Below are positions 1 to 64,000 of a DNA stretch of 64,000 bases, piece by piece. Every line of letters starts with the position of its first letter. Within the stretch, counting starts at the first letter, position 1. Under the pieces are notes generated by a model. The model searched no databases. It was not told the DNA's origin and was given only the letters and a program-made list of their open reading frames with translations. Source of the stretch: Sideroxydans lithotrophicus ES-1 (GTDB taxonomy: Bacteria; Pseudomonadota; Gammaproteobacteria; Burkholderiales; Gallionellaceae); NCBI RefSeq assembly GCF_000025705.1, contig NC_013959.1, forward strand, positions 1 through 64,000, read 5' to 3'. The position numbers and the translations under genes were made by a program.

Positions 1-7
1 TTTATGC

Positions 8-16
8 TGTGGATAA
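8..16 (-). promoter_or_regulatory. DnaA box upstream of dnaA
   Basis: The nine bases TGTGGATAA are an exact reverse complement of the consensus DnaA box TTATCCACA. The site lies 55 bases before the dnaA start, so it could serve dnaA autoregulation or be the edge of an origin continuing to the left of the window. Only one box is visible on this side. Confidence 0.75.
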
Positions 17-71
17 CTTTTTCCAGAGCTTGTAGAATGAGGAAGATTAATTACGATATATTTTACTGCCT

Positions 72-1415
72 ATGTCTTCCCAGAGCTTGTCTGGAAGCTG
101 CTTAAGTTTTTTCAAGGAACAGCTGCCCTTACAACAATATAACTCATGGATCAAACCGTTGATTTTCGAGATCGACGGAGAAAAACTCGTTCTGACAGCA
201 CCCAACAGCTTTACCCTTCGCATAGTTCAGGAGCGTTTTTTGCCTGAAATATCTAAGCGTGCACTGCCTTTTTTTTCGTCCCCACCAAAAATTGAGTTTA
301 GGGTAGAAAAGCGAGGTTCCAAAGTTTCAATGGATCACACAAAAGACTCCACTTCCACTAAACCACCCTTACCAGCAGCCAAAACAGCCAAGAATCAAAA
401 CAAGCTCAATTCAGCTTTGGTATTTGACACATTCGTCACTGGCAAGGCAAATCAATTAGCCCATGCAGCAGCAATTCAAGTCGCCGAAACACCTGGAGTT
501 GCCTACAACCCATTGTTTATCTATGGTGGTGTTGGTTTAGGAAAAACTCACCTTTTGCAGGCTATTGGTAATTTGGTCAGTAAGAAAAATCCGCAAGCCA
601 GAATTTGCTATATACACGCAACCAACTATATATCCGGCGTAGTTCGAGCATTCCAGACAAAAAATTTTGATGAATTCAAACAATTCTATAATTCATTGGA
701 TTTATTATTGATTGATGACATTCAATTCATTGCAGACAAACCTGGTACACAACAAGAATTTTTCTACACGCTAAACTCTTTGATTGATACAAACAAACAA
801 GTAGTTATAACCTGTGACACGTTTCCAAAAGAGATTACCGGAATTGAACCGAGACTCACCTCAAGATTTACTTGCGGACTGACTGTCGCTATTGAGCCAC
901 CAGGCTTGGAAATGAGGGTAGCAATCTTATTGCAAAAATCCGCAACAAACGGATCCCCTATTTCGGAAGACGTAGCATTCTTCATTGCAAAACACGTTCG
1001 CTCAAATATCCGTGAACTGGAGGGTGCTCTTAACCGCATTGAGGCTTATGCCCGATTCCACAAACGTATCATATCAATTGAATTAGCAAAGGAAGCGCTC
1101 AAGGATCTTCTGGCCGCACAAAATAAACAAGTATCTTTAGAAAATATCCAAAAGACTGTTGCTGATTTTTATCGTATTAAGATAGTCGATCTACTTTCAA
1201 AAAAACGTACTCGAATCATTGCCAGGCCACGACAAATAGCGATGTGCCTTGCCCGAGAACTTACACAATTGAGTTTGCCAGAAATCGGAAACGCGTTTGG
1301 AGGCAGAGATCATTCAACTGTGCTACATGCTTGCAAGACTATAGAATCTTTACGAAATTCTGATTCAGCATTGAATGCGGACTTTAATTTACTAAATCAA
1401 ACATTACGTGGATAA
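72..1415 (+). CDS. dnaA: Chromosomal replication initiator protein DnaA
   Basis: This is the AAA+ initiator that binds DnaA boxes at oriC, melts the origin and recruits the helicase. The 447-residue protein has an N-terminal interaction domain (about 1-75), a short variable linker (about 80-112) and an ATPase core with Walker A GGVGLGKT near 152 and Walker B LLLIDDIQF near 211. The C-terminal DNA-binding domain contains RPRQIAMCLARELT and GGRDHSTVLHA. The linker is short, which puts total length just below the usual 450-470. The gene is visibly more AT-rich than gyrB and most later genes. It lies directly upstream of dnaN, the usual order at a chromosome origin. Confidence 0.97.
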   Translation: MSSQSLSGSCLSFFKEQLPLQQYNSWIKPLIFEIDGEKLVLTAPNSFTLRIVQERFLPEISKRALPFFSSPPKIEFRVEKRGSKVSMDHTKDSTSTKPPLPAAKTAKNQNKLNSALVFDTFVTGKANQLAHAAAIQVAETPGVAYNPLFIYGGVGLGKTHLLQAIGNLVSKKNPQARICYIHATNYISGVVRAFQTKNFDEFKQFYNSLDLLLIDDIQFIADKPGTQQEFFYTLNSLIDTNKQVVITCDTFPKEITGIEPRLTSRFTCGLTVAIEPPGLEMRVAILLQKSATNGSPISEDVAFFIAKHVRSNIRELEGALNRIEAYARFHKRIISIELAKEALKDLLAAQNKQVSLENIQKTVADFYRIKIVDLLSKKRTRIIARPRQIAMCLARELTQLSLPEIGNAFGGRDHSTVLHACKTIESLRNSDSALNADFNLLNQTLRG

Positions 1416-1618
1416 GCATGAATTACCTGTGGGCAGTTTGTAGATGACATAACAAATACGGTGGAAGGAAATAGTTATACACAAACAATACAAGTGATTA
1501 TTGAAAGTTTTGAGTATAGAAAATATTTATTAACTAATTAAAAAATAATAAGAAATTAAAATATCCACAAATTTCTTGCCTATTATTAAGATTGTTAAGA
1601 ATTTAAAGAAAGAAACAT
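1416..1618. other. dnaA-dnaN intergenic region with DnaA boxes and AT-rich stretch (possible oriC part)
   Basis: This 203-base gap holds TTATACACA at 1475-1483, which fits the relaxed DnaA-box pattern TTWTNCACA, and ATATCCACA at 1561-1569, one mismatch from the consensus box. Between them, about 1510-1560, the sequence is almost entirely A and T and could be a DNA unwinding element. The dnaN promoter must also lie here. Whether this gap, the region left of dnaA, or both act as the origin cannot be decided from the sequence alone. Confidence 0.55.
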
Positions 1619-2722
1619 ATGTTTATCAAACAAATCGACAGAAACGAACTGCTTAAACCATTACAAGCTGTAGTTGGAATAGTTGAGCGCAAGCAACCAT
1701 TGCCTATCCTTTCCAATGTACTAATTAAAAAAACAAAAGATAGTGTTAGATTCATCACTACAGATTTGGAAATACAAATTGAAGCACAACTGAGGGCAAC
1801 ATTCGACGCCACTGAAAGCTCAATTACCATCTCAGCCAAAAAACTTCAGGAGATTCTTCGCGCTATTCCAGATAACAGCATGGTTACACTTGATAACCAG
1901 GATAATAAATTACTGGTTAAAGCAAACAAAAGTCGTTTTAGTTTGCAAACGTTGCCCGCACAAGATTTCCCAATACTGTCGGAGCAATTGATTGGCGCAT
2001 CAAAAATAGAGATCGAGCAAGGTGTATTACGCCGCCTGTTGAGTTCTGTGCAATATGCCATGGCCCAACAAGATATCCGTTATTATCTGAATGGAGTATT
2101 GCTGGTCATAGATGAAACAACGATTAAGCTTATTGCGACAGATGGTCATCGCTTGGCATTCATTAGTGAAGAACTGAAAGAAAAGCACCAAAAACAGGAA
2201 GTGATTCTTTCTCGTAAAACAGTAAATGAGCTTTTGAAGCTTCTGGCAGATTCTGAAGATAAAGTGCAACTGGAACTGGCAGAAAAGCAGGTTCGGATTT
2301 CCTTTGCGGATGTAATATTAACTTCCAAGGTTATTGATGGAAAATTCCCAGACTATAACCGCGTTATTCCAGCTCATACCAATCATTTGACCTTAGATCG
2401 CCTGACCATTCTGCAAGCATTACAACGAGCAGCTATTTTATCTAACGAAAAATTTCGAGGTGTGCGCTTGTTGTTAACAGAAAAAAACCTGCGCGTTATC
2501 AGCAGCAATAGCGAGCAAGAGGAAGCACAAGAAGATATCGAGAATGATTACTCCGGTGCGCCTTTGGATATTGGTTTTAATGTGAATTACCTTCTGGACG
2601 GAATTAATAACATAAACACCCAAACCGTCACCCTTTCTTTTGGGGATCAGAACAGTAGTCTGTTAATTACCATACCAGAGAAAAGCGATTATAAGTATGT
2701 AGTTATGCCGATGCGCATCTAA
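1619..2722 (+). CDS. dnaN: DNA polymerase III beta subunit (sliding clamp)
   Basis: The beta clamp encircles DNA and tethers the replicative polymerase and many repair proteins. The 367-residue length and the overall sequence, from the N-terminal MFIKQIDRNELLKPLQ to the C-terminal YVVMPMRI, match the three-domain clamp family; the PMR/PMRI end is the typical clamp terminus. The start at 1619 is preceded only by a purine-rich stretch (AAAGAAAGAAAC), not a strong Shine-Dalgarno. Like dnaA it is AT-rich compared with gyrB. It sits between dnaA and gyrB, with recF absent from its common place. Confidence 0.97.
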   Translation: MFIKQIDRNELLKPLQAVVGIVERKQPLPILSNVLIKKTKDSVRFITTDLEIQIEAQLRATFDATESSITISAKKLQEILRAIPDNSMVTLDNQDNKLLVKANKSRFSLQTLPAQDFPILSEQLIGASKIEIEQGVLRRLLSSVQYAMAQQDIRYYLNGVLLVIDETTIKLIATDGHRLAFISEELKEKHQKQEVILSRKTVNELLKLLADSEDKVQLELAEKQVRISFADVILTSKVIDGKFPDYNRVIPAHTNHLTLDRLTILQALQRAAILSNEKFRGVRLLLTEKNLRVISSNSEQEEAQEDIENDYSGAPLDIGFNVNYLLDGINNINTQTVTLSFGDQNSSLLITIPEKSDYKYVVMPMRI

Positions 2723-2724
2723 CT

Positions 2725-5187
<2,463 letters not shown>

Positions 5188-5263
5188 TTATGTAGGGTTG
5201 CTGTTTATCACACTAGCCGAAATAAAAAACCCGAATAGGAAAATGGAAGAACGAGGAGAGTTG

Positions 5264-5380
5264 ATGTTTGACCAATATCCTTCTGTAAAGCTGGGTGAAG
5301 GGACAATGACAATTAAAACAGGGAAAGATAAAAAGAAACAGTTTGGAAGGTTCAAAGAAGCAGAAGTGAATTGCAACTGA
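5264..5380 (+). CDS. Possible small protein downstream of gyrB
   Basis: A 38-codon frame begins at ATG 5264, five bases after a strong Shine-Dalgarno GAGGAG (5253-5258). The peptide is lysine-rich in its middle (TGKDKKKQFGRFK), with no recognised domain. An in-frame start at 5243 is also possible. It lies in an AT-rich gap between gyrB and the convergent topA, so it could be a real small gene or chance. No function is assigned. Confidence 0.3.
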   Translation: MFDQYPSVKLGEGTMTIKTGKDKKKQFGRFKEAEVNCN

Positions 5381-5646
5381 GCAGCTATAAACAATCAGCA
5401 CGGTAGGATGGAGTACCTTGGTTCGGGGAAGAGAAAAGAAACCCATCACAGAACCCAAAGGTGTCAGCATCGCAATTTGTTCTGCATAGAGCAGCAGGCC
5501 AGTAAATACGGCCATCTACAGCCACCCATCCTGAAGTTTGCCATTCGACGCGCAATACAGGGCTAACATCGCTGGAAGGCAATACCTACGGACTTTCCAG
5601 CACAGATCGCGCAAAACGCCGCCATACGCGATTATTTTGGTACGGT
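5381..5646. other. gyrB-topA intergenic region, no gene recognised
   Basis: About 265 bases separate the small frame after gyrB from the end of topA. Short frames exist on the minus strand, but none has a convincing ribosome site or recognisable protein family. The stretch could be decayed coding sequence. I see no tRNA, rRNA or clear repeat in it. Confidence 0.4.
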
Positions 5647-5673
5647 AAGCCTGGGACAGAAAATCCCAAGCTT
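5647..5673. terminator. Hairpin at the end of topA
   Basis: AAGCCTGGGA (5647-5656) and TCCCAAGCTT (5664-5673) form a ten-base stem with one wobble pair around a seven-base loop. It overlaps the topA stop codon and lies at the convergent gyrB/topA junction. No long T-run follows on either strand, so it is at best a weak terminator or an RNA 3' stabiliser. Confidence 0.4.
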
Positions 5674-8302
5674 ATTTCTTAGTGGTCTTCTTTGCGGCAG
5701 GTTTGGCAGCGACTTTCCTGACGGTTGTTTTTGCCGTAGCGGTTTTGACCGTTGCCTTCTTCACCGTCGTCTTGGGTTTCGCAGCCGCCTTCTCTTTGGT
5801 GGTCTTCGGTTTGGCTGCAGCCTTTTTCGCGGCAGGTTTCCTGGTTGTCTTCGCCTTGCCTGTTCCGCCCTTCGCCGCCTTGGCCGCAATCATTTCCAGC
5901 GCTTCTTCCAGCGTCACCGCTTCGGGTGTCACGTCCTTGGGCAACGTCGCATTGATCTTGCCGTGGCGCACGTAGGGGCCGTAGCGACCGCTGCAGACCT
6001 CGATGGGCGCCTTGTCGTCAGGGTGTTCACCCAGTGTGCGCAGCACGGTGGCGCCGCCGCTCCGGGCCTGCGCCAGCAGTTCCACGGAGCGATCCAGGCC
6101 GATGTCGAAGATGCTGTCGGTGCGCGGGATGGATTTGAATTTGCCATCATGGCCGATGTACGGACCGAAGCGGCCGATGTTGACGATGACCTTTTTGCCC
6201 GTCTCGGGGTGAGCGCCGACTTCTCTTGGTAGCGAGAGCAGCTTTAGCGCGCTGGGCAGATCGGCCTGCTCCAGCGGCAACTCCTTGGGCCAGGAAACGC
6301 GCTTGGGTTTGGTCTTTTCGCCTTCGATCATTTCGCCGAGTTGCACGTATGGACCATATGGGCCGCGCAGCAGCAATACCAGCTGGTTGGTATCCGGGTG
6401 CTGGCCGAGCTCCTTGCGTGACTCGCCGGCATCTTCTTCGCCGCCGAGACTACGCGTGTAGTCGCACTCTGGGTAGCCAGTACAGCCGATAAAGCTGCCG
6501 CGCTTGCCCAATCGCTTGGATAAAGGTTTGCCACATTTGGGGCAAGTCTCTTCCAGAATCTCGGTGCCGGGGCGATCGACATCCTTCTTCTCGCTGATGA
6601 GCTTGTTAAAGCCTTTCCAGAACTCGTTTAACACGGGTATCCAGTCGCGTTTGCCTTCGGAGATGTCGTCCAGCTCGTCCTCCAGATTCGCGGTGAAGCC
6701 GTAGTCCACGTAACGCGTAAAGTGCTCGTTGAGGAACTTGATGACCACGCGACCGACATCGGTTGGCATGAAACGTTTCTTGTCGAGCGTGGCGTACTCG
6801 CGCGCCTGCAGCGTAGAGATGATGGTGGCGTAAGTGGAAGGACGACCAATGCCGTACTCTTCCAAGGCTTTCACCAGGCTGGCTTCGGAAAAACGTGGCG
6901 GCGGCTGGGTGAAGTGTTGTTCGCCGTAGAGTTTGTCCACGGGCAGCACGTCGCCCTCAACCAGCGGCGGCAATTTGGCGCTGTCTTCTTCTTCGGCATC
7001 ATCCACGTCTTCCATGTAAACGCCGATGAAACCGGGAAACACCAAAGTCTGACCGGAAGCGCGGAACAGCGTATCGTCGCTGCTCAGGCGGATGTCGACA
7101 CTGACCGTATCGAAGCGAGCGGGCGACATTTGGCTAGCAAGCGTGCGTTTCCAGATCATTTCGTAAAGACGCATCTGGTCGATATTCAAATGATCACGCA
7201 GACTGTCGGGAGTGCGCAGGATAGAGGTCGGACGAATAGCCTCGTGCGCTTCCTGCGCGTTTTTCGATTTGCTCTTGTAGACAGGCTGCTTGACTGGCAG
7301 GTAGTCGCCGGCAAAGTTGTCCTTTATGTACTCACGCATTTCGGCGACAGCTTCATTTGCCAGGTTAACCGAGTCGGTACGCATATAGGTTATCAAACCG
7401 ATGGTCTGGCCGCCGATATCCACGCCTTCATACAACGATTGCGCGGTACGCATGGTGCGGTCAGAAGTCATGCCAAGCTTGCGTACGGCTTCCTGTTGCA
7501 GTGTAGATGTAGTGAACGGTGCGGCCGGGCTGCGCTGTTTGCCCTTCTTCTCCACGCGCACCACTTTAGGAGGCAGTTTGGCGTCCACCAGCTTTGCATG
7601 AATGGCATCGTATTCAGCTTGGCTGCCGATGGTGAGTTGCTCCATCCTTTTGCCTTGGAACTGGTACAACTTGGCCTTGAAAGGGATGCTGTTTTTCTGG
7701 CTGTCCAGATGTACCGACCAGTATTCCTGGCTCTTGAATTTCTCGATCTCCAGTTCGCGCTCGACGATCAGGCGGAGTGCGGGGCTCTGCACGCGACCGG
7801 CGGATAGTCCGGGCCGTATCTTGCGCCACAGCAGCGGCGAAAGATTGAAGCCGACCAGATAGTCCAGTGCGCGCCGTGCTTGCTGTGCGTTCACCAACGG
7901 GATGGATATTTCGCGCGGATGCGCAACCGCTTCTCTCACGGCGGACTGGGTGATCTCATAGAATACTACGCGCTGCATCGTTTTGCCCTTGAGCGCCCGT
8001 TTGCCTTTCAGCAGTTCCGAGATGTGCCAGGCGATTGCTTCACCTTCCCGGTCTGGGTCAGGAGCGAGGAAAATATGGTCTGCTTCCGCTGCAGCCTTGG
8101 CGATGGCATCGACATGTTTGGCGTTGCGGGCGATGGTTTCATACTTCATCGCGAAATTGTCGTCAGGGTCGACGGCTCCAGTCTTGGGAATCAGGTCGCG
8201 CACGTGGCCATAAGAAGCAAGGACTTCAAAGTCTTTGCCAAGGTATTTTTTCAGGGTCTTGGCTTTGGCCGGAGACTCGACAATAAGAAGATTGGTGGCC
8301 AT
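5672..8302 (-). CDS. topA: DNA topoisomerase I
   Basis: This type IA topoisomerase relaxes negative supercoils, balancing gyrase. The 876-residue protein has an N-terminal TOPRIM domain (VESPAKAKTLKKYLG; PDPDREGEA near 81-89) and the active-site tyrosine in LITYMRTDS at about residue 306. A four-cysteine zinc finger (CPKC...CTGYPEC) lies near 594-620, followed by GxYGPYV-type C-terminal repeats. The last 70 or so residues are a low-complexity Ala/Lys/Thr tail, a DNA-binding extension of a type common in betaproteobacteria. Only one zinc finger is seen. It is probably the last gene of a minus-strand run dprA-smg-topA. Confidence 0.97.
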   Translation of the reverse strand: MATNLLIVESPAKAKTLKKYLGKDFEVLASYGHVRDLIPKTGAVDPDDNFAMKYETIARNAKHVDAIAKAAAEADHIFLAPDPDREGEAIAWHISELLKGKRALKGKTMQRVVFYEITQSAVREAVAHPREISIPLVNAQQARRALDYLVGFNLSPLLWRKIRPGLSAGRVQSPALRLIVERELEIEKFKSQEYWSVHLDSQKNSIPFKAKLYQFQGKRMEQLTIGSQAEYDAIHAKLVDAKLPPKVVRVEKKGKQRSPAAPFTTSTLQQEAVRKLGMTSDRTMRTAQSLYEGVDIGGQTIGLITYMRTDSVNLANEAVAEMREYIKDNFAGDYLPVKQPVYKSKSKNAQEAHEAIRPTSILRTPDSLRDHLNIDQMRLYEMIWKRTLASQMSPARFDTVSVDIRLSSDDTLFRASGQTLVFPGFIGVYMEDVDDAEEEDSAKLPPLVEGDVLPVDKLYGEQHFTQPPPRFSEASLVKALEEYGIGRPSTYATIISTLQAREYATLDKKRFMPTDVGRVVIKFLNEHFTRYVDYGFTANLEDELDDISEGKRDWIPVLNEFWKGFNKLISEKKDVDRPGTEILEETCPKCGKPLSKRLGKRGSFIGCTGYPECDYTRSLGGEEDAGESRKELGQHPDTNQLVLLLRGPYGPYVQLGEMIEGEKTKPKRVSWPKELPLEQADLPSALKLLSLPREVGAHPETGKKVIVNIGRFGPYIGHDGKFKSIPRTDSIFDIGLDRSVELLAQARSGGATVLRTLGEHPDDKAPIEVCSGRYGPYVRHGKINATLPKDVTPEAVTLEEALEMIAAKAAKGGTGKAKTTRKPAAKKAAAKPKTTKEKAAAKPKTTVKKATVKTATAKTTVRKVAAKPAAKKTTKK

Positions 8303-8307
8303 TAGTT

Positions 8308-8763
8308 TCAGTGTGCGTGTGCTGCATCGACAGGGGTAAGCAAATCCTCAATGATCATCGGATCGAGGTCTTCATGCTGACTCCACAAAACCATCAGCAC
8401 AATAAGTTTGACTTTATCCAGCGAAAGGTTCTTGCGATCCAGGGCAAGCACTCGGTCGATTATCATCTCGCGTTCGATCGGTGTGATGATCTTGTTATGT
8501 TCCCAGAATGCAAGGAAACGCAAACCATCCGGGCTGATGCGCTGCTCTTCGAAATCAGTGTAAAGACGAATACCGCTGCGATTGATGTTCTCGGGATAGG
8601 CATCCCGAGTCAGTTGCTGCAAGCCTGACAGCCAAGCCAACGCCTGATTTATGTCGTCTTCTTCAAAACCAGCGGCACTCAGCTTTACAGTGAGTTTGTC
8701 ATGGTCGGGATAACTACCAATATCAAAGTAACTTTCAAACAGGAAAAGCAGGATGTCGAACAT
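8308..8763 (-). CDS. smg: Smg family protein (DUF494)
   Basis: The 151-residue protein starts MFDILLFLFESYFD and has the length and acidic helical character of the Smg/DUF494 family, whose biochemical role is not established. It lies 14 bases after dprA and five bases before topA on the same strand. The dprA-smg-topA order is widely conserved in beta- and gammaproteobacteria and supports the call. No signal peptide or membrane segment is visible. Confidence 0.88.
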   Translation of the reverse strand: MFDILLFLFESYFDIGSYPDHDKLTVKLSAAGFEEDDINQALAWLSGLQQLTRDAYPENINRSGIRLYTDFEEQRISPDGLRFLAFWEHNKIITPIEREMIIDRVLALDRKNLSLDKVKLIVLMVLWSQHEDLDPMIIEDLLTPVDAAHAH

Positions 8764-8777
8764 GTATAGAGTAATGG

Positions 8778-9842
8778 TTATGCAATGCGTTGATATAACC
8801 CGCCGGGCAGAGAAGCAATGTGTCCGTCGAGTTCCAGTTGTAACAGGATGGCGGATAGCTCGGCTATCGTCAAGCCACTGAGTTGCATAAGGGCGTCAAC
8901 GTCAAGCGGTTCAAAGCCCAGATGCATGAAAAGGGGATGTTCTGGTGCGTTATTTGAAATATCAGTCGAACGATAACCCAATTCTTCAAGTACGTCCTGA
9001 GCGCACTCTACCAGTTTTGCGCCTTGCTTGATGAGTGCGTGGCAGCCTTTAGATTGTGGTGAATGTATAGAGCCGGGGATGGCAAACACATCCCTTCCCT
9101 GCTCCAGAGCCATGCGGGCACTAATCAATGAGCCGCTTTGCATAGAGGCCTCAACAACCAGGCAACCAAGGCTCAAGCCGCTGATAATGCGATTGCGGCG
9201 CGGAAAGTTGGCAGCGATTGGAGGTGTGCCCAAGGGAAACTCGGAAATGATTGTTCCGTGGTGAGCCAGAGTATGTGCCAAATCTCGATTGGCAGCGGGA
9301 TAAACCTTATCCAATCCGGTGCCGACAACAGCAATACTGGAAGCAGATCCCTTAAGCCCACCATAATGAGCGGCAGCGTCGATACCATGCGCCAATCCAC
9401 TGACGATACATAGTCCGGAATTTGAAGCTGAACACGCGAATGCTTCGGCGTTGCGTAATCCCTGAGCAGTGGCATTACGGCTGCCAACCACTGCTAACGA
9501 TCGGGTGTTCAATAAATCAAGCCGACCTTTGACATACAGCAGCAAAGGTGGGTCTGAGATGTTAAGCAAATGCTGGGGATAGTCTGAATCTGCAATAGTC
9601 AGAATACGATTAAGAGGATCATTAAGCCAAGATGCAACAGGAACAAGAACAGCGGGGTCAACGGCTTCCGCTATTGCACGTGCCACTGATGGTTTTACGT
9701 GCTCAGAAAGGGAGGAGACGGAAGCATTCAGGATGGAATCGGGTGAGCCGAAGATTTGCAGCAAATGGCGCAAACCTTCATTGCCCAAGCCAGGAGTCTG
9801 ACTCAGGTAAATCCACGACGCGAGTGAAGCGTCGAGCGGCAT
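8778..9842 (-). CDS. dprA: DNA-processing protein DprA
   Basis: DprA binds incoming single-stranded DNA and loads RecA during natural transformation. The 354-residue protein has an N-terminal helical (SAM-like) region, a Rossmann-like core with VVGSRNAT and SGLAHGIDAAAH (about 115-155), and a C-terminal winged-helix domain (LMQLSGLTIAELSAILLQLELDG). It starts three bases after the LysM-protein stop and precedes smg. Competence itself cannot be inferred from dprA alone. Confidence 0.95.
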   Translation of the reverse strand: MPLDASLASWIYLSQTPGLGNEGLRHLLQIFGSPDSILNASVSSLSEHVKPSVARAIAEAVDPAVLVPVASWLNDPLNRILTIADSDYPQHLLNISDPPLLLYVKGRLDLLNTRSLAVVGSRNATAQGLRNAEAFACSASNSGLCIVSGLAHGIDAAAHYGGLKGSASSIAVVGTGLDKVYPAANRDLAHTLAHHGTIISEFPLGTPPIAANFPRRNRIISGLSLGCLVVEASMQSGSLISARMALEQGRDVFAIPGSIHSPQSKGCHALIKQGAKLVECAQDVLEELGYRSTDISNNAPEHPLFMHLGFEPLDVDALMQLSGLTIAELSAILLQLELDGHIASLPGGLYQRIA

Positions 9843-9845
9843 TGC

Positions 9846-10925
9846 TTATTCAGGAGTGCTTGCGCGATCCAACAACTGCACGGGCAAACGAGTCTGCATA
9901 ACAAGCGCATACGAAACCTTGTCGAAGACCCGAAACACGAACAACAGTCCATAGCGTACGTCTGGCAGCACGAGGTTAGGCTTGAATAAACTATGGCTAG
10001 GCAAAACTTCGCCTTTTTGATAAAGAGCCAAAACATTCCCGCTTTCCAGACCGTCACGGCTACCTTTATTGAGTGTCACTACGGCATTTTGCCCGGCCTG
10101 AACAACACCGCCATAAATGGAGATCACTTTGGCATTAATTTCCTTGTCAGGAGCATGAGGCAGGAAATTGCTGTTGAAACTTGTAGTAGCTTGGGCAAAT
10201 CTATCGCCCTTGTTGATTTCACGAACAGCATTGGTGATTCTCAATGTGGTGAGTTTGCCAAACTTTTCGACATAGGCGTCGCCCAGATAAAACACTTCAT
10301 GGCCCAGAATCTCACCTGTATCAGGATCCTTGAAAGTCTGATCTGGACGATAAATCTGCCAGCGCTCGCCCTTGTCGCTGGGCATGTTTTGCGCATATGC
10401 AATATCGTTGACTCCCAAAAGTTGCCGTTGTTCATAGGTTCCCGCCAGCACAGGAGCATTATCAAGTTCATCATCCTCAACGACCAAAGGGCGGACAAGG
10501 AAGGGACCGATGTCCTTAAGTGAAATCATCGGAATCGCCTGATCAGAGCCTTTGAATACACGTACCTTGGGAGAAAGCCTGACGACATTGGAGTCTGGAG
10601 ATCCTCCTCCCTCGATGACGGGAGGAACGGCGGCAGTACCACCCGCTTCAGTTGGAGCCTCATTGACCTTCAAGGTATGCGTAGTTTTATCCAGATAAAC
10701 CACATCACCCGGGTATATCCAGTGCGGATCCTTGATCGTGTCTTTGTTAAATCCCCAAATCTGTGGCCATTTCCAGGGGTCCTGAAAGAATTTGGAAGAA
10801 ATGTCCCACAAGGTGTCGCCTTTGACAACGACATAACGGTCAGGAGCATTCTCCTGCAATTTAAGCTCGTCAGCGTAAACTGCGATCGGCAACAGGAGAC
10901 AAATCAGCGATATAATCTTGCGCAT
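9846..10925 (-). CDS. LysM domain-containing secreted protein
   Basis: The chosen start at 10925 gives a clear signal peptide, MRKIISLICLLLPIAVYA, and has GGAG nine bases upstream. An upstream start at 10970 would bury that signal. The mature protein carries one LysM peptidoglycan-binding domain near its N-terminus (VVKGDTLWDISSKFF... WKWPQIWGFN). The following 280 or so residues have no domain I can name. LysM proteins next to dprA are common in betaproteobacteria. It is likely periplasmic and cell-wall associated. It is divergent from def. Confidence 0.85.
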   Translation of the reverse strand: MRKIISLICLLLPIAVYADELKLQENAPDRYVVVKGDTLWDISSKFFQDPWKWPQIWGFNKDTIKDPHWIYPGDVVYLDKTTHTLKVNEAPTEAGGTAAVPPVIEGGGSPDSNVVRLSPKVRVFKGSDQAIPMISLKDIGPFLVRPLVVEDDELDNAPVLAGTYEQRQLLGVNDIAYAQNMPSDKGERWQIYRPDQTFKDPDTGEILGHEVFYLGDAYVEKFGKLTTLRITNAVREINKGDRFAQATTSFNSNFLPHAPDKEINAKVISIYGGVVQAGQNAVVTLNKGSRDGLESGNVLALYQKGEVLPSHSLFKPNLVLPDVRYGLLFVFRVFDKVSYALVMQTRLPVQLLDRASTPE

Positions 10926-11015
10926 GGAAAAACTCCAGCAAAGTAAGGGAAAGCGGTGTGATGTTTGCACAGCGGTTTAAATTCTGCATCTAGTCTCTTC
11001 AGTTGGCAAGCATTT

Positions 11016-11519
11016 ATGGCAATTCTACCCATCATTCAATATCCTGACGAACGTTTGCACAAAGTCGCCAAGAAGGTCGAGCAGATCAATGAGGCGACCC
11101 GCAAGCTGGTACGCGACATGGCTGAAACCATGTATGCGGCACCAGGCATAGGCCTTGCGGCCACTCAGGTAGACAAACACATTCGGCTGATCGTGATCGA
11201 CGTATCCGAAACGCATGACGATCTCAAGGTATTCATCAATCCGGAATTGGTGGATAGCATGGGAGACAAAGAGAATGAAGAAGGATGCCTGTCCGTTCCC
11301 GGAATCTATGAAAAGGTCACACGCGCCGAATTTGTTACCGTAAATGCCTTGGATGAGCATGGCAAGCCGTTCACACTAAATGCGGAAGGACTGCTGGCGG
11401 TGTGCATACAACATGAAATGGATCATCTTCAGGGGCGGGTGTTCGTTGAAAAGTTGTCTCACCTGAAACAAACACGCATTCGCGCCAAGTTGAAAAAGCA
11501 ACGGCGAGAAACGCTATGA
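11016..11519 (+). CDS. def: Peptide deformylase
   Basis: Deformylase removes the formyl group from nascent N-terminal fMet. The start at 11016 ([14 protein letters not shown]) matches the family; an upstream frame to 10965 only adds unrelated residues. All three metalloenzyme motifs are present: [18 protein letters not shown] with the metal-binding Cys, and HEMDHLQG with two metal His and the catalytic Glu. Length is 167 residues, normal for the family. It opens an operon with fmt, which adds the formyl group to initiator tRNA. Confidence 0.97.
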
Positions 11520-11529
11520 GCCTGATTCC

Positions 11530-12459
11530 GTGAAGATCATTTTTGCAGGGACTCCCCAGTTTGCGGCAACGGCTTTGGCCGCGTTGCTGCAGGAAAACCA
11601 GATCGTCGCAGTACTCACTCAGCCGGACCGGCCGTCAGGACGCGGGATGCATCTCGCAGCCAGTCCCGTGAAGCAGCTCGCATTACAACATGGATTGCCG
11701 GTTTTGCAGCCCGCGTCCCTGAAAGTGGAAGAAGTACAACGGACTATTGCGCAGTATGAAGCGGATCTGATGGTGGTAGCAGCGTATGGGCTGATTTTGC
11801 CCAAAGCTGTGTTGCAAACGCCGCGATATGGCTGCCTGAATATCCATGCATCGCTGCTTCCACGTTGGCGTGGTGCCGCGCCAATTCAACGCGCAATCCT
11901 GGCGGGAGATTCCGAGACTGGCATCACCATCATGCAAATGGATGAAGGCCTGGATACAGGCGATATGTTGCTGAAGAAAAGATGCAGTATTGCGGCCAGT
12001 GATACAGCGCAAACCCTGCATGACAAACTGGCTGAGTTGGGTGCCCAGTCCATCGTTGAGGCCGTCAGAGAGCTGCAGACCGGGAAGCTGATACCGGAAA
12101 AACAGGAGGAGTCGGCAGCTACCTACGCGGCCAAATTGACCAAGGGCGAAGCACGATTGGATTGGAATCAGGACGCAGTGCAACTTGAGCGAGCTGTACG
12201 CGGATACTTTCCATCTCCGACGGCATTTACTACATTCGGTGAAATACCGATCAAGATATTGCGCGCACGAACAGGTGAAGACGATAAAGCCGAACCCGGT
12301 ACGATCATTGCTGTCGATAAAAGCCGCATTCTAGTCGCATGCAGCAATGGTACGCTTGCCTTGGAGCTGCTGCAGAAACCGGGCGGCAAAGCATTGACGG
12401 CAGCCCAATTCGTACAAAGTCTCCCCATCAAAGTCGGCGACCGCCTTGGCGCGAACTGA
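11530..12459 (+). CDS. fmt: Methionyl-tRNA formyltransferase
   Basis: Fmt formylates Met-tRNA(fMet) using 10-formyltetrahydrofolate. The gene starts with GTG at 11530, ten bases after the def stop. The 309-residue protein has the folate-binding and catalytic motif IHASLLPRWRGAAPIQRAI near 106 and a C-terminal tRNA-binding domain. The def-fmt-rsmB order is standard in proteobacteria, which supports co-transcription. Confidence 0.97.
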   Translation: MKIIFAGTPQFAATALAALLQENQIVAVLTQPDRPSGRGMHLAASPVKQLALQHGLPVLQPASLKVEEVQRTIAQYEADLMVVAAYGLILPKAVLQTPRYGCLNIHASLLPRWRGAAPIQRAILAGDSETGITIMQMDEGLDTGDMLLKKRCSIAASDTAQTLHDKLAELGAQSIVEAVRELQTGKLIPEKQEESAATYAAKLTKGEARLDWNQDAVQLERAVRGYFPSPTAFTTFGEIPIKILRARTGEDDKAEPGTIIAVDKSRILVACSNGTLALELLQKPGGKALTAAQFVQSLPIKVGDRLGAN

Positions 12460-12461
12460 CC

Positions 12462-13736
12462 ATGCAACATATACAGATAGAAGCAGCGAAAGCAGTTCAC
12501 AAGGTTGTTCACGGTGGTCGCAACCTCACACAGGTATTAAGCGAGACACTGCGAAAAGAAAGCAAACTAACAGCGCAAGAAAAAGGTGCATTGCAAGACC
12601 TTTGCTATGGCACATTGCGCTATTACTCACGATTGGCATACATGCTGGATAGCCTTTTGCAGCGCCCCGTGCGGGAGCCTCTGCTGGGCAGTCTGTTAAT
12701 GGTTGCGATCTATCAGCTGGAGCATACCAAGGCAGGAAAGCATGTCATTGTCGATCAGGCGGTTCATGCCGCTAAAAACACCAACCCCGCTGCAAGCGGC
12801 TTGGTCAATGCGGTGTTACGCAACTACTTGCGCAGGCAGTCCGTCTTGAGGGAGGCTGCCAATCAGAAGGAAGAAAGCCATTACGCTTATAGACAATGGT
12901 GGATCAATGCACTTAAAGCCCAATACGGGGAGCAGGCAGCAGAGATAATGCAAGCCGGAAACCGGCATCCACCTATGACTTTGCGCGTCAATGCAAGACA
13001 TACCACAGCACCAGGCTACCAGACGGTACTGGCAGCGCAGGATATCGCTGCACAAATAGTCGAACCAGATGCATTGATCCTTGAGTGTCCGGTGCCAGTG
13101 GAAAAGCTTCCCAAATTCAACGAAGGCTGGGTCTCGGTTCAGGATGCCGGAGCTCAATACGCGGCACATTTCCTGGATGTACATGACGGGATGCGGGTTT
13201 TGGATGCGTGCGCGGCTCCAGGCGGTAAAACTGCCCACTTGCTGGAATTGGCGGATATCGAACTGTTGGCGGTCGATAAGGACGAATTGCGGCTGGGGCG
13301 AGTCAGAGAAAACCTGCAACGTTTGAAGCTGGATGCCCAGGTTGTCTGTGGTGATGCGGCAAGTCCAGAAGATTGGTGGGATGGCAAAGCATTCGAACGG
13401 ATATTGGCTGACGTACCCTGCTCTGCCTCGGGAGTGGTGCGCCGCCATCCTGATATCAAATGGTTGCGCAGGCAGGAAGATATAGCGAATTTTGCAGTAC
13501 AGCAGGCTCAGGTATTGGAATCCCTGTGGTCGTTGCTGGCAAGTGATGGTAAATTGCTTTATGCGACCTGCTCGGTATTTGCGCGCGAGAACCAACAGGT
13601 GGTTGCAGAATTCCTTGCGCGGCACGACGATGCGTCAAAAATCGAGTTATCGGCAACGGGCATGATAGATGGACAGTTGCTGCCGGACAGAGAGCATGAC
13701 GGGTTCTTTTATGCGCTGTTGCACAAACAAGCTTGA
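12462..13736 (+). CDS. rsmB: 16S rRNA (cytosine-967-C5)-methyltransferase RsmB
   Basis: RsmB methylates C967 of 16S rRNA. The start at 12462, two bases after the fmt stop, gives 424 residues. An N-terminal NusB-like RNA-binding domain (about 1-140) precedes the SAM-dependent methyltransferase domain, with DACAAPGGKTAHL near 248, DVPCSASGVVRRHP near 316 and the catalytic ATCSVF near 367. A longer frame starting inside fmt is rejected because the added residues are unrelated to the family. Confidence 0.96.
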   Translation: MQHIQIEAAKAVHKVVHGGRNLTQVLSETLRKESKLTAQEKGALQDLCYGTLRYYSRLAYMLDSLLQRPVREPLLGSLLMVAIYQLEHTKAGKHVIVDQAVHAAKNTNPAASGLVNAVLRNYLRRQSVLREAANQKEESHYAYRQWWINALKAQYGEQAAEIMQAGNRHPPMTLRVNARHTTAPGYQTVLAAQDIAAQIVEPDALILECPVPVEKLPKFNEGWVSVQDAGAQYAAHFLDVHDGMRVLDACAAPGGKTAHLLELADIELLAVDKDELRLGRVRENLQRLKLDAQVVCGDAASPEDWWDGKAFERILADVPCSASGVVRRHPDIKWLRRQEDIANFAVQQAQVLESLWSLLASDGKLLYATCSVFARENQQVVAEFLARHDDASKIELSATGMIDGQLLPDREHDGFFYALLHKQA

Positions 13737-14343
13737 ATGGTTCCACAGAACGGTCTTGGTGATCGGCCTGTGTCTTTGCTCGTCCATCGTTTGTGCGGAA
13801 GGAATTGTCATCAGTAAGGCAGAAGCACGCCTGACGGATGAGGGATATCAACTTTCCGCAGATTTCGACATTCAGTTGTCGCCAACAGTAGAGACGGCCC
13901 TCAAACATGGTGTCACTCTGTATTTCGTCAGCGAACTTGCCATCAACCGCTCTCGCTGGTACTGGATGGATACGGATGTCGCTCGTGACGAACAGTCAGC
14001 CAAACTGTCGTTCAATGCGCTTACCCAGCAATATCGGATCACACGCGGCTCCCTATTCCAAAGCTTCAATGACTTGAAAGATGCATTGACCGTACTGGGG
14101 CATCAGGTTGCGCCACCCGTACCGGTTGCCTTGCTTGACAAAAACGGCGGTGGATATTTCTCGAGATTGCTGAAAAAAGGGAGCGAGTGCTGCTCGGCCT
14201 TTGCCCAGATGGAGCTGGATGTGACGCAGCTACCCAAACCATTGCAAGTAAATGCCCTGACCAACGAAGACTGGAACCTGAAATCTGAACCATACCGGTG
14301 GGTCATCCAGCCAGGTGCAGTAGACAAAGAGACCCAGCCATGA
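13711..14343 (+). CDS. DUF4390 domain-containing exported protein
   Basis: The probable start at 13711, inside the end of rsmB, gives a signal sequence (TVLVIGLCLCSSIVCA) followed by a DUF4390-like domain of unknown function. An in-frame ATG at 13696 is an alternative. The gene overlaps the rsmB stop by 26 bases and its own stop overlaps the ntrY start (ATGA). Translational coupling with both neighbours is therefore likely. This placement directly before ntrY recurs in betaproteobacteria, which hints at a role linked to the kinase's periplasmic sensing; that link is inference. Confidence 0.8.
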   Translation: MRCCTNKLEWFHRTVLVIGLCLCSSIVCAEGIVISKAEARLTDEGYQLSADFDIQLSPTVETALKHGVTLYFVSELAINRSRWYWMDTDVARDEQSAKLSFNALTQQYRITRGSLFQSFNDLKDALTVLGHQVAPPVPVALLDKNGGGYFSRLLKKGSECCSAFAQMELDVTQLPKPLQVNALTNEDWNLKSEPYRWVIQPGAVDKETQP

Positions 14344-16478
14344 AGTATCTGGTCATCATCAGCGGAATCGTTGGGGCAGCACTACTTTATCTGTTGTCCA
14401 GTGCAAGCGCCAATACCGATCTGTTCTCGCACAATTACTACGTGTTGCTGGTAATGACGGGAGTGCTCGCCCTTGCTTTGGCAGGGTTGGTTGCGTCGCA
14501 GATATGGCAGTTGCGTACCAAACTGAAAAAAAAGGTGTATGGCGCGAAACTGACTTTGCGCTTGGTAACGATCTTCTCAGTGATTGCGATCCTTCCGGGA
14601 TTTCTGGTCTACGCTGTATCGGTGCAGTTCCTCAGCAAGAGCATCGAATCCTGGTTCGATGTGCGGGTGGAAAAAGCGCTGGAAGGAGGCCTGAACCTGG
14701 GACGTAGTTCTTTGGAAAACGGGCTGACAGAACTGGGCAAGAAAGGACATCTGGTGGCAATACTCCTTTCGGAGCAGGAGCCGCAGCGACACAGCAAAAC
14801 CCTGGCGCGGTTAATCGAAGAAGGAGGGGCGCAAGAAGCTGCCGTGTTCGGGAACAAGGGGCAGCTGCTGGCTTTTGCAAGTAGCGGCAACCAGCAGGAT
14901 ACAGAGAAACCAACCAATGAGATGCTGCATCAGGCTTGGGAGAAAGATGGCTATAGCATGGTTGAGGTCTTGCCGGATGATCAACTTGCATTGCGCGTTC
15001 TGATTCCCATGAAATCCACGTTGTGGAAAGAGGGACAAAGGACGCTGCAATTCATGCAGCTTGTACCGAAGCAAATCGCTGCTGACGCAGAAACTGTGCA
15101 AGACGTGTACCGCGATTACCAGGAATTGTCCCTGTCCCGCCTTGGGCTGAAGCGGCTGTACGGCATCACACTAACATTGTCATTGTTGATTGTGCTATTG
15201 AGCGTCAGCTCGGCAGCCTTCTATCTGAGCGAACAGTTAAGTGCACCACTGGCGGCTCTGGCGTCAGGAACGCTTGCTGTGTCGCAGGGGGATTTCAGCG
15301 GCAATTATCCGGTACAGAGCCGCGACGAACTGGGCGCCCTGACGGGGCTGTTCAACCAGATGACCAGATATCTGGCTGATGCAAAAAGAACGGGAGAACA
15401 GCAGCAACTCCAGGTTGAAAACGCCAAGGTCTATTTGGAAAGCGTGCTGGCTCACTTGTCTTCCGGCGTAATGGTGGTAGACGAACAACATCGCCTGCGC
15501 TCCTCCAATCCCAGCGCAAATCAGATTCTTGGAGTGCCGCTGCAAATGGTGGAAGGCAAGACCTTGTCGGAGATCGCAGCAGAGCATGCATTGTTGAGGT
15601 CGTTCATAGAAGCGGTAACCCAGGGTTTTGAAGAATCGACCCAATATGAGTGGAGGCAGCAGATCGAGCGCATGAGCAAAAGCGGCGACCAGATTCTGCT
15701 GCTGCGCGGTACGCGACTTTCCACGATGCAGGAGGACAGCAGTTATGTGGTGGTTTTCGATGACATCACGCATTTGCTGCAAGCCGAGCGTCAGGCTGCT
15801 TGGGGCGAAGTGGCGCGCCGGCTAGCGCATGAGATAAAAAATCCGCTCACGCCGATTCAGCTTTCGGCGGAACGCTTGCAGCACAAACTGCTTGGCAAGC
15901 TGGATGAGCACGACTCGCAGCTGCTGCAACGTGCGACCCAAACCATCGTCAGCCAGGTTGCGGCGATGAAGAACATGGTCACCGAGTTTGCCAACTATGC
16001 GCGCGCCCCAGCTGCGCGCATGGTCGCACTCGACATACATCAGTTGCTGAATGAAGTGATGGGATTGTACGAAGCCAACAGTAGCCCGATTACTTTGCAA
16101 CTTAACGCACATCGGACCTGGTTGAATGGCGATGCGACACGCTTGCGGCAGGTAATTCACAACTTGCTACAGAATGCGCACGATGCTTTGCAACAAACGG
16201 AACACCCCATGATCGTCCTGTCCACAGAGAACACGACTAACGGCACTCTCAAACTCATAGTGCGCGATAACGGCAGCGGCATCCCCGAGCACATGTTGGG
16301 CAGATTGTTCGAGCCGTACATGACGACGAAACAGAAGGGTACCGGACTGGGTTTGGCCATTGTGAAAAAGATCGTGGAAGAGCATGGCGGGAAGATAACG
16401 ATTGAAAGCCAGCCGTTGGCTGGTACACGTATAAGCGTTGAATTACCCTTGGCTGTAACAGAAACGGAGATGTTGTAA
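14340..16478 (+). CDS. ntrY: NtrY-like membrane sensor histidine kinase
   Basis: This 712-residue kinase has three N-terminal membrane segments (about 4-21, 35-56 and 77-98), a periplasmic region, a fourth segment near 270-293, a HAMP domain, a PAS domain (about 365-470), a HisKA domain with phospho-accepting His in HEIKNPLTP at about 497, and a HATPase domain with DNGSGIPEH and GTGLGLAIVKK. This matches NtrY, known in other bacteria for nitrogen or redox/respiratory control. Its stop overlaps the start of the response-regulator gene by one base, so they are a cognate pair. Confidence 0.93.
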   Translation: MKYLVIISGIVGAALLYLLSSASANTDLFSHNYYVLLVMTGVLALALAGLVASQIWQLRTKLKKKVYGAKLTLRLVTIFSVIAILPGFLVYAVSVQFLSKSIESWFDVRVEKALEGGLNLGRSSLENGLTELGKKGHLVAILLSEQEPQRHSKTLARLIEEGGAQEAAVFGNKGQLLAFASSGNQQDTEKPTNEMLHQAWEKDGYSMVEVLPDDQLALRVLIPMKSTLWKEGQRTLQFMQLVPKQIAADAETVQDVYRDYQELSLSRLGLKRLYGITLTLSLLIVLLSVSSAAFYLSEQLSAPLAALASGTLAVSQGDFSGNYPVQSRDELGALTGLFNQMTRYLADAKRTGEQQQLQVENAKVYLESVLAHLSSGVMVVDEQHRLRSSNPSANQILGVPLQMVEGKTLSEIAAEHALLRSFIEAVTQGFEESTQYEWRQQIERMSKSGDQILLLRGTRLSTMQEDSSYVVVFDDITHLLQAERQAAWGEVARRLAHEIKNPLTPIQLSAERLQHKLLGKLDEHDSQLLQRATQTIVSQVAAMKNMVTEFANYARAPAARMVALDIHQLLNEVMGLYEANSSPITLQLNAHRTWLNGDATRLRQVIHNLLQNAHDALQQTEHPMIVLSTENTTNGTLKLIVRDNGSGIPEHMLGRLFEPYMTTKQKGTGLGLAIVKKIVEEHGGKITIESQPLAGTRISVELPLAVTETEML

Positions 16479-17119
16479 TGGCTACAAAAGACATTCTGGT
16501 GGTAGATGATGAAGTGGGTATCCGCGAACTGCTGTCGGAAATACTGTTCGACGAAGGCTACCGCATACATCTGGCAGAAAACGCATCCCAGGCACGAACA
16601 TTCCGGGAAAACCATACCCCGGATCTGGTATTGCTGGATATCTGGATGCCGGATACGGATGGTCTGTCGCTGCTCAAGGAGTGGGTTGCGCAAGAAAGGT
16701 TGACCATGCCGGTGATCATGATGTCCGGGCACGGGACGATCGAGACGGCAATGGAGGCTATGCGTATAGGCGCTTCGGATTTTCTGGAGAAGCCCATTGC
16801 TTTGCAAAAGCTCTTGGCCACTGTAGCCAAAGCGATCCAGCAAGGAGTGCCGACGACCGTCGGGTCGTTTCAACAAGAAACACTTTCTGAGAAGCCGGAG
16901 CGAGAAAAGACCGATCAGATTCCTTTACCGTTAGATTTGCCACTGCGGGAAGCGCGCGAGCATTTTGATAATCTATATTTCAATTATCAGATGAAAAAAG
17001 AGAACGGTAATATTTCGCGGATAGCCGAGAAAGCCGGTATAGAACGTACTCATCTTTATCGAAAACTCAAACAACTGGGGATAAAACCCCTTAAAAAAGG
17101 CTCTGGAGAGACCCAATAG
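16478..17119 (+). CDS. ntrX: NtrX-like response regulator lacking the AAA+ domain
   Basis: The 213-residue protein has an N-terminal receiver domain with acidic pair DD at 10-11, phospho-acceptor D54 in VLLDIWMPDTDG and the conserved Lys in LEKPI. A linker of about 30 residues follows, then a C-terminal Fis-type helix-turn-helix (ISRIAEKAGIERTHLYRKLKQLGI). The receiver resembles NtrX, but the central AAA+ sigma-54 activation domain of classical NtrX (about 450 residues) is absent. The domain order then resembles PrrA/ActR-type regulators. It would bind DNA without sigma-54 ATPase activity. It is paired with ntrY upstream. Confidence 0.9.
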   Translation: MATKDILVVDDEVGIRELLSEILFDEGYRIHLAENASQARTFRENHTPDLVLLDIWMPDTDGLSLLKEWVAQERLTMPVIMMSGHGTIETAMEAMRIGASDFLEKPIALQKLLATVAKAIQQGVPTTVGSFQQETLSEKPEREKTDQIPLPLDLPLREAREHFDNLYFNYQMKKENGNISRIAEKAGIERTHLYRKLKQLGIKPLKKGSGETQ

Positions 17120-17245
17120 AATAAAAAGCCTGATTTGTCGAGCCGGCCGTTGTTGCCCAACGACGAGCCGTTAAGGCATAATCAGCGCCTTTCGTTGTAA
17201 AAATATATCAGTTATCCATAAGGGATGTTTTTAGGAGGCAGGAAA

Positions 17246-19264
17246 ATGGCTGCGGCACGTAATGTAACCCCCCCAAAATTTAACGACACCACAGGTGCGA
17301 TTCGCATGCTGGCAGTCGATGCGGTACAAAAGGCCAACTCCGGACACCCCGGTGCCCCGATGGGTATGGCAGAGATCGCCGAGGTGCTATGGAACCATCA
17401 CCTTCGTCACAACCCGGCGAACCCGAAATGGGCAGACCGCGACCGTTTTGTACAGTCCAATGGCCATGGCTCGATGTTGATCTACGCGTTGTTACATCTG
17501 ACCGGTTATGACCTGCCAATGGAAGAGCTGAAGCGTTTCCGCCAGATGCATTCCAAGACCCCCGGTCACCCCGAATATGGCTATACCGTCGGCGTCGAAA
17601 CCACTACTGGACCACTGGGCCAGGGCATCACCAACGCCGTGGGTATGGCGATGGCCGAAAAACTGCTGGCCAACGAATTCAATAAGCCCGGGCACGAAAT
17701 CGTTAACCACCACACTTATGTATTCATGGGCGACGGATGCATGATGGAAGGCATCTCGCATGAGGCCTGTGCTTTGGCTGGCACATGGGGCTTGGGCAAG
17801 CTGATTGCTTTCTGGGATGACAATAACATCTCTATCGACGGACATACCGACGGCTGGTTCACCGATGACACGCCAAAACGTTTCGAGGCATACGGCTGGC
17901 ATGTCATTGCCGACGTCCAGGGGCATGTTCCGGAAGAGATCAATGCTGCGATCATTGCGGCCAAGGCCGTTACCGACAAGCCTACGCTGATTTGTTGCAA
18001 GACCATCATCGGCGCCGGTTCTCCCAACAAGGAAGGCACTCACGACGTACATGGAGCGGCGTTGGGCGATGCGGAAGTGACTGCTACTCGCGAACATATC
18101 GGCTGGAAATATCCTCCGTTCGAAATTCCTGCGCACGTTTATGATGCCTGGGATGCGCGCACCAAAGGCGAAGGGCTGGAGAAGCTGTGGAATAACAAGT
18201 TTGCAGAATACAAGAAAGCCTTCCCGAAAGAAGCTGCAGAATTCGAGCGTCGCATGAAAGGCGAACTGCCGGCAAACTGGGCAGACTTTGCTGCCAAGGC
18301 CATTGCCCAGGTTAACGAAAAAGCTGAGACCATTGCGACACGCAAGGCCTCGCAAAATTCGATCAATGCCCTGGTTCCTGCCCTGCCCGAGTTTTTGGGC
18401 GGATCCGCTGACCTGACCGGTTCCAACCTGACCAACTGGACCGGCGCACACCACGTTTCAGGCAAGAAACCCGGTAACTACATCAGCTACGGCGTACGCG
18501 AGTTTGGCATGTCCCACATCATGAACGGTATGGCCTTGCATGGTGGCTTGCTGCCTTTCGGCGGCACCTTCCTGATGTTTTCGGAATATGCCCGCAATGC
18601 TTTGCGCATGTCGGCATTGATGAAACAGCGCGTGATCTATGTGTACACCCACGACTCTATCGGTCTGGGCGAGGACGGCCCGACACACCAGCCAGTGGAA
18701 CAAACCACCACCCTGCGCTATATCCCCAACATGGATACTTGGCGTCCGTGCGATACCGTCGAATCCATGGTGTCATGGGTATGCGCGGTCGAGCGCAAGA
18801 CCGGGCCTTCCTCGCTGATCTTCAGCCGCCAGAATCTGGCTTTCCAGAAACGCGATGCGAAGCAGATCGAAAACATCCGCAAGGGCGCTTATGTGCTGTC
18901 CGAAGCCGCAGGCGGCAAGCCGCAGGCGGTCATCATCGCTACCGGTTCTGAAGTCGATCTGGCCATGAAGGCACAAGCGGCACTGGCGGCTGAAGGCGTC
19001 AACGTTCGTGTGGTATCGATGCCCTCGACCAACGTATTCGACCGTCAGGACCAGGCCTACAAGGACAGCGTATTGCCGAAGGGCATCAAGCGCGTGGCCG
19101 TAGAAGCAGGCGTAACCGGACTTTGGTATAAATATGTCGGTCTTGAAGGCGCAGTGGTTGGCATGGATTGCTTCGGCGAATCCGCACCGGCACCGGAGTT
19201 GTTCAAGCATTTTGGTTTCACCGTTGAGAACGTGGTTGCAACTGTGAAGAAGGTTATTGGCTAA
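17246..19264 (+). CDS. tkt: Transketolase
   Basis: Transketolase transfers two-carbon units between sugar phosphates in the Calvin and pentose phosphate cycles using thiamine diphosphate. The start at 17246 lies after GGAGG; a frame from 17225 adds only seven residues. The 672-residue protein has [19 protein letters not shown], the TPP/metal site [13 protein letters not shown] and the conserved GPTHQPVE. The 126-base leader region holds imperfect inverted repeats (around 17128-17193). It heads the gap-pgk-pyk-fba run, a common arrangement in autotrophic betaproteobacteria. Confidence 0.97.
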
Positions 19265-19353
19265 GCGCTAAGAAGCAACCGGATTTGGCTGGGTCATAGG
19301 GAATGACTCCAGTAATTGCTGAATCCGGGAAAGACTGTCACGCGCACAAATGA

Positions 19354-20382
<1,029 letters not shown>

Positions 20383-20394
20383 TCTGCTCCGATG

Positions 20395-20422
20395 AAGGGC
20401 TGGCTGGTGCCAGCCCTTTTCG
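20395..20422 (+). terminator. Terminator after gap
   Basis: AAGGGCTGG (20395-20403) pairs with CCAGCCCTT (20410-20418) around a six-base loop and is followed by a short T-rich stretch. The hairpin lies between gap and pgk, so it may partially separate their expression or end a tkt-gap transcript. Confidence 0.6.
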
Positions 20423-20448
20423 CTTTAGTCTGCAACAAAGGAAAAAAC

Positions 20449-21630
20449 ATGTCCGTTATCAAAATGACCGATCTGGCACTGAAAGGTAAACGTGTCCTGA
20501 TCCGCTCCGATCTCAATGTGCCCGTCAAGGACGGCAAAGTGACTTCCGATGCGCGTATCACCGCTTCGATGGCAACGATCAACCATGCGCTGAAAGCCGG
20601 CGCAAAAGTGATGGTGACTTCCCACCTGGGCCGTCCTGAAGAAGGCGTCTTCTCGGAAGAGAATTCGCTCAAGCCTGTGGCCGACACCATCGCCAACAAG
20701 CTGGGAAAACCCGTACGCCTGATTCGTGACTGGATCGACGGCGGCTTCAACGTCGCCGAAGGCGAACTGGTGCTGCTGGAGAATTGCCGCTTTAACAAGG
20801 GCGAGAAGAAGAACAACGACGAACTGTCGGAGAAATACGCCGCTCTCTGCGACGTGTTCGTGATGGACGCATTCGGTACCGCGCACCGCGCCGAAGCTTC
20901 GACGCACGGCGTGGCGAAATTCGCTCCTGTGGCTGCGGCAGGCATCCTGTTGACCGAAGAACTGGAAGCCCTGAGCAAGGCGCTGCTGAGTCCCGCACGC
21001 CCTATGGTCGCCATCGTCGGCGGCTCCAAAGTCTCCACCAAACTGACCGTGCTGGAATCGCTGTCCGAGAAGTGCGAACAACTGGTGGTTGGTGGCGGTA
21101 TCGCCAACACTTTCCTCAAGGCCGTTGGCAACAACGTCGGCAAATCCTTGTGCGAAGATGACCTGGTTCCGACCGCGCAGGCGCTGATCGAAAAAATGAA
21201 ACAACGTGGCGCCAACATTCCCATCGCTGTGGACGTGGTGGTCGGCAAGAAATTTGATGCCAACGAACCCGCAGTTTTGAAAAATGCAGGCGATGTAGCC
21301 GACGACGACATGATCTTCGATATCGGTCCAAAATCAGCACAGGAACTGGCAGATATCATCATGAAGGCAGGCACGGTTGTCTGGAACGGCCCGGTCGGCG
21401 TGTTCGAATTCGACCAGTTCGGCGAAGGTACCAAGACCATCGCCAAGGCAATTGCCGAAACCAGTGCCTTTACCCTGGCTGGCGGCGGCGACACTATTGC
21501 GGCGATACAGAAGTACGACATCTATGACAAGGTGTCTTACATCTCCACTGCAGGCGGTGCGTTCCTGGAATTCCTCGAAGGCAAGACTTTGCCTGCAGTG
21601 GAGATTCTGGAGCAGCGTGCCAGACAATAA
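20449..21630 (+). CDS. pgk: Phosphoglycerate kinase
   Basis: PGK phosphorylates 3-phosphoglycerate, the RuBisCO product, to 1,3-bisphosphoglycerate. The start at 20449 follows AAAGGAAA; the frame extending to 20392 crosses the terminator hairpin and is rejected. The 393-residue protein has the family motifs [20 protein letters not shown], the FNKGE segment and the C-terminal GGGDTIAA. Length is normal. It is 15 bases upstream of pyk. Confidence 0.97.
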
Positions 21631-21645
21631 CCAACTAGGAATTAC

Positions 21646-23085
21646 ATGCTGCGCAGAACAAAAATAGTAGCAACACTGGGGCCCGCATCCAGCGACCAAA
21701 AGGTACTGGAAAACATGATACGTGCGGGAGTGGATGTAGTACGAATGAACTTCTCGCACGGTACGGCCCAGGACCATATGGGGCGCGCCGAGAAGGTGCG
21801 CGCTGCAGCGAAGGCTGCAGGGCGTACCATCGGTATCCTGGCAGATCTGCAAGGCCCGAAGATCCGCGTGCGCAAATTCGAAAACGACAAGATCGTCTTG
21901 AACAAGGGCGACGCCTTCATTCTCGATGCTTCGCTCGATGGCTTGGGCAATCAGCAGCGTGTCGGGCTGGACTATAAAGAACTGCCCAATGATGTGGATA
22001 TTGGCACGGTATTGCTGCTCAACGACGGCATGCTCGAATTCCACGTCACGGGAGTCAAGGGTCCGGAGGTGCATTGCGTGGTCGTGCGAGGCGGCGTTTT
22101 ATCCAATAACAAGGGTATCAACCGCAAGGGCGGCGGACTTACTGCACCTGCACTGACAGACAAAGACAAGGAAGACATCAAGACTGCAGCGTTGATCAAG
22201 GCGGATTTCCTCGCTGTGTCTTTCCCACGCTCGGCCGACGATATGAAGCTGGCGCGTCAGCTGATGCATGATGCCGGCGGCAAGAGCCTGCTGGTGGCAA
22301 AGATCGAGCGAGCAGAAGCCATCCCCGTTTTGGGCGAGATCATCGAAGCTTCCGATGCCATCATGGTGGCGCGCGGCGACCTGTCGGTTGAGGTCGGCGA
22401 TGCTGCCGTGCCGGGACTGCAGAAGAAGATGATCAAGATGGCACGCGCCAGGAACAAGCTGGTCATCACCGCTACCCAAATGATGGAATCCATGATTACC
22501 AATCCGATACCTACTCGTGCGGAAGTGTCGGATGTTGCGAATGCAGTACTGGATGGGACAGATGCTGTGATGCTGTCGGCGGAAACTGCGGTGGGCGACT
22601 ATCCGGTGGAGACCATCGAGGCAATGGCGAGAATCTGTATCAACGCCGAAGTCGAAACGGAAGATGGCGCGTCGGATCGCCGTCTGGATCACAGCAAATT
22701 CTCGCGTATCGACCAGTCTATCGCCATGTCTGCCTTGTATGCTGCCTCGCATTTCAAGGTGAAGGCGATCGTTGCATTGACACAATCCGGCTCGACCGCA
22801 TTGTGGATGTCGCGCATCAACGGGGATACGCCGATCTATGCGATGACGCCGGTGGAAGCAACCTTGAGCAAAGTCACCCTGTTCAGCGGCGTACATCCCA
22901 TCGCATTCAGGATAGAATCCAAGGACTATTCCGTGACGTTGCATCAAGCGGAAGATGAATTGGTACGCTTGGGCATGGTGAAAGATGGTGACCTGATGGT
23001 AATGACTGTCGGCGAAGCGATAGGCAAGGCCGGACATACCAATACCATGAAGATCGTGCGCGTGGGCGACCACCGCAAGAGCTAA
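21646..23085 (+). CDS. pyk: Pyruvate kinase
   Basis: Pyruvate kinase makes pyruvate and ATP from phosphoenolpyruvate and links the Calvin cycle to biosynthesis. The 479-residue protein starts RRTKIVATLGPASSD and has the active-site segments SFPRSADD, KIERAEA and MVARGDL, followed by TATQMMESM. Length fits the bacterial type. It shares the direction and close spacing of pgk and fba. Confidence 0.97.
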   Translation: MLRRTKIVATLGPASSDQKVLENMIRAGVDVVRMNFSHGTAQDHMGRAEKVRAAAKAAGRTIGILADLQGPKIRVRKFENDKIVLNKGDAFILDASLDGLGNQQRVGLDYKELPNDVDIGTVLLLNDGMLEFHVTGVKGPEVHCVVVRGGVLSNNKGINRKGGGLTAPALTDKDKEDIKTAALIKADFLAVSFPRSADDMKLARQLMHDAGGKSLLVAKIERAEAIPVLGEIIEASDAIMVARGDLSVEVGDAAVPGLQKKMIKMARARNKLVITATQMMESMITNPIPTRAEVSDVANAVLDGTDAVMLSAETAVGDYPVETIEAMARICINAEVETEDGASDRRLDHSKFSRIDQSIAMSALYAASHFKVKAIVALTQSGSTALWMSRINGDTPIYAMTPVEATLSKVTLFSGVHPIAFRIESKDYSVTLHQAEDELVRLGMVKDGDLMVMTVGEAIGKAGHTNTMKIVRVGDHRKS

Positions 23086-23135
23086 GCAGACTCAAGAACT
23101 GCGAACGTTTTCGAAATTATTATTAGGAGAATAAA

Positions 23136-24200
23136 ATGGCACTCGTATCCTTACGTCAACTACTCGACCATGCGGCAGAGAACAGCTATGGCCTGCCCGC
23201 TTTCAACGTCAATAACCTGGAGCAAGTCAAAGCGATCATGGAAGCGGCTGACGAATGCAACAGCCCCGTGATCATGCAAGGCTCTGCCGGCGCACGAAAG
23301 TATGCGGGTGAACCGTTCCTGCGCCATCTGATCGAAGCGGCCGTGGAAATGTTTCCGCACATCCCTGTCGTCATGCACCAGGACCATGGCGCATCTCCGG
23401 CAATCTGCATCAACGCCATCAAGTCCGGTTTCTCCAGCGTAATGATGGACGGCTCGTTGATGACCGACGGCAAGACACCTGCGACCTTCGAGTACAACGT
23501 CAACGTTACCCGCAGCGTCGTTGAGATGTCGCATGCAGTTGGCGTTTCCGTTGAAGGCGAACTGGGCTGCCTGGGTTCTCTCGAATCCGGCCACGGCGAA
23601 AAGGAAGACGGTCACGGCGCGGAGGGCGTGCTGAGCCACGACCAATTGTTGACCGATCCGAACGAAGCTGCAGAATTCGTGAAACTGACCCAGGTGGACG
23701 CCTTGGCGATCGCCATCGGTACATCGCATGGTGCTTACAAGTTCACCAAGCCGCCCACAGGCGACACTCTGGCGATCAGCCGCATCAAGGAGATCCATGC
23801 CCGCATTCCCAACACCCACCTTGTGATGCACGGCTCTTCCAGCGTGCCGCAGGAGTGGCTGGAGATCATCAACCAGTTCGGTGGCGCGATGCCGCAGACC
23901 TACGGCGTTCCGGTCGAAGAGATCGTCGAAGGCATCCGGCACGGCGTACGCAAGGTGAACATCGACACCGACCTGCGCATGGCGTCCACCGGCGCGACTC
24001 GCCGTTATCTCGCGCAGAATCCCAAGGATTTCGATCCTCGCAAGTTCCTGGCCGAAACCACCAAGGCTATGAAGGCGATCTGCAAGGCACGCTATGAGGC
24101 CTTCGGTTCTGCCGGACAGGCCGGCAAGATCAAGCCGATCTCGCTGGACGCGATGGCAACCCGTTATTCCAAGGGTGAACTGAACGCGATCGTCAAATAA
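23136..24200 (+). CDS. fba: Fructose-bisphosphate aldolase, class II
   Basis: This zinc-dependent aldolase condenses dihydroxyacetone phosphate with aldehydes to form fructose-1,6-bisphosphate, and in autotrophs sedoheptulose-1,7-bisphosphate. The 354-residue protein has the zinc and substrate motifs [21 protein letters not shown] and VMHGSSSVP. It resembles the Calvin-cycle class II subtype. A strong terminator follows, ending the tkt-to-fba run. The ribosome site is AGGAGA. Confidence 0.96.
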
Positions 24201-24221
24201 TCCGCAGCAAGTGAAACTTTC

Positions 24222-24247
24222 AAAAGGCGGCCCTTGGGCCGCTTTTT
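24222..24247 (+). terminator. Rho-independent terminator after fba
   Basis: GGCGGCCC pairs with GGGCCGCT around a two-base loop, extended by an A-run before and a T-run after. This is a classic intrinsic terminator 22 bases after the fba stop. Confidence 0.9.
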
Positions 24248-24322
24248 GTTTGGCTGATGGCAGGCAATATTGCGCTTTGGGCAAACCAGGGCTGATCGAT
24301 CAACGTGACAACCCACAAATTA

Positions 24323-24351
24323 TTGACATTCGCTTGACCACTTCTTAACAT
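24323..24351 (+). promoter_or_regulatory. Sigma-70-type promoter for the cytochrome c gene
   Basis: TTGACA (24323-24328) and TAACAT (24346-24351) are separated by exactly 17 bases. Transcription would start near 24358, leaving an unusually long leader of about 140 bases before the cytochrome gene. The leader contains CCAC...GTGG inverted repeats near 24431-24450 and an AGGGGA ribosome site. Confidence 0.7.
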
Positions 24352-24498
24352 TTTCTTGATGTTCTGGTACATTTGCAGTGCGGACTAGTTGTATGGACAC
24401 AACGTGCCGTGCAATTTGAAGAAGAGCGGCCACTTAGCTATAGGTGGGAAGTTAGAGGGGAATATCCTTCACAATTAAATTAATGATTAGGGGAAACA

Positions 24499-24852
24499 AT
24501 GAAATCGATTATCGTCAGCATGACAGCAGCAGCAGGTTTGATGGTTGCAGGTAGCACAATGGCAGCCGACATGCCGGAACTGGCCAAGAAAAACAACTGC
24601 ATTGCCTGTCACGCAATGGACAAGAAGCTGGTCGGACCAGCATTCATGGACGTATCCAAGAAGTACAAGGGTGCTACCACCTACACATTCAAGGGCAAAG
24701 AATATCCACTGGTTGAAGGCCTGGTGATGAAGGTATCCCAAGGTGGTTCGGGAAATTGGGGTTCGATGGCCATGACTCCAAACGATCCTGCTGGCAAGAA
24801 ACAAGACCAGATCAAGGAGTTGGTTGAGTTTGTAGTGGGTCTCGCCAAGTAA
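24499..24852 (+). CDS. Periplasmic class I cytochrome c (c-551/c-552 type)
   Basis: The 117-residue precursor has a signal peptide (about 1-22, ending TMA) and a single haem-binding motif CIACH at 34-38. The distal methionine is probably M92 in GNWGSMAMTPND, aligned with the equivalent segment of cytochrome c-551. The mature protein of about 95 residues would be a small soluble electron carrier. It stands alone between two strong terminators with its own promoter. In an iron- or sulfur-oxidising autotroph it could link outer-membrane oxidation to terminal oxidase, but no partner is adjacent. Confidence 0.92.
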   Translation: MKSIIVSMTAAAGLMVAGSTMAADMPELAKKNNCIACHAMDKKLVGPAFMDVSKKYKGATTYTFKGKEYPLVEGLVMKVSQGGSGNWGSMAMTPNDPAGKKQDQIKELVEFVVGLAK

Positions 24853-24867
24853 GTTAGTATCAGATTT

Positions 24868-24898
24868 AAAAAAGCCGGCAAACGCCGGCTTTTTTTCT
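24868..24898. terminator. Bidirectional terminator
   Basis: AAAAAAGCCGGC (24868-24879) and GCCGGCTTTTTT (24884-24895) form a perfect twelve-base stem with a four-base loop. T-runs follow on both strands. It ends both the cytochrome gene and the convergent transporter gene. Confidence 0.92.
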
Positions 24899-25813
24899 TT
24901 ATAGAGATTGCTTCGTTTTGTTGCGTTTGCTGGCAGCCCAACCCAGCAAGGACAGCAACGCCAAGCCTCCGCCAATAAGGAGGATGCCAGCCACTTCGCT
25001 GATTCTGAAATCCTCGCCCAAAGCCAGGCGGGAGGAAACGATCGCCACCACGGGAGTGCCAAGGACAGAGAGGCTGGCTTCCCAGGCAGGCACACGGTCA
25101 AGCAGGGTTATCCACAATAACCAGCACATTGCCGTGCTGATGATGGCCATGAAGGCAAGAATGCCGACATAAGCCAACGACCAGTCTGTGGCTTGCTCAG
25201 GGATAATCAACGCCAACAGCACCAGTGGCACGGCACCCAGTATCATTTGCCAGGCGGTAAGGGAGAACAGATCGACCTGCTGCGTGGAGCGAAGACGTTT
25301 GACGAGGATAGTACCGACAGCCCAGCACAGCGCGGCCAATAGCCCAAGCAGTTTGCTGAACAGGCTGCTGTGCATATTCCATGGCTCAATGATCAGCAGT
25401 AGCCCTGCCAATGTACTTATCGCTGCCAACCACTGAGTACCCCGGATGCGCTCACCCAGGATTGGCCAGGCCAATAGCAGCGTCCAGATCGGCATAGTGA
25501 AGATCAATACGGCGGTCTTGCCAGGGCCACCCTCCACCAGGGCCCAGGTCTGAAACAACATGAAACCGGTTACTTGCGCCAAACCAATAGCCAGCGTTTG
25601 CCTGGGAGCAACCAATTCAAGAGGCCGCCCAATGAATTTGATAGCGATGAACAGGGCCAGTGCGCCACCTACGCAACGCTCAGCCGCGAAAGCGAACGGA
25701 GGCGCGTAAGCCAATGCTTGCTTGGCTACTACCCACGTATATCCCCAGGTAACGGAAAGCACGAACAGACCCAAAGGGATCAACCAGCGTTCACGGGGAA
25801 AAGAGTAGGGCAT
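24899..25813 (-). CDS. EamA/DMT-family transporter
   Basis: The protein of about 304 residues has ten hydrophobic segments in two repeated halves, the layout of EamA drug/metabolite transporters. Conserved features include VTWGYTWVVAKQAL near the N-terminus and PVVAIVSSRLALGE near the C-terminus. The substrate cannot be told from sequence. ATG 25813 is preferred over a TTG at 25828; neither has a strong ribosome site. It is convergent with the cytochrome c gene and shares its terminator. Confidence 0.87.
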   Translation of the reverse strand: MPYSFPRERWLIPLGLFVLSVTWGYTWVVAKQALAYAPPFAFAAERCVGGALALFIAIKFIGRPLELVAPRQTLAIGLAQVTGFMLFQTWALVEGGPGKTAVLIFTMPIWTLLLAWPILGERIRGTQWLAAISTLAGLLLIIEPWNMHSSLFSKLLGLLAALCWAVGTILVKRLRSTQQVDLFSLTAWQMILGAVPLVLLALIIPEQATDWSLAYVGILAFMAIISTAMCWLLWITLLDRVPAWEASLSVLGTPVVAIVSSRLALGEDFRISEVAGILLIGGGLALLSLLGWAASKRNKTKQSL

Positions 25814-25945
25814 TGACTGACAAAACAAGGAACACGATCGCGCATTCTACTCCACGTAGCGAAACCAATCGGGGCTGCGATCAGCGTAGAACAAAATGAA
25901 GCAAATTAAGAAACAGAAGAAATATATTGACGACTTGCAGAGTGT

Positions 25946-26875
25946 TTAAGGAGCCATTGGGGAGGCATTGTCCTGCGACATCATATTTTCAGATTCTTCC
26001 AGCAGGAAGCGTTTGAACTCCAGTGCCGAAGTGGAAAGCCTCTTGTTCTTGCGATGGACGATGTACCAGTGTCGTACGATGGGGAAGCGTTCGACATCAA
26101 GCACAACAAGACGTCTGGTTTCCAATTCCAGCTCGATACCGTGACGCGAGATAATCCCAATTCCCATGCCTGCCTGCACCGATTGCTTGATGGCTTCATT
26201 GGTGTCCATCTCCATATGTGCAGGCAGGGCAAGCTTGTGACTTGCAAAAAATCGCTCAACAACACCGCGCGTCCCAGAACCCTGTTCACGCAACAGAAAA
26301 ACCTCATTTGCCAATTGTCTGGGTTTGATGTTGTGGGCTTGCGCAAGCGGATGGGCCGGTGCAGCAATCACTACCAATGGATTCAACATGAAAGCCTCGG
26401 CTCGCATGTCGGTGCCATCGGGAGGCTGGCCCATAATGGCAAGATCGGCAATGTTTTCAGAAAGCTGCCTGATAACGGCATCGCGGTTGGCAACCGAAAG
26501 GCCGACCTGGATCTTGGGGTGCGACTGAATGAACTTGGCCAGCAGTTGCGGCATGAAATAATTGGCCGTGCTGACCACTGAAATATTGAGGGTCCCCCGC
26601 TCAACCCCTTTCATCTCATCGAAAACGGACTCCATTTCCCCCATGATTTGCAATATGGAACGTGCATAGTGCAACAGTTCACGGCCTGCCTCAGTCAAGA
26701 ACAGTTTTTTGCCTACTTGCTCGAACAGCGGAAGTCCGATGGCAGTTTCGGTTTGCTTGATCTGCATTGAAACAGCCGGTTGTGTAAGAAAAAGCTCAGC
26801 CGCAGCCCGAGAATGATTGAGATGACGGGCGACACTTTCAAAAACCTGCAATTGGCGAAGAGAAATTGGCAGCAT
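25946..26875 (-). CDS. cbbR: LysR-type regulator CbbR
   Basis: The 309-residue protein has an N-terminal winged helix (RQLQVFESVARHLNHSRAAAELFLTQ) and a C-terminal effector-binding domain. Its divergent position next to cbbM and its sequence match CbbR, the activator of Calvin-cycle operons that senses metabolites such as RuBP or NADPH in other bacteria. The shared 128-base spacer holds inverted repeats that fit LysR binding. A different LysR regulator is possible but less likely. Confidence 0.92.
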   Translation of the reverse strand: MLPISLRQLQVFESVARHLNHSRAAAELFLTQPAVSMQIKQTETAIGLPLFEQVGKKLFLTEAGRELLHYARSILQIMGEMESVFDEMKGVERGTLNISVVSTANYFMPQLLAKFIQSHPKIQVGLSVANRDAVIRQLSENIADLAIMGQPPDGTDMRAEAFMLNPLVVIAAPAHPLAQAHNIKPRQLANEVFLLREQGSGTRGVVERFFASHKLALPAHMEMDTNEAIKQSVQAGMGIGIISRHGIELELETRRLVVLDVERFPIVRHWYIVHRKNKRLSTSALEFKRFLLEESENMMSQDNASPMAP

Positions 26876-26885
26876 GAGCTATATA

Positions 26886-26940
26886 TACCATAAATTTTAC
26901 TTATGATTCACATAAACATAATTGACTGTTATTTATGGTA
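26886..26940. promoter_or_regulatory. cbbR-cbbM operator region
   Basis: TACCATAAAT (26886-26895) and ATTTATGGTA (26931-26940) form a perfect ten-base inverted repeat. Inside lies a second palindrome, TTATG-N5-CATAA at 26901-26915. LysR proteins bind such dyads between divergent genes. A TTGACT at 26922-26927 and TATAGT at 26949-26954 may be cbbM promoter elements, although their 21-base spacing is too long for an unaided sigma-70 promoter and would fit activator dependence. Confidence 0.65.
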
Positions 26941-27003
26941 GTCGAGGGTATAGTTCGCTTCGCTGCAATTTAAGACCGAATTCAAATCAAACAGGAGAAA
27001 CAG

Positions 27004-28383
27004 ATGGATCAGTCCAATCGTTATTCAAACCTTGATCTCAAGGAAGCAGACCTGATCAAGGGTGGCAAACATATTCTGGTTGCCTACAAGATGAAGCCCA
27101 AGGATGGGCATGGATACCTGGAAGCGGCAGCACACTTTGCAGCCGAGTCCTCTACCGGTACCAACGTGGAAGTTTCCACCACCGACGACTTCACCAAGGG
27201 AGTGGATGCGCTGGTGTACTACATCGACGAAGCCACCGAAGATATGCGCATCGCCTATCCGCTGGAACTGTTCGACCGCAACGTCACCGATGGTCGCTTC
27301 ATGCTGGTTTCTTTCCTGACGCTGGCGATCGGTAACAACCAGGGCATGGGCGATATCGAACATGCCAAGATGGTCGACTTCTATATGCCGGAGCGCGCGA
27401 TCCAGATGTTCGACGGCCCTGCTACCGACATTTCCAACCTGTGGCGTATCCTGGGTCGTCCGATCAAGGACGGCGGCTACATCTCCGGCACCATCATCAA
27501 GCCAAAGCTGGGTCTGCGTCCCGAGCCGTTCGCCAAGGCTGCCTACCAGTTCTGGCTGGGTGGCGACTTCATCAAGAACGATGAACCGCAGGGCAACCAG
27601 ACATTCTGCCCGCTCAAGAAGGTGCTGCCGCTGGTGTACGACGCACTCAAGCGCGCCCAGGACGAAACCGGCCAGGCCAAGCTGTTCTCCATGAACATCA
27701 CGGCTGACGACCACTATGAAATGTGTGCTCGCGCAGACTATGCGCTGGAAGTGTTCGGTCCGGATGCGGACAAGCTGGCTTTCCTGGTCGACGGCTATGT
27801 CGGCGGTCCCGGCATGGTGACCACCGCACGCCGCCAGTACCCCGGCCAATACCTGCACTATCACCGCGCAGGTCACGGCGCCGTGACATCGCCATCGGCA
27901 AAGCGCGGTTACACCGCGTTCGTGCTGGCCAAGATGAGCCGTCTGCAGGGTGCTTCCGGCATCCACGTCGGCACCATGGGCTACGGCAAGATGGAAGGCG
28001 AAGGCGACGACCGCAACATCGCCTACATGATCGAGCGCGATGAATGCCAAGGTCCGGTCTACTTCCAGAAGTGGTACGGCATGAAGCCGACCACCCCGAT
28101 CATTTCCGGCGGCATGAACGCGCTGCGCCTGCCGGGCTTCTTCCAGAACCTGGGCCACGGCAACGTGATCAACACGGCTGGTGGCGGATCTTACGGCCAC
28201 ATCGACAGTCCCGCAGCAGGTGCGATCTCCCTGCGCCAGGCTTACGAGTGCTGGAAATCGGGCGCCGATCCGATCCAGTATGCGAAGCAGCACAAGGAAT
28301 TCGCCCGTGCGTTCGAATCCTTCCCCAAGGATGCGGACAAGCTGTATCCGGGCTGGCGCGAAAAGCTGGGCGTACACAAGTAA
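27004..28383 (+). CDS. cbbM: Ribulose-1,5-bisphosphate carboxylase, form II
   Basis: The form II RuBisCO large subunit fixes CO2 without small subunits. The 459-residue protein has the full active site: N111 (GNNQGM), K166 (IIKPKLG), carbamylated K191 with D193 and E194 (FIKNDEPQ), H287, H321 and loop-6 K329 (GYGKM). Form II enzymes suit high-CO2, low-O2 conditions. No form I genes appear in this window. The start follows AGGAG. A terminator hairpin separates it from cbbQ, so cbbM is probably transcribed at a higher level than cbbQ and cbbO. Confidence 0.98.
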
Positions 28384-28408
28384 GCTTGGCAGTAATGCAG
28401 TAAAAATG

Positions 28409-28436
28409 CGCCCCCACACGATGGGGGCGTTTTTTT
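28409..28436 (+). terminator. Terminator after cbbM
   Basis: CGCCCCCA (28409-28416) and TGGGGGCG (28422-28429) pair around a five-base loop, followed by a run of seven T. A second small stem (GTCCCGT/ACGGGAC, 28447-28469) lies before cbbQ. The first hairpin should end or strongly reduce transcription between cbbM and cbbQ. Confidence 0.9.
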
Positions 28437-28491
28437 CCAGAACCCGGTCCCGTTCGCACTGCACGGGACAGGCCCGAACGAAGGAGTCGCA

Positions 28492-29295
28492 ATGGACAAC
28501 AAGGAACAGTACAAGGTCCGCAAGGAACCGTTCTACCAGGCACAGCGCAACGAAGTCGCGCTGTATGAAGCGGCCTATGCTGCGCGCCTGCCGGTGATGG
28601 TGAAAGGCCCGACCGGTTGCGGCAAGTCGCGTTTCATCGAATACATGGCGTGGAAACTGAACAAGCCGCTGATCACGGTAGCTTGCAACGAGGACATGAC
28701 TGCAAGCGATCTGGTGGGGAGATACCTGCTCGATGCCGGCGGCACGCGCTGGCTGGACGGCCCGCTGACCACCGCAGCGCGCATCGGCGCGATCTGCTAC
28801 CTGGACGAGGTGGTCGAGGCACGCCAGGACACCACGGTGGTGATCCATCCGCTGACAGATCACCGCCGCACCCTGCCGCTCGACAAGAAAGGCGAGCTGA
28901 TCAAGGCGCATCCCGATTTCCAGCTCGTGATCTCGTACAACCCGGGCTACCAGAGCCTGATGAAGGACCTGAAGCAATCCACCAAGCAGCGCTTCACCGC
29001 CTTCGAGTTCGATTATCCGGAGGCGAGTGTCGAGGCCGGCATATTGAGCAAGGAAGCGGATATCGACCCGGGCTTGGCCGGGCAACTGGTGAAGATCGGC
29101 CAGGCAGCGCGCAACCTCAAGGGGCACGGTCTGGACGAAGGCATCTCCACGCGCCTGCTGGTGTATGCGGCTACCCTGATCAAGGGCGGCGTCGAGCCAA
29201 GGGACGCCTGCCGCATGGCACTGGTGCGCCCGATCACCGACGACGCGGACATCCGCGACACGCTGGACCACGCCATCGACACGACCTTTGCATGA
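28492..29295 (+). CDS. cbbQ: CbbQ, AAA+ RuBisCO activase subunit
   Basis: CbbQ is a MoxR-type AAA+ ATPase that, with CbbO, removes inhibitory sugar phosphates from RuBisCO. The 267-residue protein has Walker A GPTGCGKSR near 38 and Walker B ICYLDEVVEAR near 102. Its start has a GGAG ribosome site. It follows cbbM and is four bases from cbbO, the usual order. Related NorQ/MoxR proteins are similar, but the neighbours decide the assignment. Confidence 0.95.
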   Translation: MDNKEQYKVRKEPFYQAQRNEVALYEAAYAARLPVMVKGPTGCGKSRFIEYMAWKLNKPLITVACNEDMTASDLVGRYLLDAGGTRWLDGPLTTAARIGAICYLDEVVEARQDTTVVIHPLTDHRRTLPLDKKGELIKAHPDFQLVISYNPGYQSLMKDLKQSTKQRFTAFEFDYPEASVEAGILSKEADIDPGLAGQLVKIGQAARNLKGHGLDEGISTRLLVYAATLIKGGVEPRDACRMALVRPITDDADIRDTLDHAIDTTFA

Positions 29296-29299
29296 TGCC

Positions 29300-31564
29300 A
29301 TGAGCGTGCAAGCGACCGACATACCGGAAGAGTTGCAGCCCTACTGGAAGGAGCTTGCCTGCGGATTTCCGCGGGTGGCCGAAGTGTTTGCAGACCACAT
29401 GCAGGCAGCGCTGGCGACACTTTCCGATGCGGGCGTGGAGGCCTATATCGAACAGGCGCGTTTTCTCGGCAGAATGGGACGCGGTGCCGAACCGATCCTG
29501 ATCTTTCTGGAGGAATGGCCCGACATCGCCGCCATCGTTGGGGAAGAAGCGTTGCCCGACATCATCGCGTTCGTCCGCAAGATGTGGAAATCGCCGAACG
29601 GCACGGCCATCGTGCCGTTCCTGCAATCGTTGCCCGCGACCGCGCGGCGTTTGCAAACGCGCGAACTGCTGGCCGAATACCTGGCCATCGCGCTCGACCT
29701 GATGGAGCGCACCACCGGATCGGTACACGGCATCCACCAGACCTTTCCCAGCCCCGGCCTGCCGGAGATGTTCAAGCAGGTCCCGGCATTGCTGACGCAG
29801 CTGTCGCTGGCCGGCCTCAGGAACTGGGCAGACTACGGTATCCGCTATTACGACGACCATCCGGAACGGCAGAAAGACTATTTCAGCCTGCAATCGGCCG
29901 ACAGCCGTGCAGTGCTGCAACGCGAGCGGCACGGCACGCTGCTGGTGGACAACGAACGCAAATTGAGCCTGTACCTGCGCGGGTTGTGGCAGGACGACGA
30001 CATGCTGATCCCCTATTCCAGCATGTACGACGAGCTGCGCAAACCGGTTCCCTACTATGACAAACTGGGTATCCGCCTGCCCGATGTGTACGACGATGCG
30101 CAGGGTGTCAGCGGACTCGATCGGTATCGGGCCACGCTCGCCCACATCGCCGGACACCGGCGCTGGACCACCGCCATCATTGCGGACAACCTGAGTCCGT
30201 TCCAGCGCATGGCGGCGGAGTTCCTCGAAGACAGCCGGGTGGAATGCCTGGCGATGCGCGAATATCCGGGCTTGCGCCGCCTCTTCAAGGCCTTGCATCC
30301 GGTGCCGCAGGAGCAGGCGTGCGATGCGGAAAAGGAATCGACCGTGCGCCACCGCCTGGCGATGCTGTCGCGGGCCATCCTCGATCCGCAACACGAATAC
30401 CGGAATGCCGCCACCATCGAATTCGTGCTGCGTTTCCATGCCTTGCTGGAAAACGGTGCGGCATCCACCCAGGAGATGGCCGACCTCGGTGTTGCCTTCA
30501 TCGCGAAGACGCGCCTGAACAGCGATAACTTCGCCAACACGTACTTCAAGGACACGGTGATCGATTACCGCGACGATAACCGCCAGATGTGGAAATTCAT
30601 TGAGGAAGGCGACGAGGAAGAGGCCTTTGACGAGCCGCGCAAGGTCGAGCCGGGCGAGGAATTGAAGGGCCTGCCGCCGCGCCACTACCACGAATGGGAC
30701 TATCACAATCAGAGCTATCGCCCCGACTGGGTCAGCGTATACGAGGGACTGCATCCGCAAGGCAACGCTGCAGACATCGATCGCCTGCTCGAAAAGCATG
30801 CGGGGCTGGCCAAGCGCCTGAAGAAGATGCTCGACCTGCTGAAGCCCCAGGACAAGGTGCGCATCCGCTATCAGGAAGAAGGCAGCGAGCTCGACCTGGA
30901 TGTCGCGATCCGCTCGCTCATCGATTACAAGAGCGGGGCGCAACCCGATCCGCGCATCAACATGAGTCACCGCAACGACGGGCGCAACATCGCGGTGATG
31001 CTGTTGCTCGACCTGTCGGAATCGCTGAACGAGAAAGCGGCCGGCAGCGACCAGACGATCCTGGAATTGAGCCAGGAAGCAGTGTCGCTGCTGGGCTGGG
31101 CGGTGGAAAAACTGGGCGACCCGTTCGCCATCGCGGGCTTCCATTCCAATACGCGGCACGATGTGCGCTTCCTGCACATCAAGGGCTATAGCGAAAAATG
31201 GGACGACCAGGTGAAGGGTCGCCTGGCCGCGATGGAGGCAAGCTATTCCACGCGCATGGGCGCCGCGATGCGGCATGCCGCGCATTATCTCGAAAAGCAG
31301 CAAGCGGACAAGAAGCTGATGCTGATCCTCACCGATGGGCAACCGTCGGATGTGGACAGCAAGGATGGCGAGTTGCTGATCGCCGATACCCGACAGGCTG
31401 TGAAGGAATTGGACCAGCAGGGAATTTACAGCTATTGCATCAATCTTGATCCAAAAGCCGATGAATATGTGGCGGATATATTCGGCAAGCAGTACACCAT
31501 CATCGACAAGGTGGCACAGCTGCCGGAAAAATTGCCGGAGCTGTTCATTTCCTTGACCAAATAG
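29300..31564 (+). CDS. cbbO: CbbO, RuBisCO activase adaptor with VWA domain
   Basis: The protein of about 754 residues has a long helical N-terminal region and a C-terminal von Willebrand factor A domain. The MIDAS metal site is DLSES near residue 571, followed downstream by LTDGQPSD. CbbO bridges the CbbQ hexamer to RuBisCO. The ATG at 29300 is preferred over an in-frame TTG at 29288 that lies inside cbbQ. The region near 430-450 is acidic. fbp follows after a 68-base gap with its own ribosome site. Confidence 0.94.
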   Translation: MSVQATDIPEELQPYWKELACGFPRVAEVFADHMQAALATLSDAGVEAYIEQARFLGRMGRGAEPILIFLEEWPDIAAIVGEEALPDIIAFVRKMWKSPNGTAIVPFLQSLPATARRLQTRELLAEYLAIALDLMERTTGSVHGIHQTFPSPGLPEMFKQVPALLTQLSLAGLRNWADYGIRYYDDHPERQKDYFSLQSADSRAVLQRERHGTLLVDNERKLSLYLRGLWQDDDMLIPYSSMYDELRKPVPYYDKLGIRLPDVYDDAQGVSGLDRYRATLAHIAGHRRWTTAIIADNLSPFQRMAAEFLEDSRVECLAMREYPGLRRLFKALHPVPQEQACDAEKESTVRHRLAMLSRAILDPQHEYRNAATIEFVLRFHALLENGAASTQEMADLGVAFIAKTRLNSDNFANTYFKDTVIDYRDDNRQMWKFIEEGDEEEAFDEPRKVEPGEELKGLPPRHYHEWDYHNQSYRPDWVSVYEGLHPQGNAADIDRLLEKHAGLAKRLKKMLDLLKPQDKVRIRYQEEGSELDLDVAIRSLIDYKSGAQPDPRINMSHRNDGRNIAVMLLLDLSESLNEKAAGSDQTILELSQEAVSLLGWAVEKLGDPFAIAGFHSNTRHDVRFLHIKGYSEKWDDQVKGRLAAMEASYSTRMGAAMRHAAHYLEKQQADKKLMLILTDGQPSDVDSKDGELLIADTRQAVKELDQQGIYSYCINLDPKADEYVADIFGKQYTIIDKVAQLPEKLPELFISLTK

Positions 31565-31632
31565 CCGTAGAGCGCGCTGCGCAAAACCTGTAAAATCCGT
31601 TAGTTGAAAAATTTAATCAGAGGAGAGCAGTA

Positions 31633-32634
31633 ATGAGCAAGAGTTTGATCCAGTTCATCATCGAAGAGCAGCGCCATATTCCCAATGCCAGCGGCGATTT
31701 CACCGGCCTGCTGAGCGACGTCATTTCCGCCTGCAAGCAGATCGCCCACGACGTGAACAAGGGTGCATTGATCGGTGTGCTGGGCAGCGCGGGCAGCGAG
31801 AACGTGCAAGGCGAGACCCAGAAGAAACTGGACATCATCACCAACGAAGTGTTCATCAAGGCCAACGAATGGAGCGGGCACCTGGCAGCGATGGCATCGG
31901 AAGAGATGGACGACATCTACCCGATCCCTGCCCAATACCCGCGCGGCAAGTACCTGATCACATTCGACCCGCTGGACGGCTCTTCCAACATCGACGTCAA
32001 CATCTCCGTCGGCACCATCTTCTCTATCCTGCGCTGCCCGGAAGGCGTGACCAACCCGACCGCTGCAGATTTCATGCAGCCCGGTACCAAGCAAGTCTGC
32101 GCCGGCTACGCACTGTACGGCCCGAACACCATGATGGTGATCACCACCGGCCACGGCGTGAACGGCTTCACGCTGGACCGCGACGTCGGCGATTTCTTCC
32201 TGACCCATCCGAACATGACCATTCCGGAAGATACGGCGGAATTCGCCATCAACATGTCCAACCAGCGGTACTGGGAAAAGCCTGTGCAGCGCTATGTCGA
32301 AGAGTGCGTGAAGGGCAAGGACGGCGGTCGCGAGAAGAACTTCAACATGCGCTGGGTCGCTTCCATGGTGGCAGAAGTGCACCGCATCCTGACCCGCGGC
32401 GGCATCTTCATGTATCCGTTCGACACCAAGGATCCGACCAAACCCGGCAAGCTGCGCCTGATGTACGAAGCCAACCCCATGTCATTCATCGTCGAGCAGG
32501 CTGGCGGCGCAAGCTCCACAGGCCGCGAGCGCATCATGGAAGTGAAACCCACCGGCCTGCACCAACGCGTGCCGGTCATCCTCGGTTCGAAGAACGAAGT
32601 CGAACGCGTGGTGGGTTACCACAAAGGTGCATAA
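31633..32634 (+). CDS. fbp: Fructose-1,6-bisphosphatase class I
   Basis: FBPase hydrolyses fructose-1,6-bisphosphate in the Calvin cycle and gluconeogenesis. The 333-residue protein has the metal-binding motif [12 protein letters not shown] (about 115-126), an upstream ASEEMDDI segment and the conserved C-terminal [20 protein letters not shown] strong AGGAGAG ribosome site precedes the start. It follows cbbO in the same direction and is four bases upstream of purE. Confidence 0.97.
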
Positions 32635-32637
32635 GTC

Positions 32638-33132
32638 ATGACCAGGCCGCTCGTTTCCATCGTGATGGGCAGTTCGAATGACTGGGAGATCATGCAGCAG
32701 GCCGCACGTGCCCTGCAGGATTTCGGGGTGACATTCGATGCGCGCGTCATCTCTGCGCATCGTTCGCCCGACCTGTTGTTCGATTACATCAAGGACATGA
32801 GCGCGCAGGGTGTGCAATTCTTTATTGCCGGCGCGGGCGGTGCGGCACATCTGGCGGGCGTGATCGCCGGCAAGACCGCATTGCCCGTGCTGGGCGTGCC
32901 CATCCCATCCAAGTATCTGAAGGGCATGGACTCGTTGCTGTCCATCGTGCAGATGCCCAAGGGAATCCCGGTCGCCACCTTCGCCATCGGCGAAGCGGGC
33001 GCGGCGAATGCGGGTCTGTTTGCCGTCTCCATGCTGGCACTCAACGACAAAGCGTTGGCGCAAAAACTGGCCGACTACCGCAAGAAGCAAGCCGAACAGA
33101 TCGCTGCAACGACACTGCCGACACTGAGTTGA
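32638..33132 (+). CDS. purE: N5-carboxyaminoimidazole ribonucleotide mutase
   Basis: PurE rearranges N5-CAIR to CAIR in purine synthesis. The 164-residue protein has the class I PurE motifs GSSNDWE, SAHRSPD and [11 protein letters not shown]. It sits between fbp and purC with only a few bases on each side. purK, which normally works with class I PurE, is not in this window. Confidence 0.96.
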
Positions 33133-33133
33133 T

Positions 33134-34018
33134 ATGAGCGCACTACACGAATCGAATCTGACCAGCCTGAAATTCCTGCACCGTGGCAAGGTGCGCGATC
33201 TGTATGAGGTCGATGCCGACCACTTGCTGATCGTGCAAACCGATCGCTTGTCCGCGTTCGATGTGATCCTGCCTACGCCGATCCCCGGCAAGGGAGAGGT
33301 GCTTACGGCGGTATCGAATTTCTGGTTCAAGAAACTTGGTCATATCATACCCAATCACCTGTCCGGCATCGACCCTGAGTCAGTGGTAAAGACCGAAGCG
33401 GAAAAGGCACAAGTGCGCGGCCGCGCTTTTGTCACTAAAAAACTCAAGCCATTGCCGATCGAGGCCATCGTGCGCGGCTATCTGGTGGGCTCGGGCTGGA
33501 AGGACTACAAAAAGACCGGTGCCGTATGCGGCATCCAGCTGCCGACTGGGCTGCAGGAAGCGCAAAAGTTGCCGCAACCACTGTTCACACCATCTACCAA
33601 GGCTGCGGTCGGCGAACATGACGAGAACATCTCGTTCGAAGAAGCCAGGAAATTGCTCGGCGCAGACATGGCCGAACAGGTGAAGAACGCCACCCTGGCG
33701 CTCTATATCGAGGCTGCGGATTACGCCTTGACCAAAGGCATCATCATTGCCGACACCAAATTCGAATTCGGTACCGATGCCGCAGGCAAGCTGTATCTGA
33801 TCGACGAAGCGCTGACACCCGATTCTTCGCGCTTCTGGCCGGCCGACCAATACAAGGTCGGCAGCAATCCACCCAGCTTCGACAAGCAGTTCGTGCGTGA
33901 CTGGCTGGAATCTTCCGGCTGGAACAAACAGCCGCCCGCACCGCAGGTCCCTGCGGACGTGTTGCATAAGACCGCGGAGAAATACCGCGAAGCACAACGC
34001 CTGCTGACGGGTACATGA
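33134..34018 (+). CDS. purC: SAICAR synthase
   Basis: PurC condenses CAIR with aspartate to give SAICAR. The 294-residue protein has [12 protein letters not shown] and [18 protein letters not shown] at the N-terminus, the conserved [13 protein letters not shown] and [13 protein letters not shown] near the C-terminus. Length matches the longer, eukaryote-like SAICAR synthase subtype common in betaproteobacteria. It starts two bases after purE and its stop overlaps the can start (ATGA). Confidence 0.96.
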
Positions 34019-34650
34019 ATACGATCCCGAGCAAGCTGATCGAGGGCTTCCGCCGTTTCAGGGAGCGGCATTTCGAGCGCAACGACAGCCTTTACCAGCA
34101 ACTGGTCGCGAAAGGCCAGACGCCGAAAACGCTGGTGGTGGCATGTTGCGATTCGCGCGTGGATCCTGCCCTGGTGCTGGATTGCGAACCTGGTGACCTG
34201 TTCGTCATCCGCAACGTCGCGAACCTCGTCCCGCCTGTCGAAAGCCGCGCCGGGCATCACGGTACCACGGCGGCCATCGAATACGGCGTGCGCACCCTGG
34301 GTGTCGGCCACATCATCGTGTTTGGGCATGCACACTGCGGCGGCATCAATGCCCTGGTGAAGAACGGCGGAGTAAGCAATCCAGACTCGTTCATCGACGA
34401 CTGGATGTGCCTGGTGGAAAGCGCCCGCAGCGGCGTGATGGCAGAGATGCCCAACGCCACGCTGGAAGAACAAACGCGTGCCTGCGAACAGCGCGCCATC
34501 CTGGTCTCGCTGCATAACCTGATGACCTTTTCCTGGGTTAGGGAACGAGTCGAAGCTGGTCAACTCATCCTGCATGGGTGGTACTTCGATATCGAACACG
34601 GGCAGTTGCTGCGTTACGATGCAGCCACCCGCGGCTTTATAGCCCTGTGA
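34015..34650 (+). CDS. can: Beta-carbonic anhydrase
   Basis: This zinc enzyme interconverts CO2 and bicarbonate. The 211-residue protein has the zinc ligands Cys45, His105 and Cys108 and the catalytic dyad Asp46/Arg48 in CCDSRVD and FGHAHCGG. Bicarbonate feeds carboxylases, and CO2 feeds RuBisCO, so its place after the cbb-fbp-pur genes is meaningful. Translation is probably coupled to purC by a four-base overlap. No carboxysome genes are nearby, and it has no signal peptide, so it is cytoplasmic. Confidence 0.96.
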
Positions 34651-35271
34651 TCACTTGGCGTTCGGATCGACAGCGGGCAAACCCTTCAGTTCGCGGAAAT
34701 GACGTTTGTCAGCATCGTAACGCGCCTTGACGGCCTCTCTTTCCTTTTGATTGTCCTCGAGACTCTTTTGCAGGTCGGCAACGCGAGCTTCGGCTGCAGT
34801 GATGTCATCTGTCAGGGACTGCGGGATCTTCCAGCCCTTCTTGGTTCGATTGTCGCTTTCCTGATGCAGGCTGGTCAGGGAATCCTGGGCAGACTTGATT
34901 AATACGGTGTAGCTGTTGATGCGGGCATCGATCTGCAGCAGGTTGCGGTCTCTTGCAAGATCGATCTCTTTATCGGTGGTGTAGCTGTTCAACAATGCTT
35001 CGTCATGGCGGCGCGCATCCATCGCGGCTTTATCTTCGGGTGTTTCTTTTTTTGTCGAATTCATTTTGTCCGAGTCGAAAGTCTCCTTGCGATCGGTCAG
35101 CCGGCCATGGTCGAGTTGTTTGGTATCCCGATTGGCATACTCAGGAGGGATGGTCTCGCCGTAATGGGTGACCCCCTGGGAATCCACCCACTTGTAGAGC
35201 TTGGCCTCGGCATTGAGGCAAAAAACCGCGCAAAATGCGGCACTGGCAAGCAGTAATCTGGATTTGATCAT
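34651..35271 (-). CDS. DUF4124 domain-containing exported protein
   Basis: The 206-residue protein has a signal peptide (about 1-23, ending AEA) followed by a DUF4124 motif [15 protein letters not shown]. The remainder is a charged, probably coiled-coil region (about 70-190). DUF4124 proteins are common envelope proteins of unknown function in beta- and gammaproteobacteria. Its start overlaps the pyrE stop by four bases, so it is co-translated with pyrE. It is convergent with can, with no bases between their stops and no terminator seen. Confidence 0.82.
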
Positions 35272-35912
35272 TCTTTGACTCCGTAACAGTCGCGATAGGA
35301 TTGCACTGCGTGCAGATTCTGCACCAATTCCGCCTGTCCCTGCAAATAACCAAGCAAGTCATCGAGCGAAGCGATGGAAATGACCGGCAGGCCATAATCG
35401 CGCCTGACTTCCTGTACCGCGGACAAATCACCCAAACCACGCTCCATGCGATCCAGCGCGATGACGACACCGCAGGGTACGGCACCCGCAGCGCGGATAA
35501 GTTCGATGGATTCGCGCACGGAAGTGCCGGCCGAGATCACATCGTCGATGATCAGCACCCTGCCCTGGAGTTTGGCACCGACGGTGTTGCCGCCCTCGCC
35601 GTGGTCCTTCGCTTCCTTGCGGTTGAAACAGTAAGGTACGTTGCGGCCTGCTTCGGCCAGGGCGATGGATGTGCCGGCAACCAGTGGAATGCCCTTGTAG
35701 GCTGGGCCGAACAGCATGTCGAACTCGACGTTGGAAGCAAGGATGGCTTGGGCATAGAACTGGCAAAGTTCCCGTAACGCAGCGCCATCCTGGAATAGCC
35801 CTGAATTGAAGAAATAGGGCGACAGGCGCCCGGCTTTGGTCTGGAACTCGCCAAAACGCAATACCTTCTGGGCGACGGCGAAACGGATGAAACCCTGGCG
35901 AAAAGCGTGCAT
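35268..35912 (-). CDS. pyrE: Orotate phosphoribosyltransferase
   Basis: PyrE joins orotate to PRPP in pyrimidine synthesis. Starting at 35912 gives a protein of about 214 residues that begins [20 protein letters not shown], in line with E. coli PyrE. The longer frame from 35948 adds a hydrophobic dozen residues not typical of the family. The PRPP-binding motif is [13 protein letters not shown]. It is divergent from xth. The ribosome site is weak. Confidence 0.95.
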
Positions 35913-35981
35913 GAAAAGCATGGCAAACAGAATGAAGAGTGCCGCCATTATAATGCCCAGACTTATTCATAGAGAGAATTC

Positions 35982-36848
35982 ATGCGCATCATCACCTTAA
36001 ACCTCAATGGCATCCGGTCGGCATACAACAAAGGGCTGCTGGAATGGTTCTCCAGGCAGGATGCCGACATCCTGTGTGTGCAGGAGCTCAAGGCTCAAGC
36101 AGCCGACATGACAGCGGATATGCTCTCACCACTGGGTTATCACGGTTATTTCCACTATGCCGAAAAAAAGGGCTACAGCGGTGTCGGCATCTACAGCAAA
36201 CGCAAACCTGACAGCGTGATCGTGGGTCTGGACATTCCCGAGTTCGATGCCGAAGGGCGCTATATCGAAGCGCAGTTCGGCAATCTGAGCGTGGTGTCCC
36301 TATACCTGCCTTCCGGATCCAGCGGAGAGGAGCGGCAGGCGGTCAAGTTCAAGTTCATGGAAGCCTTCATGCCTCACCTCCGACAGATGATGGAGAATTC
36401 AAAAGTCCCAGTTGTCGGTGAGTCGCGGCTGCTCCCGCAAACGGCTGGCTCCACCAGTAACGTGTCGCAGCCGCACATGGTCCAATTGCAGCGTAGTGGT
36501 CGCGACGTCATCGTCTGCGGCGACTGGAATATCGCCCATACCGAAAAAGACCTGAGGAACTGGCGCGGCAACAAGAAGAACTCCGGCTTCCTGCCGGAGG
36601 AACGCGCGTGGCTCACCGAACTGTTGGGCGAGGTCGGCTTCGTCGACGTGTTCCGCAAATTGCATCCGGAACTGGAGGCCTACACCTGGTGGTCGAATCG
36701 CGGCCAGGCGTGGGCCAAGGACGTCGGCTGGCGCATCGACTACCAGATCGCCACCCCCGGTATGGCCGCAAAGGCAGTATCGACGGGCATCTACAAGGAG
36801 CAGCGCTTTTCAGACCATGCCCCGCTGATGGTGGATTACAAAGATTAA
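35982..36848 (+). CDS. xth: Exodeoxyribonuclease III with an in-frame insertion
   Basis: ExoIII is the AP endonuclease and 3'-exonuclease of base excision repair. The protein has the catalytic motifs LNLNGIRSA, CVQELK, GDWNIAH and SDHAPLMVDY. It is 288 residues long, about 33 more than usual. The extra residues, about 138-170 (from ENSKVPVV to HMVQLQR), interrupt the link between PHLRQMM and RSGRDVIVCGDWN. The extra DNA contains a perfect hairpin (36425-36474) shared in design with pdxA. The reading frame is intact, so an active enzyme with a surface loop is plausible. Confidence 0.93.
   Translation: MRIITLNLNGIRSAYNKGLLEWFSRQDADILCVQELKAQAADMTADMLSPLGYHGYFHYAEKKGYSGVGIYSKRKPDSVIVGLDIPEFDAEGRYIEAQFGNLSVVSLYLPSGSSGEERQAVKFKFMEAFMPHLRQMMENSKVPVVGESRLLPQTAGSTSNVSQPHMVQLQRSGRDVIVCGDWNIAHTEKDLRNWRGNKKNSGFLPEERAWLTELLGEVGFVDVFRKLHPELEAYTWWSNRGQAWAKDVGWRIDYQIATPGMAAKAVSTGIYKEQRFSDHAPLMVDYKD
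36425..36474 (-). repeat. Palindromic element, family A, inside xth
   Basis: GCGGCTGC (36425-36432) and GCAGCCGC (36467-36474) are perfect inverted arms. Read on the minus strand, the first arm is followed by GACACG and the second is preceded by TGCGGGA. The same two loop motifs and spacing occur in pdxA with a different but also self-complementary arm. The element adds residues in frame to ExoIII, in the orientation opposite to the gene. Confidence 0.75.
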
Positions 36849-36865
36849 CAAGGAAAAAATTAGCC

Positions 36866-36980
36866 CGTCATTCCGGCGCAGGCCGGAATCCAGCGATTAT
36901 ATTTAACATGCCTTTGGTGTTTGTATCTGCTGCGCAGGGATTTCTTGTTTGACTGGATTCCGGCCTGCGCCGGAATGACG
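36866..36980. repeat. REP-like inverted repeat pair
   Basis: A 28-base sequence beginning CGTCATTCCGGCGCAGGCCG at 36866-36893 is repeated in exact inverse at 36953-36980, with 59 bases between. Each copy is itself partly palindromic (CCGG...CCGG). This resembles REP/BIME-type dispersed elements common in proteobacteria. It lies between xth and the DUF2238 gene and may form an RNA hairpin that ends xth mRNA. Confidence 0.85.
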
Positions 36981-36991
36981 AGAAAAGAGAT

Positions 36992-37600
36992 ATGAAAAAG
37001 CTCAACGAACCGTTAATCCTGCTACTGACCGGCATCCTGCTTCTTGCCATCACCGCCATCCATCCGCACGACTACACCACCTGGTGGATGGAGACTGCTC
37101 CCATCTTCATCGCGGTACCCATCCTCGTCGCCACTTATAAGAACTACAGACTCACCCCGCTGGTCTATCACCTGTTGTTCATGCATGCACTCATCCTCAT
37201 GGTCGGCGGTCACTACACCTATGCTGAGGTTCCGCTGGGCTACTGGATGGAACACTGGTTCGGTTTCATGCGCAACGACTACGACAAGATCGGCCACTTC
37301 GCGCAGGGCTTCGTACCAGCCCTGCTGTTCCGCGAACTGTTGCTGCGCAGCTCGCCGCTGCAACGCGGAAAACTGCTGTTCACGCTGGTGACCGCCAGTT
37401 GCCTTGCAGTCAGCGCCAGCTATGAGCTTATCGAATGGGCGGCGGCAGTGACGATGGGGCAAGGTGCGGATGCTTTCCTCGGCACACAGGGCGATCCGTG
37501 GGATACGCAGACGGATATGTTGATGGCGTTGATCGGGGCGGTGGTGGCGCAGATGGCGTTGGGGAGGTTGCAAGATAAGCAGCTTGAACGTCGTTCGTGA
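36992..37600 (+). CDS. DUF2238 (YjdF family) inner-membrane protein
   Basis: The 202-residue protein has about five or six hydrophobic segments and the family signature GHYTYAEVPLGYW, followed by RNDYDKIGHFAQGF and ASYELIEW. The function of the family is not known. The gene starts 12 bases after a REP-like repeat and is preceded by AAAAGAGA as a ribosome site. A repeat-rich island follows its stop. Confidence 0.86.
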   Translation: MKKLNEPLILLLTGILLLAITAIHPHDYTTWWMETAPIFIAVPILVATYKNYRLTPLVYHLLFMHALILMVGGHYTYAEVPLGYWMEHWFGFMRNDYDKIGHFAQGFVPALLFRELLLRSSPLQRGKLLFTLVTASCLAVSASYELIEWAAAVTMGQGADAFLGTQGDPWDTQTDMLMALIGAVVAQMALGRLQDKQLERRS

Positions 37601-37611
37601 TGAATTACCAG

Positions 37612-37644
37612 TCCGTTCGTGCTGAGCCTGTCGAAGCATGAATG
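37612..37644. repeat. Short dispersed repeat
   Basis: The sequence around TTCGTGCTGAGCCTGTCGAA has imperfect inverted ends (TTCGTGCT and AGCATGAA). It looks like a widespread proteobacterial intergenic repeat recognised by eye. A partial related copy (CGTTCGTGATGAA) lies just upstream at 37591. Confidence 0.6.
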
Positions 37645-37668
37645 TTCCGCAAACCAACACCGTCGGGG

Positions 37669-37907
37669 GTAGCCCGACAGCTAGTCACTTTCTTTTGCTT
37701 CGCCAAAAGAAAGTAACCCAAGAAAAGGCGACCCCAATTCGCCACCTCTTCGAGGTTCCCTGCGTTGCTCGACTGGTCAGGCGGCTGCGGAACTCGCGCT
37801 TCGCGCTCAAACAGTCCTCGCCGACTACCCCTGTCCAGTTTGCGCTACTCGGTGGCGAATGAGGGGAAAGAAAAGCAAAAAGAAGGGTGAGCACTTTGTG
37901 CCCACCT
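37669..37907. repeat. Long dispersed repeat with hairpin
   Basis: This stretch begins with an imperfect GTCGGG/CCCGAC dyad and contains a strong hairpin, ACTTTCTTTTG with CAAAAGAAAGT (37687-37714). I recognise the sequence as a non-coding repeat type found in many beta- and gammaproteobacterial genomes, where spurious frames are often annotated (an open frame of 74 codons crosses it here). It borders the attC-like site at 37908. No gene is called here. Confidence 0.6.
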
Positions 37908-37982
37908 TAACGTGCAGCTAAGGGGCGCGCCGAAGGCGCGTCCCAGCGACCGGAGGGAGCGAACTTGAGCGCAGGGTTAGAA
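37908..37982 (-). repeat. attC-like recombination site 1
   Basis: The 73 bases from TAAC (37908-37911) to GTTAG (37976-37980) have complementary ends and an internal GC-rich hairpin (GGGGCGCGCC/GGCGCGTCCC). Read on the minus strand the ends look like the RYYYAAC and GTTRRRY boxes of integron attC sites, with some mismatches. It lies 9-85 bases after the stop of the 112-residue gene on that strand, where the attC of a cassette should be. Confidence 0.6.
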
Positions 37983-37991
37983 CTTTTTGCA

Positions 37992-38330
37992 TTACAACAT
38001 GTAAGCATCGATTATCTCCTCACCATCAACCATGCAACGCTCTGCACTGAATTCAGTGCCACACACCTTGCATATGAGTTGCTCAGGGATAGGTGCTAGA
38101 TTCCTGATGCCGCCTTCACGCTCAACCGCAGAAGAAAGCAATTGGTCTAGAGTTTTGCCCAAATAGTGAATCTGACCAAGATCAACCCTATAAATACTCT
38201 GTGTGCTCTGCCCTAAGTAAGTTGCAAAGTCACCACCGGGGCCACTCTCAAACATGCGGAATTCTGTTGGCAACCCACACTTAGTGCAATTCGCATGGCA
38301 AATCGAAATTGGCAGGCGATTGGGTTTCAT
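37992..38330 (-). CDS. Hypothetical zinc-ribbon-like protein in a cassette-like unit
   Basis: The 112-residue protein has two Cys pairs, CTKC near residue 16 and CKVC near residue 88, which could bind one zinc ion. No known family is recognised. Its ATG lies just after GTTAGAACTT, the end of the upstream attC-like site, and its stop is 12 bases before GTTCTAAC of the next site. This is the layout of an integron gene cassette. Base composition is lower in GC than the neighbouring genes. No integrase is in the window. Confidence 0.6.
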   Translation of the reverse strand: MKPNRLPISICHANCTKCGLPTEFRMFESGPGGDFATYLGQSTQSIYRVDLGQIHYLGKTLDQLLSSAVEREGGIRNLAPIPEQLICKVCGTEFSAERCMVDGEEIIDAYML

Positions 38331-38335
38331 AAGTT

Positions 38336-38411
38336 CTAACGTATAGCTAAGGGGCGCGCCGAAGGCGCGTCCCAGCGACCGGAGGGAGCGAACTTGAGCG
38401 TAAGGTTAGCC
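38336..38411 (-). repeat. attC-like recombination site 2
   Basis: TAAC (38337-38340) to GTTAG (38405-38409) is again 73 bases and nearly identical to the first site. Differences in the outer arms keep pairing: TGC opposite GCA in site 1 becomes TAT opposite GTA here. On the minus strand the stop codon TAA of the 129-residue gene overlaps the site's TAAC box, typical of cassettes. Confidence 0.6.
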
Positions 38412-38795
38412 GACAGTAATGTAGTTTGCATCAAGTTCTTTCCACTCAACAAATGATGGGAACACTTGCCCTGCGGCAAATGCAAAGAATATCTCAGTGA
38501 TTTGTCTGATAAGGAACCACTCGTTCTGGGCCAGTGCAATTTGGTTGCCAGTGAAACTGATGATTGTGCCGTCTGGGAATGGCACCACCGGTGAGTTTTG
38601 CTTTGCGCGAAAATGTTTGCCTTGAAGATTCTGGTACTCGAGCATGAAGAGCCCTGGCCCGCCACCAACTTGAACATATGACCCGTCCGAAGCCGTAATT
38701 GACGCAAAGGACGATTTGGTGAGCGACAGAGCGCGACTGATTTGCTTTTCAGTTGGAGAGTGAATTGGTTTACAACCTGATCGTTCGAGCTGCAT
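38406..38795 (-). CDS. Hypothetical protein in a cassette-like unit
   Basis: The 129-residue protein has no recognised domain. Its C-terminal half looks like a small mixed alpha/beta fold (VQVGGGPGLFMLEYQN, FFAFAAGQVFPSFVEW). The start at 38795 follows GTTAGCCGCC by seven bases, and the stop TAA is inside the attC-like site. Both boundaries fit an integron cassette. A second frame across this region is a shadow. GC content is lower than in the flanking core genes. Confidence 0.55.
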   Translation of the reverse strand: MQLERSGCKPIHSPTEKQISRALSLTKSSFASITASDGSYVQVGGGPGLFMLEYQNLQGKHFRAKQNSPVVPFPDGTIISFTGNQIALAQNEWFLIRQITEIFFAFAAGQVFPSFVEWKELDANYITVG

Positions 38796-38970
38796 GGCAA
38801 ATGGCGGCTAACGTAAAGTAGACACCGACAAAGGTGTATATCCTGTAAAACTGTGGTGTATAAGCTGGCGCATTTTCGGTAATTCTCTGTATTGATTAAG
38901 CGTAAATTATTTAACACACCTAATGTAATAAACAGATACACCGCAAAATCACTGATGGGTATTGCGGAAA
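38796..38970. other. Gap between cassette-like gene and AmpG-like gene
   Basis: On the minus strand this AT-rich 175-base gap ends in ACGTTAGCCGCC, which would be the cassette insertion boundary. A small dyad (GACACC/GGTGTA, 38821-38838) lies beside it. The remainder shows no full attC, attI, or integrase sequence that I can recognise. Whatever drives the cassette genes would lie here. Confidence 0.4.
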
Positions 38971-40230
38971 TCAGTCCTGCGCAGTCTGATGCAATTGATT
39001 CCACGGCGCAACCTTAAGCAACAGCAACATCCCCGGCACCGCCAGCAGCGCACACAGAAAGAAGAAATTCGTCCACCCCATCGTCTCCACCAGCCACCCC
39101 GTTGCCGCATTGGCGAAGGTGCGCGGCATCGCCATCAGGCTGGTGAACAGGGCGAACTGCGTGGCGGTGTAAGCCGGGTGGGTGGTGTGCGCCATGAAGG
39201 CGACGTAAGCCACCGTGCCCAGCCCGACACCCAAGGCTTCGATGCCGATGACCAGCGCCAACTGGGCGCGCTCGATCGCGGTGATCTCGGTGTGATGACC
39301 GACCGAGGCCAGCCACGCAAAGCCGAAGATGGAGACGATCTGCACCACGCCGAACAGCCACAGCGCGCGGTTGATGCCGATCTTGATCATCCACAAACCG
39401 CCGAGCAGGCCGCCGATGATGGAGGGCCACAGCCCGGCATTCTTGGCGATGAGGCCGATGTCGGACTTGGAGAAACCCATGTCGAGATAGAACGGCGTCG
39501 CCAGCGCGGTGCACATGCTGTCGCCGAGCTTATAGAACAGCAGGAAGGCGAGGATGAGCAGCGCGCTCTTCCATCCCTGGCGCGTGATGAACTCGTGGAA
39601 TGGCTCGACCACCGCTTCGCGCAAGGTCCGGGGTGGGGAGGCGCGATGCGGCTCGTTCACCATCAGGGTCATCGCCATGCCGGGCAGCATGAACAGTGCG
39701 GTGATGATGAACACCCAGTTCCAGGCCATGTGGTCAGCGAGGATGAGCGACAGCGAGCCGGGCACCAACCCGGCGATGCGATAGGCGTTGACGTGGATCG
39801 CATTGCCCAGCCCCAGCTCGGCATCGCTCAGCAGTTCGCGCCGGTAGGCATCGACCGCGATGTCCTGTGTGGCGGAAAGGAAGGCGAGCAAGGTACAGAA
39901 CACGACGATGGAGGTCATCTCGGTCTGTGGTGAAAATCCGCCGAGCATGGCGATCACCAGCAACAGACCGACTTGCGACAGCAGCATCCAGCCACGCCTG
40001 CGGCCCAGCACCGGCAACACATAGCGATCCAGCAACGGCGACCAGACGAATTTCCAGGTGTAGGGAAACTGGATCAGCGCAAACAGGCCGATGGTCTTGA
40101 GATCGACCTGCTCGCTGCGCAGCCAGGCGGGAACGAGATTGAACAGCAGGAACAGCGGCAGGCCGGAAGCGAAACCCGTGAATACGCAAATGAGCATGCG
40201 CTTGGTGAAGAGCTGCTCCCAGACGGTCAT
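38971..40230 (-). CDS. ampG: AmpG-like muropeptide permease (MFS)
   Basis: The 419-residue protein has about twelve hydrophobic segments and AmpG hallmarks: GFASGLPLFLLFNLVPAWL, QFPYTWKFVWSPLLDRY and SATQDIAVDAYRREL. AmpG imports anhydro-muropeptides for cell-wall recycling and beta-lactamase induction. amgK, murU and mpl, which process such products, occur later in the window. A related acetyl-CoA-transporter-like MFS member is possible. It is three bases after metW on the same strand. Confidence 0.88.
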   Translation of the reverse strand: MTVWEQLFTKRMLICVFTGFASGLPLFLLFNLVPAWLRSEQVDLKTIGLFALIQFPYTWKFVWSPLLDRYVLPVLGRRRGWMLLSQVGLLLVIAMLGGFSPQTEMTSIVVFCTLLAFLSATQDIAVDAYRRELLSDAELGLGNAIHVNAYRIAGLVPGSLSLILADHMAWNWVFIITALFMLPGMAMTLMVNEPHRASPPRTLREAVVEPFHEFITRQGWKSALLILAFLLFYKLGDSMCTALATPFYLDMGFSKSDIGLIAKNAGLWPSIIGGLLGGLWMIKIGINRALWLFGVVQIVSIFGFAWLASVGHHTEITAIERAQLALVIGIEALGVGLGTVAYVAFMAHTTHPAYTATQFALFTSLMAMPRTFANAATGWLVETMGWTNFFFLCALLAVPGMLLLLKVAPWNQLHQTAQD

Positions 40231-40233
40231 GGA

Positions 40234-40836
40234 TCAGGCGTCGCGCCGGAACCGATAGACTGCCGTGCTGCCCAGCAGGTTCGGTAACACATGCACATCG
40301 TTGCCGTTCACCATCACATGCCGGCCGAGGATGCGTATCTGCTGATGTGCGCAAAGTATCTCGAAATCGTCCAGTGTGCACAGGTGCACGTTCGGCGTGT
40401 CGTACCATTGATAAGGCAGCTCGTCCGACACCGGCATGTTGCCCGTCAGTACCTGCAGACGGTTCTTCCAGTAACCGAAGTTGGGAAAGCTGACGATGCC
40501 CTCGCGCCCGACGCGCACGATCTGGTTCATCAGGGCTTCGGTGTGGCGTGTCGCCTGCAGGGTCTGCGACAGGATGACGAAGTCGAAAGACCCGTCTTCA
40601 AAATCGGCGATGCCGGATTCCAGATCGCTCTGGATCACGTTCACATCGTTGGCGATACAGGCAGCGATGTTCGCGTCGCTGATCTCTACACCATAGCCGC
40701 GTACCTGCTTGGTTTCACGCAGATAACGCAAAAGGCTGCCGTCGCCGCAACCGAGGTCGAGCACGGAAGAGCCTTGCGGTATCCACGCCGCGATGGCGGC
40801 AAAGTCGGGACGCGACTGGATGATGGAATTGCTCAT
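40234..40836 (-). CDS. metW: Methionine biosynthesis protein MetW
   Basis: MetW is a small class I SAM-dependent methyltransferase-like protein that works with MetX in acetylation of homoserine in several proteobacteria. The 200-residue protein has the SAM-binding motif [15 protein letters not shown] near 26 and [12 protein letters not shown] in the middle. Its start overlaps the metX stop by four bases. The pair is a standard operon. Confidence 0.95.
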
Positions 40837-41966
40837 GCCGCACTTTCCCAGGCGACGTTATCGAGATAATTGCGCATGACCGCGAAATACTGCTCGTCCT
40901 GCATCAGGAAGGAATCGTGGCCGTGCTGCGAAGTGATCTCCGCGTAACTCACATCGCGCTTGTTGTGCAGCAGCGCATGCACGATCTCGCGCGAACGCTC
41001 CGGCGAGAAGCGCCAGTCGGTCGTGAAAGACACGACAAGGAATTTGGCCTTGGCAGCTGCGAAGGCATGATTCAGGTCACCGTCGAGTTCGCGCGCCGGG
41101 TCGAAATAATCCAGCGCCTTGGTCATCAGCAGGTAAGTGTTCGCGTCGAAATACGCGGCGAACTTGTCGCCCTGGTAGCGCAGGTAGGATTCGATCTGGA
41201 ATTCGATGTCGTAGCTGAAATTTAATTTACCCGTGCGCAATTCGCGCCCGAACTTGTCCGCCATGGCATCGTCGGAAAGATAGGTGATGTGCCCAAGCAT
41301 GCGCGCCAGGCGCAGGCCGCGTGTAGGCACCACGCCATGCTGGTAGAAATCGCCGTTATGGAAATCCGGGTCGGTGAGGATCGCATTGCGCGCCACGTCG
41401 TTGAATGCGATGTTCTGCGCCGTAAGATGCGGTGCGGTGGCGATGGCCAGCACATGTCGCACGCGATCCGGATAGGCCAGTGCCCATTGCATGGCCTGCA
41501 TGCCACCCAGGCTGCCGCCGACCACTGCGGCGAACCGGTAGACGCCGAGATGGTCGGCGAGACGGGCCTGCGACTCCACCCAGTCTTCCACCGTGACCAC
41601 CGGGAAACTCGCACCATATGGCTTGCCGGTCTGCGGATCGATACTGGAAGGACCGGTCGAGCCATGGCAGCCGCCAAGGTTGTTCAACCCGACGACAAAG
41701 AATTTGTTGGTGTCTATCGGTTTGCCGGGTCCCACCATGTTGTCCCACCAGCCGAGGCTCTTTTCATCGCCGGCGTAGTAGCCAGCGACATGGTGATTGC
41801 CGGACAAGGCGTGACAGATCAGGATGGCGTTGCTGCGCTCTGCGTTCAGCGTGCCATAGGTCTCATATACCAGTTCATAACGCGGCAATACTGCTCCGCT
41901 CCTGAAGGAGAGAGGTTTGTCAAAAACCGCGCGTTGCGCTGTAACGATGCCAACCGAGATGCTCAA
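40833..41966 (-). CDS. metX: Homoserine O-acyltransferase MetX
   Basis: MetX acylates homoserine, usually with acetyl-CoA, as the first dedicated step of methionine synthesis; some MetX proteins use succinyl-CoA. The 377-residue alpha/beta hydrolase has the nucleophile Ser in [12 protein letters not shown] and the C-terminal catalytic GHDSFL. The N-terminal region includes [12 protein letters not shown]. The leader carries a SAM-II-like aptamer and terminator, so transcription should fall when SAM is plentiful. Confidence 0.95.
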
Positions 41967-41979
41967 GAAGACTCCAAAA

Positions 41980-42011
41980 GAAAAACCCGCACAGCTTGGG
42001 CTAGAGCGGGT
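41980..42011 (-). terminator. Attenuator terminator in the metX leader
   Basis: On the minus strand, ACCCGC (42006-42011) pairs with GCGGGT (41985-41990), followed by TTTTTCTTTT. It lies directly downstream of the SAM-II-like aptamer and upstream of the metX start, the expected place for a riboswitch-controlled terminator. Confidence 0.75.
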
Positions 42012-42012
42012 C

Positions 42013-42070
42013 CTCTCGCTTTAGCTGGAATGTTTTACGTGCCCCGCAAGCTGATTCAAATCGGCACGAA
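42013..42070 (-). promoter_or_regulatory. SAM-II-like riboswitch aptamer upstream of metX
   Basis: On the minus strand, P1 is CGTGCC (42063-42068) with GGCACG (42038-42043). The loop contains GATTTGAATC, close to the GAUUUAA of known SAM-II RNAs. After P1 comes TAAAACATTCCAGCTAAAG, with the conserved GCTAAA motif. GCGAG (42015-42019) can pair with CTTGC (42046-42050) in the loop to form the pseudoknot. Position before metX agrees with the class. The identification was made by eye, not with a covariance model. Confidence 0.8.
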
Positions 42071-42170
42071 TCGAAGTGTCTGTGTTTTGGTGGGGCGTGT
42101 CAACCCTCGCGGCAATGCGGTGTTCGGGATGAAGGCTGCGCCAAATAAAACCTGTGACACCGATTGCGCG

Positions 42171-43338
<1,168 letters not shown>

Positions 43339-43344
43339 ACCCAT

Positions 43345-43463
43345 AAAATCCAAATGGCGTCGCCATACGGCGTTGCCCTCGGAAAACCTTGCTTGCATAC
43401 TTAATGTATGCGGCGCGGCGGTTTTCCTGCGGGCGCCTTGTCTGGCTTAGCCATTTGAATTTT
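43345..43463. repeat. Long imperfect palindrome between sRNA locus and ysxC
   Basis: Outer arms AAAATCCAAATGGC and GCCATTTGAATTTT are inverted. Inner arms GGAAAACC (43381-43388) with GGTTTTCC (43420-43427) and GCATAC with GTATGC (43395-43411) complete a long cruciform-like structure. The right arm runs into ysxC and supplies its last codons and stop. It resembles a non-autonomous miniature element. Confidence 0.7.
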
Positions 43464-44064
43464 CTGTATCAGCTGAGAACCAACCCGCGATCATCGCTTC
43501 CGCTTCATCCATGCCCGCCTTCTTCAAGCTGGAAAACAACTGCGCAGTGCACTGCGGGAAATGCTCTGCCAGGAATTCCTTCACATCGCGCAGGGTTTGC
43601 GTGGATTGCTGGCGGCTCAGCTTGTCGGATTTGGTCAGCAGGATGTGGATAGGTTTCCCGGTCGGAGCGAACCAGCCCAGCATGCCTTGATCGCGTTCGG
43701 TCAGGGGATGCCGCGCATCCATGATGACGACCAGACCGCACAACTCTTCGCGCGTTTGCAGGTACTCGCTGAGCAGGTGCTCCCAGTGTGCCTGCACATC
43801 GGGCGGCACTTTGGCGTAGCCATAGCCGGGCAGGTCGACCAGATAGTTGTTGTTACCTAGTGAAAAATAATTCAGGTGTTGCGTGCGTCCCGGTGTCTTG
43901 CTGGTGAAAGCCAGTCGCGTGTGGTTAGCCAGCGTGTTGATGGCACTCGACTTGCCCGCGTTGGAGCGGCCGACGAATGCGACTTCCTTGCCACCGTGCA
44001 GCGGCAAGTCTTTCATGTGATTGACGGTGGTGTAGAACGCCGCTTGCGAGAACAGTCCCATCAC
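43447..44064 (-). CDS. ysxC: Ribosome biogenesis GTP-binding protein YsxC/EngB
   Basis: This TrmE-Era-type GTPase assists 50S ribosome assembly. The 205-residue protein has G1 GRSNAGKSS near 33, G3 [10 protein letters not shown] and G4 LTKSDK. The C-terminal residues ENSNG and the stop codon lie within the arm of a palindromic repeat, so the present C-terminus was shaped by that insertion. The start overlaps the hemL stop by four bases. Confidence 0.95.
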
Positions 44065-45344
44065 TTCCAGGCCGCGAAGATCTTGTCGGCAGCGGCAATG
44101 GTTGCCGCGATGTCGGCTTCCGTATGCGCCGCAGAGACGAAGCCCGCCTCGAACGCGGACGGCGCCAGATAAACACCTTCGGCCAACATGGCGTGGAAGA
44201 AGCGGTTGAATGCGGCCTTGTCGCTCGCCATCACCTCGGCATAAGAGGTCGGAACGTTGGCGCTGAAATACAGGCCGAACATGCTGCCGATGGATTGCGC
44301 GCTAAACGGTATGCCGTGTTTCTTTGCACTTGCGCTGATGCCTTCGGTCATCTGCTTGGCGAGTTGCGTGAGGCGTTCGTAGAAACCGGGCGCCTGCACC
44401 AGCTTCAGTGTGGTCAGGCCCGCGGCCACTGCCACCGGATTGCCGGACAGTGTACCGGCCTGATACACGGCGCCCAGCGGGGCGAGGCATTGCATGATGT
44501 CGCGGCGACCGCCGAATGCAGCGGCAGGCAGACCGCCGCCCATCACCTTGCCCAGCGTGATCAGATCCGGCTTGATGCCGTAATGGCCGTGCGCACCCTG
44601 CAGACCGACACGGAAACCGGACATCACCTCGTCCAGGATCAGCACCGTGCCGTGCTTGGTGCAAAGCCTGCGCATCGCATCGAGGAACTCGCGCTTCGGC
44701 AGGATCAGGTTCATGTTGCCGGCAACCGGCTCGACGATCACGGCAGCGATCTCATCGCCGTATTCGGCAAAGGCCTTTTCCAGACCCACTGCATCGTTGT
44801 AATCCAGTACCGTCGTTAGCGCTGCGATCTCGGCGGGTACGCCGGAAGAGCTCGGCTGTCCGAACGTCAGCGCGCCGGAACCGGCCTTGACCAGCAGGCC
44901 GTCGGAATGGCCGTGGTAGCAGCCTTCGAATTTGATGATGCGCGAACGCCCCGTGAAGCCGCGCGCCAGACGGATCGCGGTCATCGTCGCCTCGGTGCCG
45001 GAGCTGACCAGGCGCACCATTTCCAGGGATGGCAAGATCTTGCATAGCGTCTCGGCAATCTCGAGTTCGGCGGCAGTCGGTGCGCCGAAGCCAAGACCCT
45101 CTGCGGCAGCGGCCTGCACCGCTTTCACCACTTCGGGATGGCAGTGGCCGACGATCATCGGGCCCCACGAATTCACGTAATCGATATAACGCTTGTCGTC
45201 CGCATCCCATACATAGGCACCCTTGCCGCGCTTGAAGAACAGCGGCGTGCCGCCCACCGACTTGAACGCGCGCACCGGCGAATTCACGCCGCCGGGGATG
45301 ATTTGCTGGGATTGTTCGAACAGTTCCTGATTATGCGATGTCAT
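44061..45344 (-). CDS. hemL: Glutamate-1-semialdehyde 2,1-aminomutase
   Basis: HemL converts glutamate-1-semialdehyde to 5-aminolevulinate using PLP. The 427-residue class III aminotransferase has [32 protein letters not shown] and the PLP-lysine in [16 protein letters not shown]. Haem synthesis here follows the C5 route, with hemB nearby. It is three bases from thiE and overlaps ysxC. Confidence 0.97.
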
Positions 45345-45347
45345 TGC

Positions 45348-45980
45348 CTATGTCCTGCTGAAAAGAGTTGAAAATCCATGTGCGCTGGCTTCGATGTCCG
45401 GTGCATTCCACAACGCGGAAATCACCGCCACCGCATCGGCCCCCGCTTCGATCAAGGTGGCCGCGTTCTGCTGCGTGATACCGCCAATGGCCACGATAGG
45501 AACATTGAGTTCCTTGCGCGCCGACCGCAGCAACGCTACGTCTGCTTGCACCGCCTCGGGTTTCACGCTGGACGAGAAAAATGCGCCGAACGCCACATAA
45601 TCCGCGCCCAGCCGCACCGCTTCATGCGCCAGCGGGAAGCGATTATAGCAAGACACGCCCACAATCCTTGAGTCGCCCAGCAGCGCCCGTGCTGCAACCA
45701 CGCTGCCGTCCTCGCCGCCCAGATGCACGCCGTCGGCATCCACCTGGGCCGCCAATCCAGCGTCGTCGTTGACGATGAAAATGGCACCGAATTCGCGTGT
45801 CAACTGGCGTAACGCATGCGCCTGAGCCAGTTTCAGCGCAGTATCGGCAGCCTTGTTGCGGTACTGCAGCACATGTGCGCCGCCGCGCAAGGCCAGTCGC
45901 ACGCTCCGCAACAACTCGTCTGTATCCAGAATATCCGGCGTGATGGCGTACAAGCCGGTGATGTGTTGATGCTGCTTCAA
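45348..45980 (-). CDS. thiE: Thiamine-phosphate synthase
   Basis: ThiE joins hydroxymethylpyrimidine diphosphate and thiazole phosphate to thiamine phosphate. I choose a TTG start at 45980 because it follows GGAGAGCAG and gives the normal 210 residues (LKQHQHITGLYAITPD). The longer frame to ATG 46067 reads through a hairpin repeat. Motifs include LQYRNK, FIVNDD, DGVHLGGED, and GGIT. It is downstream of thiD on the same strand, and thiamine diphosphate would serve the transketolase. Confidence 0.92.
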   Translation of the reverse strand: MKQHQHITGLYAITPDILDTDELLRSVRLALRGGAHVLQYRNKAADTALKLAQAHALRQLTREFGAIFIVNDDAGLAAQVDADGVHLGGEDGSVVAARALLGDSRIVGVSCYNRFPLAHEAVRLGADYVAFGAFFSSSVKPEAVQADVALLRSARKELNVPIVAIGGITQQNAATLIEAGADAVAVISALWNAPDIEASAHGFSTLFSRT

Positions 45981-46015
45981 ACTGCTCTCCGAATAACACC
46001 CGTCACTGAGCGTGT

Positions 46016-46042
46016 GTTGTCGGGGCTTTAGCCCCATACAAC
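46016..46042. repeat. Small palindrome between thiD and thiE
   Basis: GTTGT-C-GGGGC and GCCCC-AT-ACAAC pair around TTTA. The hairpin sits in the 95-base thiD-thiE gap and ends about 36 bases before the preferred thiE start. It is a common type of short intergenic repeat and may influence thiE translation. Confidence 0.55.
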
Positions 46043-46075
46043 CACGGCCTACCCCTTGCGGGCGCAATCCTGCTA

Positions 46076-46915
46076 TTAGTGCCGGGTTTCGCTTTCTTCA
46101 TCCGCTTCTTCGTCGCGCGCCCAGAACAGGCGGTCCGGAATATGTTGTCCCATGCCCGGGCGGAAGCCGTATTTCAAGGCCTCCCAGGTGTATTCCTGTG
46201 CTTCGCGCACCGCATCTTCCATGGACAATCCGTTTGCCAATAGCGCAGCGATGGCGGAGGCCAGGGTGCAGCCGGAACCGTGATAGATGCCGGGCAGGCG
46301 CGGCCAACTGTCGCTACGCAGCAAGCCGCGCTCGCCGTACAGATTGTTGACCACCTTGGGGGTGTGTTCATGCGTGCCGGTGATCAACACATATTCGCAG
46401 CCCAGTCTCAGGATGCGCTTGGCGCATTCCGACAGCTCGGGGTCGTCGCCTTCATTTTCTTCGTCCACGATCAGCCGGCGCGCTTCCATGCTGTTCGGTG
46501 TCAGGATGGTGGTCTGCGGCAACAACAGTTCGCGCATCGCGTCCAGCATGTCTTCGTTGGCCAGTTCGTCGCCGCGACCTGAGGCCAGCACTGGATCGAA
46601 CACAAGCGGGATATCCGGGTAATCGGAGATCACTTCGGCGATGACAGCGATGTTCTCAATGCTTCCCAGCAAACCGATCTTGAATGCCGCAACCGGCATG
46701 TCCTCCAGCACCGCGCGCGCCTGATCGGCCACCCAGTCCGAATCCACCGGCTGAACATCGTCCACACCGCTGGTGTCCTGCACGGTGATGGCGGTGACCA
46801 CGGACAGCGGATGGCAACCCATGCTGGCGATGGTCAGGATGTCGGCTTGCATGCCCGCTCCGCAACTGGGATCGGTGGCGGCGAAGGTGAGGACGATGGG
46901 TGGGATGTCGGACAT
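46076..46915 (-). CDS. thiD: Hydroxymethylpyrimidine/phosphomethylpyrimidine kinase
   Basis: ThiD phosphorylates the pyrimidine precursor of thiamine twice. The 279-residue ribokinase-like protein has TDPSCGAGMQADI, FKIGLLGS, LTPNSMEARRL and the ATP/anion-hole motif HGSGCTLASAIAA. The length is a little above 260-270 because of an acidic C-terminal tail (ARDEEADEESETRH). It heads the thiD-thiE-hemL-ysxC gene run. No TPP riboswitch was recognised in the short upstream gap. Confidence 0.94.
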   Translation of the reverse strand: MSDIPPIVLTFAATDPSCGAGMQADILTIASMGCHPLSVVTAITVQDTSGVDDVQPVDSDWVADQARAVLEDMPVAAFKIGLLGSIENIAVIAEVISDYPDIPLVFDPVLASGRGDELANEDMLDAMRELLLPQTTILTPNSMEARRLIVDEENEGDDPELSECAKRILRLGCEYVLITGTHEHTPKVVNNLYGERGLLRSDSWPRLPGIYHGSGCTLASAIAALLANGLSMEDAVREAQEYTWEALKYGFRPGMGQHIPDRLFWARDEEADEESETRH

Positions 46916-46971
46916 GATAGGGCGCCGCTCGGCTTTGGTCTTGTGAGGTGTGATTCTAACCGAAACCAGGC

Positions 46972-47745
46972 TTATGCGTGCCCACTCAAGTGGTTGGCGA
47001 TGAGGGCGAATTCCGGTACGCCAAGGTTTTCGGCGCGCAGTTGAGGGTCGATACCAAGTTGCAGTAAATCGGCTTCCGGCAGATAGTTCTTGAGCGTGTT
47101 GCGCAGGGTCTTGCGCCGTTGCCCGAACGCGGCCGACACCACTTTGGCGAACAATGCTTCATCTTTCACACAGATCTCGCCGGCAGGAATCGGAATCATG
47201 CGCACGATGGCCGAATCAACTTTGGGTGCTGGGCGGAACGATTGCGGCGGTACATCTATCAGCTTTTCCATATGGAAGCGGTATTGCAACATCACCGACA
47301 GTCGACCGTATTCCGGCGTGGAGGGAGCTGCCACCATGCGTTCGACCACTTCGTTCTGCAGCATGAAATGCATATCGGTGATGCGTGCCGCATAGTCGGC
47401 GAAGTGAAACAGCAGCGGGGAAGAGATGTTGTACGGCAAGTTGCCGACGATGCGCAGCGGCGCGGCCAGCGTCGCGAAATCGAACTTCAAGGCATCGCCT
47501 TCGTGGATCACGATCTTGTCCTGCGGATAGTCGGTCTTCAGGCGCGCGATGATGTCGCGGTCGATCTCCACTACATGCAGGATGTTCAAATGTTTCAGCA
47601 ACGGGCGCGTCAACGCGCCCAGGCCGGGCCCGATCTCCACCATGTTGTCATCGGCCTCTGGGCGGATGGCACGGACGATGTCGGCGATGATGTTCTGATC
47701 GACGAGGAAATTTTGCCCAAAACGCTTTTTGGCTTCATGACCCAT
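46972..47745 (-). CDS. rsmA: 16S rRNA (adenine-1518/1519-N6)-dimethyltransferase RsmA
   Basis: RsmA (KsgA) dimethylates two adenosines near the 3' end of 16S rRNA. Starting at 47745 gives [17 protein letters not shown], the normal N-terminus; an in-frame ATG at 47766 adds seven residues. The SAM motif is [11 protein letters not shown] and the catalytic motif is [10 protein letters not shown]. The surA-pdxA-rsmA order on this strand is well known from many proteobacteria. Confidence 0.96.
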
Positions 47746-47771
47746 TTCAATGATCCAAAAAGGCATTAGCC

Positions 47772-48848
47772 TTATGTCCGTTCATTGCGCACCATTTCCA
47801 TTGCGACCTTGATCGCTTCCAGCAGGCTGCCGACCTCGGCCTTGCCGGTCCCTGCCAGTTCCAGCGCCGTGCCGTGGTCGACCGAAGTGCGGATGATGGG
47901 CAGGCCCAGTGTGATGTTCACCCCTCCGCCGAAGCTGGCGTGTTTCAACACCGGTAGCCCCTGGTCGTGGTACATCGTCAGCACGGCATCGCAGTCGCGC
48001 AAACGATGTGCCGCGAACAGGGTGTCGGCAGGCAACGGGGGGCTCACGTTGAAACCCTCGGCACGCAGTTTATCAAGCACGGGAATCATCACGTCGATCT
48101 CTTCGCGCCCGAGATGGCCGCTTTCTCCGGCATGAGGGTTCAACCCTGCCACCAGGATGCGCGGCCTTGCGATACCGAAACGGCGCTGCAGGTCGCGCTG
48201 CATGATGCGCAACACGTTTTCCAGCAGCGGCGCAGTGATGGCGTCCGCCACTTCGCGCAACGGCAGGTGGGTCGTCGCCAAGGCCACGCGCATCACAAAT
48301 TCATTTTCGGAGGAGGCTGCCAAGGCTGTGTCTGTGATGCGTTGCGCGGGCTCCCGCACCGAATGCTGCGCATCACCGTGTCGCCCGCGCATCCCTCTTC
48401 CGACCAGCATCATCACCACAAGAGGCGTATGTGTCTGCTCGGCGAGGAATTCGGTGTGTCCGGTGAAAGGAATGCCGGCATCGTTGATGATGCCCTTGTG
48501 CACGGGCGCAGTGACCATGCCGGAGAACTCACCCGACAGACAGCCCTGCACTGCACGCCGCAGTGTCTCCAGCACGTAAGGGCTGTTCGCGGAATCGAGT
48601 TTCCCGGCCTGCGCCGGACGATGTAAGGGGACATGCAGCACGCTCAGCTTGCCATTTTCAAGCGGCCTGTCAGCTGCGTAGTCATGCAGCCGAACGCCGG
48701 TGCCGAGCAGTGCGGCGCGATGCAGCAAGAGCGACTTGTCGGCGATCACCACCAGCGGCTGGTCATGTCCGGCCAGCTGCAGGCAAAGATCGGGGCCTAT
48801 CCCTGCAGGTTCGCCAGCGGTTATAACGAGCGGTGCTAACACGGTCAT
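47772..48848 (-). CDS. pdxA: 4-hydroxythreonine-4-phosphate dehydrogenase with in-frame insertion
   Basis: PdxA makes the aminoketone precursor of pyridoxal phosphate. Conserved motifs include [25 protein letters not shown], the metal His in [13 protein letters not shown] and [11 protein letters not shown]. The protein is 358 residues, about 30 more than usual. The extra residues, about 150-186 (from GRGMRG to ENEFVM), separate VVMMLV from [11 protein letters not shown]. The inserted DNA contains a family A palindrome (48344-48390), also found in xth. The Shine-Dalgarno comes from a second repeat just upstream. The reading frame remains open. Confidence 0.93.
48344..48390 (-). repeat. Palindromic element, family A, inside pdxA
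   Basis: On the coding (minus) strand, GCGCGGGC is followed by GACACG, then after about 25 bases TGCGGGA and the perfectly complementary GCCCGCGC. The xth copy has the same GACACG and TGCGGGA motifs but a different complementary arm. The whole inserted segment spans about 48291-48401 and is read in frame in pdxA. Confidence 0.75.
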
Positions 48849-48851
48849 TCC

Positions 48852-48890
48852 CCCATCCTAACCCTCCCCCAGAGGGAGAGGGGACGACCG
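48852..48890. repeat. CCCTC-rich repeat (family B) upstream of pdxA
   Basis: CCCCCATCCTAACCCTCCCC followed by AGAGGGAGAGGGGA forms an imperfect palindrome in the 58-base surA-pdxA gap. On the minus strand its end, AGGATGGGGGA, also provides the ribosome binding site of pdxA. Confidence 0.65.
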
Positions 48891-48906
48891 TATCGCTTCG
48901 CGATGC

Positions 48907-50208
48907 TCATTTATTATCGTGATATTCGACGAATGCGCGGTCGCGCAATTGGCGCAACCAATCCTGGAAAGCCTCGTCCGATTTGACAGTGCGGATGGCA
49001 TTGCGCGCGCGCTGGCGCTTCTGCTCGACACTGACATCGGTATTGCGGCGTTCCAGCACCTGGATCAGATGCCAGCCGAAGCCGGTCTGCACCAGGCCGC
49101 TGACTTGTCCCACCTTCAATGCATTCATTGCGCTTTCGAACTCAGGCACCGTCTCACCCGGGGAGAGCCACCCCAGATCGCCACCCTGGGGAGCGCTGCC
49201 GTCTTCGGAATATAGCCGCGCCTGTTCCGCAAAACTGGCACCCTTGTCGATGCGCTGCTTGATCTCCTGCAAGCGGCTCTTAGCTTCGCTGTCGGTAACC
49301 AGTTCGCTGGTCTTGATCAGGATATGGCGCGCATGGGTCTGGGTGATGACAACGGGCGCATCGTTGCTGCGGCGATCGAGCAGCTTGATGATGTGGAAGC
49401 CGCTCGGGCTGCGCAACACGTCACTGAGGTCGCCCGGTTTCATCTTTTGCAGCGCTTCGGCAAACAGTGGCGGCAAACGGTCGGCCGGACGCCAGCCCAA
49501 CTCGCCACCCTTGAGCGCATCCTGGGCATCCGAGTAACCTGCAGCAACCTGTGCGAACGGCGCGCCTGCGCGCAATTTGGCCAGAGCCTGTTCGGCGCGA
49601 TCGCGATAGCTCTGGATCTTGTCCGCAGTTGCCTGTTCCGGCACGACCACGAGGATGTGGGAGAGTTGCAACTCTTCGCCCTTGCCTTCCTGATGGGCCT
49701 GATTGTTCAGGTAGTTGTCGATGTCGTTCTCGCTGATGACCAGCTTGCTGTCCACTTCGCGTTCGCGCAAGCGAACTGCGATGATCTCGTTGCGTATCTC
49801 TTCGCGAAACTCGTTGTAGTCCGTTCCGTCCCGCGTCAACTTGGCCCGGAAAGCCGCAACATCCGGGAATTTGTTCTGCTGCGCGATGCGCAATATGGTC
49901 TTGTCCAGTTGCCCGTCGTCGATGCGCAAGCCGCTCTCCTTGGCATACTGGGCCAGCAACATTTCGGTGATCATGCGCTCGAGTACCTGCCTTTCCAGGA
50001 TGCTTTTCTCAGGGAGCGCGGTCTTCTGGCGCTGCAGCATCTTCGTCACGCTGGCGACCCGGTTTTCCAGTTCGCGGTGGGTGATGACATCGTCGTTCAC
50101 GATGACATCGATGCGGTCGAGTGAGGTGGCCTGCTTTTGTGATTCTGCTGCGGAGGCAACGGTTGCAAACACAATCAGGAAAAGGGCGAATATCTTTTTG
50201 CTTGGCAT
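48907..50208 (-). CDS. surA: Periplasmic chaperone/peptidyl-prolyl isomerase SurA
   Basis: SurA escorts outer-membrane proteins, including LptD, through the periplasm. The 433-residue protein has a signal peptide (FALFLIVFATVASA), an N-terminal chaperone domain (about 30-170) and two parvulin-type PPIC domains (about 175-275 and 285-385, each with a GDLGW/GGELGW motif). It lies 25 bases downstream of lptD, the standard lptD-surA-pdxA-rsmA arrangement. Confidence 0.96.
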   Translation of the reverse strand: MPSKKIFALFLIVFATVASAAESQKQATSLDRIDVIVNDDVITHRELENRVASVTKMLQRQKTALPEKSILERQVLERMITEMLLAQYAKESGLRIDDGQLDKTILRIAQQNKFPDVAAFRAKLTRDGTDYNEFREEIRNEIIAVRLREREVDSKLVISENDIDNYLNNQAHQEGKGEELQLSHILVVVPEQATADKIQSYRDRAEQALAKLRAGAPFAQVAAGYSDAQDALKGGELGWRPADRLPPLFAEALQKMKPGDLSDVLRSPSGFHIIKLLDRRSNDAPVVITQTHARHILIKTSELVTDSEAKSRLQEIKQRIDKGASFAEQARLYSEDGSAPQGGDLGWLSPGETVPEFESAMNALKVGQVSGLVQTGFGWHLIQVLERRNTDVSVEQKRQRARNAIRTVKSDEAFQDWLRQLRDRAFVEYHDNK

Positions 50209-50233
50209 TTTCTCTTTCGGTTATCGGTCTAAA

Positions 50234-52453
50234 TCAGCGCTGGCCTTGTGCAGGTTGCTCGGCGGGCAAACTGTTCATTTTTGTGTAACCGGGCACGCTG
50301 AGACGCAGGGCATCCAGCGGGTCTGAACCGATACGAACCAGATCGTTCAATTCCAGTTGCAGGAACATGCCGGTTGAACGCACGTTCGTGGCGGTGGTGA
50401 TGCTTTGTGCCACGAACCGCATCGTCCAGCATGCCTGATTATACTCAACCCCCGCCAGCGACTCCACCGCGCGTTTGTCCTGCAGCGAATAACTCAGACG
50501 GGCTACGCCCTGCCAGCGGCCAAACAAGGGCCATTGAGAGGAGACGTCCGCCTGATGCAGGGTGTTGCGCGTGAAGCGGTAACCGAGATTCAATAGCTTG
50601 CCCGCTTCGGGCTTGTAGCGTGCAGTCACGTTATAGGCCTCGGTGTGTGTCTGATTGGGGTTGTACTGGACCAGGCTGTCCAGATTCCAGGCATTGCTCA
50701 GTTTACCGCCCAGGCCCAGCAGGATGTCTGAGCGGTTGGTATTGTCAGCCGGGGTGACCAGGTTCACCTGGGGGGCCTTGAAACTGAAGCGTTCCCCCAG
50801 CATCACCCGCAAACGTTCGGTGCCGCCTTCGTTGTCGATCATGCGCGAAGTCAAAGCCAGCGTCGCCATGTTGGCGTCGCCTATCCGGTCGCTGCCAAAG
50901 AAGCGGTTCTCGGAGAATATCTGGCCGAAGTTGAACGGAGCCTGTGCCGAATCGAACACAGGCAGCATGCTCTGGTCCTTATAAGGGATATACACGTAGT
51001 AAAGCCGGGGCTCCAGCGTTTGCACATAATCGCCGCCAAGGAAAGACGTCAAATCACGCTCAAAAGCCATGCCGCTGTCCACGCTGAAGATCGGCAGGGT
51101 TCGCGTGGCATCGGGAATGGCAGTCGTGTTGTTCGCTCCCATTCGATACTGGGTGTAATGCATGCCCAGCTTGGGCGTCAGGTAATAGCCGAGATCGTTC
51201 AGCAGCGGATAGCTCACCGAGGGGTTCAGCACCAGGCGCTGGCCGTTGACCAGGGTGTCATGGCGAAAATCGACATATTCGCTGGTGAAATTGACATTCG
51301 CGTCCGCCATGGTCTGCTGACCAGTCAGAAGAACCTGGGGTTGGCGCCGGTACGGGACCACCACGGGCGAGAGTGGATCCTGCAAGGTCTGGAAACGCTG
51401 GACTTTTGCCAGGGCCGTCCACGATCCTGCGCCATAAGAGAGGGTGCCATCCCGCAACAGATTGAGCTGCGAAGTGCCGCTCACCGTGGTAGCCAGATCG
51501 CGGAAATAGGCATCATCCGACACTCGATTGAGATTCAGGGCAAGCCCGAAACCGGCGCCCAGGTTCTGGGCGTGTTGCAACGCCAGATACGAGCGGGAAG
51601 TGTTGCTCACACGATCGCCCGATAGTATTTCATAGCGCGCTACCCCGGTGTAACTTGGTTCCAGATAGCGGAACTCGTTGTTGAATTGCGTTCCGCGTTT
51701 TGAAATCACTCGCGGCGAGATCGTCGCGTCGAAATTAGGAGAGATGTTCCAGTAGTATGGCAGGGTGAATTCAGAACCGCCTGTATTGGTGCTGCCGAAA
51801 GTGGGCCCAAGAAAACCGGAACGCCGGTCATCGTTCAGCGGGAAGTCCATCCACGGTGTATAGAGTATCGGCACGCCTTTGAAATCGATACGCGCATTAT
51901 GTGCCACACCGACTTGCGTGGCACGATCGAGATCCAGGCGGCTTACCCGCAACAGCCAATCGTCATTTCCTGCCGGACAGGTGGTGTAGGTCGCATCGTC
52001 GAAGGTGTAATTCTTCTTGCCTTCGATGTGCAGGGTTTCTGCCGCGCCGCGCGAATGGTTTTCGCTGAAAGTGAATTGCGGCTGAACCATCTCGCCGACA
52101 TCGGTATCCAGATTCAGTTTCAACACCGGCCCGGTGACTACGAACCCGGTCTGTTCGATGCGTACCGCCCCTTCGGCCAACACATCCTTGCTTTCCTGTC
52201 CGTAGACCAGGTGTGCGGCGTTGATCACCTGGCCGTTCTGGCGTAGTTCAACGTTGCCGCTTGCTTCGAGCTGCTCGCCCTTCTTGGCTTCGACGTGTTG
52301 CGCATTGATAAAGGCGGCGGTTCCTTCGGAAGCTCCCGTATGTCTTTTGATGGCAGGGTCCAGCTTCAACGGCAACCCTGCGTCTTCGGCATGGCTGAAC
52401 AGCGGAAACGTTCCAAGCAGAAGGATCAAAACGGAGGGGAAGCGAAAAGGCAT
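50234..52453 (-). CDS. lptD: LPS-assembly protein LptD
   Basis: LptD is the outer-membrane barrel that inserts lipopolysaccharide with LptE. The 739-residue protein has a signal peptide (ending SHA), an N-terminal OstA/LptA-like jellyroll (about 50-150) and a large C-terminal beta-barrel. Only two cysteines remain in the mature protein, in TTCPAG and QACWTM, so only one long-range disulfide is possible instead of the two of E. coli LptD. It is divergent from amgK and upstream of surA. Confidence 0.95.
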   Translation of the reverse strand: MPFRFPSVLILLLGTFPLFSHAEDAGLPLKLDPAIKRHTGASEGTAAFINAQHVEAKKGEQLEASGNVELRQNGQVINAAHLVYGQESKDVLAEGAVRIEQTGFVVTGPVLKLNLDTDVGEMVQPQFTFSENHSRGAAETLHIEGKKNYTFDDATYTTCPAGNDDWLLRVSRLDLDRATQVGVAHNARIDFKGVPILYTPWMDFPLNDDRRSGFLGPTFGSTNTGGSEFTLPYYWNISPNFDATISPRVISKRGTQFNNEFRYLEPSYTGVARYEILSGDRVSNTSRSYLALQHAQNLGAGFGLALNLNRVSDDAYFRDLATTVSGTSQLNLLRDGTLSYGAGSWTALAKVQRFQTLQDPLSPVVVPYRRQPQVLLTGQQTMADANVNFTSEYVDFRHDTLVNGQRLVLNPSVSYPLLNDLGYYLTPKLGMHYTQYRMGANNTTAIPDATRTLPIFSVDSGMAFERDLTSFLGGDYVQTLEPRLYYVYIPYKDQSMLPVFDSAQAPFNFGQIFSENRFFGSDRIGDANMATLALTSRMIDNEGGTERLRVMLGERFSFKAPQVNLVTPADNTNRSDILLGLGGKLSNAWNLDSLVQYNPNQTHTEAYNVTARYKPEAGKLLNLGYRFTRNTLHQADVSSQWPLFGRWQGVARLSYSLQDKRAVESLAGVEYNQACWTMRFVAQSITTATNVRSTGMFLQLELNDLVRIGSDPLDALRLSVPGYTKMNSLPAEQPAQGQR

Positions 52454-52514
52454 GGTGCGGGGGCGAATAAATTAAGGTGCTAAAATCGCACAAAACCATC
52501 ATTAAGGCAATCAA

Positions 52515-53573
52515 ATGCAACGTCAAAAACAGCTTACCGACTGGCTTTCCAGCTTGTATCCGAACGAAACCTTCACGATTGCCCCCGCTTCTGCCGACGC
52601 GAGTTTCCGCCGCTACTTTCGCGCCACCTTTGCCGATGGAAGCACTAAAGTCATCATGGACGCACCCCCGCAGCACGAAGACTGTCGGCCATTCCTGCAT
52701 GTGGGGAAGCTGTTCGAAGAGGCGGGCACGCATGTGCCGCATGTCCACGCGCAGGATCTGGCGCAGGGTTTCCTTTTGCTGTCCGACCTTGGCAACACCA
52801 CCTACCTGCAGGCTTTGGCGGCAGATGACGCTACCCGGCTCTATGGCGCCGCAACCGATGCTCTCATCAAGATCCAGCTAGCCTCGAAAGAGAAAGAACT
52901 TCCGCCCTATGACGAAGCGCTGCTGCGCCGTGAGTTGAACCTGTTCCCCGAGTGGTATGTCGCCAGACATCTGGGCGTGACGCTCAGCGACAAACAGCAA
53001 GCCAAACTGGAAGAAGTGTTCAAGCGCATCCTTGCCAACAACCTCGCCCAGCCTTGCGTCTACGTGCATCGCGACTATCATTCGCGCAACCTGATGTATA
53101 TCGAATCCCCTCTCCCCAACCCTCTCCCGCAAGCGGGCGAAGGAGCGAACGAGAAAGGCAATTTTCAATCTTCGCCGGGAATATTGGATTTCCAGGACGC
53201 TGTCTACGGCCCGATCACCTACGATCTTGCCTCGCTGTTCAAGGATGCCTATATCCACTGGGAAGAGGAGCAGATCATGGACTGGCTCATCCGTTACTGG
53301 GAAAAAGCACGCAAAGCCGGATTGCCGGTACGCGAAGATTTCGGCGAGTTCTACCGCGACTACGAAATGATGGGCGTGCAGCGGCATATCAAAGTGCTGG
53401 GTATCTTTGCGCGGCTGTACCACCGCGACGGCAAGGACGGCTACCTGAAAGACATGCCGCTGGTGATGGACTATCTGCGCCGTGCCTGCGAGCGCTACAT
53501 CGACCTCAAGCCGTTGCTGGTCCTGCTGATGGAACTTGAGATGCACGCGCAGCAAACGGGGGCATCCATTTGA
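52515..53573 (+). CDS. amgK: N-acetylmuramate/N-acetylglucosamine kinase AmgK with repeat-derived insertion
   Basis: AmgK phosphorylates the anomeric position of MurNAc/GlcNAc in peptidoglycan recycling. The 352-residue aminoglycoside-phosphotransferase-fold protein has the catalytic VHRDYHSRNLM and metal-binding ILDFQDAVYGPITYDLAS. Between them, residues about 196-219 (ESPLPNPLPQAGEGANEKGN and following) come from a family B repeat read in frame, directly after the catalytic loop. An active enzyme would need to tolerate this loop. It is followed by murU, its pathway partner. Confidence 0.92.
   Translation: MQRQKQLTDWLSSLYPNETFTIAPASADASFRRYFRATFADGSTKVIMDAPPQHEDCRPFLHVGKLFEEAGTHVPHVHAQDLAQGFLLLSDLGNTTYLQALAADDATRLYGAATDALIKIQLASKEKELPPYDEALLRRELNLFPEWYVARHLGVTLSDKQQAKLEEVFKRILANNLAQPCVYVHRDYHSRNLMYIESPLPNPLPQAGEGANEKGNFQSSPGILDFQDAVYGPITYDLASLFKDAYIHWEEEQIMDWLIRYWEKARKAGLPVREDFGEFYRDYEMMGVQRHIKVLGIFARLYHRDGKDGYLKDMPLVMDYLRRACERYIDLKPLLVLLMELEMHAQQTGASI
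53106..53166 (+). repeat. Family B repeat inside amgK
   Basis: The copy starts CCCTCTCCCCAACCCTCTCC, contains CCCGC-AA-GCGGG (53126-53137) and ends GAAAGGCAATTTT. The copy upstream of murU has matching outer sequences (CCCTCTCCCCAACC and GAAAGCCAATTTT), which defines the family's ends. Confidence 0.75.
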
Positions 53574-53589
53574 GCATGCGGTGCACGCT

Positions 53590-53705
53590 CCCTCTCCCCA
53601 ACCACACCCGCGAGAGGTACGCCGGTGGGTACCCCGTTGCTGCGCAGCGACCCCTCCGCAGTCTCCCACCGGCGGGCGAGGGGGCAATCGTGAAAGCCAA
53701 TTTTA
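53590..53705 (+). repeat. Family B repeat upstream of murU, with long hairpin
   Basis: The copy starts CCCTCTCCCCAACC and ends GAAAGCCAATTTT. Its centre holds a longer hairpin, CGCCGGTGGG (53620-53629) with CCCACCGGCG (53665-53674). It fills almost all of the amgK-murU gap. Confidence 0.75.
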
Positions 53706-53706
53706 G

Positions 53707-54420
53707 ATGCGTGCGATGATCCTGGCTGCCGGGCGCGGCGAGCGCATGCGCCCGCTCACCGACCGTATCCCCAAGCCCCTGCTGCAGGCAGGCGGCAAGC
53801 CGCTCATCGTGTGGCATATCGAACGGCTGGTGCGCGCAGGCATCACCGATCTGGTCATCAACCACGCCCACCTCGGTGCGCAGATCGAACAGGCATTGGG
53901 CGACGGCAACCGGTTCGGCGCCACGATCCGGTATTCTGATGAAGGCACCGCGCTGGAAACCGCTGGCGGCATTGCATACGCTTTGCCGTTGTTGGGCGAC
54001 GAGCCCTTCGCCGTGGTCAATGGCGATATCTATTGCGATTACGATTTCACGCATCTGCCAGCCCGTGTTGCAGCGCTCGTCAACAGCGGCGACATGGCGC
54101 ATCTGGTGCTGGTGGATAACCCCGAACACAATCTCAAGGGCGATTTTCTGCTGCATGACGATCGCGTGATCAGCTCGGCACTCAGTCCGCAGCATTCGGC
54201 ACTGACTTTCAGCGGCATCGGCCTGTACCAGCCTGCACTCTTTGCCCATATTGCGCGCGGCACCAAGGCACCGCTCGCTCCGCTGCTGCGCGAGCAGATC
54301 GCATTGGGCAAGGTCAGCGGTGAATACCATGACGGCATGTGGGTCGATGTCGGCACGCCGCAGCGGCTGGAAGAACTCGACAAGCTGCTACGCGCAACGC
54401 AGAATATCCGGCATGTTTGA
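53707..54420 (+). CDS. murU: N-acetylmuramate alpha-1-phosphate uridylyltransferase MurU
   Basis: MurU makes UDP-MurNAc from MurNAc-1-phosphate, bypassing de novo synthesis and fosfomycin-sensitive MurA. The 237-residue nucleotidyltransferase has the signature LAAGRGERMRPLTDRIPKPLL and the metal-binding VNGDIYCDYDF. A start at 53716 (second Met) is equally possible. It follows amgK across a repeat, and overlaps pepP by eight bases. Confidence 0.93.
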   Translation: MRAMILAAGRGERMRPLTDRIPKPLLQAGGKPLIVWHIERLVRAGITDLVINHAHLGAQIEQALGDGNRFGATIRYSDEGTALETAGGIAYALPLLGDEPFAVVNGDIYCDYDFTHLPARVAALVNSGDMAHLVLVDNPEHNLKGDFLLHDDRVISSALSPQHSALTFSGIGLYQPALFAHIARGTKAPLAPLLREQIALGKVSGEYHDGMWVDVGTPQRLEELDKLLRATQNIRHV

Positions 54421-55717
54421 TTCCGCCATCTACGCCGAACGCCGAAAACGCCTGCAAACCCAGATGCAATGCGGCATCGCTATCATTCCGACCGCGCCGG
54501 AGGTAGCGCGCAACGCGGATGCGCATTACGACTACCGTCATGACAGCCATTTCTATTACCTGACCGGCTTCACCGAGCCGGAGGCAGTGCTGGTGCTCGT
54601 TGCGGGCGAACAGATGCAAACCATCCTGTTTTGCCGCGAAAAGAATGCCGAGCGCGAGGTCTGGGACGGATTCCGTTACGGCCCCGATGCCGCGAGCGAG
54701 AAGTTCGGCCTCGACGCCGCTTACCCCATCTCGCAACTGGATGAAAAGCTGGCCGAACTGATGGGCAACCAGCCGTTGCTGTTCTATCCGCTGGGTGCGG
54801 ATGCAATCTGGGATGCGCGCATCATCAAGTTGCGCGAAGCGGTGAAAGCAAAGGCGCGTACCGGCATACGTGCGCCGGGCGAGATTCGCGACGTGCGCGA
54901 ACCGATCAACGAGATGCGCTTGTTCAAGGATGCCCACGAGCAGGACGTCATGCGCCGCGCCGCAAGGATCTCCGGCGACGCGCACCGCCGCGCCATGCGT
55001 TTCACCCGTCCCGGCAGTTTCGAATACGAGGTGGAAGCCGAGCTGCTGCACGAGTTCTGCCGCCACGGCGCCCGCCATCCGGCCTATACCAGCATCGTCG
55101 CCGGTGGCGCCAATGCCTGCACACTGCACTATGTCGGCAACAACGCGAGGCTCAACGATGGCGACCTGCTGCTCATTGACGCAGGCTGCGAGCTGGAGGG
55201 CTACGCAGCAGACATCACGCGCACTTTCCCGGTGAACGGCAAGTTCAGCGCCGCGCAGAAAGACGTATACGAGGTCGTGCTCGCAGCGCAGGCTGCCGCC
55301 ATAGCTGCGGCCAAACCGGATATGCCGTGGAATTCGCCGCATGAAGCTGCGCTGCGCATATTGTCGCAGGGGTTCATCGATCTCAAGCTCTGCCAAGGCA
55401 GTGTAGAATCGGTGCTGGAGAGCGAAAGCTACAAGCAGTTCTACATGCACCGCACCGGCCACTGGCTGGGCATGGATGTGCACGATGTCGGCGAGTACAA
55501 GATCGGCGAGCGATGGCGTCCGCTGCAGCCCGGCATGGTGCTGACGGTCGAGCCCGGCTGCTATATCCGTCCCAGCGAAAGCGTGCCGCGCGCCTTGTGG
55601 AACATCGGCATCCGCATCGAGGACGATGTGTTGATCACTGCCAGGGGCAACGAAGTGATCACGCAGGATACGCCGAAGACGATCAACGAGATCGAGGAGA
55701 CCATGCGCCATGAATAA
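54413..55717 (+). CDS. pepP: Xaa-Pro aminopeptidase
   Basis: This M24B metallopeptidase removes N-terminal residues ahead of proline. The start at 54413 (MFDSAIYAERRKRL) overlaps the murU end; an upstream frame inside murU is a shadow. The 434-residue protein has an N-terminal creatinase-like domain and a pita-bread catalytic domain with metal ligands in LLIDAGCELEGYAADITRTFP, HRTGHWLGMDVHD, VEPGCYI and RIEDDVLIT. The gene pepP preceding ubiH is a standard order. It overlaps the next gene by eight bases. Confidence 0.95.
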   Translation: MFDSAIYAERRKRLQTQMQCGIAIIPTAPEVARNADAHYDYRHDSHFYYLTGFTEPEAVLVLVAGEQMQTILFCREKNAEREVWDGFRYGPDAASEKFGLDAAYPISQLDEKLAELMGNQPLLFYPLGADAIWDARIIKLREAVKAKARTGIRAPGEIRDVREPINEMRLFKDAHEQDVMRRAARISGDAHRRAMRFTRPGSFEYEVEAELLHEFCRHGARHPAYTSIVAGGANACTLHYVGNNARLNDGDLLLIDAGCELEGYAADITRTFPVNGKFSAAQKDVYEVVLAAQAAAIAAAKPDMPWNSPHEAALRILSQGFIDLKLCQGSVESVLESESYKQFYMHRTGHWLGMDVHDVGEYKIGERWRPLQPGMVLTVEPGCYIRPSESVPRALWNIGIRIEDDVLITARGNEVITQDTPKTINEIEETMRHE

Positions 55718-56870
55718 GACCAGATGCGACGTCGCCATCATCGGCGGCGGCCCCGTCGGTGCGGCCCTGGCGATCGCTCTGCAGGGCAACGACCTGAATG
55801 TGGTGTTGCTCGAAGCGCGCGAATCGGAGATCAACACCACCGACCCGCGCGCACTGGCATTGTCATACGGGACTCGGCTCCTGCTGCAGCGCCTCGGCGC
55901 GTGGGACAAGATACGGAACGTCAGCGGCATCAAGACCATCGAAGTCACGCAGAAACATTCCCAAGGTCATACCGTCATGCGAGCAGAAGAGATGGGTGTG
56001 CCGGAAATGGGCTACGTGCTGCCTTACACCACCCTGCATGCCGCGCTGCAGCAGGCCTTGCACCAGACCGACATCACCTGCCTGTATGGTGCGGCGGTCA
56101 GCTACTTGCGCAGCTCGAATGAAGAGGCCACCCTTATCTATCAGTACCGGGGCGAAACGCACACGCTGAATGCGCGCCTTGCAGTCGTCGCCGAAGGCGG
56201 AAAATTGCTGGAAGCCTCGCATCCGCCGCAAGTGCAGGATTATGGCCAAAGCGGCATCATCGCCCATGTCACCAGCTCGCAACCCGCCACCGGCAAGGCC
56301 TATGAACATTTCACCGTCCAGGGACCGATGGCGTTGCTGCCGTACCTGGATGGCTACGAACTGGTCCTGACCGCCTCGCATGAAATGGCGCAGGAGATGC
56401 TGGCATGGGACGACGCGACTTTCCTGCGGAACCTGCAGGGACACTTCGGCGACCGCGTCGGCACCTTCACCGGCATCGGCAAGCGCAGCTGCTACCCGTT
56501 GCGTCTGCGGCGTGCGCCCGACATCACGTTCCCGCATACCGTGCTCATCGGCAATGCCGCACAGACCCTGCATCCGGTGGCCGGACAGGGTTTCAACATG
56601 GGCATCCGCGATGCCTGGGAACTGGCCCAGGCGATCCTCGACAGCGCACCTGACAACATCGGTTCGGCAGCGATGTGTGCGGCATACCGCAAGTCGCGCC
56701 GCATCGACCGCAATGCCGGCATTCGCTTCACCGACGGACTGGTGCGCCTTTTCTCGAACGACCTGCCGTTGCTCGGTCATTTGCGCTCTGCCGCGCTCAC
56801 ATTGCTTGACTGCATCCCGCCGGCGAAGAAGTTCGTGGCGAAGCGCATGATGTTCGGTGCGAACGGCTGA
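55710..56870 (+). CDS. ubiH: UbiH-like FAD-dependent monooxygenase
   Basis: The 386-residue flavoprotein belongs to the UbiH/UbiF/VisC group that hydroxylates the ubiquinone ring. It has the FAD-binding GGGPVGAALAIAL, an ARESEINTTDPRALALS segment and the second FAD motif GNAAQTLHPVAGQGFNMGIRDA. UbiH is the best guess because pepP-ubiH is a conserved pair, but the exact ring position modified cannot be told from sequence. Its stop overlaps the cyclase start by one base. Confidence 0.88.
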   Translation: MNKTRCDVAIIGGGPVGAALAIALQGNDLNVVLLEARESEINTTDPRALALSYGTRLLLQRLGAWDKIRNVSGIKTIEVTQKHSQGHTVMRAEEMGVPEMGYVLPYTTLHAALQQALHQTDITCLYGAAVSYLRSSNEEATLIYQYRGETHTLNARLAVVAEGGKLLEASHPPQVQDYGQSGIIAHVTSSQPATGKAYEHFTVQGPMALLPYLDGYELVLTASHEMAQEMLAWDDATFLRNLQGHFGDRVGTFTGIGKRSCYPLRLRRAPDITFPHTVLIGNAAQTLHPVAGQGFNMGIRDAWELAQAILDSAPDNIGSAAMCAAYRKSRRIDRNAGIRFTDGLVRLFSNDLPLLGHLRSAALTLLDCIPPAKKFVAKRMMFGANG

Positions 56871-57766
56871 TGACCCCGATCCAGAAGAACGCTGCGATCC
56901 TGTTTGCCGACATCAGCGGCAGTACCGCGCTGTATGACAAATTGGGCAACAAACTTGCGCTGCAACTGGTCACGCGCACGCTCGAGATACTCACCATGGA
57001 AGTGACGGCCCGCCAGGGTACGCTGATCAAGACCATAGGCGATGCGATCCTGTGCACTTTCCCCAATGCGGCAGATGCCGTGAATGCGGCATGTGCCATG
57101 CATTCGACGATCGAAGGACAGAGTCCCGGCGGTGAACTGCCCATCCATGTCCGGATCGGGTTGCATTACGGCGACATCATCTACGAGGGCGGCGATACAT
57201 ATGGGGACGCCGTGAATATCGCAGCTCGTGTCACGGCCCTGACCCGTGCCCGGCAGATCATGACCACGCGCGCCGTGGTGGACCGGCTTCCCGAAAAGAT
57301 GCAAAAGCATGCGCGCTCGGTGATGCGTACCGGATTTCGCGGCAAGGAAGAGACTTTCGATGTGTACCAGATCGTCTGGGATCCGGAAGATACGATGAAC
57401 ACCCGCGTCGGCATGTCGGCATACCGCAAACCGGCCGAACCCAGGCATGAACTGATGCTGCAATACCACCAGAAACTCATTACCCTGAACGAGGACACGA
57501 AACAGGCTGTGCTGGGTCGTGGCCAGGGTTGCGACCTGATGATCAGGAATATCCTCGCTTCACGCCAGCATGCCACCATCGAATACAACTTCGGCAAGTT
57601 CCTGCTCATGGACCACAGCGTGAACGGCACCTATATCCGCTTCGGCGACGATCAAATCATCCAGCTCAATCATCAGCAGATCTTTTTGCACGGTGCGGGA
57701 ACGATCAGTCTGGGACAATCCTTCTCGGAATCCCCGACAGACGTGATCGAATATATCCTGCAGTGA
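56870..57766 (+). CDS. Class III adenylate/guanylate cyclase with FHA domain
   Basis: The 298-residue protein has an N-terminal class III cyclase domain (about 1-165) and a C-terminal FHA domain (about 200-295). The cyclase metal sites are ILFADISGST and TIGDAILCTFP. The FHA core has LGRGQGCDLMI, SRQHATIE and NGTYIRFGDDQ. FHA domains bind phosphothreonine, so it could join nucleotide signalling to a kinase, but none is adjacent. No membrane segment is seen. cAMP versus cGMP specificity is not assigned. Confidence 0.88.
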   Translation: MTPIQKNAAILFADISGSTALYDKLGNKLALQLVTRTLEILTMEVTARQGTLIKTIGDAILCTFPNAADAVNAACAMHSTIEGQSPGGELPIHVRIGLHYGDIIYEGGDTYGDAVNIAARVTALTRARQIMTTRAVVDRLPEKMQKHARSVMRTGFRGKEETFDVYQIVWDPEDTMNTRVGMSAYRKPAEPRHELMLQYHQKLITLNEDTKQAVLGRGQGCDLMIRNILASRQHATIEYNFGKFLLMDHSVNGTYIRFGDDQIIQLNHQQIFLHGAGTISLGQSFSESPTDVIEYILQ

Positions 57767-57785
57767 TATCCCAAGATGGCCGGGG

Positions 57786-57814
57786 TTGGTGCTGCGCCCT
57801 TCCTCCGCTAGAAT
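57786..57814 (+). promoter_or_regulatory. Candidate promoter for the CZB protein gene
   Basis: TTGGTG (57786-57791) and TAGAAT (57809-57814) are 17 bases apart. A small hairpin (CCCGTC...GACGGG, 57821-57840) would lie at the very start of the transcript. No ribosome site close to consensus is visible before the ATG at 57878. Confidence 0.55.
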
Positions 57815-57877
57815 GCGTCCCCCGTCTTTACGGCGACGGGTATAAAAATTAGTCGCAATTACACGCTGGAAAAATCA

Positions 57878-58309
57878 ATGAGTTTTATTTCTGCTATACG
57901 CTCGGTTTTCGGCATGAGTGAGGAAGTCCGTGAGGAAGTTCGCCGCGAGATCAATTTTTTTGAGGCCGTCGAAGCGCATGTGGCGTGGAAGCAACGTCTG
58001 GTGAGCTACCTGCAAGGGGCATCGCAGGAAAAGTTGGAGCCGCATGTTATTTGCGCCGACAACCGCTGCACCTTGGGAAAATGGATACACGGGTCGGGCA
58101 AGGCGCGCTTCAGCGAGATACCGCTGTTCCGGCAATTGACCGACGAGCACGCAAAATTCCACTACCACGCCGCGCAAGTCGTTGAAGCGCACCAAGCCGC
58201 AAACCCCGCACTGGCGGAAAAACTGCTTAGCGAGGATTTCGCCAGACAGTCCAAGAAAACCGTCGACTGCCTGACCAGGTTGCATGCGCAAGTATCAGGC
58301 AAAGAATAA
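57878..58309 (+). CDS. CZB domain (chemoreceptor zinc-binding) protein
   Basis: The 143-residue soluble protein is almost entirely one CZB domain. It has the spaced zinc ligands His (VEAHVAWK), Cys (CTLGKWIHG) and His (DEHAKFHYHAAQVV). CZB domains sense zinc and oxidants such as HOCl and regulate chemotaxis or diguanylate cyclases. Here the domain stands alone, so it would act on a partner protein. It follows the cyclase-FHA gene but has its own promoter. A short N-terminal helix (about 1-25) precedes the domain. Confidence 0.86.
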   Translation: MSFISAIRSVFGMSEEVREEVRREINFFEAVEAHVAWKQRLVSYLQGASQEKLEPHVICADNRCTLGKWIHGSGKARFSEIPLFRQLTDEHAKFHYHAAQVVEAHQAANPALAEKLLSEDFARQSKKTVDCLTRLHAQVSGKE

Positions 58310-58345
58310 GGCAGTATCCGTTTGGCCGAACAGCCCATGCGGAAT

Positions 58346-59719
58346 TTACTGCAGCCGCTTCAGCAGCTTCTCGTGTATCCCGCCAAAGCCGCCGTTGCTC
58401 ATCACCAGGATCTGGTCGCCTGACTTTGCTGCGGCCACGATAGATTCGATCAGGTCGTTCAGTTCGTCCTTCACTACCGCCTTGTCGCCCAGCGGCGCCA
58501 GCGCGCCGCGCGCATCCCAGCCCAGATTCCCGGCATAGCAGAAGGTCAGATCGGCATCTTTCAGGCTGCCGGGCAATGCGTCCTTCATGACCCCCAGCTT
58601 CATGGTGTTGGAACGCGGTTCCAGCACGGCGAGGATGCGCGCCCTGCCTACTTTTCTGCGTAAGCCGGCAACTGTCGTGTCGATGGCCGTCGGGTGGTGG
58701 GCGAAGTCGTCGTATACGGTGATGCCGTTGACCGTGCCGCGCACTTCCATGCGGCGCTTCACGTTCTTGAATTCCGATAATGCCGCCAAACCTTGTGCGA
58801 CGGGCACGCCGGCGTGGCGGGCGGCAGCCAGCGCGGCCAGCGCGTTCAAGCGGTTGTGCTCGCCCAGCAAATCCCACTGCAGCTTGCCCTGTATCTTGCC
58901 GTTGAGCGATACCTGCTCGTTGGCGTCTATGTTCCATCCGTCATCCGAGCCGAACTTCTCCACCGGCGTCCAGCAGCCGCGCTGGATCACGCGCGCTAAA
59001 GAATCCTCGCGTCCGTTGCACACTACCAGCCCGTTGCCCGGCACCGTGCGCACCAGATGGTGGAACTGCGTTTCGATGGCCACCAGGTCGGGGAAGATGT
59101 CGGCATGGTCGAATTCGAGGTTGTTGAGGATCGCAGTGCGCGGATGGTAGTGCACGAACTTCGAGCGTTTGTCGAAGAAGGCGGTGTCGTATTCATCCGC
59201 CTCGATGACGAAGAATCCACCATGACCCCCTCGCCCACTGGGAGAGGGTTGGGGTGAGGGCAAGCGTGCCGAGATGCCGAAGTTCTGCGGCACGCCGCCG
59301 ATCAGGAAGCCGGGGTTCAGCCCTGCATACTCCAGTATCCACGCCAGCATGGAAGTGGTGGTGGTCTTGCCGTGCGTGCCCGCCACACCCAGCACCCATT
59401 TGTCGCGCAACAGCGTATCCGCCAGCCATTGCGGGCCGGAGGCATAGGGCAGGTTGCGGTTGAGGATCTCCTCCATCAACGGGTTGCCGCGCGACACCAC
59501 GTTGCCGATGACGAACACGTCCGGCTTGAGGTCGAGCTGTTCCGTGCCCCAGCCCTCGATCAGTTCGATGCCCTGCGCTTCCAGTTGCGTGCTCATCGGC
59601 GGGTAGACATTGGCATCGCAGCCGGTGACGCGGTAGCCCGATTGCTTGGCGATGGCGGCGATGCCGCCCATGAAGGTGCCGCAGATTCCCAAGATGTGGA
59701 TGTGTTCTGGTTTGCTCAT
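58346..59719 (-). CDS. mpl: UDP-MurNAc:L-Ala-gamma-D-Glu-meso-DAP ligase Mpl with repeat-derived insertion
   Basis: Mpl attaches recycled tripeptide to UDP-MurNAc. The start at 59719 (MSKPEHIHILGICGTFMGG) follows GGAATTGACG. The protein has 457 residues, with ATP motif GVAGTHGKTTTTSM near 110 and DDFAHHPTAI later. Residues about 152-168 (LPSPQPSPSGRGGHGG) are encoded by a family B repeat, placed between NFGISAR and FFVIEADEYD. A 50-base perfect palindrome lies 16 bases upstream of the start. A much longer upstream frame is spurious because it reads through other genes. Confidence 0.94.
   Translation of the reverse strand: MSKPEHIHILGICGTFMGGIAAIAKQSGYRVTGCDANVYPPMSTQLEAQGIELIEGWGTEQLDLKPDVFVIGNVVSRGNPLMEEILNRNLPYASGPQWLADTLLRDKWVLGVAGTHGKTTTTSMLAWILEYAGLNPGFLIGGVPQNFGISARLPSPQPSPSGRGGHGGFFVIEADEYDTAFFDKRSKFVHYHPRTAILNNLEFDHADIFPDLVAIETQFHHLVRTVPGNGLVVCNGREDSLARVIQRGCWTPVEKFGSDDGWNIDANEQVSLNGKIQGKLQWDLLGEHNRLNALAALAAARHAGVPVAQGLAALSEFKNVKRRMEVRGTVNGITVYDDFAHHPTAIDTTVAGLRRKVGRARILAVLEPRSNTMKLGVMKDALPGSLKDADLTFCYAGNLGWDARGALAPLGDKAVVKDELNDLIESIVAAAKSGDQILVMSNGGFGGIHEKLLKRLQ
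59226..59260 (-). repeat. Family B repeat inside mpl
   Basis: On the coding strand CCCTCACCCCAACCCTCTCC runs into CAGTGGGCGAGGGGG, the same core as the amgK copy. It is read in frame as a Ser/Pro/Gly-rich loop in Mpl. Confidence 0.72.
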
Positions 59720-59735
59720 CGTCAATTCCAATAAG

Positions 59736-59785
59736 CCCTCTCCCCTTACCCTCTCCCGCGCGCGGGAGAGGGTAAGGGGAGAGGG
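59736..59785. repeat. Perfect 50-base palindrome (family B)
   Basis: Positions 59736-59760 (starting CCCTCTCCCCTTACCC) are the exact reverse complement of 59761-59785, with no loop and no mismatch. It lies between the DUF486 gene and mpl, so any transcript across it would form a 25-pair hairpin just before the mpl ribosome site. Confidence 0.95.
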
Positions 59786-59790
59786 AAGGT

Positions 59791-60144
59791 TCAAGTCCTG
59801 AAAATAAAATACACCGCGCCCATCAGGCACAGCCCTGCATACAGGTAATCCACCTTCAACGGCTGGTTCATGTAGATCACTGCGAACGGCACAAAGATCG
59901 TCAGCGTGATCACTTCCTGCAATATCTTCAACTGGCCGAGGCTGAGCTGGGTGTAGCCGATGCGGTTCGCTGGAACCTGGATCAGGTACTCGAACAGCGC
60001 GATGCCCCAGCTCACCAACGCCGCCACATACCATGGCGACGAGGCGAAATTCTTCAGGTGGCCGTACCAAGCGAAGGTCATGAACAGATTGGATACCGCG
60101 AGCATCAGCGCGGTGACCAGCAGCGGGTTGGAGATCAGGTTCAT
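59791..60144 (-). CDS. DUF486 small multidrug-resistance-like membrane protein
   Basis: The 117-residue protein has four hydrophobic helices and DUF486 features (TFAWYGHLKN, GIALFEYLIQVPANRIGY, LKILQEVITLTIF). The family is distantly related to drug/metabolite transporters and has no proven substrate. It lies three bases after the stop of a 54-residue gene and is followed by the perfect palindrome and mpl. Confidence 0.85.
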   Translation of the reverse strand: MNLISNPLLVTALMLAVSNLFMTFAWYGHLKNFASSPWYVAALVSWGIALFEYLIQVPANRIGYTQLSLGQLKILQEVITLTIFVPFAVIYMNQPLKVDYLYAGLCLMGAVYFIFRT

Positions 60145-60147
60145 ATC

Positions 60148-60312
60148 CTAGTGCGAGGAAGATTTCTTCTTGCTTACCTTTGCCAAACGCAAGAAATTCG
60201 CCAACTCTTCCACCCAACGCAGCCGTTGTTCCGGCGTGAGTGCCTTGAACGCGCGCAGCCGTTCGTCGCTCACATGGTAAGTGCGGTCGCCAGGGTTGAA
60301 TGGCTGCTTCAT
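60148..60312 (-). CDS. Small protein encoded with a nucleotidyltransferase
   Basis: This 54-residue frame starts at ATG 60312 and reads from MKQPFNPGDRTYHVSDERL to VSKKKSSSH. It contains a probable helical region (LTPEQRLRWVEELANFLRLA). The start overlaps the stop of the nucleotidyltransferase gene by four bases, so translation is coupled. Small proteins in this position beside nucleotidyltransferases are known from two-gene units of unclear function. No homologue is named here. Confidence 0.6.
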   Translation of the reverse strand: MKQPFNPGDRTYHVSDERLRAFKALTPEQRLRWVEELANFLRLAKVSKKKSSSH

Positions 60313-60794
60313 GCGGACTTGATCCTTTGCAGATGCTCAACATCGGAAATATCTATCGGGCGTCCGACAGCACTTTTCAGCGCGATCAGGTCGTCGATTG
60401 AAGCAACCTTGATCACCGTCCCGGCAACATCGAACTCTACTGCACGCACCGTCATGCCTGCGAAATCGACTGGGGGAAACAACAGTACATCGATGGTCAC
60501 TCCTGCCAGTTCCGGCGTGCGCAACGCGAAAGCTTCAAGGTGACGTTGCGCCTGCCAATCGCGCAGCAATTCGATATTGCTCAACGATTCCAGCGGAACT
60601 GGAAGCACCGGGGTGAGCTTCAATTCTTTTGCTGTCTCGATCAACGCCGCCAGATTGGCTGGATTCATCGCCACCGTGATGTCCACATCCATGGTGGCAC
60701 GCTCCACGCCGTGCAGAGAAACCGCCAACCCGCCTATCAGCAGGTAATTCACTTTATGGCGATCCAGCGCAGCGAAGAGTTCGAGGTAAAACAT
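60309..60794 (-). CDS. Nucleotidyltransferase-fold protein (AbiEii/DUF6036-like)
   Basis: The 161-residue protein has a nucleotidyltransferase core: LLIGGLAVSLHGVERATMDVDITV with a GG-plus-DxD pattern near 21-44 and IDVLLFPP near 100. This places it near AbiEii toxin-type or DUF6036 proteins. A four-base overlap with a 54-residue partner suggests a two-component unit, possibly toxin-antitoxin-like. That remains inference because active toxin or antitoxin features cannot be confirmed by eye. Confidence 0.7.
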   Translation of the reverse strand: MFYLELFAALDRHKVNYLLIGGLAVSLHGVERATMDVDITVAMNPANLAALIETAKELKLTPVLPVPLESLSNIELLRDWQAQRHLEAFALRTPELAGVTIDVLLFPPVDFAGMTVRAVEFDVAGTVIKVASIDDLIALKSAVGRPIDISDVEHLQRIKSA

Positions 60795-60832
60795 AGCGGC
60801 GAATGGTAAAGGGATTTGGCCTATTGCACCAG

Positions 60833-61321
60833 CTACATGGCGTGCCCGACCTTTTGCACGCTTATCCCCCAGGAGATGCCGATGGCGTGAACTGTCTTTT
60901 CGATCTCCCCGGCCAGGGTCTGCCCGTTACCGGGATCGCTCGGGTGCAACGGCTGATCGACAGGCCTGGTTTCAAAGTGCAGTACGCCATCGCGCATGCC
61001 GATCTCCAGCAGGTAAGAAGGCTGCTTGCGTGTGGCGACATGCTTGTCGCGAACTTCGAAACATAACGACAAGTCATCGTGGCCGGCCTCATGCGGCGAA
61101 ACCTGTTTGGCGATGGCTTCGATGAACGGCTGGGCAAGATTAAGGCCCGGCGCCAGCACCATGCGATATTGGCCCTTGCGCTCGATCACCAGCATCTTCT
61201 CGGATGGCAACAGCTTGCCTTTGCCGAAGATGATCAGGATGGCGATCAGCAAGATCCAGATCATCGCCTCGGTGGAGGCGAAGACGACCGGCAAGATGAA
61301 TTCCATTATCCTGTGCATCAT
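60833..61321 (-). CDS. Membrane-anchored SPFH/band-7-like short protein
   Basis: The 162-residue protein has an N-terminal membrane helix (about 10-33, FASTEAMIWILLIAILIIFG). It is followed by a segment that resembles the beginning of SPFH/band-7 proteins (LVIERKGQYRMVLAPGLNLAQPF). The rest does not continue as a full SPFH domain, so it may be a truncated or diverged member. It lies 27 bases after the FKBP lipoprotein gene. Confidence 0.5.
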   Translation of the reverse strand: MMHRIMEFILPVVFASTEAMIWILLIAILIIFGKGKLLPSEKMLVIERKGQYRMVLAPGLNLAQPFIEAIAKQVSPHEAGHDDLSLCFEVRDKHVATRKQPSYLLEIGMRDGVLHFETRPVDQPLHPSDPGNGQTLAGEIEKTVHAIGISWGISVQKVGHAM

Positions 61322-61348
61322 GCTGCTCCGGGCGCGGTCGACGGATCC

Positions 61349-61804
61349 TTAGTGGACGCCCAGCAACTCGACATCGAACACCAGCGCTGCATTCGGCGGG
61401 ATCACACCGCCCGCGCCGCGTGCGCCGTAGCCGAGCTGCGGCGGGATGATCAGTGTGCGTTGCCCGCCCACCTTCATGCCCTCCACGCCCTGGTCCCAGC
61501 CTTTGATGACCTGACCTGCGCCGAGTGAAAATTCAAAAGGTTCGTTGCGGTCGCGTGAGCTGTCGAACTTCTTGCCTTTATGGTCAGGTGCAGCCTCGTC
61601 GTATAGCCAGCCGGTGTACTGCACAGTCACATTGTGGCCGGCAGTGGCCGGAGCACCATTGCCGGTCTTGACGTCGATGACGGTCATTTTCACGTTGCTC
61701 TGCTCCGTGGCTGGTGACGGTTGCGATGCCTGCTCGGAGCAGGCCGAGATGCCGAAAGCGGCCGACAACAACAGGGCGTACGATAATCTGGAAATCGGGT
61801 TCAT
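61349..61804 (-). CDS. FKBP-type peptidyl-prolyl isomerase, lipoprotein
   Basis: Starting at 61804 gives a lipoprotein signal ([14 protein letters not shown], lipobox ending in Cys) followed by one FKBP domain (about 40-151). It has [38 protein letters not shown], and [16 protein letters not shown]. It should be anchored in a membrane facing the periplasm and help proteins fold at proline bonds. A longer frame from 61885 reads into the neighbouring gene. It follows the tandem FKBP gene. Confidence 0.92.
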
Positions 61805-61841
61805 ATATGCCTCAAAGAAAATGGATCTGGCGGGAGCAGTT

Positions 61842-62528
61842 CTACTGCACGCCCAGCAGTTCAACCTCGAATACCAGCGTCGCATTCGGCGGGATCACGC
61901 CGCCCGCACCCTGCCTGCCGTAGCCCATTTCCGGCGGGATCACCAGCGTGCGCTGACCGCCCACCTTCATGCCCTGCACGCCTTCGTCCCAGCCCGTGAT
62001 GACGTGGCCCATGCCGAGCGGGAAGTCGAACGGCTCGTCGCGGTCGCGCGAGCTGTCGAACTTGGTGCCCTTGTTCTCCGGCGCATTCTTGTCGAACAGC
62101 CAGCCAGTGTAATGCACCGTCACATGCTGCCCGGCCTGCGCCTCTGCGCCTTCGCCGACCCTGGTGTCCACCATGTCGGTCTTGATCACCTTGAGCAGCT
62201 TTACGTCAAACACCAGCGTCGCATTCGGCGGAATCACGCCGCCCGCGCCGCGCGGGCCGTAGCCCATCTCCGGCGGGATCACCAGCGTGCGCTCGCCGCC
62301 CTCCTTCATGCCCTGCACGCCCTGGTCCCAGCCCTTGATGACGCGTCCGCCGCCGAGAGGGAAGTCGAACGGCTCGTTGCGGTCGAGCGAGCTGTCGAAC
62401 TTCTTGCCCTTGTTGTCGGGCGCGTTCGCGTCGAAGAGCCAGCCGGTGTAATGCACGATGACGGTCTGTCCGGCTTGCGCTTCAGAGCCTTCGCCCAGTT
62501 TGGTGTCGGTTTTGATGAGGGTGGTCAC
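61842..62528 (-). CDS. Tandem FKBP-type peptidyl-prolyl isomerase
   Basis: The 228-residue protein consists of two complete, very similar FKBP domains (about 1-112 and 118-228). Each has [23 protein letters not shown] and [11 protein letters not shown]. No signal peptide is seen, so it is probably cytoplasmic. It starts with GTG at 62528, overlapping the stop of the HTH/GIY-YIG gene by three bases. The domains are also close to the adjacent lipoprotein, so the three appear to come from local duplications. Confidence 0.9.
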
Positions 62529-63268
62529 TTTGTTTTCCTTTTAACGGGTCGAGTTTGTTTCTTGGCGGGTTTTGAAACACTTGCTTTTTTCTTGTTAGAG
62601 GCTTTTCCAAATTTTTCCATTTTGGAATTTAAAAGGTCATTGGGAAATACACGAACCAGCAGTGCCTCAAGATCATCAATCATTCCATCTGCAACTTCAT
62701 AGGCGCTAAAGTATGCCGCCAAATCATGCAATTTCAGATTCTTGTCGTGAGGTTGCTTGTTCTTTTCGACAGCGGGATTGAAAGTCGTGTCATTCACAGG
62801 GTGTCGCACAAGAGTAATAACTTGGGCGCTACGAGTTCGATTAAATGCGTTATGCAACTCTTTCCAGAGGTTTTGTTTTTTTGTTTGTCCTGCATATAAC
62901 GCCTTGCCTCGTGTGTCATAGAAAATGTAAAGGCCTTTTGAATTTTCAAGGACCTTTTTTAAGCCATTTTCGTGTTGCCTCGCTTCTTTTCCTGTTTCAA
63001 AGATCTCCATCTTGCCTGCATTCCCAACCTCCACTGTGCTAATGGGAAAAAACTCAACAATGGGCTTAATAGCCAAATGGTGAGCCTCTTTTTTTGAAGC
63101 CGCTTTTGCCTTAACTATTGCGTTAGTAATTTGCAGCGGAGAAAGCGTTTTCTGACTCCTCCACGCCACAAGGGCAGGTTGGGTCATACCCAAATATGCA
63201 GCCAGTTTTTGGTCTGTTGAAATACCAACCTTGTTTTTTATTGCATCAAGTAATTCGGATGCCTTCAT
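62525..63268 (-). CDS. HTH and GIY-YIG-like protein
   Basis: The 247-residue protein starts with a phage-repressor-like helix-turn-helix ([21 protein letters not shown], about 18-39). A GIY-YIG nuclease-like core follows, with [18 protein letters not shown] near 112-129 and KELHNAFNR after it. The C-terminal tail (about 218-247) is very Lys-rich. Its base composition is noticeably more AT-rich than its neighbours, which suggests horizontal acquisition. Target and activity are unknown. It overlaps the tandem FKBP gene. Confidence 0.68.
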
Positions 63269-63292
63269 GAGTACTCCGTTTTTATCCAGAAC

Positions 63293-64000
63293 CTAGTAGC
63301 TCAGTACCGGCGCCAGCCACTTCTCCGCCTCTTCCACCGTCCAGCTCTTGCGCTTGGCATAATCCGCAACCTGATCCTTGTCCACCTTGCCGGTGGCAAA
63401 ATACTGCGCCTGCGGGTGCGAGAAATAGAAGCCGCTCACGGCTGCGGTGGGCAGCATCGCAAAGCTCTCGGTGATGGTGATGCCGGCGTTCTGCGGCGCC
63501 TGCAGCAATTCGAACAAGGGGCCTTTCTCGGTGTGCTCGGGGCACGCGGGATAGCCGGGTGCGGGGCGGATGCCGCGGTATTTCTCGGCGATGATGTCTT
63601 CGTTGCCCAGTTGTTCGTCCGCGGCATAGCCCCAGAATTCGCGGCGCACGCGCAGGTGCAGGTGCTCTGCAAACGCCTCTGCAAGGCGATCTGCGAGGGA
63701 TTTCAGCATGATCGCATTATAGTCGTCGTTCTGCTTCTCGAACTCGGCCACGCGCGCATCGATGCCGATGCCGGTGGTGACGGCGAAGGCGCCGATATAA
63801 TCCTTGACCTTGCTCTCTTTCGGCGCGATGTAATCGGCCAGACAGTAATTCGGGATGTCGTCCGGCTTCTTCGTCTGCTGGCGCAGGTTGTGCCAGGTCA
63901 TCGCGATCTTGTTGCGCTTGTCGTCGGTGTAGATTTCGATGTCGTCGCTGTTCACGGTGTTGGCTGGGAACAGGCCGAACACGGCATTCGCGGTGAGCCA
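63293..64000 (-). CDS. metH: Cobalamin-dependent methionine synthase, C-terminal part
   Basis: The frame is open to the right edge, so the protein is truncated at its N-terminus by the window. The 235 visible residues match the MetH activation domain that binds SAM for reductive reactivation: [35 protein letters not shown] and a C-terminal [14 protein letters not shown]. MetH methylates homocysteine using methyltetrahydrofolate. It is the final step of the pathway begun by metX in this window. Confidence 0.95.

What the first reader, a model, noticed from the sequence alone, without database searches (positions are those of the whole stretch)
48291..48401. Second copy of the same hairpin family in pdxA, with covarying arms
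pdxA has an extra 30 or so residues in the centre. The inserted DNA has arms GCGCGGGC/GCCCGCGC and shares internal motifs GACACG and TGCGGGA with the xth element, whose arms are GCGGCTGC/GCAGCCGC. The arms differ between copies but stay self-complementary, so the fold rather than the sequence is conserved. The two copies are in opposite orientation relative to their genes. This suggests a coding-compatible repeat family that may not have been described.
Basis: partly seen in the sequence, partly recalled or inferred. Interest (0 to 1): 0.82.

Follow-up and report, generated by a model that had tools for sequence, protein, structure and literature searches.

The report
Self-pairing DNA inserts in bacterial proteins
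A small hairpin-forming DNA unit of about 99 bases has been inserted repeatedly into genes of iron-oxidising bacteria, adding about 33 amino acids without breaking the reading frame, and its outer hairpin arms usually match each other although their sequence differs from copy to copy.

Summary
The pdxA hairpin is half of a 99-nt insertion adding 33 residues; xth in the same genome carries another. Orthologues read in the genus lack both, except a shorter, diverged pdxA insert in G004; L082 (Gallionellales) shares the pdxA insert. A covariance model finds 16 copies in this 3.0-Mb genome, matches in 22 of 24 other genus genomes, and in 22 of 200 genomes of the order. The typical unit is a tail-to-tail dimer of hairpins A and B. 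Each has a conserved core (GACACG...TGCGGGA, inner loop usually GNA) inside an 8-bp outer stem, mostly GC-N6. The N6 differs between copies, even with identical cores, yet mostly stays self-complementary. In 18 of 18 insertions I chose (17 genes, including RecG, GlnE, AroA, MsbA, PEP carboxylase) the insert is in frame, 96, 99 or 198 nt, and missing from at least three relatives; 15 of 19 sites have a native GC. At orthologous sites arms change in matched pairs while cores hardly change. It works like Rickettsia palindromic elements and REP dimers, but lacks GTAG or CGTC tags and was not found beside Y1 (RAYT-type) transposase genes. I call it a new variant of a known kind; its mobilising enzyme is unknown.

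The parts
47772..48848 (-). pdxA (4-hydroxythreonine-4-phosphate dehydrogenase), 358 aa, carrying the insert
   Evidence: ORF; NCBIfam TIGR00557 above cut-off; alignment with 8 orthologues
48292..48390 (-). 99-nt in-frame insert in pdxA (33 aa); the exact edges may shift by a few bases because GATGCGC is repeated at both ends
   Evidence: 102 nt in the empty orthologues against 201 nt here between the same motifs; 33-residue gap
48383..48390 (-). hairpin A, 5' outer arm GCGCGGGC
48352..48382 (-). hairpin A core (31 nt, GACACG..TGCGGGA; inner stem ATGC/GCAT, loop GCA)
   Evidence: R1 hit E 1.1e-13; identical 31 of 31 in L082
48344..48351 (-). hairpin A, 3' outer arm GCCCGCGC
48290..48340 (-). 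second, degenerate hairpin of the pdxA dimer: arms GCATCACA (48333-48340) and TGTGATGC (48290-48297), 35-nt core starting GACACA
   Evidence: sequence, read by eye; not found by R1; same 3-nt spacing as 47 of 76 dimers
35982..36848 (+). xth (exodeoxyribonuclease III), 288 aa, carrying a second 99-nt insert
   Evidence: ORF; NCBIfam TIGR00633 above cut-off; 33-residue gap
36371..36424 (-). degenerate hairpin of the xth dimer: arms GCCTCACC and GGTGAGTC (7 of 8 pairs), core reading GACAAC...TGTCGGA on the minus strand
   Evidence: read by eye; not found by R1
36425..36474 (-). hairpin B of the xth dimer: arms GCGGCTGC/GCAGCCGC, 34-nt core at 36433-36466
   Evidence: R1 hit E 3.4e-11

Best explanation
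This is a non-autonomous mobile hairpin dimer, working like the Rickettsia palindromic elements. Shown: the typical unit is two different hairpins, A and B, tail to tail, 95-99 nt net, with up to 31 single-hairpin matches found per genome of the genus. It is added at a site that usually has a native GC, often after a T. In the genes examined it adds 96 or 99 nt per dimer, so the protein gains 32 or 33 residues and stays in frame. Inferred: it moves as a folded single strand or extruded DNA, recognised in trans through the conserved core, because the cores are kept far better than their surroundings. Inferred: the outer arms drift but stay complementary because template switching during replication copies one arm onto the other (quasipalindrome correction), possibly helped by a need for a closed stem during mobilisation. 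Retention inside essential genes is then near-neutral tolerance of an in-frame loop.
For: Dispersed repeat: 16 copies in own genome, worst E 1.3e-6 (150 of 896 first-look candidates were scored, so a lower bound). Patterned insertion: 76 of 83 adjacent pairs are tail to tail, gap 2 or 3 nt in 74 of 76; 6 of 7 tandem junctions overlap by 2 nt. Empty sites: 18 of 18 chosen insertions (17 genes) have at least three aligned relatives without the insert, 13 with a difference of 99 nt, 3 of 96, 2 of 198; also pdxA and xth. Target resemblance: 2.0 nt per dimer against 0.97 permuted, 0 of 5000 permutations, in 36 dimers whose flanks hold no trace of another copy. Core constraint: 97.2% against 82.9% in flanks; core interior 96.0%. 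Arms co-change in place: 8 Watson-Crick double changes among 168 arm pairs in 21 orthologous pairs, about 0.5 expected. Template switching is published as a cause of such stem changes (PMC8794818, abstract seen).
Against: No mobilising enzyme was identified: Y1 transposase genes occur in 20 of 34 genus genomes, but R1 finds no copy in 51 fetched loci (45 distinct places) around them. No movement between strains was observed. Selection for an RNA or DNA stem would also give paired arm changes, and template switching alone should also erase the mismatches in the core, which it has not. Arms broke at orthologous sites too: 13 one-sided changes and 1 unpaired double change. Over all 76 dimers only 51 have a net length divisible by three; of 12 in loci without a covering ORF, 6. 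A native GC was seen in a relative at 15 of 19 sites (by eye), not at all. Structure models of PdxA and Xth were too poor to judge the loop. Most loci were found with a model that rewards paired arms, which inflates pairing; the core-only sample of 43 does not have this bias.
Confidence: 0.6

Rival explanations
1. A classical REP element moved by a REP-associated tyrosine transposase (RAYT).
For: Dimers in opposite orientation, dispersal, intragenic copies and short hairpins are as in REPs. Y1 transposase genes are present in this genome and in 20 of 34 genomes of the genus.
Against: No GTAG tag at the core ends; no copy in 51 fetched loci (45 distinct places) around Y1 genes. Genomes with copies but no PF01797 hit exist (G022, G015, G006, each 99% complete).
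Confidence: 0.2
2. A functional RNA hairpin in mRNA, with arms kept paired by selection on RNA structure.
For: Covariation is the classic sign; the core has tandem G-A steps and, in type A, a 3-nt bulge resembling a kink-turn (recalled motif, not tested).
Against: Both orientations occur relative to genes. Genes carrying it are unrelated. Copies decay in place (own ABC transporter, L242; HemW remnant in G004). No Rfam match to the element in five sources.
Confidence: 0.12
3. The arms are made from the target at each insertion, so that the partner arm is an inverted copy of the host sequence.
For: Direct repeats of up to 10 nt at the two ends (RecG and PepD-like; ADH-like, by eye); pdxA and xth outer arms overlap their repeats (by eye).
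Against: PurL, PEP carboxylase and the sialidase-like gene show arms unrelated to the native site beyond two or three bases. Many copies at different loci share the same arm, GCACCTCC 20 of 186.
Confidence: 0.15
4. Chance similarity of two unrelated inserts.
For: Only two copies lie in the window.
Against: 16 copies in the genome and matches in 22 of 24 other genomes of the genus.
Confidence: 0.01

Closest known systems
Rickettsia palindromic elements (RPE)
   Same: About 100-nt palindromic unit dispersed in the genome and inserted in frame in conserved protein genes (PMC2229807 passages; PMC3733652).
   Different: Another lineage. An A/B heterodimer, each half with a variable outer stem round a conserved core. 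RPE-4 and RPE-6 carry the CGTC tag; this element does not. No RPE sequence was compared directly.
GTAG- and CGTC-tagged REPs and their dimers (BIMEs)
   Same: 20-40 nt hairpins, inverted dimers, some inside ORFs, where dimers or groups encode 20-30 aa; CGTC REPs also lack a dedicated transposase.
   Different: No GTAG or CGTC end tag. The variable part is an outer stem that encloses the conserved core. Most copies tested lie in ORFs of at least 120 codons (115 of 142; some such ORFs may be spurious), whereas REPs are mostly intergenic. A CGTC-type REP pair (CGTCATTCC..CCAG) lies separately in this window at 36866-36980.
Coding palindromes in Nematomorpha mitochondrial genes
   Same: Inverted repeats inside protein genes (PMC6649704, start of abstract seen).
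   Different: Perfect repeats of up to 284 bp in animal mitochondria, not a short dispersed bacterial family.

Membership tests
RPE / protein-coding palindromic elements | dispersed palindromic unit inserted in frame in conserved genes | tested here: met
   18 of 18 chosen insertions plus pdxA and xth
RPE / protein-coding palindromic elements | sequence homology to a described RPE | not tested
   no RPE sequence was fetched for comparison
CGTC REP | terminal CGTC (or TGTC/CCTC) tag, stem starting AT, tail mostly CCA | tested here: not met
   by eye on the copies: no stem starting AT next to the tag and no CCA tail. CGTGTC does occur as the reverse complement of one core end, but there the variable arm follows it. 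No alignment with CGTC members was run
GTAG REP | unpaired GTAG at one end | tested here: not met
   core ends are GACACG and TGCGGGA, with close variants, in the copies
GTAG REP | copies flanking RAYT genes | tested here: not met
   0 hits in 31 and 20 fetched loci, 45 distinct places; not every listed Y1 match was fetched
MITE | terminal inverted repeats of a transposase with target duplication | tested here: inconclusive
   usually a 2-nt GC shared; longer direct repeats vary in length; some dimers sit inside a MITE-like repeat
described RNA family | match to an Rfam model over the gathering score | tested here: not met
   five sources searched, the one match lies elsewhere (43251-43338)

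The most novel reading that the evidence does not exclude
A new class of hairpin-dimer transposon whose outer arms are a rewritable address: the arms next to the junction resemble the target round the GC, the inner arms are their complements and act as a guide, and arm-to-arm copying lets the element change target while its protein-binding core stays fixed.
Probability: 0.12. Interest if true: 0.88.

Novelty: new variant of a known kind. Interest (0 to 1): 0.66.

Why it matters
It shows that protein-coding palindromic insertion, best known from Rickettsia, also happens in betaproteobacteria (iron oxidisers and relatives) and in housekeeping enzymes. The commonest form of the unit adds 99 nt, a multiple of three, with nearly exact geometry, so it offers many natural experiments in how proteins tolerate a loop of about 33 residues. 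The fast but matched evolution of its arms beside a nearly frozen core makes a long-standing question testable: whether base-pair covariation can come from a mutation mechanism rather than from selection on RNA structure, which bears on how covariation is read as evidence for RNA function.

Tried and rejected
Mobiliser search: Y1 transposase (PF01797) loci in the genus were fetched and searched with the model; no copy lies in them, so RAYT was not adopted as the explanation. Composite-transposon idea: no two copies at 1-3 kb round a gene were noticed in the capped lists (by eye); genome G068 does have listed pairs about 1.9 and 2.9 kb apart, which I did not follow up. Target-derived arms were my first idea from pdxA and xth; PurL, PEP carboxylase and the sialidase-like gene spoke against it as the whole answer. 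A first target-similarity count (45 dimers, 2.51 against 1.21) still held flanks with pieces of neighbouring copies; the stricter count (36 dimers, 2.0 against 0.97; 29 dimers with the MITE-borne rows collapsed, 2.48 against 1.18) replaces it. Intergenic copies with flanks CATAT/ATATG lie inside a MITE-like repeat, not beside one common gene. Structure prediction gave mean pLDDT 55 and 49 from 9 sequences each; the inserts are low-confidence coil between secondary-structure elements and I draw no conclusion. Folding five DNA and five RNA stretches gave mixed structures, z from -1.4 to -4.1: in the model a dimer can fold as one long hairpin instead of two. Paper searches listed nothing on this element.

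Full report
What was checked. The pdxA copy named in the finding is real: a 31-nt core at 48352-48382 on the minus strand between perfect 8-nt arms. The xth copy is at 36425-36474. The window starts at base 1 of a single-contig genome of 3,003,656 bases. From that size, and the 3.00-Mb chromosome given for Sideroxydans ES-1 in the abstract of PMC3770913 (search listing), I infer Sideroxydans lithotrophicus ES-1; no tool named it.

It is a family. An alignment of nine copies (A1) with outer-stem and inner-stem pairs gave 92.3% paired cells and 29 cells changed on both sides; slid versions gave at most 53.0% and 8. The resulting model R1 finds 16 places in the own genome (150 of 896 candidates scored). 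It finds matches in 23 of 41 genomes including the own one: 22 of 24 other genomes of the genus and 0 of 16 from other families. Over 200 genomes of the order, with stricter filters, 22 have matches, in 11 of 108 genera. In three of the loci brought in from other families, cores beginning GACTCGG occur beside GACACGG copies. A scan of one genome per species with the type-A core alone gave 40 stretches. By their titles 38 are Gallionella, Gallionellales, Gallionellaceae, Sideroxydans, Ca. Ferrigenium or unnamed Nitrosomonadales; one Gammaproteobacteria and one Nevskia bin are the exceptions. No Rfam family matches the element (five sources).

Anatomy. A fuzzy core search of 164 loci gave 319 matches. 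Of 207 selected without looking at the outer arms, these arms pair at all 8 positions in 161 and at 7 or more in 186; arms taken from different copies pair at 8 of 8 in 6%. Most of those loci had been found with R1, which favours paired arms, and I fetched only part of the listed hits. In the sample chosen by core only (43 sequences, 39 distinct) the outer helix is still 93.3% paired and 7 of its 8 pairs change on both sides; the whole structure has 90.0% paired cells, slid versions at most 64.7%. There are 71 distinct 8-nt arms among the 186 copies. Twenty copies with one identical 31-nt core have 11 different arms, and 17 with one identical 34-nt core have 9. The outermost two bases of the left arm are GC in 158 of the 186. 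The inner loop is usually GNA closed by GC pairs (by eye); that d(GCGNAGC) is an unusually stable DNA mini-hairpin is recalled, not tested.

Dimers. Of 83 neighbouring pairs, 76 are tail to tail and 7 are junctions of tandem dimers. Seventy-three of the 76 join a type A and a type B. The gap is 3 nt in 47, 2 nt in 27, and 4 or 1 nt in one each; 6 of the 7 tandem junctions overlap by exactly 2 nt, that is, they share the GC. Net lengths are 95 (5), 96 (14), 97 (13), 98 (7) and 99 (37) nt, so 51 of 76 are multiples of three. The commonest, 99 nt, is the size of the inserts in pdxA and xth and the period of tandem dimers seen. Among 12 dimers in loci without a covering ORF, 6 are multiples of three; among 19 dimers in the genes examined below, 18 are by this formula, and the 19th (L183) adds 99 in its alignment. 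Dimers have on average 3.9 stop-free frames of six against 3.0 in shuffles.

In genes. Of 142 copies in fetched loci, 115 lie inside an ORF of at least 120 codons. Some such ORFs may be spurious in GC-rich DNA, so I picked 18 insertions (17 genes) by recognisable protein, from 34 printed, and looked for orthologues in 12 genomes. For all 18, at least three aligned relatives lack the insert, and the carrier is longer by 99 nt (13), 96 nt (3) or 198 nt (2), in frame. Two aligned relatives have something of their own at the site: G004 a 42-nt remnant in HemW and the own genome 51 nt in GlnE. Other genomes share some of the inserts: the AtmA-like ABC transporter carries one in G000, G024 and G013. 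In NCBIfam, PdxA, Xth, PEP carboxylase, GlnE, HemW, AroA-Cmk and MsbA score above the curated cut-off, and TrmJ does in its family model; RecG is the best match but below it, on the 553 residues given. The other names are by eye. In the own genome pdxA, xth and the ABC transporter at 966027-966135 are carriers. For pdxA, 21 of 28 other genus loci could be read and show the empty length, 7 were missed by my motif, and G004 has 69 nt instead of 99; for xth 27 of 29 show the empty length and 2 were missed. By eye, 15 of 19 distinct sites have GC at the aligned junction in at least one relative; the AmgK-like, DMT, TrmJ and AroA sites do not.

Target. Round the shared dinucleotide, host flank and element arm agree over 2.0 nt per dimer against 0.97 when flanks are permuted, 0 of 5000 permutations as high (36 dimers with equal outer dinucleotides and no trace of another copy in the flanks). 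The base before the junction is T in 46 of 76 dimers. Direct repeats reach 10 nt in RecG and the PepD-like gene and in the ADH-like gene (by eye), but only 2-3 nt in PurL, PEP carboxylase and AroA. So the element seems to choose sites resembling its ends; this is not a fixed-length target duplication.

Evolution in place. Twenty-one non-redundant orthologous pairs of elements were compared. Of 168 arm base pairs, 146 are unchanged, 13 changed on one side, 8 changed on both sides to another Watson-Crick pair (about 0.5 expected from independent change) and 1 changed on both sides without pairing. Cores are 97.2% identical against 82.9% in flanks 60-260 nt away. Core ends were allowed only one mismatch each by the search, so I also measured the interior: 96.0%, or 95.5% in the 14 pairs not brought in by the core pattern. 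In pdxA the core is identical in L082, a Gallionellales genome, while its arms have diverged and pair at 6 of 8 positions. Copies also decay: arms in the own ABC transporter are broken, and G004 keeps only a remnant in HemW and a shorter insert in pdxA.

How it most likely works. Shown: dispersed, patterned insertion of a hairpin heterodimer, in frame in the genes examined; conserved core; arms that change in matched pairs. Inferred: a trans-acting enzyme recognises the core in folded DNA; arm complementarity is renewed by template switching, for which PMC8794818 (abstract and start of text) gives precedent in RNA genes. Selection on the stem during mobilisation is a live alternative and could act together with it. 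RAYT is the obvious candidate enzyme by analogy, but no copy lies in the 51 fetched Y1 loci, 45 distinct places.

Against what is known. In-frame palindromic inserts were described in Rickettsia (passages of the review PMC2229807), and REP dimers inside ORFs in several genera (PMC3733652: passages, parts 1-2 of the text and section 15). The main text of that paper does not mention Gallionella or Sideroxydans. Searches of an open-access library listed no paper on this element, with capped listings. I therefore file it as a new variant of a known kind: it works like an RPE or REP dimer but fails the tag and RAYT-flanking tests, and has variable, covarying outer arms round a fixed core as its distinctive feature.

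Noticed in passing
window 36866-36893 and 36953-36980: A pair of CGTC-type REP hairpins (CGTCATTCCGGC..GCCGGAATCCAG) in inverted orientation just downstream of xth; a separate, known kind of repeat.
   Followed up: no
window 43251-43338: Match to Rfam RF02837 anti-hemB RNA, 62.1 bits over a gathering score of 49.5.
   Followed up: no
window 37908-37980 and 38337-38409: Two 73-nt direct repeats, 95% identical, starting TAACGT and ending GTTAG, 429 nt apart.
   Followed up: no
window 61362-62493: Three direct copies of a 300-nt unit; the other two are 76% and 84% identical to the reference copy.
   Followed up: no
L167, L169, L179, L194, L197, L200, L230: A MITE-like intergenic repeat (ends resembling GGGCACCTCTAAAAAT) that carries an A/B dimer between CATAT and ATATG and has spread with it (by eye).
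   Followed up: partly
L319 (G000:C1:2123000-2123490): GlnE of this genome has 51 extra nt close to the site where G021 carries a dimer; the extra DNA does not look like the element.
   Followed up: no
L243, L209, L189, L228: A copy after what looks like the stop codon of a small ORF ending ..ENWAIAGKLLDED (read by eye), repeated with its flank every 127-128 nt in two genomes and present in two more.
   Followed up: partly
L018 1135-1866: A 243-aa Y1 transposase-like gene with repeats AGGGGTCAGCCTCGCATTA after its stop codon and a similar inverted copy before its start (by eye).
   Followed up: no
L370, L372, L374: In other families of the order, hairpins of the same layout have cores starting GACTCGG with arms such as GCGCCCCG/AGGGGCGC, near GACACGG copies.
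   Followed up: no
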